30,357 nt of DNA. It comes from a virus. Both the position numbers and the translations under genes were made by a program. The stretch lies in IMG/VR virus record IMGVR_UViG_3300042868_002692, positions 1 through 30,357 of that record; one strand, given 5' to 3'. Numbering within the stretch: position 1 is the first letter of the stretch; the number at the start of each line of letters is the position of its first letter. Shown piece by piece: positions 1 through 30,357 of this stretch. The notes under the pieces were generated by a model. It searched no databases, was not told where the DNA came from, and saw nothing but the letters and a program-made list of their open reading frames with translations.

Positions 1-74
1 TCTCTTTGTGTACAATGTCAGCAAATAGGGTTTCTGATACAAGCACCTGTGATGACAGCAAGAAGGTTTTGGTG

Positions 75-569
75 ATGGCTGGTACTAGCAGATCTGGTGG
101 GCGTAATCGTGTGCCTACTGAAGTGAAAGTGAAGCGTGGTGAATCGGTGCGTGGTGTGCCACGCAATGTTGCGCTGGCTGTTGTAAAAGATTCTGGTGCT
201 GTGCAATCGGCTGGTGTGCCTGAACCTGTTAGGGCTTTGATTGCTGGTGGTTATGGTGAAGAACTGTGGCAACGCTTGTGGGCGTTTAGTGCTGCGTGGC
301 TTAGACCAGATACAGATTTGGAACTGGTGCAGATGCTTTGTGAAATCACTGATGAAGAACAGCAGTTGCGTAAGCAGGTGCGTGAATTGGGTGATTGGCG
401 TGACCGTGTGCAGTTGCGTAATTTGGAAAAGATGAAGTTCAGCATGATGTGTTCTTTGGGTTTGACCCCTGTTGATCGTTCACGCTTGGGTGCTGTGGCT
501 GTGAAGGTTGAAACACAAATGGAAATGTTTAGAAAGTCTGTGAATGGCAAGCGTTCCAGCCAAGCCTAA
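75..569 (+). CDS. terminase small subunit, P27-like
   Basis: Binds phage DNA and directs the large subunit to the packaging start. The 164-aa protein has a basic Gly/Arg-rich N-terminus (MAGTSRSGGRNRVPT) followed by helices, and near its end the LGLTPVDRSRLG segment typical of P27-family small terminases. I chose ATG 75 because AGAAGG lies 8 nt upstream and the family usually begins with a short basic tail. Upstream in-frame starts (TTG 6, ATG 15) are possible and would add up to 23 residues. The gene overlaps the large terminase by 26 nt, and an HNH nuclease gene ends the window, so terminase would follow HNH if the ends are joined, the usual order in cos phages. Family call from motif and position. 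Confidence 0.82.
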   Translation: MAGTSRSGGRNRVPTEVKVKRGESVRGVPRNVALAVVKDSGAVQSAGVPEPVRALIAGGYGEELWQRLWAFSAAWLRPDTDLELVQMLCEITDEEQQLRKQVRELGDWRDRVQLRNLEKMKFSMMCSLGLTPVDRSRLGAVAVKVETQMEMFRKSVNGKRSSQA

Positions 570-2022
570 GCAGGCATGGAAGCCTGCGTACTGCACACCA
601 CAGCGCAGTGTGATTAGTGATGGTGATGATGTTATTGCTTTTGCAGAATATTTTTTGCGTGTCACTAAGGGTGTGCGTGCTGGTGAACCTTTGACTTTTA
701 CTGATTGGCAACAGTGGTTGTTGCGTGCGTTGCTTGAACGCAATGATGCTGGCAGGTTGCGTTACAAGCGTGCGTTGATTGGTTTGCCTAGAAAGCAAGG
801 TAAATCTTTGCTGGGTTCTGCGCTGGCGTTGTATGGGTTGTTTGCTGGTGAAGCAGGTGCTGAAGTTTATTCTGCTGCTGGTGATCGCCAGCAAGCACGC
901 ATTGTTTTTGAAGAAGCCAAACATCAGATTCAGCGTTCATCTTCTTTGATAAATGAATGCAAGGTTTACCGTGATGCTATTGAAGTACCTTCTACTGGTG
1001 CTATCTATCGTGTGCTTTCTTCTGATGGCAAACTGGCACAGGGTCTGAACCCATCACTGGTGGTGTTTGATGAACTTCATGTGCAACGCAATGATGATTT
1101 GTATGACGCTTTGACAATGGGATCTGGCGCACGCCTAGACCCATTAGTAGTTGCTATCACTACTGCTGGATTTGATCTTGAATCTTTGTGTGGGCGTTTG
1201 TATCAGTATGGCAAAAGGGTTTCTGCTGGTGAAGCCAGTGAAGATCAGTTTGGGTTTTGGTGGTGGGAAGCCAAAACAGATTGTGATATCAATGATGAAA
1301 AGCAGTGGAAGATTGCCAACCCAAATCTGGCGTTGGGGCTTTTAGATCTTGATGATATGCGTGTGTCTGCACGCCAATCTAGTGAAGCAGCCATGCGTAG
1401 GTTCAGGCTAAACCAGTGGACACGCAGCCAAGAATCTTGGCTACCTGTTGGTGCGTGGGAACAATGCACAGGTGATGCAACCATCAACGCTTATGACCCT
1501 TGCTGGGTTGGTATTGACATGGCATTGAAACATGACAGCGTAGGCATTGTGATAGCGCAGCCACATGAAGATGGGCGCATTGCTGTGCAAGCAAAAATCT
1601 TTCACCCAGATCAAGAAGCCATTGATATTCACGCTATTGAATCTCATCTGCGTGAACTGCACAATGAACTTGAAGTGCAAGAGTTTGCTTATGACCCTGC
1701 TTTCTTTCAGCGTTCAGCAGAATCACTTTATGATGATGGGTTGCCAATGGTTGAGTTTCCACAATCATCACAAAGAATGATACCTGCGTGTGGTACTGCG
1801 TATGAGTTTATCGTAGGCAAGAAGATTGTTCATGGTGGTTCACCTATGTTCACTGATCAGGTTTTGTCTGCTGCACAGCGCATGACAGAACAAGGCTGGC
1901 GTTTATCTAAGGGTAAGAGCAGAAGAAAGATTGATGCGTGCATTGCAATGTGTATGGCTATTGATCGTGCAACTAGGCGTTCAAGTAATACGCCTACACC
2001 TATGATTGCTAATGTATGGTGA
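544..2022 (+). CDS. terminase large subunit
   Basis: Packaging motor: an ATPase that pumps DNA into the prohead plus a nuclease that cuts the concatemer. In the 492-aa product the ATPase half shows a Walker A-like GLPRKQGKS at residues 80-88 and Walker B LVVFDE at about 171-176. The RNase H-like nuclease half has acidic positions at D324 (VGIDMA), D383 (AYDP) and D463 (KIDACIA). Length and motif order fit the Terminase_1 family of HK97-type phages. The start overlaps the end of the small subunit gene, suggesting coupled translation. No break or missing motif is visible. Confidence 0.95.
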   Translation: MASVPAKPKQAWKPAYCTPQRSVISDGDDVIAFAEYFLRVTKGVRAGEPLTFTDWQQWLLRALLERNDAGRLRYKRALIGLPRKQGKSLLGSALALYGLFAGEAGAEVYSAAGDRQQARIVFEEAKHQIQRSSSLINECKVYRDAIEVPSTGAIYRVLSSDGKLAQGLNPSLVVFDELHVQRNDDLYDALTMGSGARLDPLVVAITTAGFDLESLCGRLYQYGKRVSAGEASEDQFGFWWWEAKTDCDINDEKQWKIANPNLALGLLDLDDMRVSARQSSEAAMRRFRLNQWTRSQESWLPVGAWEQCTGDATINAYDPCWVGIDMALKHDSVGIVIAQPHEDGRIAVQAKIFHPDQEAIDIHAIESHLRELHNELEVQEFAYDPAFFQRSAESLYDDGLPMVEFPQSSQRMIPACGTAYEFIVGKKIVHGGSPMFTDQVLSAAQRMTEQGWRLSKGKSRRKIDACIAMCMAIDRATRRSSNTPTPMIANVW

Positions 2023-2026
2023 TGGC

Positions 2027-2161
2027 ATGAAACTGAAATTAGTTATTGCTGAAGCCATTGGTGTTCTTACTGCGTGCATTGGTGTATTTATGATCAACAT
2101 TGAATTGGGTTTGATTGCATCTGGTCTTGCAGTTGTTGCAATGATTGAAGCCAACGCATGA
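2027..2161 (+). CDS. small membrane protein between terminase and portal
   Basis: A 44-aa ORF that fills the gap between the large terminase and the portal. It begins MKLKLVIAEAIGV and is almost entirely hydrophobic, with two potential membrane segments (about residues 5-22 and 27-40) separated by an acidic turn. Its stop overlaps the portal start as ATGA, the tight coupling used throughout this genome, which supports translation. Function unknown. It could be a small membrane effector or an early holin-like protein, but nothing beyond hydrophobicity and position supports either. Confidence 0.6.
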   Translation: MKLKLVIAEAIGVLTACIGVFMINIELGLIASGLAVVAMIEANA

Positions 2162-3351
2162 CCCTGTTTAGAAAAATTGAAGCACGCCAGTTACCGTTCA
2201 GCATTGACCCCACAGGTATTACTGCTAGACCGTTGTATGGTAGTTCTGCTGGTGAAGTAGTCACGCAAGATACAGCGTTCACAAGCACTGCGATTATGTC
2301 AGCAATTACTTTGCTGGCTGATTCTGTAGCCATGATGCCCCTGTACCCATACAAAGAAGTTGGTTCACGCCTAGAGCGTTTGCCAATGCCATTGGTGTTG
2401 CGTAAGCCCAACGCTGAACAAACCATGTTTGATTTTGTGCATCAAACCATTGCCACACTTGCTGTTCATGGCACTGTGTTTATTTATGCCCCAAGAGAAG
2501 GTGGGCAACTAATAGAGATGCGCAACATTCACCCAGACAGAGTAACCATCATGCTTGATGAAAATGGTGAACGCCAATACAAAGTTACTGGAAGCAATGA
2601 TATTTATAACAGTGATGTAATCAAACAGATTGATTGGTTGCGCTTCCCTAATCAGGTGCGTGGTGTTTCACCATTGGAATCTTTGCGCCAGACCATAGGA
2701 ACATCACTGGCTATTGATCGTTTCTTAGCGCAGTTTTATGGTGATGGTGCAACGCCATCTTCAGTGCTTGAAACTGATAACAACCTTTCACCTGAAGCAG
2801 CAGAAGTTCTGCGCAACACATGGTTTGATACCCACTACAAATCACGCAAACCTGCTGTGCTTACTGGTGGCTTGAAGTGGCGCAGTGTCACTGTCAGCGC
2901 ATCAGACATGGACACCATCAACCACAGAGAAGCAATCGTGCGTGATATCGCTAGGGCTTATCGCATTCCATTGCATATGATCAATGGCAGTGGTGGCGAC
3001 AGCCAGACCTATCAAAATGTTGAATCAGCAGGTATCAACTTTCTGCGCCATACGCTGATGCCATATTGCAAACGCCTAGAAGATTGCATCAGTGAACTAC
3101 TGCCACCACTAGAAAAAGTGCGTTTTGATACAAACGAAATTGCAAGAGCAGACCAACTAACAAGGGTGCGTGCGCAACAAACCATGATTATGTCTGGAAC
3201 TTTGACACCTAATGAAGCACGCCAGATTGAAGGCAGAGAACCCTATGAAGGTGGCGATCAGTTTATTCTTGGCATTGCTGGCGCACCTGTTGCTGGTGTT
3301 GAAGGTGGCGATCTACCAACATTGGGTACTGATGGGCAGACAGCGATATGA
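2158..3351 (+). CDS. portal protein, HK97 family
   Basis: Forms the dodecameric ring at the unique head vertex through which DNA enters and to which the neck attaches. The 397-aa product contains hallmark HK97-type portal stretches: an N-terminal segment on multiple self-contacts (STAIMSAITLLADSVAMMPL), the central LRFPNQVRGVSPLESLRQTIG, the tunnel-region FYGDGATPSSVLETD, and a C-terminal region with AYRIPLHMING and QTYQNVESAGINFLRHTLMP. It sits between terminase and protease as in HK97. Start ATG 2158 overlaps the upstream small gene by 4 nt; the stop overlaps the next start (3348). Confidence 0.95.
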   Translation: MTLFRKIEARQLPFSIDPTGITARPLYGSSAGEVVTQDTAFTSTAIMSAITLLADSVAMMPLYPYKEVGSRLERLPMPLVLRKPNAEQTMFDFVHQTIATLAVHGTVFIYAPREGGQLIEMRNIHPDRVTIMLDENGERQYKVTGSNDIYNSDVIKQIDWLRFPNQVRGVSPLESLRQTIGTSLAIDRFLAQFYGDGATPSSVLETDNNLSPEAAEVLRNTWFDTHYKSRKPAVLTGGLKWRSVTVSASDMDTINHREAIVRDIARAYRIPLHMINGSGGDSQTYQNVESAGINFLRHTLMPYCKRLEDCISELLPPLEKVRFDTNEIARADQLTRVRAQQTMIMSGTLTPNEARQIEGREPYEGGDQFILGIAGAPVAGVEGGDLPTLGTDGQTAI

Positions 3352-3611
3352 AATCAAGCCAAGTCACAGTAACTGATGTTGCAACTTTGCTTGTGGCAGC
3401 AGACAATCAAACTAGAACTGTTTATATTCACAACAGAACAAATGAAGTGTTATTTATTGGCAACAGTGCAGTGACAACTTCAAATGGTTTGGACATAGCA
3501 AAACACAGCGCACCAATCACAATATTTGTACCGTTCAATGAAACCATTTTTGGTATTGCTGAATCAGGTAAAAGTATTGATGTGCGCATCTTGACACCCA
3601 ATCCAGATTAG
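3348..3611 (+). CDS. small beta-rich virion-region protein, unknown
   Basis: An 87-aa product between portal and protease, overlapping the portal stop by 4 nt (ATGA). The sequence alternates hydrophobic and polar residues (TVYIHNRTNEVLFIGN, ITIFVPFNETIFGI), suggesting a beta sandwich. No membrane segment or signal peptide. Position suggests a structural or head-decoration role, but I do not recognise the family. Confidence 0.65.
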   Translation: MKSSQVTVTDVATLLVAADNQTRTVYIHNRTNEVLFIGNSAVTTSNGLDIAKHSAPITIFVPFNETIFGIAESGKSIDVRILTPNPD

Positions 3612-3619
3612 GAAAGATA

Positions 3620-4987
3620 ATGCCCTACTACATAAGTGATACCCAATCAGATTGTTCAGGCTGGGCAACCATCAAAGCAGACACACCAGAATCAACACCT
3701 GAAACAATTGGTTGCCATCAAATAAAAGAAGATGCCATTGATCAGATGATTGCTGTTTCATTGTCTGAAGATGTTGAACCTATGGGTGATTGGGCAACAC
3801 GCTTGCTTATGTCAGATACAGAACTGATTAGTGATGATGATGAAGAAGAAATGGTTGAACCACCTGAAATGAATCAGGCAGAAGAATCACCAATCATGAT
3901 GGCTTTGGCGCAGGCATATGAAGCAGTGAAAAGCATTCTTGAAGAAATCACTGAAAAGATGATGGAACTTCACCAGCCTGTTGAAGAAGAACTGGTTGAA
4001 GAAGTTGAAATTGATTCCAGAGAACAAAGACAGATTGACCTATCAGCACCACAGTTTATGCGTGACAATGCAGAACAAGGTTTGAAGTATCACGCTGAAG
4101 GTTTATCTGGTGATGGCTTGTTGCCACAGACCGTTGAAGATGCACGCAAAATGGCTGATGGTGAAATTACCCCTGATAAATGGCGCAAAATTGCTGCGTG
4201 GATAGCACGACATATGGTGGACTTAGAAGCAGCAGATGGTGAAATCACAGCAGGTGTTGTGGCACATCTTCTGTGGGGTAGTGGATCTACTAAGAAAGAA
4301 GCACAAAGAACTATGGATTACGCACAAAACATTGTTGATCAACTTGATGCTGAACTTGAAGAAGAACGCAGTGAATCACCAGTAGTTGAACACAGGTGGG
4401 TGGCTGTTGATAAAGGCACACGCAGTATTGCTTTTACTAATCTTGAATTGCGTGCAATGGCTGATGGTGAAGATGATTGGACAGTGCGTGGCTATGCAGC
4501 CGTGTTTGATTCCCCATCAGAGCCACTGCCATTCACTGAATATGTAAAGCGTGGCGCATTCAAGAAAACTATAAAAGATCGTTCTGATGTGCGTTTGCTT
4601 ATAGATCACACTGGTGTGCCATTGGCACGCACCAAATCAGGCACGCTTACCTTGACAGAAGATGACAAAGGTTTATTTATGGAAGCACGCCTAGACCCAG
4701 CAAACCCTGATGCAGTAAAGATACGCAGCGCATTGAAGCGTGGCGATCTATCGCAAATGTCTTTTGCTTTTGAAACCATCAAAGATTCATGGAATGCTGA
4801 ACGCACAGTGCGTGAACTAAAAGAAGTGCGCCTACATGATGTCAGCATTGTTACATATCCTGCATATGAAGAAACCAGTGCAGAAATGCGCAATCAGCAA
4901 ATAACTGATACAACAGTTGCTATTGTGCAATCAGTTTCGCTACGCAAAGCGCAAGTTTTGCTGGCAAAAACAAGAGCCGTAAAGTAG
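3620..4987 (+). CDS. head maturation protease with extra N-terminal domain
   Basis: Serine protease that cleaves the capsid delta domain during prohead maturation. The HK97 prohead protease domain occupies about residues 275-425: DDWTVRGYAAVFDSP at its start, the catalytic-type His at H330 (LLIDHTGVPLA), the Ser region GDLSQMSFAF (S378 or S381) and VSIVTYPAYEET. At 455 aa it is roughly twice a minimal family member. The extra N-terminus holds an acidic linker (about 50-135) and a separate helical domain (about 145-245, with KWRKIAAWIARHMVDLEA and GVVAHLLWGSGS) that resembles a domain of unknown function seen fused to phage proteases or XkdF-like proteins. GAAAG lies just before the start, and the gene directly precedes the capsid gene. 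Confidence 0.88.
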   Translation: MPYYISDTQSDCSGWATIKADTPESTPETIGCHQIKEDAIDQMIAVSLSEDVEPMGDWATRLLMSDTELISDDDEEEMVEPPEMNQAEESPIMMALAQAYEAVKSILEEITEKMMELHQPVEEELVEEVEIDSREQRQIDLSAPQFMRDNAEQGLKYHAEGLSGDGLLPQTVEDARKMADGEITPDKWRKIAAWIARHMVDLEAADGEITAGVVAHLLWGSGSTKKEAQRTMDYAQNIVDQLDAELEEERSESPVVEHRWVAVDKGTRSIAFTNLELRAMADGEDDWTVRGYAAVFDSPSEPLPFTEYVKRGAFKKTIKDRSDVRLLIDHTGVPLARTKSGTLTLTEDDKGLFMEARLDPANPDAVKIRSALKRGDLSQMSFAFETIKDSWNAERTVRELKEVRLHDVSIVTYPAYEETSAEMRNQQITDTTVAIVQSVSLRKAQVLLAKTRAVK

Positions 4988-5044
4988 CCACACGCTGTCT
5001 TTGACACTCACTAAAAATGAAAACCCCTATCAAAAGGATTCAAA

Positions 5045-6346
5045 ATGTCATATTCAGATAAGTTGATTGAAAAGCGTGATGCACATCTTGCCAGCGCACA
5101 GACAATCGTTGAAGCAGCAGAAGCAGAAGTGCGTGAACTGACCCCAGATGAAGATGCTGAAATTGCAGTTGCACTGCGTTCAGCATCAGAACTTGATGAT
5201 CAAATCTCACAGCACAAAGATCTTGAAGCACGCAACGCAAAAGCAGCAGAAATGCGCACGCAGGCTGGGCTTACTGCACCAGCAGTTGTGCGTTCAGAAG
5301 CACGCACATACAGCCGTGACAATCGTTCTGCATCATTCTTGGGTGATGCGTTTGCTGCACAGTTCAATGGTGACTATCAAGCCAAAGAGCGTCTTGCACG
5401 CCACATGAATGAAGAGCGTGTAGAACGCCGTGATGTAACTTCAGCAAACTTTGCTGGGCTTATCGTGCCACAGTTCTTGACTGAACTTGCAGCACCACTG
5501 GCTAGGGCTGGTCGCCCTGTTGCAGATATTGCACGCAAGCACCAGTTGCCAGCATCAGGTTTGACAATCAGCATCAGCCGTGTAACCACAGGTTCAAGCA
5601 CAGCAGCACAATCTGAAGGTGCAGCAGTATCTGAAACAAACATGGACGATACAAAGTTGGACATCACAGTTCAGACCATTGCAGGTCAGCAAACAGTTTC
5701 ACGCCAAGCCTTAGAGCGTGGCACAGGTGTTGATGGTTTGGTAATGAATGACTTGATCTTGTCATACCACACCACCCTTGATGCTTCTGTTGTTACTTCA
5801 TTGACTAACGCAGTAACACAAGTTGTTACTTTCACTGACTCTTCACCCACAGTTGGTGAGTTGTATCCAAAGTTGCTTGATTGCGTACAGCGCATTCAAA
5901 CCAACTACTTTGGTGGACCCAATGTGATGATCATGCACCCACGCCGTTTGGCTTTTATCCTTGCAGCATTAGATGACACAAAACGCCCACTGGCAGTACC
6001 AACCATGAATGGCGCAATGAACGCCATTGCTGTTGGTGATGGTTCAGTTGTGTATGGCAACAGTGGTTACAGCATTGCTGGCTTGCCAGTGGTAACTGAT
6101 GCCAATGTGATCACCACAAATGGTGCAGGTTCAAATGAAGATGTGATCATCATTGGAAACACGCAAGAACTTCACCTGTGGGAAGAAGGCGATGGTGCGC
6201 CAATGTACCTACGCTTTGATCAGCCAAAGGCTGCTGAACTTGATGTTCTTGCAGTTGTCTATGGTTACAGTGCTTTCACTGCTGCACGCTATCCAAACGC
6301 TTCTGCTTTGGTAGGTGGCACAGGATTGGTCACACCAACCTTCTAA
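5045..6346 (+). CDS. major capsid protein, HK97 fold
   Basis: Main shell subunit (433 aa as translated). Residues 1 to about 75 are charged and helical (EKRDAHLASAQTIVEAAEAE), typical of the delta/scaffold domain removed by the maturation protease. From about 130 the HK97 core follows (ANFAGLIVPQFLTELAAPLARAG, then the P-domain with MIMHPRRLAFILAALDD and the C-terminal LRFDQPKAAELDVLAVVYGYSAF). A clear AAAGGA ribosome binding site lies 6 nt before ATG 5045, stronger than at most genes here, which fits high expression. The 57-nt gap before it is the longest in the head region. Confidence 0.95.
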   Translation: MSYSDKLIEKRDAHLASAQTIVEAAEAEVRELTPDEDAEIAVALRSASELDDQISQHKDLEARNAKAAEMRTQAGLTAPAVVRSEARTYSRDNRSASFLGDAFAAQFNGDYQAKERLARHMNEERVERRDVTSANFAGLIVPQFLTELAAPLARAGRPVADIARKHQLPASGLTISISRVTTGSSTAAQSEGAAVSETNMDDTKLDITVQTIAGQQTVSRQALERGTGVDGLVMNDLILSYHTTLDASVVTSLTNAVTQVVTFTDSSPTVGELYPKLLDCVQRIQTNYFGGPNVMIMHPRRLAFILAALDDTKRPLAVPTMNGAMNAIAVGDGSVVYGNSGYSIAGLPVVTDANVITTNGAGSNEDVIIIGNTQELHLWEEGDGAPMYLRFDQPKAAELDVLAVVYGYSAFTAARYPNASALVGGTGLVTPTF

Positions 6347-6364
6347 CCCCAACAACCAGTTGAT

Positions 6365-6400
6365 GCTGGTGGGTTTCGCTAGACACGGTAGCCCACCAGC
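6365..6400 (+). other. hairpin after the major capsid gene
   Basis: Perfect 9-bp inverted repeat GCTGGTGGG (6365-6373) and CCCACCAGC (6392-6400) with an 18-nt loop, placed 18 nt after the capsid stop. There is no T tract, so it is not a clear intrinsic terminator. It may stabilise or process the capsid mRNA, or partly attenuate downstream transcription. Confidence 0.6.
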
Positions 6401-6422
6401 ACAGCACTGGAAGATTGAAAAG

Positions 6423-6632
6423 ATGAATCAACCAATTATTGAAGCACTACTTGTAGAGCGTGCAGGGTATGTCAATCGTAAATTGGCTGACCGTGTGAAG
6501 CAGATTGATGATCAACTTGCGCACTATGGGTACACAGCCAAGCGTGCAAGCGCACCTGTTGAAACAGCAACTGCTGAACCTGTTGTTGAAATGGCTGCAA
6601 AGCCTGCAACTAGGAAGCGTGCAAGCAACTAA
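6423..6632 (+). CDS. small head-tail region protein, unknown
   Basis: A 69-aa product starting MNQPIIEALLVERAGY, with an N-terminal helical part (VNRKLADRVKQIDDQLAHYG) and a low-complexity, Ala/Val/Glu-rich basic tail ending TRKRASN. The ATG at 6423 has GGAAG upstream (spacing 9); a longer reading from 6315 would overlap the capsid C-terminus and translate the hairpin, so I prefer the shorter form. Small proteins of this kind are common between capsid and adaptor genes in actinophages, but the role is unknown. Confidence 0.65.
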   Translation: MNQPIIEALLVERAGYVNRKLADRVKQIDDQLAHYGYTAKRASAPVETATAEPVVEMAAKPATRKRASN

Positions 6633-6634
6633 CA

Positions 6635-7228
6635 ATGGCTATCACCAATGGGTATGCAACACTGGCTGAAGTAAAATCAGCGTTGCGCCTAACAGATAAT
6701 GCAGATGATGCGCTGATTGAACAGGCTATTGAAGGTGCTTCTAGGCGCATTGATGGTTACTGCAACAGATGGTTTTACAAGACCAACGCAACAGCAGTGA
6801 AGTTGTACCCTGCAACGCTGTATCAAGTTGGCACAGATGATATTGCTACTTCATCAATCACACTAAAAATTGATAGTGCTTCTGATGGAACCTTTGCTAC
6901 AACATGGACACAGAACCAGCAGTACCAGATTGAACCTTTGAACGCAGTGATTACTGGCAACCCCTATAGGCGCATTGTGGCTATCAATGGCTACCAGTTC
7001 CCTATTGCTATTGATAAGCCACTGGTGCAGGTCACAGCGCAGTGGGGCTGGAATGCAGTACCTAGTGACATCAAGCAGGCTTGCATTCTTTTATCTATCA
7101 GGGGCTTTGCCAGATTGAACGCAGCGTTGGGTGTTGTCGGCTTTGCTGATATGGCTGTGCAGGTGCGTGCTGTAGATCCTGATGTGCGTGATCTTTTGCA
7201 TACATACAAACTTGAAGTAGTTGCCTGA
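6635..7228 (+). CDS. head-tail connector (adaptor) protein
   Basis: Predicted ring protein docking under the portal, like HK97 gp6 or SPP1 gp15. The 197-aa product begins MAITNGYATLAEVKSALRLTDNADD and continues ALIEQAIEGASRRIDGYCNR, the typical N-terminal helical pattern of the gp6-like connector family. The central part is beta-rich with VAQWGWNAVPSDIKQACILLS, also characteristic. It begins 2 nt after the previous stop, and its stop overlaps the next ATG. Confidence 0.85.
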   Translation: MAITNGYATLAEVKSALRLTDNADDALIEQAIEGASRRIDGYCNRWFYKTNATAVKLYPATLYQVGTDDIATSSITLKIDSASDGTFATTWTQNQQYQIEPLNAVITGNPYRRIVAINGYQFPIAIDKPLVQVTAQWGWNAVPSDIKQACILLSIRGFARLNAALGVVGFADMAVQVRAVDPDVRDLLHTYKLEVVA

Positions 7229-7641
7229 TGGCTACCGTTGGTGCAGTGGCTGCTGGTCTGAAGGCACGCTTGGCTACTGTGTCAGGATTGCGCACAACCA
7301 GTTATCAGCCTGAACAATTGAACCCACCATTTGCCTACCCAGCATTGAACAGCGTTACTTATAACAGGACTATGGGTGGTGGCAATTCAGTATCAACAAT
7401 GGATTTTACCTGTCATGTTGTTGTGGGTCGCTGGGTTGATCGTGTCGCTAACGCAAACCTTGATGCTTACCTTTCACCTAATGGTGCATCATCAATCAAA
7501 CTTGCGCTTGAAGGTGACAAAACATTGGGTGGTGCGTGCAGTGATTTAGTTGTAAATAGTTCTGCAAACATCAGCGCACTAGAACAAGATGATGCAGAAT
7601 ACTTGCAGATCAGTTTTCAAGTAACTGTGTACACACAGTAG
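7228..7641 (+). CDS. tail terminator / head-tail joining protein candidate
   Basis: A 137-aa product placed between the adaptor and the major tail genes, where the tail terminator or stopper is expected. The N-terminus (VGAVAAGLKARLATVSGLRT) and the C-terminal ISFQVTVYTQ fit the alpha/beta pattern of gpU/tail-completion proteins: one starting helix, then strands, with a final strand in the last ten residues. Starts by overlapping the adaptor stop (TGATG). The exact role, stopper or terminator, is not resolved by sequence. Confidence 0.65.
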   Translation: MATVGAVAAGLKARLATVSGLRTTSYQPEQLNPPFAYPALNSVTYNRTMGGGNSVSTMDFTCHVVVGRWVDRVANANLDAYLSPNGASSIKLALEGDKTLGGACSDLVVNSSANISALEQDDAEYLQISFQVTVYTQ

Positions 7642-7653
7642 GAAGAAAGAAAC

Positions 7654-7821
7654 ATGACAACATATAAAATTGTTAGTGATAACTGCACACTTGGCAAAGT
7701 GGGTGCAACAGTCACTGAATCAGAACTAGAAGGTCTAAACTTACAAGCGTTGCTTGATGGTGGACACCTAGAAGCAGTTGGTGTAAAAGCCAAATCACAA
7801 ACACAATTGGAAGGTGAATAG
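7654..7821 (+). CDS. small protein upstream of major tail genes
   Basis: A 55-aa ORF, MTTYKIVSDNCTLGKVG and onward, containing the pattern ESELEGLNLQALLDGGHLEAV. Short proteins with an E-L-x-x-L-N-x-x-A-L-x-x-G-G-H-L motif often sit beside head or tail genes in actinophages. GGAAGAAAG precedes ATG 7654 by 4 nt, and the stop is 2 nt before the first major tail gene. Probably a minor structural or connector component; function not known. Confidence 0.65.
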   Translation: MTTYKIVSDNCTLGKVGATVTESELEGLNLQALLDGGHLEAVGVKAKSQTQLEGE

Positions 7822-7823
7822 TC

Positions 7824-8231
7824 ATGGCTGTTCTTGCTCTTACTGATGCCAGCATCACAATCAATAGCGTTTCATTAGGGAATAGAGCCAATAGCGTTTC
7901 TATCAATTATGAAATTGATTCTTTGGAATCAACAGCGTTTGGTTCTTCTGGGCATTCATTTGTTGGTGGTTTGCAAAACCTGTCAGTTGAAATTGCGTTG
8001 ATGCAAGACTTTGCAGCATCAAATGTTGAAGCAACTGTTTATGGTCTTGTTGGCACAACAACAACACTTGTTATCAAACCAACTTCATCTGCTGTTGGCG
8101 CAACAAATCCTTCTTACACAATCACTGGTGCATACTTAGCAGCACACACACCTGTTGCTGGTGCTGTTGGTGAATTGGCTATGACAACGCTTAGTTTTAC
8201 TGGTGGATCTATTGCAAAGGCTGTTGCATAG
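7824..8231 (+). CDS. major tail protein, copy 1
   Basis: Predicted tail tube subunit. The 135-aa protein starts MAVLALTDASITIN and has the beta-rich pattern of tail tube proteins: ANSVSINYEIDSLESTAFG, then GGLQNLSVEIALMQDF, and a C-terminal strand pair ending LSFTGGSIAKAVA. It is clearly paralogous to the next gene. The ends (MAVLALTDA, AHTPVAGAVGELAMTTL) are nearly identical and the middle differs. No SD is obvious; the start lies 2 nt after the preceding stop, in the context TAGTCATGGCTGTTCT, which is repeated at copy 2. Confidence 0.82.
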   Translation: MAVLALTDASITINSVSLGNRANSVSINYEIDSLESTAFGSSGHSFVGGLQNLSVEIALMQDFAASNVEATVYGLVGTTTTLVIKPTSSAVGATNPSYTITGAYLAAHTPVAGAVGELAMTTLSFTGGSIAKAVA

Positions 8232-8233
8232 TC

Positions 8234-8668
8234 ATGGCTGTTCTCGCACTAACAGATGCAGTAATCACTATTGCTGGTACAGCAGTACAAACAAAAGCAA
8301 ATAGTGTTTCATTGAATTATGAAGTTGATTCAATTGAAGTAACAGCGTTTGGTGATACAGGACATAAGTTCGCTGGTGGTTTGCAAAATGTGTCAATTGA
8401 AATTGCGTTGATGCAAGATTTTGCTACAACGATTCCATCAGGATCACCAACAACAAGTGTTGAAGCGTTGATCTATCCATTGGTGGGTACAACTACCACT
8501 GTGACGATAAAGCCAACAAACGCTACTGTTTCTGGTACTTGCCCACTTTATACAGTAAGTGGCACATTCTTATCAGCGCATACACCAGTGGCAGGTGCTG
8601 TTGGTGAATTAGCAATGACCACACTTAGTTTCACTGGTGGATCTGTAGTAAAAACTACTAGCCCATAA
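8234..8668 (+). CDS. major tail protein, copy 2 (tandem paralogue)
   Basis: A 144-aa paralogue of the preceding gene, 2 nt downstream. The same blocks align in order: MAVLALTDA, ANSVSLNYEVDS, GGLQNVSIEIALMQDF, LVGTTTTVTIKPT and AHTPVAGAVGELAMTTL. It carries a short insertion around IPSGSPTTS. Which copy forms the tube, or whether both co-assemble or the second caps or decorates, cannot be told from sequence. Position just before the tail chaperone suits a tube protein. Confidence 0.82.
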   Translation: MAVLALTDAVITIAGTAVQTKANSVSLNYEVDSIEVTAFGDTGHKFAGGLQNVSIEIALMQDFATTIPSGSPTTSVEALIYPLVGTTTTVTIKPTNATVSGTCPLYTVSGTFLSAHTPVAGAVGELAMTTLSFTGGSVVKTTSP

Positions 8669-8689
8669 ATAAAAGAAAGACAGCATCAA

Positions 8690-8977
8690 ATGAAAATGGC
8701 AATGACCGTAAAAACAAATGACGGTACAGAAAAAATTGTTGAAGCACAGTTTGCAGATTTCGTTGCGTTTGAACGCACATGGAATCGCAGTGTGTCAAAC
8801 TTTGCAACAGAACTACGATTGACTGATATTGCGTGGTTGGCATGGAAATCAGAAGTGCGTAACAAGAACACCACATTGGCTTTTGATCCTGAATGGTTGA
8901 ACACTGTTGATACCATTGAAGTTGTTGATAACGCTGATGAAGGTTCATCAATCCCTTTGGACATGGAAGCGCAATAG
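8690..8977 (+). CDS. tail assembly chaperone (gpG analogue)
   Basis: Unshifted product of the tail chaperone gene, 95 aa. The segment FADFVAFERTWNRSV then LTDIAWLAWKSEVR is the core pattern of small tail assembly chaperones that coat the tape measure during assembly. It lies between major tail and tape measure genes, as in lambda-like phages. Preceded by AAAGAAAG. A slippery heptamer near its 3' end leads to a longer product (next entry). Confidence 0.8.
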   Translation: MKMAMTVKTNDGTEKIVEAQFADFVAFERTWNRSVSNFATELRLTDIAWLAWKSEVRNKNTTLAFDPEWLNTVDTIEVVDNADEGSSIPLDMEAQ

Positions 8978-9105
8978 CACGATTGGCAATGATCTGTGTT
9001 GAAACAGGTATTGCGCCTAGTGTGCTTCTTGAACAAGAACCCACATATATAAATGCTATGCATGATTATCTTTTGTGGCGTAGCAAGCAACACCAACACA
9101 AGTAA
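8690..9105 (+). CDS. tail assembly chaperone, -1 frameshift product (gpG-T analogue)
   Basis: Slipping back one base at CCCTTTG (8953-8959) bypasses the stop at 8975-8977 and continues in the -1 frame to TAA 9103-9105. This adds about 48 residues that read IARLAMICVETGIAP then SVLLEQEPTYINAMHDYLLW. This is the expected gpT pattern, ending in an aromatic-rich helix. Without the shift this stretch would have only an internal ATG at 8989 with no ribosome binding site. Conserved -1 frameshifts in tail chaperone genes are established for long-tailed phages, so this is a confident inference, though not proven by expression. Confidence 0.8.
8953..8959 (+). other. -1 ribosomal slippery heptamer CCCTTTG
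   Basis: The zero-frame codons are ATC CCT TTG, so C-CCT-TTG fits X-XXY-YYZ exactly. Re-pairing gives CCC and TTT. The zero-frame stop follows 15 nt later. The shifted frame encodes a recognisable gpT-like tail chaperone extension. Confidence 0.8.
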
Positions 9106-9114
9106 AGTATTGAC

Positions 9115-9753
9115 ATGGCGCAGGTGCAAGTTTCACAAACAATGGTTCATGGTGTTGCGCCAGTATTGCAAGCATTGAAGCAGTTAGAACCTGAACTGTA
9201 TAAAGCCATTAGTGCTGACCTGAAAAACAAGGCTGAACCCATGCGTGCGTATGTGGCTGCTGGTTTCCCAGATAAGCCATACCCAAGTTCAACTGGTGTG
9301 ATCAACTGGACTAAATATGGGCGTACCACTAGGGGCAGAAAATCAGCCAACAGTGCTGGTTCATCTTTTCCTAAGTATGACGGTAAGAAGGCACGCAAGG
9401 GTGTAACAGTGCAGGTGGGTGGGCGTAAAGTTAGGCGCACCAATTCATACCCCATTCTGCGTATCAAACAATCTGATGCTGCTGGCTCTGTTTATGATTT
9501 GGCTAAGAATGAAGTGAAGAACAGCCAGTTTGTAAAGAATCTTGCTAAGGCTGGTGATCCTTCAAGAGTTATGTGGCGCAGAACTAAAGCAAGTTTTCCT
9601 ATGGTGGAAAAAGAAATTACACAAGTGATTGATGCTATTGGCAAAAGGTTCACTGCTGAAATTGCTTCTGAAACTGACCGTAGAAATGCACAATCAGTGC
9701 GTGCTTCTTCACAGGTGCGTACAGCGTTGGGCAGATTTGGAAAGGCTTTCTAA
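9115..9753 (+). CDS. HK97 gp10-like tail/neck protein
   Basis: A 212-aa protein with N-terminal helix (VLQALKQLEPELYKAISAD), a loop-rich basic middle (YGRTTRGRKSANSAG, GGRKVRRTNSYPILRIKQSD) and a C-terminal helix (FPMVEKEITQVIDAIGKRFTAEI). This resembles the gp10-like minor tail/neck proteins of actinophages, where a conserved helix and a basic beta region occur. Unusually it lies after the tail chaperone and directly before the tape measure, rather than before the major tail gene. Strongly basic. Overlaps the tape measure start by 1 nt (TAATG). Confidence 0.6.
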   Translation: MAQVQVSQTMVHGVAPVLQALKQLEPELYKAISADLKNKAEPMRAYVAAGFPDKPYPSSTGVINWTKYGRTTRGRKSANSAGSSFPKYDGKKARKGVTVQVGGRKVRRTNSYPILRIKQSDAAGSVYDLAKNEVKNSQFVKNLAKAGDPSRVMWRRTKASFPMVEKEITQVIDAIGKRFTAEIASETDRRNAQSVRASSQVRTALGRFGKAF

Positions 9754-12362
9754 TGGCAATTGTTGTACCTATCATAAGTTCTTTTGATAATCGTGGTATT
9801 CAGAAGGCTATTGCTGATTTCAAAAATCTGAATGGTGCTGGGCAGCGCAGTGCTTTTGCATTGATGAACACCAACAAAGCAGTGAACACAGCAGCAAAGA
9901 ACTTTGCAAAGTTGGGTGCTGTTGGTGCTGGTCTTGCTGGCGTTATTGGTGGTTCACTGGTAAAGGCTGCATATGAATCACAAAGAGTGATGAAACAAAC
10001 TGATGCCATCATCAAAGCCACTGGTGGTGCTGCTGGTCTAACTGGTGATCAGGTTGCTAAGTTGTCGCAAAAGTTATCTTTGCAGGTTGGCGTAGATGAT
10101 GAACTAATCCAAAGTTCTTTGAATCTGCTTCTTACTTTCAAACAGGTACGCAATGAAGTTGGTGCAGGCAATGATGTGTTCAACAGAGCAGCGCAGGCTG
10201 CTTTGGATTTGGGCAATGTTTTTGGTTCTACTGATGCTGCTGCCAAGATGCTTGGCAAGGCTTTATCTGACCCCATCAAAGGTGTAACTGCTCTTGCTAG
10301 GGCTGGTGTGAACTTCAGCCAGCAACAAAGAGATCAAATCAAAACACTGGTGCAATCAGGTAAATCACTTGAAGCGCAGAAGTTGATTCTGGCTGAAGTT
10401 GAATCACAGGTTGGTGGCACTGCTAAGGCTACTGCTACAGGCTTTGACCGTATGAAAGTTGCTATTGGCAATGTTCAAGAGAATCTAGGCAACCTGTTGA
10501 TACCTGCTGTAGAAAGATTTGCTGATGGCATCATCAATAATGTGCTACCTGTCTTAGATCAGTTCACTAAAATTGTTGGTGAACAGGGGCTAGGTGCTGG
10601 TGTCAATTTCTTGGTTGGTTCTATTATCAATGGCATCAATAGTTTGGGTGCTTTTGGCAAAGTTATCATTGGTGTTACTGCTGGCATTGTTGCATTGAAT
10701 GTCGCCACTGGTGTTTATAAAGCCAGCATGATTGCGTTGAACATTGTTACTACTCTTACTGATGGTTCATTGAAGGCATTGATCACCAGACTTGGCGCAG
10801 CCAAGATTGCAATGATGGCAGCAGGTGGTGTAACAGCGTTGCTATCTTTAGCAGCAGTTTTGTATGGAACATACGCAAGCCAAAAAGCCAAAGCAGAACA
10901 GAAAACAATTGATTTCACTAATGCTCTTTTGGCAGAAGGTTCAGCGCAAACTGAAGCCTTCAAAAATCTAACTAAAAACAATTCACAAATGCAGATTGCT
11001 GTAGCAGCATTAGGTGACATGGGCATCAGCATGGCTGATGTAACTGAATACACAACCAAAGGTACTGGAAAGTTCAAGCCTTATGTTGATGCGCTGAAGA
11101 TTCTTGATGAAACTACAGGCACAACACTTACCAAACTTGATGCGTATGCCAAAGCCATTGGTATTGCTGCTACTGCAACAACTTCTGCTGGTGGGTCAAT
11201 GTCTTTTGGTTTATCAGAGTTTGCAAACATGGCTAAAATTGCTAGGGGTGAGACAACTAACACCCAAGCAGCAATGGCGTTGCTGGGCAAAATCGGGATC
11301 ACAGCAGGCAATCAAGTTGGCAGTGGTGCAAAGGTTGTTGAAACAGCAGCACAGAAGTTTGACAAGTTCACTACTGCATTGTTTGGTGCAGCCAACAGCA
11401 ACAAATCTTTTACTGCTGCTGTAAAGGCTTCTAAGAAAGCCCAAAGTGATTTGGCTGAAGCCACACAGAATGTTGTTACTGCACAAACCAAACTGAACCA
11501 GATCGCTGCTGGATATGGTGCTAATTCCACACAGGCATCTGATGCCAGAAAAGAATTGACACAGGCAGAGCGTGACGCAGAGCGTGCAGGGTACGCATTG
11601 GAAACAGCCAACTTTGCTGTGACAGATGCTGAACTTGCGTTGCAAGAAGCCTATGCAAATGGTGACCCAACAGCGATTAGGCAAGCACAGATTGATTTGG
11701 CTGAAGCCAAGTTGAGTGTGAAAGATGCGCAAGATGCTGTAACTACCAGCACAAACAATGTTGCTGCTGCGCAAAAGACATTGAATGAAATTGTGAATGG
11801 TGCAACCACAGAATCACAGACCTATAAAGATGCGCTGGTTGAATTGCAGAAAGCGCAAAAAGATGAACTTGATGCAATTGATTCTTTGAGTGATGCCAAG
11901 TTGCGTGAACTGGAAGCCACCAAAGCCCTAGCAAAAGCAAACCTTCTGTTGAAGCAAAGCAAAGGCAAATTGAGTTCAAAACAAATGAAGGCTGCAATGA
12001 AGGCTATAAATGAACTTACTGTTGCTGTCAATGTGCCACAGCCAACTTCTGTTTCTTCTGCTTCTAGTGGTTCTTCTGGTGGCTTTGATTTTAGTGGTAT
12101 TGATTTGTCAGGTATCAGCATTGGTGGTTTGGCTACTCTTGCTTCTGGTGGGATTGTGACAAAACCAACGCTGGCTTTGATAGGCGAAGGTGGTGAATCA
12201 GAAGCAGTTATACCATTATCAAAGATGGGTGGCATGGGTGGTGATGTTTATAACATCACAATCAATAGCAAGATTGCAGATCAAACTTTGCCTGATGTGT
12301 TAGTTGCTGAACTGCGTAAGTTCAATAGGCGTTCTGGTGCAATTGATATTCAGGTTGCGTAA
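9753..12362 (+). CDS. tape measure protein
   Basis: Sets tail length and is ejected with the DNA. At 869 aa it is the largest gene. It begins with a helical part (ISSFDNRGIQKAIADFKNLN), then hydrophobic segments around residues 48-66 and 345-375 (MMAAGGVTALLSLAAVLYGTY). A long Ala/Gln/Lys-rich coiled-coil region follows (about 545-755), and the C-terminus has the usual LASGGIVTKPTLALIGEGGE and AVIPLSKMGG motif. No lysozyme or peptidase domain is evident. From the usual rule of about 0.15 nm per residue, the tail would be near 130 nm. Confidence 0.93.
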   Translation: MAIVVPIISSFDNRGIQKAIADFKNLNGAGQRSAFALMNTNKAVNTAAKNFAKLGAVGAGLAGVIGGSLVKAAYESQRVMKQTDAIIKATGGAAGLTGDQVAKLSQKLSLQVGVDDELIQSSLNLLLTFKQVRNEVGAGNDVFNRAAQAALDLGNVFGSTDAAAKMLGKALSDPIKGVTALARAGVNFSQQQRDQIKTLVQSGKSLEAQKLILAEVESQVGGTAKATATGFDRMKVAIGNVQENLGNLLIPAVERFADGIINNVLPVLDQFTKIVGEQGLGAGVNFLVGSIINGINSLGAFGKVIIGVTAGIVALNVATGVYKASMIALNIVTTLTDGSLKALITRLGAAKIAMMAAGGVTALLSLAAVLYGTYASQKAKAEQKTIDFTNALLAEGSAQTEAFKNLTKNNSQMQIAVAALGDMGISMADVTEYTTKGTGKFKPYVDALKILDETTGTTLTKLDAYAKAIGIAATATTSAGGSMSFGLSEFANMAKIARGETTNTQAAMALLGKIGITAGNQVGSGAKVVETAAQKFDKFTTALFGAANSNKSFTAAVKASKKAQSDLAEATQNVVTAQTKLNQIAAGYGANSTQASDARKELTQAERDAERAGYALETANFAVTDAELALQEAYANGDPTAIRQAQIDLAEAKLSVKDAQDAVTTSTNNVAAAQKTLNEIVNGATTESQTYKDALVELQKAQKDELDAIDSLSDAKLRELEATKALAKANLLLKQSKGKLSSKQMKAAMKAINELTVAVNVPQPTSVSSASSGSSGGFDFSGIDLSGISIGGLATLASGGIVTKPTLALIGEGGESEAVIPLSKMGGMGGDVYNITINSKIADQTLPDVLVAELRKFNRRSGAIDIQVA

Positions 12363-13159
12363 TGGCTGGGTTGAATGATATTGGCACATACAAGGTTGAA
12401 CTTGATGCTGGTTTCTACCAGAATGTTTTTACCCTTGATGATGACCTGCTAGGTATTCTTGATGAAGATTTTTTGGAAGGTTCAACAACTTTCTTTGATG
12501 TAACACAATATGTGGTTGGTGTTTCTATCAAGCGTGGGCGTAGTAGCCAAGATGCACAGTTTGGTGCTTCAACCTGCAACATCACTATTGATGATTTACT
12601 TGGGCAGGATAAGTTCAGCGTTGCTAATAGTGCCAGCCCCTATTGGAATGTTGATCGTGGGCGTTTGGGTTTTGAACCACGCAGGCAAGTAAGGATTTCA
12701 CGCAATGATGAATATATGTTTCGTGGGTTCATTGTGCATTACAACACAGAGTTCAACATAGATGGACACAATATGATCAATATTGAATGCGCTGATGCGT
12801 TCCTAAACTTATCAACAACAACTATCAATGGTTTTACGCCACCAGCAGAAACATCAGGTGCAAGGGTGGACAGGATTTTAGGCTTACCAGAAGTGAGTTT
12901 TCCTACAGACCCTGCACCTATTATTGCTACTGGTGTAGCGAACCTGTCAAACCAAGATGTTGCTACACAAACACCATTGGCGTATTTCAATATGTTGGTT
13001 GCAGAAGCAGAACAGGGGCGTTTTTATATTGATCGCAATGGGGCTTTGAATTGGGAAGCACGCACACCTAACAGCACAGAAGAATCACCAACAATTATCT
13101 TTGCTGATAATGATGCTGCCAAGATTCCTTATTCAACGCTGGAAGTTGTTTATGAGTAG
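12362..13159 (+). CDS. minor tail / baseplate hub protein, N-terminal part
   Basis: A 265-aa protein just after the tape measure. It contains DVTQYVVGVSIKRGRSSQDA, a beta-rich core (FEPRRQVRISRNDEYMFRGFI, NIDGHNMINIECADAF) and a C-terminal part (YFNMLVAEAEQGRFYIDRNG, IPYSTLEVVYE). This is the pattern of the N-terminal half of actinophage minor tail proteins of the distal-tail/hub type. It stops where such proteins normally continue. The following ORF, in the -1 frame, carries the matching second half, so this looks like a split gene. RBS not obvious; starts overlap the previous stop (TAATG). Confidence 0.72.
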   Translation: MAGLNDIGTYKVELDAGFYQNVFTLDDDLLGILDEDFLEGSTTFFDVTQYVVGVSIKRGRSSQDAQFGASTCNITIDDLLGQDKFSVANSASPYWNVDRGRLGFEPRRQVRISRNDEYMFRGFIVHYNTEFNIDGHNMINIECADAFLNLSTTTINGFTPPAETSGARVDRILGLPEVSFPTDPAPIIATGVANLSNQDVATQTPLAYFNMLVAEAEQGRFYIDRNGALNWEARTPNSTEESPTIIFADNDAAKIPYSTLEVVYE

Positions 13160-13167
13160 GTATCAAC

Positions 13168-13713
13168 ATGGCTGAAGCAATTGCTAGAAGAACATCTATT
13201 AGACCTGACAGCATCTTGAATGATGTGATTATTATTGTTGCGCCTAACCCATCACAGCCAACACCAACAGATCAGCAAAGCACAGACACCACATCTATAG
13301 ATAACTATGGCGTGCAAAGTATTGTCATTAGTGATAGCCCATTATTGACTAACGCTGATGCTTTGGTGCTGGCTGATTATTTGTTGCGTGCAGAACCTAA
13401 CTATTGGTTCACAGGGCTTTCTATCAATATGCACAGATTGACAGACCCACAGCGCAGTGCTGTGGCAACGCTTGATATTGGTGATTTTGTTGGGGTTATC
13501 AAATCGTTTGAATATGGCACGCCATCTGTGGTGCAGAAGAACTTGTATGTTGAAGGCATTGATCATAGAATTACTAGCACTACGCATCATATTGATTTAC
13601 ACTTTTCACCTGTGGGTTATTCTCAACAATGGGCTGGTGTTACGCCTACACTTACTTGGGAATCCGTACCTGCTGGGTTATCGTGGTCTAATCTAATCTG
13701 GACAATTCTTTAG
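13168..13713 (+). CDS. minor tail / baseplate hub protein, C-terminal part
   Basis: A 181-aa product starting 8 nt after the previous gene. After a 20-residue start it reads ILNDVIIIVAPNP, then SIDNYGVQSIVISDSPLL, ADYLLRAEPNYWFTGLSINM, LDIGDFVGVIKS and LYVEGIDHRITSTTHHIDLH. This order (N-D-V strand, Y-G-x-R/Q, LDIGD, VEGI-H) is what one expects in the C-terminal half of a single hub/minor tail protein. It could be a true separate subunit or the downstream fragment of a gene broken by a one-base indel. Only a short AGG lies upstream. Confidence 0.68.
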   Translation: MAEAIARRTSIRPDSILNDVIIIVAPNPSQPTPTDQQSTDTTSIDNYGVQSIVISDSPLLTNADALVLADYLLRAEPNYWFTGLSINMHRLTDPQRSAVATLDIGDFVGVIKSFEYGTPSVVQKNLYVEGIDHRITSTTHHIDLHFSPVGYSQQWAGVTPTLTWESVPAGLSWSNLIWTIL

Positions 13714-13721
13714 GGGTTTTG

Positions 13722-14879
13722 ATGGCAGGCACAACGACAAACTTTGCGATTCCGTATCCTTCTGTTACTGATTATGTAACTGATGGTGCTACTGCTATGC
13801 GCAGTATTGCTGATCAGGTTGATGCTGTTTTGTTCACTGGTTCTTCTTCAGGCAATCTGCTTATCAATGGTGCAATGCAGGTAAGCCAGCGTTCAGCAGT
13901 TGGCACAGCAGTTACAGGTATCACAGCATCTGGTTATTACACTGCTGACCGTTGGAATACATTTGCAAACACATTAGGCACATGGACACAAACAACTATT
14001 GCTGATGCACCTACTGGTTCAGGATTTCGCAACAGTCTGAAACTTGCTTGTACAACTGCTGATGCTTCACCTGCTGCTGGTGATTATTTGATTCTTCAAC
14101 AAAGGATTGAAGGGCAAAATCTGCAAGCAGTTCGTAAAGGCACAGCATCAGCGCAAACACTTACATTGTCTTTTTGGGTCAAATCGTTTCAGACAGGTAT
14201 TTTCATTGTTGAATTAGAAGATACTGATAACACTAGAAGTTGTAGCAAGTCTTATACCATCAATGTTTCTAATACTTGGGAATTGAAAACAGTTACATTC
14301 CCTGCTGATGTTACAGGTGCTTTTGATAATGATGAAAACTCATCACTAAGAGTGAATTGGTGGTTGGGTGCTGGCACAACTTTTACTTCTGGCACGCTGG
14401 CTACAACTTGGGGTGCGACTGTTTCTGCTAATCGTGCTGTTGGTCAAACCAACTTGGCTTCTTCAACTAGCAATACTTTCTTTGTTACTGGTACACAACT
14501 TACTGTTGGTTCTGTTGCTACACCATTTGAGTTCAAATCTTTTGGTGATGATCTGCGTGCTTGCCAACGGTACTATGAGAAGTCTTACATAATGACCACA
14601 GCGATTGGGACTGCCACAGAAGTGAACGCAATTATGAACAGATATGGAAGTTTTACTGGTGTCCTACACGCAAATGGCTCTTTTCAGCAAGTAAAGAGAG
14701 CCTTGCCTACTTTTAGACCATACTCAACTGCTGCAGGTACTGCTGATGCAATTACCGTTGTTGGTTGGGGCGATACGATTTATGGCGCAGTAGTTGGAAC
14801 ACACAAAGTTCAAGCAGGTGTTGGAACAGTCACAGGCACTGGTGTTCAATTCCAATACACAGCAGATGCAGAGTTATGA
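13722..14879 (+). CDS. tail tip / receptor-binding fibre protein candidate
   Basis: A 385-aa protein. The N-terminus (FAIPYPSVTDYVTDGATAM then RSIADQVDAVLF) is the typical attachment segment of actinophage minor tail proteins. Next comes a jelly-roll-like region (NLLINGAMQVSQRS, YYTADRWN, LTLSFWVKS, TGTQLTVGSVATPFEFKSF, DDLRACQRYYEKSY) found at the ends of many tail fibres. Probable carbohydrate or receptor binding. AGGGG lies 5 nt before ATG 13722. The C-terminus is Gly/Thr-rich. Confidence 0.75.
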   Translation: MAGTTTNFAIPYPSVTDYVTDGATAMRSIADQVDAVLFTGSSSGNLLINGAMQVSQRSAVGTAVTGITASGYYTADRWNTFANTLGTWTQTTIADAPTGSGFRNSLKLACTTADASPAAGDYLILQQRIEGQNLQAVRKGTASAQTLTLSFWVKSFQTGIFIVELEDTDNTRSCSKSYTINVSNTWELKTVTFPADVTGAFDNDENSSLRVNWWLGAGTTFTSGTLATTWGATVSANRAVGQTNLASSTSNTFFVTGTQLTVGSVATPFEFKSFGDDLRACQRYYEKSYIMTTAIGTATEVNAIMNRYGSFTGVLHANGSFQQVKRALPTFRPYSTAAGTADAITVVGWGDTIYGAVVGTHKVQAGVGTVTGTGVQFQYTADAEL

Positions 14880-15040
14880 TGTACCAAATAAGAACAGTTG
14901 CAGATATGACTTTTATTTATCACCCTGATTTGGGTGTGATACCTGATGATGAAAACAATCGTCACTATGTTGCGTATCTTGCGTGGGTTGCTGAAGGTAA
15001 TACAGCAGAAGAATGGCAACCAGAAAGTGAAGGTATCTAA
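14876..15040 (+). CDS. small tail-associated protein
   Basis: A 54-aa product, MMYQIRTVADMTFIYH and onward, ending in a segment HYVAYLAWVAEGNTAEEW. The Y-x-x-Y-L-A-W-V-A-E-G-N-T pattern is common in short proteins or domains next to tail fibre genes. ATG 14876 overlaps the fibre stop as ATGA; a second ATG at 14879 is equally possible. Role likely accessory to the tail tip or fibre. Confidence 0.7.
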   Translation: MMYQIRTVADMTFIYHPDLGVIPDDENNRHYVAYLAWVAEGNTAEEWQPESEGI

Positions 15041-15786
15041 TGGCTGGTCTTGGCGCAAAACTTTTTACTGCGTTCAGTAAATTGACAGCAGCACAGGTCA
15101 ATGGTTATCTAATGGATCAAACTATTATGCGTTTTGCTTCTGTTGCTGTGCGTGATGCAGCGTTTGGTGGTGCTGGTGAACCAACACTTGCTGAAGGTAT
15201 GACTTGCTATCTTGATGATACAAATGTGTTGCAGTCATACAACGGATCTGCATGGGTAACTGTTGCAAATACAGATAGACCTATGGGATTAGTTAGGGTG
15301 GCTGAAAGTTCTTTTACTGGAATTACCAGTGCAGCACCACTTGATTTATCAAACATTTTTACTTCTGATTACAGAAATTATAGAGTTGTTTTTTCTGCTA
15401 ATACAGGTGCTACTGCTGCACTAATGACTTTCCGTCTGCGTGATTCAGGTGGTGCAGTTGCACTTACAAACTATGAACAACAACAATTAGAGTATTACCA
15501 AACCACTGTTGCTAGTTCATTTACAGCAAGCAAGAACGCATTTGAAATTGCATACAACTATGGGGAAAGCAAACAAACTACTTTGGTAGTAGATATTTTT
15601 GCACCCAATGTCGCAGTTGAAACAAACATTTTTTATCAGGCATCTATTCGCCGTGTTGCTCTTGCTTTCAACTATGTGTGGCATGGGTCTGGGAATTACA
15701 ATGCAAGTACGGTAATGACTGGTTTGCGTTTTTTTCCATCAGCAGGCACAGCAGTAGGCAACATCTCTGTATATGGGTACAACTAG
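15040..15786 (+). CDS. minor tail protein
   Basis: A 248-aa protein with the characteristic N-terminus MAGLGAKLFTAFSKLTA then AQVNGYLMDQTIMRFASVAV, followed by EGMTCYLDDTNVLQSYNGSAW. This is seen in many actinophage tail proteins located near the lysis genes. The rest is beta-rich (YRNYRVVFSANTG, FRLRDSGG, YNASTVMTGLRFFPSAG), probably a tail-tip adhesin. Overlaps the preceding gene (TAATG) and the following GTG start. Confidence 0.78.
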   Translation: MAGLGAKLFTAFSKLTAAQVNGYLMDQTIMRFASVAVRDAAFGGAGEPTLAEGMTCYLDDTNVLQSYNGSAWVTVANTDRPMGLVRVAESSFTGITSAAPLDLSNIFTSDYRNYRVVFSANTGATAALMTFRLRDSGGAVALTNYEQQQLEYYQTTVASSFTASKNAFEIAYNYGESKQTTLVVDIFAPNVAVETNIFYQASIRRVALAFNYVWHGSGNYNASTVMTGLRFFPSAGTAVGNISVYGYN

Positions 15787-15980
15787 TGAATGAAATTGTT
15801 GTTGCTGTTATTGGTATGACAGGTGCGCTGCTGGTGGCAATGGTTGAAACTACACGCAGGCAAAACAATCGTGACCACGCCACCAATTCAGACAAACTAG
15901 ATAGCGTCATAACCAAAATAGACAAGGTAGATAGCAGACTAGGCACACACATTGATTGGCACGCACACAAAGATAAATGA
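15786..15980 (+). CDS. membrane protein with coiled tail, holin-like candidate
   Basis: A 64-aa protein from GTG 15786, which overlaps the upstream TAG by 1 nt. One membrane segment at residues 4-22 (VVAVIGMTGALLVAMV) is followed by a basic patch (TTRRQNNRDH) and an amphipathic helix (KLDSVITKIDKVDSRLG). This arrangement is common among small membrane proteins in actinophage lysis cassettes. It may aid lysis. The start is odd (GTG) but no ATG exists in this frame before the membrane segment. Confidence 0.6.
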   Translation: MNEIVVAVIGMTGALLVAMVETTRRQNNRDHATNSDKLDSVITKIDKVDSRLGTHIDWHAHKDK

Positions 15981-17271
15981 TCTGCGCTGGCTTATCTTCA
16001 TACCAGTAGCCCTACTTGCGTTCTTCAGCACCCACGCACAAGCACAACCCATCACAGGCATCAACGCTGTTTATTATGTGATAACTGATGTGCCACCCAG
16101 CAAAACTGATTACACATATCAATCATGTGGTAGCGAAATAGAAAACAACATCAACAGAAGTTTTGATGGTGAACCCATGATTGGCTGCCCAGATGATCTG
16201 TTCATGGTTCACTACACAGGCTTCATCACCCTGCCAGCACACAACACGATTCAATTCTGGCTGGCTGCTGATGATGGTGGCACAATGAAAATAGGTGGTT
16301 ATGAATGGGGTGATTGGACAGACAAAGGTTGTAGCGCAATTGAAACAGAAACCATGACCCTGCCAGCCAATGAATCACTAACCCTTGATGGCTGGTACTA
16401 TGAAAATGGTGGTGGCACTTGCTTCATGCTGGCATGGAACATTGACAATACAGGCTGGGTCATAGTGCCTGATGAAGCCTTTACAACTACTGCTAATCAA
16501 ACCAGTAGCACAACCACAACCACAGAACAAACAACAACAACGGTACGCCAAACAACCACCACAACAGAACCAGAAACAACAACTACTTCTTCTTCTTATC
16601 CTGAAACACAGACCACACATCAAGTTCAGACAACTGTTCTTCAGGTTCAAACAACTGTGGTTCAGACAACAACAACTGTGGCTGATCCGATTGTGACCAA
16701 TCCACCTGTGACCACACCAAATCCTGTGCCAACTGCTGTTGCTCTTTCAACAACTTCTGTGCCTGTCGCAACCATTCCCACGCCAACCTTGCCAGAAGTA
16801 GCGTCATCAACATCACTACCAATTCAAGAACCACCATTAGAAACCCCCACAGAAATAGTTGATAACCAAATCATAGAACTTCTAGCGAACATAGACACAG
16901 CATCACAAACAGAAATACAAGCAGTGGTGGCTGAAATCCTTGAAACAGAAATAACTTCTGAACAGGCTGTTGAACTAGCCACCAGCGCAACAGTGCTTGA
17001 AAGTGTGTCTGCTGATGAAGCACAACAAATCTTTGAAGCGTTAGATCTGGAAACCATAGAACCAAACCAATTAGTAGAACTGATTGCTGTGGTGCAAACT
17101 GCTTCAGAAAGTGTGCGTGAATCATTTGAAACAGCCATCAATGTTTTTGATGGTAAAACAGATACCTATGTACCGTTAGGTTCAACAGTGCCGATTTCAA
17201 CACGCAGACTTGTTGTGGCTGCTGGCGCAATGCTTTCTGCTATACCCACTGCATCACGCAAGATAAACTGA
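15952..17271 (+). CDS. secreted PA14-domain protein with Thr-rich linker and C-terminal membrane anchor
   Basis: A 439-aa product from a TTG start (AGG 8 nt upstream; CTG 15982 is an alternative). Residues 9-32 form a signal peptide (WLIFIPVALLAFFSTHAQA) with an A-x-A cleavage site. Residues about 33-177 look like a PA14 carbohydrate-binding beta barrel: FMVHYTGFITLPAH, IQFWLAADDGGTMKIGG, ESLTLDGWYYENGGG. Then a roughly 120-residue Thr/Pro/Gln-rich linker, an acidic helical region (about 305-405), and a hydrophobic segment with a basic end (RRLVVAAGAMLSAIPTASRK) suited to anchoring. It likely sits on the infected cell's surface. It could also be a virion adhesin, but the signal peptide argues against that. 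It lies within the lysis region. Confidence 0.72.
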   Translation: MIGTHTKINDLRWLIFIPVALLAFFSTHAQAQPITGINAVYYVITDVPPSKTDYTYQSCGSEIENNINRSFDGEPMIGCPDDLFMVHYTGFITLPAHNTIQFWLAADDGGTMKIGGYEWGDWTDKGCSAIETETMTLPANESLTLDGWYYENGGGTCFMLAWNIDNTGWVIVPDEAFTTTANQTSSTTTTTEQTTTTVRQTTTTTEPETTTTSSSYPETQTTHQVQTTVLQVQTTVVQTTTTVADPIVTNPPVTTPNPVPTAVALSTTSVPVATIPTPTLPEVASSTSLPIQEPPLETPTEIVDNQIIELLANIDTASQTEIQAVVAEILETEITSEQAVELATSATVLESVSADEAQQIFEALDLETIEPNQLVELIAVVQTASESVRESFETAINVFDGKTDTYVPLGSTVPISTRRLVVAAGAMLSAIPTASRKIN

Positions 17272-17288
17272 CAGTGAAAGAAAACAAC

Positions 17289-17318
17289 ATGGTGCATACT
17301 TGTTTCAAGTATGAATAG
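17289..17318 (+). CDS. possible 9-codon leader peptide before the holin-like gene
   Basis: ATG 17289 to TAG 17316-17318 encodes MVHTCFKYE. It has the GAAAGAAAA upstream sequence that this genome uses at other starts, while the next gene's own ATG at 17311 has none. Its reading frame runs through a hairpin that contains the downstream ATG and ends just past it, so translating the leader would open that hairpin. Inferred from arrangement only. Confidence 0.4.
   Translation: MVHTCFKYE
17295..17313 (+). promoter_or_regulatory. hairpin burying the start codon of the holin-like gene
   Basis: Perfect inverted repeat CATACTTG-TTT-CAAGTATG. The last three bases of the right arm are the ATG of the gene at 17311. 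In the mRNA this 8-bp stem would hide the start codon unless ribosomes translate the short leader ORF across it. Confidence 0.55.
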
Positions 17319-17481
17319 ATTTTTGGGTGAAGTATCTGGTTTGGTTTGGACATTGTGTGGCACAGCACTGGTCTTGATAACCCTTTCAGGTGACACAAGA
17401 AGAATTGGTTTATACATTGGCGCAACAGGGTTGGTTATCAACCTTGTTGCTTTAGCCCTATCTGGGAAAGAAGAGAAATGA
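17311..17481 (+). CDS. small two-membrane-segment protein, holin candidate
   Basis: A 56-aa protein MNRFLGEVSGLVWTL and onward, with two hydrophobic helices (about 9-25 and 33-51) joined by a short charged turn (SGDTRRIG) and a basic/acidic tail SGKEEK. Size and topology fit a class II holin or antiholin. It lies directly before another holin-like gene (ATGA overlap) and the endolysin. Its start codon lies in a hairpin overlapped by a possible leader peptide, suggesting translational control. Confidence 0.62.
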   Translation: MNRFLGEVSGLVWTLCGTALVLITLSGDTRRIGLYIGATGLVINLVALALSGKEEK

Positions 17482-17732
17482 ACACTGCAATCAGCATCAT
17501 TCAACGCATCATCAGCACATTTGTGGTGAATGCAATGGCAATCATTGGTGGTGCTTCCATCATTGGTGGCATTCCAGTAGCCAAATCAGCGTTGCTTGCA
17601 GGTATCAGTGCCTGTGTGACCGTTATTGAAAGGCTTGCAAGATCATCTGTTGATGGCAATCTGACCACAGCAGAAATCAACGCAGCGTTCACTGGTGTAA
17701 CACCAGCAGAAAAGAACACAGAAGAAGCCTAA
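17478..17732 (+). CDS. holin
   Basis: An 84-aa protein with a short N-terminal amphipathic start and two hydrophobic segments (FVVNAMAIIGGASIIGGI; SALLAGISACVTVIERLA), then a hydrophilic acidic tail. This matches the small actinophage holins encoded immediately upstream of endolysins. Overlaps both neighbours by a few bases, so it is translated in series with the candidate antiholin at 17311 and the lysin at 17732. Confidence 0.72.
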   Translation: MNTAISIIQRIISTFVVNAMAIIGGASIIGGIPVAKSALLAGISACVTVIERLARSSVDGNLTTAEINAAFTGVTPAEKNTEEA

Positions 17733-18304
17733 TGAAGTATCCATATCAGAAACTTGTATTGCCAACAATCCTAAAGGGTCAGATCAATGGCAGGCTTGAT
17801 AAGGCTTTGTTGATGCGTGTGAACACTGGTGGCAAAATGGTGAAACCAGCAGCAGTTGCGTTCAATGCTTTGTATGAAGCAGCAAAAGCAAACGGTATTA
17901 CCTTGCGCAACATTGGTGATTATCGTTCATTTGATGGGCAACTGGCTATGTTCAAAGATAGGTATTCACTTACTGATGGTGGGCGCAAGCCACAAGTAAC
18001 ACGCACCTATGAAGGCAAGAAGTGGTATCTGAAAAAAGGCAAAGCACCATCTGCTGCGCCAGATCCAACAGGTAAATCAGGTTCTAATCATGGCTGGGGT
18101 TTGGCTATTGATTTGGCTGTAGAAGATAAGAACGCACAGATCGTTGCGCTGGCTTCTGCAAAGCGTTCATTGAAATGGCTGTGCGAGAATGCACCCAACT
18201 ATGGTTTCTACCTTCAGGGTAGTGATCCCAAATCACCAGAGTTTGAAGCATGGCATTGGCAGTTCTGTATTGGTGATGCCACGCCACCTGCGTTGCAAGG
18301 CTGA
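17732..18304 (+). CDS. endolysin, M15 D-alanyl-D-alanine carboxypeptidase type
   Basis: A 190-aa zinc peptidase that cuts peptide stems of peptidoglycan. The ligand set is visible: H120 and D127 in SGSNHGWGLAIDLA, then E172 and H175 in FEAWHWQF. There is no signal peptide and no separate wall-binding domain, so release should depend on the holin. N-terminal KYPYQKLVLPTILKGQINGR resembles the leading segment seen in other actinophage lysins of this family. It is the last gene of the left transcription unit. Confidence 0.9.
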   Translation: MKYPYQKLVLPTILKGQINGRLDKALLMRVNTGGKMVKPAAVAFNALYEAAKANGITLRNIGDYRSFDGQLAMFKDRYSLTDGGRKPQVTRTYEGKKWYLKKGKAPSAAPDPTGKSGSNHGWGLAIDLAVEDKNAQIVALASAKRSLKWLCENAPNYGFYLQGSDPKSPEFEAWHWQFCIGDATPPALQG

Positions 18305-18358
18305 TAGATCTGGGTGGGGTTGGCTTGCTGTCTGCTGACCCTGCCCACCTAGTAAAGA

Positions 18359-18399
18359 AAAACCCCAGCACACAAACCAAACAAGTGTGCTGGGGTTTT
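18359..18399. terminator. strong bidirectional intrinsic terminator
   Basis: A 15-bp perfect inverted repeat: AAAACCCCAGCACAC (18359-18373) and GTGTGCTGGGGTTTT (18385-18399), with an 11-nt loop. A-tract on one side and T-tract on the other make it suited to stopping both the late genes coming from the left and the - strand operon coming from the right. A weaker hairpin (GGTGGG 18313-18318 with CCCACC 18344-18349) lies just upstream. Confidence 0.88.
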
Positions 18400-18406
18400 C
18401 TGCTGT

Positions 18407-18664
18407 CTAAATCTGCCACCATTCTTTGCCCCACATATAAGCAGGGTGAACGCCAAGCCTGATTGCGATTCTGTCGGCTCTTGCATAATGCACTGTTGCT
18501 GATCCTTCACTGGCACGCCATTTCACAACAGTGCCAATATTGACACCTAACAGTTGTGCAGCATCACGCACAGGTAAGTTTTCTATAGCACGCAATATAG
18601 GTGTTGTTGAAAGCCTTGCTACTCTCTCACGCTTCCACGCATCTTCAACACCTACTTCAGACAT
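18407..18664 (-). CDS. helix-turn-helix DNA-binding protein
   Basis: An 85-aa protein. The central region LPVRDAAQLLGVNIGTVVKW reads as a helix-turn-helix, and the end (ADRIAIRLGVHPAYMWGKEWW) has the A-D-x-x-A-x-x-L-G-x-H-P pattern seen in small actinobacterial and phage DNA-binding proteins, also present at 29104 here. It is the last gene of the three-gene - strand operon, 2 nt after the XRE regulator, and runs into the terminator at 18359. Likely a transcriptional regulator; no experimental role can be assigned. Confidence 0.72.
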   Translation of the reverse strand: MSEVGVEDAWKRERVARLSTTPILRAIENLPVRDAAQLLGVNIGTVVKWRASEGSATVHYARADRIAIRLGVHPAYMWGKEWWQI

Positions 18665-18666
18665 AG

Positions 18667-18939
18667 TTACTTGGGTGTGGGTGTATCCCCATGATGCGCT
18701 GGGTATGCAATCGGCATAATCAATTCACCTGTTGATAAACCCAATGAAGTTTCAATGGCTACAAGATGATGAAGTGATGGTACTGATTTGCCATGTTCCC
18801 ATGCGCTGATCAATGGTTGTGTGATTCCCATGCGCACTGATAGGTCACGCTGGCTAACACCTGCGTTCATGCGTGCAGACAAAATAACTGTTGCGCTGTG
18901 CTTCAGTGTCTCTGGGCTTAGTGTTTGTTTCTTTGGCAT
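18667..18939 (-). CDS. XRE/Cro-CI family helix-turn-helix regulator
   Basis: A 90-aa protein with a classic Cro/CI HTH: NAGVSQRDLSVRMGITQPLI then SAWEHGKSVPSLHHLVAIET. There is no C-terminal dimerisation or LexA-like cleavage domain, so it is Cro-like in size. The RBS AGAAAGA precedes the start. With no integrase in the window it is probably a switch between gene sets or a superinfection regulator, not a lysogeny repressor, though that cannot be excluded. Confidence 0.85.
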   Translation of the reverse strand: MPKKQTLSPETLKHSATVILSARMNAGVSQRDLSVRMGITQPLISAWEHGKSVPSLHHLVAIETSLGLSTGELIMPIAYPAHHGDTPTPK

Positions 18940-18960
18940 ATGCTGTCTTTCTAGGGGTGG

Positions 18961-19452
18961 TTACTTAGTAGTGATATTACCATTGCTTGTTGCACGCCAG
19001 TTGCCCAACCCTAATCCTTTGTTGTAAAGCACTGCTGCCACAGCCAGATTGCAACTTGGCGTTTGTAGGGTCAGCATCTCTTTGGTTTTGCAGGTTTGGT
19101 AGGTAAGGGTTTTCCATGTGCTGTTGATCTGCAACAACCCAATATCATAGGATTTTATATGTTTGCATTTACGGTAGGTGGCTGCTGGTGACAGTTTGCA
19201 ATCTTTATGGTTGTGACCCTTCTTGTAGTTCCAGCCCACAGCAGTTCTTTGGCATCTGGATTCCCGATACATAATGGGTGCAAATACTTCTACTGGTAGC
19301 CCATTGGCACGCAGTTGTTTGTGCCATTGCTGGCAGGGTAGGTGTTTGGTTGTTGGGTAGGTGGCTGCTTTTGTTTCTTGGGCGAACATTGCAAAGATCC
19401 ACAGGTGCAGAAGTAATGCAATGATGATGATGAATATTGGTTTGGTTTTCAT
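18961..19452 (-). CDS. secreted lysozyme-like / lytic transglycosylase protein
   Basis: A 163-aa protein with an N-terminal signal or anchor segment (IFIIIIALLLHLWIFAMFA) followed by an A-x-A-like site near residue 29. The mature part contains the catalytic Glu motif MYRESRCQ (E64) and SYDIGLLQINSTW (105-113), the classic E-S and G-L-L-Q-I-N motifs of goose-type/SLT lysozymes. Six or more Cys suggest disulfides outside the cell. GGAAAG precedes the start by 8 nt. It is first in a - strand operon with two regulators rather than in the lysis cassette, so it may act on the wall from outside or early in infection. Confidence 0.8.
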   Translation of the reverse strand: MKTKPIFIIIIALLLHLWIFAMFAQETKAATYPTTKHLPCQQWHKQLRANGLPVEVFAPIMYRESRCQRTAVGWNYKKGHNHKDCKLSPAATYRKCKHIKSYDIGLLQINSTWKTLTYQTCKTKEMLTLQTPSCNLAVAAVLYNKGLGLGNWRATSNGNITTK

Positions 19453-19670
19453 GGGTGTGCTTTCCCTGCCACGCTGTAAAGGATTTCCACGCTGGGTGGC
19501 TGTCTGTATCCCACACTGGCGTTTGCGCTTGTCTCACAGGCTTACAGGCACTTCTGGTGCAATGCTGGGTGCGCTAGGCAGATTTGGTTTTGACCACGCT
19601 TGGTGGCTAACTAGGGGCTGGTGGGTTCAACCCTAATCAGGTTCTGTGTCACTTGGGTGGCATATGGCTG
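19453..19670. promoter_or_regulatory. intergenic control region between - and + operons with repeated operator-like sites
   Basis: About 220 nt with no convincing gene, lying between the start of the - strand operon and the promoter of the + strand arm. It carries two nearly identical 15-mers CCACGCTKGGTGGCT (19487-19501 and 19594-19608), each an inverted repeat CCAC-N5-GTGG. A partial copy CCACGCTG is at 19469-19476 and a degenerate CACTTGGGTGG at 19650-19660. Candidate operators for the XRE or HTH proteins of the operon. No clear -10/-35 for the - strand could be set. Confidence 0.5.
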
Positions 19671-19740
19671 GAAGCCTTGTGGGGTAAGGGTTTGAAATTG
19701 ATACTTGCGTATCGGTATCACTTGTGCTTATGATGTGGGT
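19671..19740 (+). promoter_or_regulatory. cassette promoter P1 (leaderless)
   Basis: Inverted repeat (imperfect, 6 Watson-Crick plus 1 GU of 8 pairs, 7-nt loop) at 19671-19693, then -35 TTGCGT 19705-19710, 18-nt spacer containing TATCACTTGTGCT, -10 TATGAT 19729-19734, and 6 nt to ATG 19741. A start 6-7 nt after the -10 would coincide with the A of ATG. Confidence 0.75.
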
Positions 19741-19998
19741 ATGGAAACAAACACAAACACCACATCAACAAAGTACGCATGGTTTGAAAACACTGATAAA
19801 GATCAATTTGAAATACACGCACCCAATTGTGCTTGCATCAAGAAATACATAAATCAGATGGTGATTGACACTTCAAGTGTTCATAGCATGAATGCAGCGA
19901 ACACAACAGAAGTTCAAGCAGAACTGATTGCTGTGTATGGATATGACCTAGAAGATGATGAACAAATCACAGTCAAAGTGTTTCCCTGCACTAAGTAA
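19741..19998 (+). CDS. cassette protein 1, unknown
   Basis: An 85-aa product, METNTNTTSTKYAWFENTDKD and onward, with no recognised domain. Two Cys in NCACIKKY and one near the end could be functional; the end reads EQITVKVFPCTK. It is the first + strand gene right of the control region and is followed by a terminator at 20016, so it forms a one-gene unit driven by P1. A TTG start at 19705 in the same frame would overlap the promoter's -35; ATG 19741 is preferred because of the exact 6-nt spacing shared with three other cassettes. Confidence 0.7.
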   Translation: METNTNTTSTKYAWFENTDKDQFEIHAPNCACIKKYINQMVIDTSSVHSMNAANTTEVQAELIAVYGYDLEDDEQITVKVFPCTK

Positions 19999-20015
19999 TC
20001 AATCACAAAGCATCT

Positions 20016-20046
20016 GCCCCACCTGTAATGGGTGGGGCTTTTGTTT
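20016..20046. terminator. intrinsic terminator after cassette gene 1
   Basis: GCCCCACC (20016-20023) and GGTGGGGC (20031-20038) form an 8-bp GC-rich stem with a 7-nt loop followed by TTTTGTTTG. It would end the P1 transcript. It lies directly beyond the stop of the - strand gene that starts at 20799, so it may serve both directions. Confidence 0.8.
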
Positions 20047-20049
20047 GTC

Positions 20050-20799
20050 TCAACACACATCACATGGCAGATCATCAATAAGTGCTGTGCCATCATCATT
20101 CCAGCCCAGACGCAACTTTGTACCCTTACACCTGAAACAAACGCCTACAGAGCGTGTGGGGCTGGTCTGCGTGGATTGCACAACCTTTGCCAGTTCCCTA
20201 TCAAACTGCATCACACTAGGAACAGTTGCGCATCTAGTCAGCGCATCACGCACATCATCAACAGACCAGCCAGAATCCAAAGCAGCAGTGATCACAGATT
20301 GCAACGCAAAAAACGCACGCTTACCTGTTGGGGTTTTGCCACCTGTGCGTGTCTTGTAAAACTGCCACCATTCATCAGCAAGTGTTTTCACACTTGCCTG
20401 TTCTTGACTCTGGTTTATATTGACTCTAGTTCTTGGGTTGATTTTGTCCCTACCCCTAGTGGCGTTTATGTCTCTAGGTAGGGGCGTTTTTGTCTCTACC
20501 CCTGCATTAGTTATCACTGTGTAGTGATTGCTAGTTAGATCACCATTGGCTGATGTGCGCTGGTGCATAGTCACAGCACCCAAAGCAACCAGTTCTTTCA
20601 ATGCTCTATCAATACTTTTGGTTGTTGTGCAACAACGATCAGCAAGGGTCTTGCGTGATGGGTGGCAGCCACCAGAATCTTTGTCTGCATAGCGTTGCAG
20701 TGTTGCGTAAAGCCTGACAGCCAACGCTGAAATATCAGCGTATAAAACCCATTCAGGCACTATTGAAAAGTAATTATCAGCAGTGATTCTTTGTGTCAT
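20050..20799 (-). CDS. winged-helix replication-initiator-like protein
   Basis: A 249-aa protein. The N-terminal domain (about 10-85) has the winged-helix pattern of phage replication or helix-turn-helix proteins: FSIVPEWVLYADISALAVRL, HPSRKTLADRCCTTTKSIDR, ALKELVALGAVTMH. A middle helical domain follows (LADEWWQFYKTRTGGKTPTG, WSVDDVRDALTRC), and the C-terminus is a four-Cys zinc site (CFRC and CDVC separated by about 19 residues) that ends exactly at the last residue. This layout is typical of actinophage DnaD/RepA-like initiators. GAAAGAAC precedes the start. No polymerase or helicase partner is in the window. Confidence 0.68.
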   Translation of the reverse strand: MTQRITADNYFSIVPEWVLYADISALAVRLYATLQRYADKDSGGCHPSRKTLADRCCTTTKSIDRALKELVALGAVTMHQRTSANGDLTSNHYTVITNAGVETKTPLPRDINATRGRDKINPRTRVNINQSQEQASVKTLADEWWQFYKTRTGGKTPTGKRAFFALQSVITAALDSGWSVDDVRDALTRCATVPSVMQFDRELAKVVQSTQTSPTRSVGVCFRCKGTKLRLGWNDDGTALIDDLPCDVC

Positions 20800-20891
20800 G
20801 TTTGTTCTTTCATGTGTGGGTTTGACACTCTAGGTGCTACCATCAACATCTGCATGGTTGCGCTTAGTGCGTTGTTATGTTTGTTCATGTG

Positions 20892-20923
20892 AAAACCCTG
20901 CTGGCTATGTCAGTGGGGTTTTT
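20892..20923. terminator. terminator-like hairpin in the divergent intergenic region
   Basis: AAAACCC (20892-20898) pairs with GGGTTTT (20916-20922), with further imperfect pairing inside, followed by another T. It lies between the start of the - strand initiator-like gene and the promoter of the exonuclease gene. It would insulate the exonuclease operon from upstream read-through. Confidence 0.65.
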
Positions 20924-20933
20924 GCATTTAGGG

Positions 20934-20972
20934 GTTGCAAGTATGACACACCCATCTGTCATAGTGATAACC
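20934..20972 (+). promoter_or_regulatory. promoter P6 of the exonuclease operon, possibly leaderless
   Basis: A -35 TTGCAA, a 19-nt spacer, -10 CATAGT and 7 nt to ATG 20973, without a recognisable ribosome binding site. The segment CATCTGTCATAGT resembles CACCTGTTATGAT of the promoter before 26772. It is less regular than the four main cassette promoters. Confidence 0.5.
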
Positions 20973-21887
20973 ATGAAACATATAACTAAACCCACACATG
21001 GCAGCCTTGAATGGTTGCAGACACGCCATAAGCATGATGGGAAAACCATTGTGGGCGCATCAGAAGTATCAATCATTATGGGTTGCAATGACTACAAGAA
21101 CATCATTGATCTTGCCATAGAGAAAATGCAGCCACCAGTGGTGCGTGAACAGAATGATGCAATGAAGCGTGGCACATGGCTTGAATCAGGATTGATTACA
21201 GCAGCGCAAGAAGAACTGAACCTGCAAGTTGAAACACCAGAAGTGATGTACCTAAATGGGCGCATTATCGCCACGCTTGATGGGCTTGCTAATGATGGGC
21301 GTTTGATTGAATGCAAGACCACTACAAAATGGCTTGCCAATGATCTGTGCCTACCTGAATGGTATTGGCAAGCACAAGCACAGATGTTTTGCAGTGATGC
21401 TGAACTGGTTACTTTTGTTGTGTTAGATCGCCAACTGCGTATCAGTATGTTCAATGTTGAACGCCACAACAATGATATTGAACTGATGGTTGAAAGGGTT
21501 ACAGCGTTCTGTGAATCCATTGATGCAGACAAACTGCCTGAAGATGTGCCATTGAACTATGCACAGGTATCACTGCTACACCCAGAGCCATCAGGGGAAC
21601 TAGAACTAGACAACGCAGCACTATCACTAATCATGGAATGGAACGCAGCCAAAGCAGCGTTGAAAGAACTTGAACAACTTGAAGCCCGATTGAAAGACCA
21701 GTTAGCCAACCTGATGCGTGACCATGAAACAGCCACCAGTGATGGTCAAAAGGTATTGACATTCAAAGCCCAATCAACCAGCCGATTTGATAGCAAAGCA
21801 TTCAATGATGCACACCCAGATATGGCTAAACAGTTCAGCAAAACAACATCATTCAGAGTGATGCGCACAGTGAAAGGTGCAGTGTGA
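20973..21887 (+). CDS. YqaJ-type phage exonuclease
   Basis: A 304-aa nuclease of the lambda-exonuclease/YqaJ fold that processes DNA ends to give single strands for annealing. Motifs in order: GASEVSIIMG (28-37), RGTWLESG with E72, TLDGL with D103, IECKTTT with E113 and K115, and WYWQAQAQM (131-139). The C-terminal quarter is a charged helix (ALKELEQLEARLKDQL). ATG 20973 is chosen over an upstream TTG that would lie in the terminator. The stop overlaps the ERF gene start, a classic exonuclease-annealase pair. Confidence 0.88.
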   Translation: MKHITKPTHGSLEWLQTRHKHDGKTIVGASEVSIIMGCNDYKNIIDLAIEKMQPPVVREQNDAMKRGTWLESGLITAAQEELNLQVETPEVMYLNGRIIATLDGLANDGRLIECKTTTKWLANDLCLPEWYWQAQAQMFCSDAELVTFVVLDRQLRISMFNVERHNNDIELMVERVTAFCESIDADKLPEDVPLNYAQVSLLHPEPSGELELDNAALSLIMEWNAAKAALKELEQLEARLKDQLANLMRDHETATSDGQKVLTFKAQSTSRFDSKAFNDAHPDMAKQFSKTTSFRVMRTVKGAV

Positions 21888-22666
21888 TGACACAGCCACA
21901 AATATTTAGCCTGCTTACACAAGTGATGACAGATGCTGGTGCAGTGAAGAAGGGTGATTACAACAGCCATCAGAAGTTCAACTTCAGGGGTATTGATGCT
22001 GTGATCAATGCTGTGTCACCAGCGTTACGCAAGCATGGTGTTGTTGTAGTACCAACAGTAATCACAAGTGATTATGAATCTGTGCAGGTGGGGCAGAACA
22101 GAACAGTGATGGGTCACGCACGCATCACAATCACATATACCTTTTACGCACCAGATGGTTCAAATGTTGCTGCCACTGTCAGTGCTGAATCTATGGATAG
22201 TGGCGACAAAGCCACAGCAAAGGCATACAGCGTTGCATTCAGAACAGCACTGCTACAAACCTTGTGCCTGCCAACTGATGAAGCAGACCCTGATTCAGAT
22301 ACTTATGAACGATCACCACATGACGCACCCCAGCGTGAACAGGCAACACGCATTGCAAGACCACAACAGGCTGCACCACAAAATGAACAGCCAAGACCAA
22401 CAACAAAATCATCAGACCCTGCGCCATTATCTAAACCAGCCAACAAACCATCAGGTGCAGTAATCACTGAAGCACAAACAAACTTCATCAACAACCTATT
22501 GAAGCAGACAGAATGTGATGAACAACTGTTGGTTGATCAGTTTGGTTCTGGCATTGCTGGTATGTCATCACAGGTGGCTAAGAAAGTGATTGATGCGCTG
22601 TTGTCTGTGCGTAAGGGTGAAGCAGAAATTGTGTTGGGTTCTGATGGCAAGTTTGTTATTGCTTGA
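21887..22666 (+). CDS. ERF-family single-strand annealing protein
   Basis: A 259-aa protein (GTG 21884 would add one residue). The N-terminal ERF domain includes KFNFRGIDAVINAVSPALRK and the family signature SMDSGDKATAKAYSVAFRTA then LLQTLCLPTD. A Pro/Gln-rich linker (about 145-190) leads to a C-terminal helical domain (ITEAQTNFINNLLKQTECDE). It catalyses annealing of single strands created by the exonuclease and tolerates imperfect homology, which would favour gene exchange. TGATG coupling with the upstream gene. Confidence 0.87.
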   Translation: MTQPQIFSLLTQVMTDAGAVKKGDYNSHQKFNFRGIDAVINAVSPALRKHGVVVVPTVITSDYESVQVGQNRTVMGHARITITYTFYAPDGSNVAATVSAESMDSGDKATAKAYSVAFRTALLQTLCLPTDEADPDSDTYERSPHDAPQREQATRIARPQQAAPQNEQPRPTTKSSDPAPLSKPANKPSGAVITEAQTNFINNLLKQTECDEQLLVDQFGSGIAGMSSQVAKKVIDALLSVRKGEAEIVLGSDGKFVIA

Positions 22667-22853
22667 AATCACTGATGGTGATTGGTTCACTGTGAATGGT
22701 TTGCGTGGCAAGTTTGTTTGTAGGGGCTTCAATCCTGATGGGTCTGTGTGTTGTTTTGGTGGCTCTACAGGTAGGGAACGCTGGCGCAGTTTCCCATTGG
22801 ATAGGGTTTCTAGGATTCTGAAACCCTTACCTAGCAAGGATTTTACAGGGTAG
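22644..22853 (+). CDS. small conserved-looking protein, unknown
   Basis: A 69-aa product from ATG 22644, or 64 aa from TTG 22659. The core, DWFTVNGLRGKFVCRG then FNPDGSVCCFGGSTG and ERWRSFPLDRV, resembles a small beta-barrel protein (G-x-F-x-x-x-G, W-R-S-F) often found in actinophages. Its last 17 codons carry the hairpin arms preceding promoter P2. Its start region overlaps the annealase 3' end by 23 nt in another frame. Confidence 0.6.
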   Translation: MASLLLLEITDGDWFTVNGLRGKFVCRGFNPDGSVCCFGGSTGRERWRSFPLDRVSRILKPLPSKDFTG

Positions 22854-22889
22854 TTGCATCTGGGTATCACCTGTGGTTATAGTTCAGGT
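22821..22889 (+). promoter_or_regulatory. cassette promoter P2 (leaderless)
   Basis: AAACCCTT-N7-AAGGATTT at 22821-22843 (7 of 8 pairs), 10 nt, -35 TTGCAT 22854-22859, 18 nt containing TATCACCTGTGGT, -10 TATAGT 22878-22883, 6 nt, ATG 22890. A second arm GGGTTTC/GAAACCC (22804-22826) gives an alternative stem. Confidence 0.75.
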
Positions 22890-23183
22890 ATGAACACAAA
22901 CACACTTACTGAATTGTTTGCAGCAAGCATTGAATACACACCAATCAAACACGCAAACAAACATGGCAATGGTTTTAGTTGGTCAGTTGCAGCAACATTC
23001 TGTGGCACACCAATTGAAATCTTTGGTTCTAGCAATACAAAAAAAGGCACAGCCAAAGTGGTAACTGCATTCATTGCAGATGAAGTAGGCGATCTAATGA
23101 CCCGATATCAATGGCGTGATGTTGATGGTGCTTGTGACCTGATAGATCAAATGCGTGCCTACACAACAAAGGCTGGCAAGTGA
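22890..23183 (+). CDS. cassette protein 2, unknown
   Basis: A 97-aa product beginning MNTNTLTELFAASIEY. The middle (FSWSVAATFCGTPIEIFGSS, KVVTAFIADEVGDLMT) suggests a small alpha/beta fold. It ends in TTKAGK, an ending shared in part with the cassette genes at 24542 and 26003. The stop overlaps the next start (TGATG). Its middle shows no obvious similarity to those genes, which argues for swapped contents within common borders. Confidence 0.72.
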   Translation: MNTNTLTELFAASIEYTPIKHANKHGNGFSWSVAATFCGTPIEIFGSSNTKKGTAKVVTAFIADEVGDLMTRYQWRDVDGACDLIDQMRAYTTKAGK

Positions 23184-23311
23184 TGAACACACCAGAAAAC
23201 CATGTTTGCCACGATTGCAAAAGAACATTCAAACGCTACACAGATTTGATGTTTCACATAGTCGCAGGCTGCCAACCCAACAAAAAGCAAAAGAAAGAAA
23301 ACCAACAATGA
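23183..23311 (+). CDS. C2HC zinc-finger-like mini-protein
   Basis: A 42-aa product, MNTPENHVCHDCKRTF and onward. C9 and C12, then H25 and C30, give C-x2-C-x12-H-x4-C with hydrophobic residues at F16 and L22, as in classical zinc fingers, followed by a Lys/Gln-rich tail. Overlaps neighbours on both sides by 1-4 nt. Could bind DNA, RNA or a host protein. Confidence 0.62.
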   Translation: MNTPENHVCHDCKRTFKRYTDLMFHIVAGCQPNKKQKKENQQ

Positions 23312-23493
23312 ACACATCAATAGAAATAATCACAAGTCACAGCACAGTGCTAGGCGCAAAAGCCTTTCTGATATTGGGTGAATATGCACGCAACGGTAAC
23401 GCTGTGCAATCCTTGCCACTGTCAGCAGATGAACTACGCCTACTGGCTGTTGAACTACTTGAAGCAGCATCACAGATGGAAGTAACACAATGA
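23308..23493 (+). CDS. small helical protein, unknown
   Basis: A 61-aa product MNTSIEIITSHSTVLGAKAF then LILGEYARNG, and a C-terminal acidic helix (SADELRLLAVELLEAASQME). RBS AGAAAGAAAA with good spacing. Its stop overlaps the next start as ATGA. Function unknown. Confidence 0.6.
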   Translation: MNTSIEIITSHSTVLGAKAFLILGEYARNGNAVQSLPLSADELRLLAVELLEAASQMEVTQ

Positions 23494-23999
23494 GTGATGA
23501 CCAGCCAAACCTGTTTGATGATCAAGACCCATCAGATGATGAACTGTTGCCCTATGCAGGCACAGCAGGGTATGTGAACCAGCCTGCCAGCAAAGACAGA
23601 GCCAACAGAGAAGCAGCCACTGGTGAAGCCACAGAGCGTGCCAGACAGATACTGCGCACACTGTCGCAACACCCAGCAGGGCTGACCTATCAGCAGGTAG
23701 GTGATCTGTTGAATCTGCATCATGGGCAATCTTCTGGTGCGCTGTCAATCCTTCACAAGAATGGCGTGGTGTTTATGTTGCGCAAGAAAATCAACAGGTG
23801 TCATGTGTATGTGCATTCTGATCAGCGTGGCAAGTATGAAGATGCTGAACGCATTGATGAACCTGCTTCTACTGTGTCTGGGCGTAGGCGCAAAGAACTA
23901 GAACAGTTATTAGAACTTGTGATTGAACAGGTGCGTTGTAGAAACATCACAGACCCAGCATTAGTTGCCCACGCAATACAACTTCATAATGATCATTGA
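23490..23999 (+). CDS. winged-helix DNA-binding protein
   Basis: A 169-aa protein. After an acidic, disordered start the central part has a winged-helix pattern: ARQILRTLSQHPAGLTYQQV, GDLLNLHHGQSSGALSILHK, NGVVFMLRKKINRCHVYVH. A C-terminal charged helix follows (RRRKELEQLLELVIEQVRC). Proteins like this occur in actinophage early regions; a regulator or host-chromatin protein is likely. ATGA overlap with the upstream gene. Confidence 0.66.
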   Translation: MSDDQPNLFDDQDPSDDELLPYAGTAGYVNQPASKDRANREAATGEATERARQILRTLSQHPAGLTYQQVGDLLNLHHGQSSGALSILHKNGVVFMLRKKINRCHVYVHSDQRGKYEDAERIDEPASTVSGRRRKELEQLLELVIEQVRCRNITDPALVAHAIQLHNDH

Positions 24000-24472
24000 T
24001 GTTCTACACTTGCTGCATGACAGAAGAAGAAGCAGCACGCAAGGGTGAATGCCCATGTGGGTGTGATCTGTATGGCAACATCACAAACCAACGCCATGTG
24101 CGTGGCTGTGTCTGCAAGCGTTGCATGGGTGCTAGGAATCGGCGCAAGGGTCTAAACAAACAGCGCACAGCACGCAAGGCTTTAGGTGTGAAACCATCAA
24201 ACAAGTTTGGTGATGCCAATGAAGAAAACTGGCAAGATTCATTGTTTGCTAATGAAGTGAAAGCAGGCAAGCAGATACAGCCAGCAGTTACAGCATGGCT
24301 ACGCATAGAAGCACAAGTGATAGGTAATCAATCTGACTATGGAAGCCTGCGTAAGCCCACCAGAGCAGTGCTAATGCCTGATGGCTGGTCTGATGGGCTG
24401 GTAATGGTCAAGTTGTCTGTGTGGGCTGAACTGATCGCACCTGCGCTGGCTGCCTACTATGACCAATCCTAA
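23999..24472 (+). CDS. Cys-rich nuclease-like protein, resolvase candidate
   Basis: A 157-aa product. A Cys-rich N-terminus (GECPCGCDL and CVCKRCMGARNRRKG) suggests a zinc site. A basic stretch follows, then NKFGDANEENWQDSLFANEV and KAGKQIQPAVTAWLRIEAQV, and finally PTRAVLMPDGWSDGLVMVKL. The E-V-K-A-G-K segment fits a PD-(D/E)XK-like endonuclease core, and the ordering resembles small phage nucleases/resolvases. The call is tentative. It starts at the overlap TGATG. A shorter start at 24017 would also keep the Cys cluster. Confidence 0.48.
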   Translation: MFYTCCMTEEEAARKGECPCGCDLYGNITNQRHVRGCVCKRCMGARNRRKGLNKQRTARKALGVKPSNKFGDANEENWQDSLFANEVKAGKQIQPAVTAWLRIEAQVIGNQSDYGSLRKPTRAVLMPDGWSDGLVMVKLSVWAELIAPALAAYYDQS

Positions 24473-24541
24473 AACCCTTGCTGTATAAGGGTTTGCACAG
24501 GGTAGTTGCGCATGGGTATCACCTGTGCTTATGATGGGTGC
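24472..24541 (+). promoter_or_regulatory. cassette promoter P3 (leaderless)
   Basis: Perfect 8-bp inverted repeat AAACCCTT-N7-AAGGGTTT at 24472-24494, 11 nt, -35 TTGCGC 24506-24511, 18-nt spacer with TATCACCTGTGCT, -10 TATGAT 24530-24535, 6 nt, ATG 24542. The hairpin begins inside the stop codon of the upstream gene. Confidence 0.78.
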
Positions 24542-24820
24542 ATGAACAAAAACACATACACAGCAACATCAAGCAATGGCACAGTGGCAACACGATCAAC
24601 AAAGAATGAATACAAATACTGCGTGTTCTCAACAAGGGTTTACCGTGACCGTGTGAATGGTGGACTTATTGCAGGTTCTGAACGCATCATTGCAGAATGG
24701 ACATCACGCATGGATCTGGCGCAGAAGTTAGTGAACAAAAACATAAGTTCCGTGAACACAGATTTTGATGCTTACTACATTGCTTGTGAAATCGTTGAAG
24801 CAGTGAAAGCAGGCAAGTGA
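24542..24820 (+). CDS. cassette protein 3, unknown
   Basis: A 92-aa product beginning MNKNTYTATSSNGTVATRST. The rest has beta-strand-like segments (YKYCVFSTRVYRDRVNGG) and helical stretches (ERIIAEWTSRMDLAQKLVN, YYIACEIVEAVKAGK). It ends KAGK like cassettes 2 and 4 and its stop overlaps the next start. No domain recognised. Confidence 0.72.
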   Translation: MNKNTYTATSSNGTVATRSTKNEYKYCVFSTRVYRDRVNGGLIAGSERIIAEWTSRMDLAQKLVNKNISSVNTDFDAYYIACEIVEAVKAGK

Positions 24821-25023
24821 TGAAAAGGCAACACACACCAATCAACCAGTTGATTCTGGAAACCAAAGATCTGTCAATGTTCACCATTGAACGCATCATC
24901 ACTGCTGATGCAAAGTATTGGTTGCTTACAGATCTACGCAATGGCGCAACACGCCACTACAAAACCAAATACAACGCAGAACTTGCAATCTGTTCAGTAG
25001 TCAAATGGGCAATGAAGCCATGA
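24820..25023 (+). CDS. small protein, unknown
   Basis: A 67-aa product, MKRQHTPINQLILETKDLS and onward. The pattern FTIERIITADAKYWLLTDLR then NGATRHYKTKYNAELAIC suggests alternating strands and helices, possibly a small nucleic-acid-binding or host-interaction protein. It starts at the TGA/ATG overlap with cassette gene 3. Confidence 0.58.
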   Translation: MKRQHTPINQLILETKDLSMFTIERIITADAKYWLLTDLRNGATRHYKTKYNAELAICSVVKWAMKP

Positions 25024-25394
25024 ACACATCATTCAATCAGCGCATTGGGCGCAGGCTGTTTACATCAGAAATAGAACTGATCATTGAACTGCACAGAACA
25101 CTTGATATTGCCTGCGCCAAACAACAGTTAGATAAGCAACGCCTAGTTGATGCAGCACGCAGTGTTGCCCCAGAAGATTTTGCTGAATGGCAAGTTCTTG
25201 TATGGGCTGTTGATGGTGCGCAAACCATGACCCACAAGAATCGTGATTGTGGCGTGTCGCTGGCTTACAAAGGCAACACACAAATCACAGTTGCTGATGA
25301 TGCTTGTGGTAAGTGTGATGGCACAGGCAAATACATATTCAGTTCAGGTGCTGTAGGCATCTGCTACCAGTGCAACGGTAAAGGCAAACAATGA
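25020..25394 (+). CDS. protein with DnaJ-type zinc ribbon
   Basis: A 124-aa product. The N-terminal two thirds are helical (FTSEIELIIELHRTLDIACA, LDKQRLVDAARSVAPEDF). The end has two C-x-x-C-x-G-x-G motifs, CGKCDGTGKY and CYQCNGKGKQ, as in the DnaJ Cys-rich zinc domain. Possibly binds a host protein or acts as an adaptor. The region also appears in other phages at the end of otherwise unrelated proteins. Confidence 0.66.
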   Translation: MNTSFNQRIGRRLFTSEIELIIELHRTLDIACAKQQLDKQRLVDAARSVAPEDFAEWQVLVWAVDGAQTMTHKNRDCGVSLAYKGNTQITVADDACGKCDGTGKYIFSSGAVGICYQCNGKGKQ

Positions 25395-25612
25395 ACACAC
25401 AACCAATCACAATCATCACAGCATCTGATGTCACACCAGAATGCTTGCAAGCAGCAGAAGAAGTGTTTGATGGGTTCTTCAGCCCAACAGAAAACATTGA
25501 TTGGTGTTCTTTCCTAGATCGCCTAGAAGCATGGGGCTGGTGTTCACCAACACTGGATTCACCAGCCATCAACAAAATCAAACGCCACATCAACAAGATC
25601 AAGCACCAGTAG
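25391..25612 (+). CDS. small acidic protein, unknown
   Basis: A 73-aa product starting MNTQPITIITASDVTPECLQ with a C-terminal basic helix (AINKIKRHINKIKHQ). ATG overlaps the previous stop (ATGA). No domain is visible. Confidence 0.57.
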   Translation: MNTQPITIITASDVTPECLQAAEEVFDGFFSPTENIDWCSFLDRLEAWGWCSPTLDSPAINKIKRHINKIKHQ

Positions 25613-25616
25613 AACC

Positions 25617-25934
25617 ATGATCACAACTGTTGGCATTTCTGTGCGCTGCGACAATGGCAGGTGGTCAGCACACGCCATTCTGAATGGCATGGTGATCAGC
25701 AGCAGTTGTATGCACAACCACCAGACCAGCATCAACGCACAGGTGTGTGGCAGGGTCTTTGTGCGCAGATGGCTGGATATAGCCACCAGACCCCACCAGA
25801 TCACTGAACTGGCTTCTGAAGGCTGCTGGGTGCTGTCTTGGGCTGATGATGCTGGCAGGCAGGTTACGCACAGGTTCAGGTGGCTTGCCCCTGAAACCCT
25901 TGCCAGCAAAGCCAATCAGATTGGGCAACCATGA
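25617..25934 (+). CDS. small protein, unknown
   Basis: A 105-aa product, MITTVGISVRCDNGRWSAHA and onward, Trp- and Cys-rich (FVRRWLDIATRPHQIT, EGCWVLSWADDAG, HRFRWLAPETLAS). It shows strand-like segments but no family. It starts 4 nt after the preceding stop. The end overlaps the start of the region carrying promoter P4 (ATGA at 25931). Confidence 0.55.
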   Translation: MITTVGISVRCDNGRWSAHAILNGMVISSSCMHNHQTSINAQVCGRVFVRRWLDIATRPHQITELASEGCWVLSWADDAGRQVTHRFRWLAPETLASKANQIGQP

Positions 25935-26002
25935 AACCCTTATCTGGCTTGGGTTTGGCAGGGTACTTGCGTTTGCCAATCACCTGTGCTTATAATGTCT
26001 GT
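25934..26002 (+). promoter_or_regulatory. cassette promoter P4 (leaderless)
   Basis: AAACCCTT-N7-TTGGGTTT (6 central-outer pairs, inner TT mismatched) at 25934-25956, 10 nt, -35 TTGCGT 25967-25972, 18 nt with ATCACCTGTGCT, -10 TATAAT 25991-25996 (consensus), 6 nt, ATG 26003. Confidence 0.78.
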
Positions 26003-26335
26003 ATGAACACACACACAAACAGCACAGACTTCACCACCTACAAGGGTGTAACAATTTTCAATGTACGCAACGCACGCAATGGTGGCAACAAGATTCAGAA
26101 TCGTGACATTGCAATCACCTACCTTGCAGACAAATGGTGTGCTGCTGGTGATGCTTACCGTTCTTCATCAAACATCAAGCGTGCGCACGCAATGATTGAT
26201 TGGTTGCTTGCAAATGGCGCACCAGTTGTTGATGGTCGCATTGTTGCAACAATGGATCTTGTAGATACTTGTGAGTTTGGTTGCCAAGCAAGAAACATTG
26301 ATGGCTACTGGATCTTTATGAAGGCTGGCAAGTAA
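26003..26335 (+). CDS. cassette protein 4, unknown
   Basis: A 110-aa product beginning MNTHTNSTDFTTYKGVTIF. It has a basic strand region (NVRNARNGGNKIQNRDIAIT), a helix (IKRAHAMIDWLLANG) and the tail GYWIFMKAGK. Shares the start and the KAGK end with cassettes 2 and 3. An in-frame ATG 25931 could add 24 residues on read-through transcripts. Confidence 0.72.
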   Translation: MNTHTNSTDFTTYKGVTIFNVRNARNGGNKIQNRDIAITYLADKWCAAGDAYRSSSNIKRAHAMIDWLLANGAPVVDGRIVATMDLVDTCEFGCQARNIDGYWIFMKAGK

Positions 26336-26730
26336 TGAACAGCAAAAAAACAATCACCTGCAACAACTGTGGCAAAACCAATTTGAAATGGGAAACCAGC
26401 AAAGCAGGCAACTATTACTTGACAGATGCAGAAGCAACCAGCATCACCAACGCCAATGGCACAGTAATCAAAACCATCAGACCAGCACACCAGTGCTTGA
26501 CACCTGAACAGCAAGAGATTGCATCAGGCTTCCAGCAGGCAGCAGATCAGGCACACTTGCTTGAAGCAAAGCGTGATGCAATCAAAGCACAGATTGATGA
26601 ATTGTTATCGGCTGATGATTTGACAGATGATGCTGTTGCGCTGGTGCGTACTCTTGGCAAGCAATCAGTAGTGATCACTGGCGAGATTCAAGCGTTGCAG
26701 GTCAAGTTCAACAATGGGTGGCAGTTCTAA
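26335..26730 (+). CDS. zinc-ribbon protein, unknown
   Basis: A 131-aa product. CNNCGKTNLKWETS near the start plus HQC at about residues 52-54 form a likely zinc site. A long helix follows (FQQAADQAHLLEAKRDAIKA and onward), then a C-terminal GEIQALQVKFNNGWQF. May bind DNA or RNA; starts at the TAA/ATG overlap with cassette 4. Confidence 0.62.
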   Translation: MNSKKTITCNNCGKTNLKWETSKAGNYYLTDAEATSITNANGTVIKTIRPAHQCLTPEQQEIASGFQQAADQAHLLEAKRDAIKAQIDELLSADDLTDDAVALVRTLGKQSVVITGEIQALQVKFNNGWQF

Positions 26731-26741
26731 TGAATACCAGA

Positions 26742-26771
26742 AACACCATCACCACCTGTTATGATTCAGGT
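26742..26771 (+). promoter_or_regulatory. weak cassette promoter P5
   Basis: A -10 TATGAT at 26760-26765 with 6 nt to ATG 26772 and CACCTGT directly upstream, as in P1-P4, but three bases (GCT) are missing, and neither a -35 nor the upstream hairpin is clear. Translation could instead begin at the overlapping ATG 26730. Confidence 0.5.
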
Positions 26772-26981
26772 ATGAACACACACACAACATCAAAAGTTAC
26801 CTACGCAGATTGTCCTGAAGATGGTGGTAAGTGGGCTATCTACTGCGAACACTTTGATAACACTGGCGAGATTATCGGCACAGGTCTTGTGCAAGACACC
26901 AACAAACGCAGGCTTGCGACATGGCAAAAGCACAGCATTGACTGGTGCTGCTACTGCCAAGAAGAAAGAGATGCAAAGTAA
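26772..26981 (+). CDS. cassette-like protein 5, unknown
   Basis: A 69-aa product beginning MNTHTTSKVTYADCPEDG. The end has CYCQEERD, with Cys residues in CC-x-C, and the middle strand segment KWAIYCEHFDNTGEIIGTGL. An in-frame ATG at 26730, which overlaps the previous stop, would add 14 residues, so two starts are possible. Stop overlaps the next start. Confidence 0.62.
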   Translation: MNTHTTSKVTYADCPEDGGKWAIYCEHFDNTGEIIGTGLVQDTNKRRLATWQKHSIDWCCYCQEERDAK

Positions 26982-27247
26982 TGGATCAATCACAACTTCA
27001 GTTCTGGCAGTTCTGTGACATTGCAAAATGCACACCATCATCACCAGATATAAATCTTGGCATGGTTCACAAGAAGTTCTACAAACACCCACAGCACCAT
27101 GAACTGCGTGCGCAGTGGGTGGTAGAGCGTGCAAAGCGTTTAGCCAATCAAGATCTGAACCTTGAACTGGTGATAGCAGCCAGCAAGCAAGAAGCAGAAA
27201 CCCTGCGCAACGCAGACACACGCACCATTGCAACATTCAAGTTGTGA
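26981..27247 (+). CDS. small basic protein, unknown
   Basis: An 88-aa product, MDQSQLQFWQFCDIAKCTPS and onward, with helical segments (WVVERAKRLANQDLNLELVI, ASKQEAETLRNADTRTIATF) and several His (KKFYKHPQHHE). No recognised family. Starts at TAA/ATG overlap. Confidence 0.56.
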   Translation: MDQSQLQFWQFCDIAKCTPSSPDINLGMVHKKFYKHPQHHELRAQWVVERAKRLANQDLNLELVIAASKQEAETLRNADTRTIATFKL

Positions 27248-27274
27248 CACACCCAACCAATAGAAAGACAGCAA

Positions 27275-27514
27275 ATGAAAACCACCAAACCAAACATCAT
27301 CAATTACAAAGCCCAATACCAATTGATGCGCCTATCAGAACACCTGATGCCATTGATGCCTGAAGCAATCATTGACCGATTCAGCGCAGTGCTGATGCCA
27401 CGCATGGACACAGCAGAACAACACCCACAACACTTCCACCCAGATCGTTTTGATCTGGTTGTTGATTGGGGCTGCACAATGCACAAAGCCATTCAGCGCA
27501 AGATCTCACAATAG
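27275..27514 (+). CDS. small protein, unknown
   Basis: A 79-aa product with RBS AGAAAGA 5 nt upstream. The sequence is Met/His-rich: MRLSEHLMPLMPEAIIDRFS, EQHPQHFHPDRFDLVVDWGC. One Cys near the end. Function not known. Confidence 0.57.
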   Translation: MKTTKPNIINYKAQYQLMRLSEHLMPLMPEAIIDRFSAVLMPRMDTAEQHPQHFHPDRFDLVVDWGCTMHKAIQRKISQ

Positions 27515-27531
27515 AGAAGAAAGAAAGAACC

Positions 27532-27969
27532 ATGTTCAAGAAACAACACCCAACAGAACCAACGCTGATGAAAGCGTTGCATGACATTGCAACCCTTCAA
27601 CACCAAATCACAATGATTACAAGATCACTGATAGCAACCAAAATGGCAGCCAACATACCGTTGCATTCATGGGAACAAGAACGCTTTGATGCTTTGCCAG
27701 AAGTAGAACAGTCATACCTTCATAGCCTTGCGAGACTCACAAGTATCAGCAGACCAGTGATCAACAACACCATCACAAGCACCAACCCACCAGTGCGCAA
27801 AAGAATTGAAACCCAGAACGCCAGCGCACGCTGGACAAAGAAAGAAGATCAGCAGTTGCGCAAACTAAAAGTTGCTGGTGAATACTGGTTTCACATTGCC
27901 AATGTTCTTGGCAGGTCAGAAAAAGCGTGCCAGTTGCGCTGGAACAAACTTCAACCCAAGAAAGGCTAA
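27532..27969 (+). CDS. protein with C-terminal Myb/SANT-like DNA-binding domain
   Basis: A 145-aa product. Residues 10-70 are helical, about 70-98 are a Thr/Pro-rich linker, and about 100-140 read RWTKKEDQQLRKLKVAGEYW then FHIANVLGRSEKACQLRWNKL. The spaced tryptophans W101, W119 and W137, the acidic turn KKED and the LGRS turn fit a Myb/SANT three-helix domain. Strong RBS GAAGAAAGAAAG. A probable DNA-binding protein; such domains are uncommon but known in phages. Confidence 0.66.
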   Translation: MFKKQHPTEPTLMKALHDIATLQHQITMITRSLIATKMAANIPLHSWEQERFDALPEVEQSYLHSLARLTSISRPVINNTITSTNPPVRKRIETQNASARWTKKEDQQLRKLKVAGEYWFHIANVLGRSEKACQLRWNKLQPKKG

Positions 27970-27971
27970 TC

Positions 27972-28097
27972 ATGTCTGACACATCAAAACTGCTTCTACT
28001 TTGGGTGGTGCTACCAATGCTGTTCATGCTGATAGAAGGCACATGGGATTACCGTAAAAAAAGAATCAAACATCAGAAGGATCAGCAGTGGCGTTGA
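27972..28097 (+). CDS. small single-pass membrane protein
   Basis: A 41-aa product: MSDTSK, then a membrane segment (LLLLWVVLPMLFMLIEG), then a basic tail RKKRIKHQKDQQWR. It starts 2 nt after the previous stop and overlaps the next gene. Possibly tethers to the membrane; role unknown. Confidence 0.6.
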   Translation: MSDTSKLLLLWVVLPMLFMLIEGTWDYRKKRIKHQKDQQWR

Positions 28098-28378
28098 TGT
28101 GTCAAATCACAACCATTGATGGCAACACTTTTGATGCGCCAATCACACTGAAGGTTCTTACTGAATGGGAACAACACACAGGTAAAAGCATTGGTTATCT
28201 AGCCACACCTGATGCAAATGATTTTGCATACATTGCATGGCGTGCTGCGCACTACGCACACAAGATCAACAGATTCACAACCTTCAACAAGTTCAAGAAG
28301 ATCACAGTGGGCTGGGACATTCTCAACATTCAACCCAACGCTGTTGAACAGATAGAAGAATGGCTGAAGTACCAATGA
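28097..28378 (+). CDS. tail-chaperone-like small protein in the early region
   Basis: A 93-aa product (GTG 28088 would add 3 residues). Its pattern ITLKVLTEWEQHTGKSIGYL then ANDFAYIAWRAAHYAHKI has the same ordered features as the tail chaperone at 8690: an E near the start, S, then A-x-I/L-A-W-R/K. This is a short-motif similarity and not a proven family assignment. It starts at the TGATG overlap of the membrane protein. Confidence 0.5.
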   Translation: MCQITTIDGNTFDAPITLKVLTEWEQHTGKSIGYLATPDANDFAYIAWRAAHYAHKINRFTTFNKFKKITVGWDILNIQPNAVEQIEEWLKYQ

Positions 28379-28713
28379 CAAAGAAAACAACAGAACATCT
28401 GATACGCACCCTTGCAAGAGAAATGCAGATATCAGCAACAACATATGACCAGCCAGATCTGATGCGTTTTGTTACTGAAGAACTAAAACAACAGGTACAA
28501 GAAGATGCACAGCGATATCACATGACCATCATAAAGATTGATATCAGGACAGCACCTGATTTCATCATTGATGATGATGGCATTATGCGTCAGTTCTACC
28601 GTGTCGCAGCAGTTGCACAAGGCTATATGGCTGATGAATCAGTAGAACAAGCATTACGCAAAATAGATATTGACAATGCACGCCATGATTGGATTGATGA
28701 AGATGATTGCTGA
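28375..28713 (+). CDS. small protein, unknown
   Basis: A 112-aa product, MTKKTTEHLIRTLAREMQIS and onward, helical with an acidic C-terminus (RHDWIDEDDC). The central part IIKIDIRTAPDFIIDDDGIM reads as strands. ATGA overlap with the upstream gene; an ATG 28360 in frame is possible but would add only five residues. Confidence 0.58.
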   Translation: MTKKTTEHLIRTLAREMQISATTYDQPDLMRFVTEELKQQVQEDAQRYHMTIIKIDIRTAPDFIIDDDGIMRQFYRVAAVAQGYMADESVEQALRKIDIDNARHDWIDEDDC

Positions 28714-28840
28714 AGTAGTTATACATCTGGGGTCTGAATGGCGTGATCTGCTGATGTGCATGATTGGCATGGTCTGTGGCGCAGGCATAGGTTTCCTATA
28801 TGGCTGGGACTATGGCGCAAAGCCAAAGAAGAAACAATGA
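28697..28840 (+). CDS. small membrane protein
   Basis: A 47-aa product with one membrane segment (LLMCMIGMVCGAGIGFLYG) and a short basic tail AKPKKKQ. Alternative start 28703. The tail resembles that of the 29107-ending gene (GKKKQ). It overlaps both neighbours. Confidence 0.58.
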   Translation: MKMIAEVVIHLGSEWRDLLMCMIGMVCGAGIGFLYGWDYGAKPKKKQ

Positions 28841-28983
28841 ACAGCCAACCAGAACGCTGCAAAGCGTGCCACCAATTACTGCAAGATTGCATCTGTTCAT
28901 ATCCACACAAACACAAGAAAGAAACACCCAATGAGAAATGCACGCATGGAACGCTGGTACAGACACAGCATCACAACAGTTGA
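28837..28983 (+). CDS. Cys-rich mini-protein, likely zinc-binding
   Basis: A 48-aa product: MNSQPERCKACHQLLQDCIC, then SYPHKHKKETPNEKCTHGTL and onward. C-x2-C, then C-x-C and another C, with several His, suggest a zinc site of C4/C3H type. ATGA overlap with the previous gene. Confidence 0.58.
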   Translation: MNSQPERCKACHQLLQDCICSYPHKHKKETPNEKCTHGTLVQTQHHNS

Positions 28984-29107
28984 TGCCAAAGGTAAAACCA
29001 TCACAACACCAATACTGATGCCAACACCACCAGAACCAAACCCAGACAACCCAGATGCACCTGTTCATTCAGAATGGGTAGCAGTATTAGGAAAAAAGAA
29101 ACAATGA
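28931..29107 (+). CDS. small Pro-rich protein, unknown
   Basis: A 58-aa product overlapping the preceding gene by 53 nt in another frame. MRNARMERWYRHSITTVDAK leads to a Pro-rich middle (PTPPEPNPDNPDAP) and a basic end GKKKQ. The long overlap lowers confidence; RBS AGAAAGAAA just upstream raises it. Confidence 0.5.
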   Translation: MRNARMERWYRHSITTVDAKGKTITTPILMPTPPEPNPDNPDAPVHSEWVAVLGKKKQ

Positions 29108-29484
29108 CAAACACAGACAGCACAACAAACAAGCGTGGGCGTGGCGCACTACGCAAAGAAATCACAGAACATGGCGTATCAATGTATGTACGCAGGGGTT
29201 GCAGATGCGACATCTGCCGATCAGCCCGATACCAACAGCAGAAAAGTTACCGTAAGCGCAGTGATGAAGTGAAACTACGCCTAGACCCAACACCACTACT
29301 TCAACGCCTAGAAGCCACAGGTGATCTTGCAGAGATACACAGAAACAAACGCCAGCAATGGTTGAAGAATGGCATTGATGTGTATTGGGCAGACTACTGG
29401 TGCATCAAGTTTGGTTATCACCCATCAGAGATATTTGGTGCAGCGTTCTACCAACTAACCAATGAAGAAGAAGAAGCAGCATGA
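29104..29484 (+). CDS. DNA-binding protein with Cys motif and HTH-like end
   Basis: A 126-aa product. After a Thr/Asn-rich start it has HGVSMYVRRGCRCDICRSAR (the actinobacterial pattern H-G-x-x-x-Y-x-x-G-C-R-C-x-x-C), then a helix and ADYWCIKFGYHPSEIFGAAF, the same A-D-x-x-x-x-x-x-G-x-H-P pattern as the regulator at 18407. It is likely a DNA-binding regulator. Starts in the ATGA overlap. Confidence 0.7.
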   Translation: MTNTDSTTNKRGRGALRKEITEHGVSMYVRRGCRCDICRSARYQQQKSYRKRSDEVKLRLDPTPLLQRLEATGDLAEIHRNKRQQWLKNGIDVYWADYWCIKFGYHPSEIFGAAFYQLTNEEEEAA

Positions 29485-29753
29485 CAGATGTAACACATTC
29501 TGGTTGGGGTCGCTGCATCTGTGGCTACCAATCCAAAATCAACAGACTAGAAACAGAACTACAGATAACAGAACGCAGATTGCAACAAACAATCAACAAC
29601 CTTGAACATTCCATAACTGATAACTATGCGCTAAGAAACAAACTAGGTGAAGAAAAGAAAACCAGAACAGCGATAGAACACGCACTGAAACACACACTTG
29701 AAAAACTAGAACTGGCACAACACCAGTTAGGTATAACCAATGGCGATAGGTAG
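29481..29753 (+). CDS. coiled-coil protein, unknown
   Basis: A 90-aa product. After a Cys pair (GRCICGY) it is a continuous coiled coil (KINRLETELQITERRLQQTI, NLEHSITDNYALRNKLGEEK, and onward). Overlaps both neighbours. Function unknown; may be an oligomerising partner of an adjacent protein. Confidence 0.6.
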   Translation: MTDVTHSGWGRCICGYQSKINRLETELQITERRLQQTINNLEHSITDNYALRNKLGEEKKTRTAIEHALKHTLEKLELAQHQLGITNGDR

Positions 29754-29925
29754 CACACCAGAGATAGGTACAGGCTTTGGCTTATGGCGTGACATGACAC
29801 CAGAGCAACGCACAGCATGGTTTGAACACATGAATAAAAATTGGGGTGGCTACCTGATGAATGGATACGCCACACTTGTGCATAACAAAAACAACAGGTA
29901 CTACAAAAAAGAACCCCATGCCTAG
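29740..29925 (+). CDS. small protein, unknown
   Basis: A 61-aa product MAIGSTPEIGTGFGLWRDMT then PEQRTAWFEHMNKNWGGYLM, aromatic-rich. Overlaps the previous gene by 14 nt and the HNH gene by 8 nt. AGGTATAACCA precedes the start, a plausible binding site. Confidence 0.55.
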   Translation: MAIGSTPEIGTGFGLWRDMTPEQRTAWFEHMNKNWGGYLMNGYATLVHNKNNRYYKKEPHA

Positions 29926-30229
29926 ACCCCCACGCACCTGCCTGACCTGTGGAACACTGCACCACAACCCATCAAGATGCGATCAATGCGAAACACAAAG
30001 AGAAACACAACGCCAACGCCATAGGGACAAAACCCACTATGACCACACCTATCGCAAGGCAGCCAAACAGGTGCGAGACACAGCAACCATCTGCTGGTTA
30101 TGTGGCGAAGGATACAGACCAGATGACCAATGGACAGCAGACCATGTGATACCAGCAGACCCCAACAGCCCACTAGCCCCAGCGCACAAGTCATGCAACA
30201 GCAGAAGGGGTAACAGACCAGCCCACTAG
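29918..30229 (+). CDS. HNH endonuclease
   Basis: A 103-aa protein. Zinc cysteines at C8/C11 and C21/C24 precede the catalytic HNH: C59-x2-C62, D75-H76 in TADHVIPAD, then H90-x2-C93-N94 in HKSCNSRRG. ATG 29918 overlaps the upstream stop; a longer form from 29861 is possible. In HK97-like phages an HNH protein next to the terminase genes stimulates cutting at cos, which fits this position at the right end with terminase at the left end. Confidence 0.88.
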   Translation: MPRPPRTCLTCGTLHHNPSRCDQCETQRETQRQRHRDKTHYDHTYRKAAKQVRDTATICWLCGEGYRPDDQWTADHVIPADPNSPLAPAHKSCNSRRGNRPAH

Positions 30230-30357
30230 CCCCAGCACCCAACACACCCAACCCCACCCACACCACGCACAGACCCATACAGAGCGTCTGACAGGCAACC
30301 AGCACCCAACGCTGCCCCCTGTATATGCGATTTTTCTAGGGTGGGGTTCTTCTTCAC
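30230..30357. other. right-end non-coding segment, possible cos or genome end
   Basis: 128 nt with no gene, very rich in C and A on the + strand, then a short T-rich stretch and GGGTGGGGTTCTTC at the end. It lies after the HNH gene and before the terminase if the ends are joined. CCCCCT and AGGGTGGGG could pair weakly. No terminal repeat with the left end was seen. Such a place fits a packaging end but nothing proves it. Confidence 0.35.

Follow-up and report, generated by a model that had tools for sequence, protein, structure and literature searches.

Lambdoid morons are small accessory genes that carry their own promoter and lie between conserved genes. Repeated regulatory sequences have been described in T4-type phages as promoter early stem-loops (PeSLs), which are mobile regulatory cassettes (doi 10.1093/gbe/evq006 and 10.1093/gbe/evu129, as presented in PMC4503421), and in Cluster K mycobacteriophages as ESAS/SAS repeats, which adjoin start codons in the non-structural arm, have been suggested as recombination targets, and contain inverted repeats thought to be bound by protein (PMC3203893, PMC11373665). 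Leaderless (TA-led) genes of Actinobacteria have a TANNNT whose first T stands 12 nt before the start codon, and have no Shine-Dalgarno (SD) sequence (PMC3160421). The initial annotation of the phage DNA considered here knew of no described phage early region built in the same manner; T4 PeSLs and Cluster K ESAS/SAS are, however, similar designs.

A recurrent cassette in the non-structural arm

The window (the whole 30,357-nt stretch of DNA that was analysed) contains four exact copies of TTGCRY-N18-TATRRT-N6-ATG, all on the + strand, starting at 19705, 22854, 24506, and 25967 with ATGs at 19741, 22890, 24542, and 26003, just as the initial annotation had reported; this pattern was absent from all 100 dinucleotide-preserving shuffles of the window, and the ATCACYTGTG noted earlier in the spacers is present in 4 of 4. 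The common architecture of otherwise different genes thus stands, although its cause is one shared mobile cassette of about 88 bp with an upstream dyad, which the annotation had missed and which lies 10-11 nt 5′ of each window -35. We tabulated 36 copies across 14 related contigs, reading in order: a dyad AAANCCTT-N7-AAGGNTTT centred near -59, AGGGTAS, a -35 TTGYGT, WATYASNTGTGST, a -10 TATRAT, 6 nt, ATG, and a CA-rich coding stretch of about 12 bases.

In the window the cassettes are confined to 19.7-26.0 kb, the non-structural arm, with structural genes at 0.5-18.3 kb. All features given here are on the + strand. Specifically, i) cassette A has the dyad GAAGCCTT-N7-AAGGGTTT (19671-19693, in register with 31 dyads) and a promoter at 19705-19740 (-35 TTGCGT, 19705-19710; -10 TATGAT, 19729-19734; 6 nt to ATG), followed by a payload gene of 85 aa (METNTNTT..., 19741-19998; no family match) and a predicted intrinsic terminator, GCCCCACCTGTAATGGGTGGGGC then TTTTGTTTGT, that closes the unit (20016-20038); ii) cassette B has the dyad AAACCCTT-N7-AAGGATTT (22821-22843) and a promoter at 22854-22889 (-35 TTGCAT; -10 TATAGT, 22878-22883; 6 nt to ATG), followed by a 97-aa gene (MNTNTLTELF...KAGK, 22890-23183) whose place is taken by other genes in relatives; iii) cassette C has the dyad AAACCCTT-N7-AAGGGTTT (24472-24494) and a promoter at 24506-24541 (-35 TTGCGC; -10 TATGAT, 24530-24535; 6 nt to ATG), followed by a 92-aa gene (MNKNTYTATS...KAGK, 24542-24820), again with other genes instead in relatives; and iv) cassette D has the dyad AAACCCTT-N7-TTGGGTTT, with two inner pairs lost (25934-25956), and a promoter at 25967-26002 (-35 TTGCGT; -10 TATAAT, 25991-25996; 6 nt to ATG), followed by a 110-aa gene (MNTHTNSTDF...KAGK, 26003-26335). 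Units B-D lead into operons, and no terminators were found for them.

Two looser copies had been listed as well. The supposed fifth (26760-26981) is degenerate: it does have a -10 (TATGAT, 26760-26765) and a 6-nt gap to ATG 26772, but no -35; it is also without the dyad and its spacer is three bases shorter. The start of the gene is ambiguous because there is an in-frame ATG at 26731. A degenerate copy of the same form occurs in a relative (L027, 14139, - strand). The supposed sixth, at 20973, is not a cassette: it has a motif of its own, TGACRCACCC..CTG..NANNNT-6/7-ATG (in the window TGACACACCCATCTG, a -10-like CATAGT, and 7 nt to ATG, 20944-20972), which precedes a RecE-like exonuclease gene (20973-21887; PHROG 434, 2.5e-62) and is conserved in front of that gene's orthologue across 17 related contigs.

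The initial annotation had staked its reading on persistence of the spacing in related genomes, and the spacing does persist: the gap from -10 to ATG is 6 nt in 31/33 ATG cassettes and 7 nt in 2/33. A matrix that covered -35 to -10 only gave 44 matches in 17 related contigs versus 1 in a reversed control, with ATG at +6 in 33 of the 44 (31 once a duplicate contig was removed). When 2.9 million contigs were scanned with a dyad/-35 and a dyad/-35/-10 pattern, both containing neither gap nor ATG, further copies came up with the ATG position unchanged; a control scan with a spacer of 19 gave 8 matches outside the cassette group, none with ATG at +6. Cassette, spacing, and recurrence are all directly legible in these comparisons. 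None of 50,697 phage records held a real match to the cassette DNA, an ncRNA search of the window and three relatives gave no Rfam match, and a simple sigma-70 scan leaves the cassette promoters uncalled because their -35 is TTGYGT rather than TTGACA.

The carriers are a family of freshwater bacterial viruses. We infer an actinobacterial host, because the nearest cultured terminase is that of a Pontimonas phage (39%) and the nearest capsids are those of Mycobacterium phages (36%). Among GTDB genomes, the terminase alignment found no relative, and the dyad/-35/-10 pattern found four unrelated chance matches, none with ATG at +6.

The dyad and the predicted leaderless start

We favour the dyad as a predicted protein-binding site over a terminator because its geometry is fixed, with a spacer of 7 in 31/31 aligned copies and 45-47 nt between dyad and ATG, and because covariation is absent (below shuffles). 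One candidate for the binding factor is a Myb/SANT-like protein (27532-27969; PF13921, 1.8e-8), whose gene is present in every relative covering that region. A centre near -59, with a variant dyad about 20 bp further upstream, is a usual position for an activator, whereas repressor sites usually overlap the promoter. That the factor is instead a repressor, whether of phage immunity or of the host, is possible but on the unlikely side; in its favour, the ESAS inverted repeats of phage Adephagia have been suggested to be repressor-bound (PMC11373665). It is doubtful that the dyad is not a regulator site but a terminator stem-loop insulating each unit in the manner of T4 PeSLs; the dyad does sit between transcription units, its arms show pairing in 80% of cells, and folding energies of -7 to -10 kcal/mol are reached by several copies, but a terminator requires neither a constant loop nor a constant distance to ATG, the fifth pair is broken without compensation in 18/31 copies, and there is no U tract.

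Downstream of this putative operator, several features support leaderless mRNAs with the 5′ end on the A of AUG, as initially proposed: the starts are exclusively AUG; the predicted +1 is an A preceded by a pyrimidine (T or C before ATG in 33/33 cassettes versus 101/245 other ATG genes); the first T of the -10 is at -12 in 31/33 ATG cassettes and at -13 in two, which is where TA-led genes have it; SD pairing is weak at ATG cassettes (mean -3.1 against -4.6 kcal/mol); and the exceptions are leadered, three copies leading to a gene with a leader of about 40 nt and an SD, AAAGGAAACC (-6.1 kcal/mol), while all other cassettes are without one. Codons 2-6 behind cassettes are 89% C/A, compared with 60% in other genes and 53% internally, and CA repeats are known to boost leaderless translation (PMC9031893). 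In the Pontimonas phage phiPsal1, TANNNT also peaks at gap 6 before ATGs (6/100 ORFs), with no cassette copy among these starts.

The frame 5′ of the ATG is open from -36 to -1 in 27/33 cassettes, often up to a TTG at -36, which is the furthest in-frame start in 19. It is nonetheless very improbable that the motif is coding sequence in which genes begin at this TTG with a common N-terminal peptide such as LRxGITCAYDVGM: T fills third positions -16, -13, -10, and -7 almost throughout (about 120 bases, 2 of them C), whereas these phages otherwise choose T in only 41-72% of such codons (log10 P about -31, assuming independence); an upstream in-frame start is missing from four copies, and the two gap-7 copies are frame-shifted; the three copies that precede the leadered gene have no ATG there; and bases -12 to -7 fit TATRAT. 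We rejected an N-terminal peptide on the third-position bias and the frame breaks.

Gene exchange at the cassette edge

Where relatives have a cassette at the same backbone position, the flanks 5′ of it are mostly 84-99% identical, whereas the genes that follow it are unrelated. Across 14 same-site pairs, mean identity per 10-nt bin is 0.73-0.93 from -130 to +9, falls to 0.46 at +10 to +19, and is about 0.3 further on, so that the collapse comes 10-20 nt inside the ORF. Conversely, two contigs (G035 and G036) carry a 98% identical payload behind cassettes in unrelated flanks, and payloads 79-98% identical are found at different positions. As read from these alignments, the cassette is a gene-swap junction, because conserved flanks adjoin unrelated payloads and the same payload recurs in unrelated flanks. 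It is hardly credible that payloads at one position are fast-diverging orthologues that descended vertically without exchange, for although all are small and many start M[EN]TNT, they stand at baseline identity beside their conserved flanks, and closely similar ones occupy different positions. Metagenome assemblies can misjoin contigs at repeats, although the mean agreement between different cassettes is no more than about 60% of promoter bases.

The payloads had no significant Pfam match (ten tested) and no credible PADLOC match, and the four in the window had no PHROG match. Candidate partners in recombination at the cassette are the RecE-like exonuclease and an Erf-like ssDNA annealing protein (21884-22666; PHROG 155, 2.1e-34).

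We consider it quite probable that, as a whole, these observations reflect a mobile cassette of about 88 bp that combines dyad, promoter, and AUG, gives leaderless expression, and serves as an exchange site. The cassette would bring together a dyad bound by protein, a promoter of the sigma-70 type, and the next gene's start codon; transcription would begin on the A of AUG, and ribosomes would start at this 5′ AUG, aided by the CA-rich codons 2-6. Any ORF joined just 3′ of the AUG would be expressed, because the promoter and the start of translation travel together, and copies at several conserved early-region positions would supply shared homology for exchanging small accessory genes, probably via the phage's own RecE/Erf annealing system. 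More tentatively, and with less than an even chance of being right, the whole may be a gene-capture system in which an operator, promoter, and AUG homology block is used for RecE/Erf annealing and instant leaderless expression under one phage-encoded regulator, candidates being the Myb-like protein and a winged-helix-like protein (23490-23999). The cassette looks like a plug-in system for gaining new genes, and a plausible rule is that small phage genomes can gain host-interaction genes without breaking expression when the recombination junction brings along the start of transcription as well as that of translation. Dyad, promoter, and ATG together offer a search key for families of uncharacterized early proteins in uncultured freshwater phages, and a natural comparison is provided by a single promoter that serves leaderless as well as leadered genes.

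Comparison with known systems

As far as the PeSLs are described in PMC4503421, the likeness to them lies in a repeated early promoter with an inverted repeat between small variable ORFs, a predicted host-type early promoter being so repeated here, and in modular shuffling, gene exchange at the cassette being seen here too. The same account differs from ours in that i) the start codon and the opening codons of the gene are part of this cassette; ii) its dyad, of fixed geometry and without covariation, is probably not a terminator; and iii) its carriers are unrelated siphophages of about 30 kb, actinobacterial by nearest relatives. The 30-kb genome examined here is not T4-type but siphophage-like, with terminase, portal, protease, and capsid families of other phage groups.

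Morons resemble unit A, which by sequence has a promoter and a terminator around its one gene, but are without one conserved promoter-plus-start cassette, and units B-D continue into operons. TA-led genes have the TANNNT position and missing SD in common with the cassettes, but stand singly, each with a promoter of its own, rather than sharing one near-identical mobile cassette. ESAS/SAS repeats likewise combine a SigA-like promoter with imperfect inverted repeats near start codons, to a different consensus, and are likewise restricted to the non-structural arm; but the 13-bp SAS GGGATAGGAGCCC, 3-9 bp ahead of the start codon, holds an SD core, whereas no such core occurs in the bases before cassette ATGs and the predicted transcription start of the cassette is the AUG itself. 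The cassette thus bears on the role of ESAS/SAS repeats in mycobacteriophages, and we conclude that its design is a new variant, T4 PeSLs and Cluster K ESAS/SAS being the similar designs already known.

Cassette copies in the window and its relatives

The window, a complete IMG/VR record of 30,357 bases, is siphophage-like: its left side encodes terminase, portal, protease, and capsid, and its right side holds RecE-like and Erf-like recombination genes and many small ORFs; its closest cultured relatives are actinophages. The pattern TTGCRY-N18-TATRRT-N6-ATG is present exactly four times, with ATG at 19741, 22890, 24542, and 26003 as the initial annotation had reported, and not once in shuffled copies; when 3 mismatches were allowed the window held no excess of matches, so that the finding rests on the near-exact copies. 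A further, looser copy previously placed at 20973 must be withdrawn: the RecE-like gene starting there (20973-21887) has a different upstream motif, TGACRCACCC..CTG..NANNNT followed by 6-7 nt to ATG (20944-20972), which is conserved in 17 related contigs and possibly represents a second class of leaderless promoter.

In a consensus of 31 aligned copies, with the A of ATG as +1, the cassette comprises i) a dyad, AAANCCTT-N7-AAGGNTTT, at -70 to -48; ii) AGGGTAS at -43 to -37; iii) TTGYGT at -36 to -31; iv) WATYASNTGTGST at around -25 to -13; v) TATRAT at -12 to -7, then six bases, the last a pyrimidine, and ATG; and vi) RAMACMAACACA directly after the ATG, with information dropping toward background by about +15. 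A short variant, ATGAAYACCAG.AACACCATCA.CACCTGTTATGATTCAGGTATG, precedes different genes at 26731-26772 in the window and at 14139(-) in contig L027; it is in frame from an upstream ATG and may be a cassette that has become part of a coding sequence.

With the RecE-like gene as lead we obtained a group of related contigs (60-95% protein identity). A matrix built on -35 to -10 only, and including neither gap nor ATG, gave 44 matches in 17 contigs versus 1 in a reversed control; ATG lay exactly at +6 from the -10 in 33 of the 44, so the spacing is kept in related genomes, the check that the initial annotation had proposed. Of the exceptions, three are copies that precede the same conserved gene, which has a ~40-nt leader; the others are one gap-7 copy, one copy in which an extra ATG at +3 comes before its own at +7, one match that overlaps a true copy out of register, and weak matches. 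Scanning the whole viral collection with dyad and -35, or dyad, -35, and -10, yielded more copies on contigs selected without use of gap or ATG, and within this phage group each of them either has its ATG at +6 or +7 or carries the leader described above.

Gene exchange at the cassette

Cassettes occupy conserved backbone positions (with genes there called as a crude ORF chain): next to the lysozyme-like and replication genes, downstream of Erf, downstream of the F7 gene, and further right. Most same-position pairs compared share 84-99% identity over the 300 bases upstream, whereas the small payload genes behind the cassettes are identical only at random-pair level; for 14 such pairs, identity within the gene is 0.77 over bases 1-10, 0.46 over the next ten, and ~0.3 beyond. 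The reverse is also seen: a METNQ gene is 98% identical between contigs G035 and G036 with unrelated flanks, and F96, F66, F87, and F21 are likewise found at differing positions. We infer that RecE/Erf would carry out the exchange. All contigs are metagenomic, and assembly error at repeats may play some part, but the cassettes differ from each other and many samples agree.

Two side observations concern gene arrangement. Contig G002 (L025) contains the F2-F7-cassette block twice (oriented 3373-4425 and 10591-11676), with different payloads behind the cassettes. Three payload genes of the window end in KAGK (23183, 24820, and 26335) with overlapping TGATGA or TAATGA, and the purine-rich AAGG/GGCAAG at these ends may serve as the Shine-Dalgarno (SD) sequence of the next gene.

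Start codon, dyad, and candidate binding proteins

The base at -1 is a pyrimidine in 33/33 cassettes versus 101/245 other ATG genes; the start codon is AUG in all cassette genes; C or A accounts for 89% of the bases in codons 2-6 versus 60% in other genes; and anti-SD pairing is weaker at cassette genes than at other genes. CA repeats behind the start codon raise leaderless translation (PMC9031893), and in Actinobacteria a TANNNT ~12 nt upstream of the start is the mark of a leaderless gene (PMC3160421). We infer from these sequence features that transcription would start on the A of the AUG. The cultured actinophage phiPsal1 of Pontimonas (L134) has a TANNNT peak at gap 6 before ATG, with no cassette copy seen at those sites, and probably also has leaderless genes.

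The three leadered copies (L026 147; G004, L028 2759 on the minus strand; and G036, oriented 23370) provide a natural leadered control and pair well with the anti-SD. The gene behind them encodes ~170-190 aa (MKQSEIQE...), and the ~40-nt leader starts with ATCAGG and has AAAGGAAACC ahead of ATG. The leader includes an SD and, at its 5′ end, an inverted repeat; CCTGAT, the inverted partner of ATCAGG, is seen in one copy.

A conserved N-terminal peptide, instead of a promoter, had to be weighed, since the stretch ahead of ATG is in frame and in many copies stays open as far as TTG at -36, but third positions -16, -13, -10, and -7 are nearly always T (used in just 41-72% of such codons in these phages), an upstream in-frame start is missing from four copies, and in two the frame is shifted; this reading was rejected on the third-position bias and the frame breaks.

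Within the promoter cassette the dyad spacer is 7 in 31/31 copies, and the dyad-to-ATG distance ranges from 45 to 47, the value of 47 being confined to the two gap-7 copies, so that the dyad is locked to the promoter; some relatives have a similar dyad 20 bp further upstream. The arms are kept as sequence and not through compensation: among the 31 copies pair 5 is broken in 18, and covariation is below that of shuffles. Together with the fixed geometry and the lack of a U tract, this favors a putative protein site; the dyad lies at a typical activator position. The protein encoded at 27532-27969, conserved in relatives covering the region and ending in a Myb/SANT-like domain, is a candidate dyad-binding factor. 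Myb-like, winged-helix-like, and HTH_36 proteins are conserved in almost every relative whose contig extends over their regions, and were not found in cassette-less terminase relatives, where some contigs are incomplete.

Comparison with known systems

The earlier view that no described phage early region is built this way stands only in part. The PeSLs of T4, as cited in PMC4503421, join an early promoter to a stem-loop and mediate shuffling, and in the ESAS of Cluster K a SigA-like promoter is paired with an inverted repeat, upstream of the start signals called SAS (PMC3203893, PMC11373665). The cassette works in like manner to both, but it lacks defining features of each: its carrier is not a T4-type phage, and it has neither SAS nor SD. 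What is new here relative to PeSL and ESAS is that the cassette itself includes the start codon.

Follow-up and report, generated by a model that had tools for sequence, protein, structure and literature searches.

Phage genomes are mosaics, and it is an old question whether recombination at short boundary sequences or illegitimate joining followed by selection made them so; one actinophage paper holds that at most joints such boundary sequences could not be found (PMC3029335). The early region of a viral genome, IMG/VR record IMGVR_UViG_3300042868_002692 (30,357 nt, referred to here as the window), raises this question anew, as several small genes there begin alike and end alike around unlike interiors. 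This phage group shows recurring borders, many alleles per slot, empty forms and three-way chimeras, the last of which place joints inside ~20–30 nt, and so makes the mosaicism question directly testable. The phage host is probably actinobacterial; the genome measures 30 kb, and proteins related to its ERF are found in Mycobacterium phages as well as in contigs of Brevibacterium and Micromonospora.

Results

The early region of this phage is a chain of short transcription units, most of which open on one common border. Window coordinates below refer to the plus strand unless noted. Repeat-family comparison places one left border copy before the early region (19672..19755), leading a leaderless-type gene for an 85-aa protein, METNTNTTS.., without family match (19741..19998). 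Beyond it lie the two recombination genes named by an earlier, sequence-only reading of this DNA and now borne out by profile matches: a RecE/YqaJ-like exonuclease (20877..21887; phrog_434, 5e-63; PF09588, 5e-10) and an ERF single-strand annealing protein (21884..22666; phrog_155, 1e-33; PF04404, 8e-25). The left border of slot 1 (22819..22904) comprises a dyad, GAAACCCTT..AAGGATTTT, a -35/-10 pair (TATAGT), a leaderless-type ATG at 22890 and CA-rich first codons; its cargo gene (MNTNT..TTKAGK, 97 aa, 22890..23183) has no family match and closes on the right border AAGGCTGGCAAGTGATGA (23169..23186), which encodes KAGK and a stop/start overlap with a second gene, MNTPENH.. (23183..23311), C2H2-like by eye. 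Slot 2 repeats this arrangement with a left border at 24471..24556 (-10 TATGAT, ATG at 24542), a cargo gene again without family match (MNKNT..AVKAGK, 92 aa, 24542..24820), the right border AAAGCAGGCAAGTGATGA (24806..24823) and the second gene MKRQHTPINQ.. (24820..25023), a homologue of which is joined straight to the promoter ATG in relative L080 (reverse complement, 11676). Slot 3 follows at 25932..26017 (-10 TATAAT, ATG at 26003), with the cargo gene MNTHT..FMKAGK (110 aa, 26003..26335; no family match), the right border AAGGCTGGCAAGTAATGA (26321..26338) and a second gene, MNSKKTITCNNCGK.. (26335..26730), which is retained behind four different cargo genes across the window and its relatives. 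Directly 3' of this gene stand the promoter and start of a fourth slot, without the dyad (26748..26786), leading the leaderless-type gene MNTHTTSKV.. (69 aa, 26772..26981), which has homologues in L022 and L011.

The left border spans ~90–100 nt and reads as dyad, -35/-10, an ATG six bases past the -10, then CA-rich codons, the first of which encode MNTNT or METNT. Within the window it forms a repeat family of four 86-nt copies and a short fifth copy at 26748, its core ATCACCTGTGCTTATGAT occurring 4 times against 0.02 expected. The sequence-only reading had recognized the promoter and the 3' edge, and had passed over the dyad and the two further promoter copies (at 19741 and 26772). An iterated profile search over 161 loci, with relatives drawn from IMG/VR, gave 96 matches; retaining those with the required geometry, an ORF no shorter than 25 codons and a context of their own left 45 distinct border units, 41 of them with non-redundant interiors. 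Their dyad, AAACCCTT-N6..8-AAGGGTTT, is centred near -60, the first arm falling at -69/-68 in 31/45 units and the second at -55/-54 in 33/45; in two units the first arm sits at -79/-80, one helical turn away. The dyad is thus phased to the promoter. It lacks a T-run, has a folding energy of -3.7 to -9.6 kcal/mol, and adjoins the upstream stop codon in slots 2 and 3. Such constant phasing would suit a bound regulator better than a terminator; the phage encodes HTH proteins on the minus strand (18407–18664 and 18667–18939) that are candidates for such a role.

The spacing from -10 to ATG is 6 nt in 34/45 units as scored; a scored spacing of 4 in 6/45 is partly a greedy-match effect of the geometry script, as some of these six, among them the window unit at 26003 (TATAAT-GTCTGT-ATG), are 6 by eye. 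From this geometry the mRNA of border-led units should be leaderless. Across the units, positions +10..14 are conserved at 0.84 bits, and from +30 onwards about 0.1 bit remains. The CA codons may serve as a translation aid. In E. coli, CA repeats 3' of leaderless start codons are described as enhancing translation (PMC9031893, citing Martin-Farmer and Janssen, 1999). The likeness lies in a start region of the ATGAACACAAACACA type that follows a start predicted to be leaderless; what is established in E. coli is, in this phage, a resemblance of sequence.

On the right, genes 22890, 24542 and 26003 share the edge AARGCNGGCAAGTRATG, an 18-mer found 3 times in the window against 0.04 expected, and in each slot a single base is common to the cargo stop and the following ATG (TGATG in slots 1 and 2, TAATG in slot 3). 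The earlier supposition that right borders in general carry KAGK is not supported: this edge occurs only in the window and in a single close relative, the genes led by the further promoter copies at 19741 and 26772 do not end in it, and METNT-type relatives carry AAAGGAAACC..ATG or a bare stop/start overlap instead. By eye, AAAGCAGG stands six bases 5' of the ATG, suggestive of a Shine-Dalgarno element, and the KAGK DNA may contribute to the ribosome site of the following gene; its pairing with 16S rRNA is no better than that of shuffled sequence (14–32% of shuffles equal it). Across the slot 2 right edge, identity is 92–93% 3' of the second-gene ATG and 27–28% 5' of it.

Between these edges the cargo genes are unlike. 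The interiors of the three window cargo proteins cannot be aligned, 16–85% of shuffles matching or beating each pair, and the DNA interior scores of the three pairs lie below the largest shuffle score; ORFs, repeats and shuffle tests together confirm the like ends and unlike interiors first noticed in the sequence, and the three are not alignable homologues. A seeded search of viral contigs found no relatives of the three interiors. None of the 15 cargo proteins searched by profile, 5 from the window and 10 from relatives, could be placed in a usable family; the matches were one phrog of unknown function and one sub-threshold MmcB-like match. Folds predicted for two window cargo proteins, with no alignment used, reached a pLDDT of 52 and 48. 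The L080 contig carries one core in both slots 1 and 4, as MNTNT-core-TNKAGK and as MIT-core-SASSI; the common ends are therefore a property of the slot.

The occupants of a given slot also change from phage to phage. In 14 of the 30 loci examined, a slot 1 unit has its ATG 211–226 nt past ERF, and these 14 loci hold 11 cargo families, so that relatives do vary here. Units 137 nt past ERF in L002 and L003 were excluded from the 14 because the border-type unit of these two loci sits farther along (at 2315 and 11163), and 12/30 loci showed no such unit past ERF. Empty slots and 11-codon occupants are also present among the relatives; in L005 an 11-codon ORF makes an ATGA overlap with the same second gene. 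L079 (21 kb), which agrees with the window at 100% identity along 2409 nt, matched the slot 1–2 query with one promoter copy only; the slots thus lie outside its coverage.

Different contents at the same borders, with breakpoints inside them, had been predicted, and IMG/VR relatives provide several cases. The alignment of L009 and L010 covers 1864 nt at 96.6% identity and breaks off 2 nt beyond the slot 1 ATG; the cargo genes that follow are unlike, and the alignment restarts 1–2 nt past the L009 cargo. A third genome joins these two, the promoter at L008:14458 matching L010:5379 at 39/40. The first 22 nt are nearly common to all three (21–22 of 22), and past them L008 matches L009 slot 1 at 38/38 and 147/150, on an L008–L009 backbone that is mostly 81–89% identical. 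L008 is thus an L010-type promoter with an L009-type gene, joined within 22 nt of the ATG. Conversely, L006 has an L009-type promoter with an L010-type start and cargo, the switch lying within -29..-13, inside the promoter. Here, too, belongs the pair L080a and L005, 93–100% identical per 15-nt bin down to -30 and 33% identical from +15.

Exact border matches of at least 23 nt join 26/985 unlike-cargo pairs, against 0/985 for interior controls. In 22/45 units there is a partner with such a match together with unlike cargo and an unlike upstream flank; 4/45 units have no match of at least 15 nt to a unit of unlike cargo and flank. The further expectation that borders are special among gene starts was not supported. 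With HSPs below 60 nt dropped and L080 split at 10735 into two haplotypes, 18/67 HSP edges fall at leaderless or second starts (3.3 expected) and 24/67 at other early-region starts (6.9 expected), which are equally enriched. Joints among these 67 edges are not concentrated at borders over other early gene starts, and the pattern is therefore partly one of general gene-boundary mosaicism. L080 is probably two haplotypes chained by assembly, given its 121-bp internal/terminal repeat.

Discussion

The border/cargo pattern, the slot changes and the three-way chimeras with in-register joints inside the border are direct observations, and we consider homology-directed exchange at leaderless start borders their probable source. 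Units close either on a stop codon that overlaps the following ATG, seen here as KAGK-TRATG, or, in relatives, on a repeated ribosome-site spacer, AAAGGAAACC..ATG. On this model, because both edges recur between units and phages, they could act as annealing sites for co-infecting relatives, making exchange between these possible, and annealed edges would allow the contents between them, or the promoter, to be swapped. Exchange would leave, behind one and the same promoter, small genes of no mutual relation, a mini-ORF or no gene at all, and cargo proteins would take their first ~5 and last ~4–6 residues from the slot. The catalyst is plausibly the phage's own RecE/YqaJ–ERF pair. Rad52-like phage recombinases including Erf are described as carrying out relaxed homologous recombination; with Erf of phage D3, recombination of DNA at 100% and at 78% identity came close to Red in efficiency, and for Red-beta a minimal pairing segment of 23–27 nt is given (PMC3945230). 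By the figures in that source, the identity and length of the borders fall within the accepted range. Here an Erf and a RecE-like nuclease are encoded, and the homology amounts to only ~100 nt of regulatory DNA.

Other accounts of the same borders deserve weight. Joints might be illegitimate and fall anywhere, being filtered for whole genes, while the borders are conserved for the needs of leaderless promoter and stop/start expression. This is the process favoured in the mycobacteriophage literature, where most joints are described as lacking boundary sequences (PMC3029335). The clustering of edges at all early start codons, beyond the borders themselves, agrees with it, as do the conserved border positions, which are functional elements (-35, -10, ATG, CA codons); moreover, the stop/start overlap alone forces functional joints onto the ATG, which counts against the exchange reading. 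Whole genes do not, however, call for in-register joints in the promoter (L006) or within the ORF at +1..+22 (L008) and +12 (L080), nor do interior controls show the exact 23–53-nt matches found between unlike-cargo units, and we regard illegitimate joining as unlikely. Alternatively, the border itself may be what moves, a PeSL-like promoter/start block that jumps or is copied before resident genes and adds its own first codons to them. The same core does occur untagged when ribosome-site-led or coupled and tagged when promoter-led (the FTHKN, IIKFTAGEE, Zn-finger and MKAGNY families, and METNT+TSRKHNT in L006 versus M+TSRKHNT in L022), and L009 and L010 already differ at -45. Yet the slot stays at its fixed distance past ERF despite changing cargo, and in L080a/L005 and L018/L020 the promoter is kept and the gene changed; a mobile border seems to us somewhat unlikely.

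Descent by tandem duplication of one unit, with the copies diverging so fast that their ends alone are retained, would account for first genes that are small orphans with like beginnings, and the low-confidence folds of two window proteins leave it some room. It sits poorly with interiors that do not rise above shuffles, with one core bearing different ends and unlike cores bearing one end, and with 98–99% identical cargo in different slots of backbones mostly 81–89% identical, and is very improbable. Least credible of all is exchange by dedicated, site-specific cassette machinery, akin to an integron or driven by a recombinase, which the fixed slots and recurring borders bring to mind: joints are scattered across -60..+22 with no single point, and among the 20 window proteins scanned, from outside the structural half, integrase or invertase matches are absent and nuclease matches other than the RecE-like one are HNH-like only. 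Of the cassette-exchange system first proposed, then, exchange at borders is supported by the chimeras, and the notion of a dedicated system is not supported.

More tentatively, the border may combine operator, leaderless promoter, translation enhancer and recombination substrate in a self-perpetuating slot format that has no dedicated recombinase, an idea to which we give somewhat less than an even chance. If so, a gene landing between the start tag and the stop/start edge would be expressed at once, tagged at both ends and spread to other phages and slots by phage annealase, on a homology-driven exchange platform made of expression signals. The first gene behind a leaderless border offers a handle for finding fast-moving early genes, with the caution that common protein ends may reflect the slot and not the protein.

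Among known systems, the pattern is best read as boundary-sequence phage mosaicism, resembling T4 PeSL cassettes and the start-associated sequences of cluster K. Its hallmarks would be unlike modules between the same short sequence, as in the 45 units, and recent joints inside shared sequence, as in L008/L009/L010 and L006/L009/L010. The T4-type PeSL (promoter early stem-loop) elements of Arbiol et al. (2010) are reportedly mobile regulatory cassettes and a proposed target of homologous shuffling. They share with our borders a recurring promoter and inverted repeat among small swappable orphan genes. This phage, however, is not T4-type, being actinobacterial-type and of 30 kb; its border extends past the leaderless-type ATG into the first codons, giving slot-coded protein ends, and its dyad is phased near -60 to the promoter, unlike a free terminator. 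In cluster K, SAS/ESAS repeats are described at the start codons of numerous dissimilar non-structural genes, half of the repeats being preceded by an inverted repeat; the SAS is a 13-bp RBS-like GGGATAGGAGCCC lying 3–7 bp 5' of ATG, and the description given there documents no exchange or slot change, unlike here (PMC3203893). The SAS is not enriched in the window (2 matches with at most 3 mismatches, 1.95 expected). A further parallel is recombination at short common boundaries in the Brujita/Island3 case, in which only the last 18 residues of Island3 gp68 match the upstream gene product, much as the KAGK ends do here (PMC3029335). That account presents one case; here the border is repeated, with many alleles and three-way chimeras.

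Unlike Contents in Fixed Slots

The sequence-only reading had proposed a cassette-exchange system from three small window genes with common borders and unlike middles, at 22890 (MNTNT..TTKAGK), 24542 (MNKNT..AVKAGK) and 26003 (MNTHT..FMKAGK). All three are true open frames with the ends it gave, between their interiors no alignment rises above the level of shuffles, and the upstream promoter that it took them to share is a repeat of ~86–90 nt, present in four copies with a shorter fifth before 26772. The core of this border and the right edge are both far more frequent in the window than expected by chance. We call the left border (dyad, −35/−10 and ATG) with its first small gene, the cargo, a unit, and its position a slot; in the three window slots a second gene follows, its start overlapping the cargo stop.

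The further prediction of that reading, that relatives would carry unlike contents at like borders, is borne out behind the ERF gene (21884..22666). Thirty such loci were inspected, with a unit in 16, none in 12 and too little sequence in two; in 14 of the 16 the ATG lies 211–226 nt past the ERF match, and these 14 hold 11 cargo families. Behind the homologue of window 23996–24469, a unit stands at 7 of 14 places with five kinds of first gene, while at slot 3 homologues of one second gene are preceded by four contents (window, related contig L002, and L080a and L080b, two probable haplotypes within contig L080). Slot 1 can also be empty, as in the related locus L008, where the promoter runs into a short leader and then AAAGGAAACC.

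At L008 10917–10960, L003 7310–7350 and L005 178–200, what follows an empty promoter is a short leader containing a hairpin-like ATCAGG..CCTGAT, together with a ribosome-site spacer; this may be how a slot looks when unoccupied. The slot 1 second gene of relatives (L003 11396; L080 2322, reverse complement; L005 about 3900) begins zinc-ribbon-like, carries a HELAH motif and appears by eye to be SprT-like; at this place the window instead has a small C2H2-like gene.

Position of the Joints

Breakpoints were predicted to fall in the borders, and several are found there. The promoter of L008:14458 matches that of L010:5379 at 39/40, its first 22 nt are nearly common to L008, L009 and L010, and beyond them it is the L009 slot 1 gene (38/38, 147/150), in a backbone where L008 and L009 are mostly 81–89% identical; the joint lies no more than about 22 nt from the ATG. 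L006 combines the promoter of L009 with the start and gene of L010, the switch falling inside −29..−13. L009 and L010 themselves are 96.6% identical across 1864 nt, ending 2 nt beyond the slot 1 ATG, have unlike genes thereafter, and align again directly past the L009 cargo stop. Because their promoters already differ at −45..−30, inside the 96.6% stretch, this joint can lie anywhere from there to the ATG.

Between L080a and L005, identity per 15-nt bin is 93–100% as far as −30 and 33% from +15, and both borders precede one SprT-like gene (HELAH motif, by eye); in L005 the content is no more than an ORF of 11 codons that overlaps this gene by ATGA. At slot 2, identity is 27–28% before the second-gene ATG and 92–93% after it, and in L080b the slot 2 second gene is joined directly to the promoter ATG. 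L080 (IMGVR_UViG_3300020042_005272) carries a 121-bp exact repeat at 6955–7075 and at the contig end (reverse-complement coordinates) as well as a doubled gene block, which suggest that the assembly merged two strain haplotypes; its local joints were therefore used and its long-range order was not trusted.

Architecture of the Left Border

An iterated profile search of 161 loci collected 45 distinct units, 41 with non-redundant interiors. Per 5-base bin, information content is 0.6–0.8 bits in the dyad arms, 0.74 right before the −35 register, 1.18 in the −10 and 1.60 at the start codon, falling from 0.84 at +10..14 to ~0.1 from +30 onward. The −10 to ATG spacing, as scored, is 6 nt in 34/45 units, which is the geometry of a predicted leaderless mRNA. 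The first codons are CA-rich; according to a review, CA repeats that follow the start codon enhance leaderless translation (PMC9031893). The leaderless METNT start pattern also occurs in L172, L176, L178 and L179 (contigs of 33–109 kb).

The dyad AACCCTT..AAGGGTT is phased to the promoter, its first arm at −69/−68 in 31/45 units and its second at −55/−54 in 33/45, and a bound regulator is therefore suggested; a role as terminator is a possible alternative. In two units (L057 5330, L059 7716) the dyad lies 10–11 nt farther upstream, the first arm at −79/−80, and this shift of one helical turn suggests a regulator that must face RNA polymerase. Candidates for regulating the dyad or promoter lie beside the first border copy (window 18407–18939, minus strand): two small HTH-type proteins, one of which (18667–18939) matches phage repressor families, the other being assigned by eye.

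Right Edges and Protein Ends

The shared KAGK 3' edge proposed for the window holds there and is also present in L080: cargo ends on AARGCNGGCAARTRATG (KAGK plus the stop/start overlap) in three window units and two L080 units, against a local shuffle expectation of 0. AGK ends 6 of 124 predicted ORFs in the window clade versus 3 of 1101 elsewhere, and five of those six are the KAGK cargo genes. As a general border it fails: relatives whose border-led proteins begin METNT instead have AAAGGAAACC..ATG (2 to 5 copies in L007, L008, L010, L012, L022 and L083 versus ~0 expected), so that the KAGK edge is local, not general. To read KAGK DNA as a ribosome site is conjecture, because it pairs with the 16S tail no better than shuffled sequence does.

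As judged from the following comparisons, shared protein ends belong to the slots. One core occurs twice in L080 (89.7% over 174 nt): slot 1 holds it as MNTNT-core-TNKAGK, slot 4 as MIT-core-SASSI; METNT+TSRKHNT.. of L006 is the counterpart of M+TSRKHNT.. in L022, and ..AIKAGK of L004 slot 3 that of ..AIKATR in L007. More families exist in two forms, promoter-led with a tag and ribosome-site-led or coupled without one.

Borders Within a Wider Mosaicism

Exact matches of at least 23 nt within the border occur in 26 of 985 unlike-cargo unit pairs and in none of 985 interior controls of the same length; 22/45 units have such a partner that is also unlike in its upstream flank. The window does code, as first read, for an exonuclease (RecE/YqaJ-like) and an annealase (the ERF protein). 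The minimal pairing segment published for Red-beta is 23–27 nt; on DNA of 78% identity, the efficiency of recombination by D3 Erf/Exo was about that of Red (PMC3945230).

Among 67 HSP edges between the window and near relatives, 18 fall at leaderless or second-gene starts (3.3 expected; maximum 12 in 10,000 draws) and 24 at other early-gene starts (6.9 expected). Start codons across the whole early region are joints, which makes the leaderless borders the most clearly marked instance of a broader gene-boundary mosaicism. ATGAACAC, with 8/10 occurrences at ORF starts (2.8 expected), may extend the microhomology of the borders to other starts. Where stop/start pairs overlap, selection also forces joints onto the ATG.

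Nearest in concept to this border-led exchange are the PeSL cassettes of T4. In the literature searched, no description was found of a leaderless promoter/start border as an exchange edge, and we file the exchange as a variant of boundary-sequence mosaicism. For the start-associated sequences of cluster K, the authors who described them suggested a possible role as targets of recombination (PMC3203893). An actinophage paper favours illegitimate recombination because most joints lack boundary sequences, and describes a single case of a common C-terminal end (PMC3029335).

Genome Form and Host

Window 30357 and window 1 of this IMG/VR virus record are bridged by relative L003 with a gap of ~10 nt. 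The window is therefore likely to represent a whole genome in circularly permuted form. An actinobacterial host is indicated by relatives of its ERF protein in Mycobacterium phages and in contigs of Brevibacterium and Micromonospora. Among the structural genes, two adjoining genes at 7824–8668 form a tandem duplication with ~80% identical DNA stretches (7886–8014/8296–8424 and 8114–8218/8548–8652).
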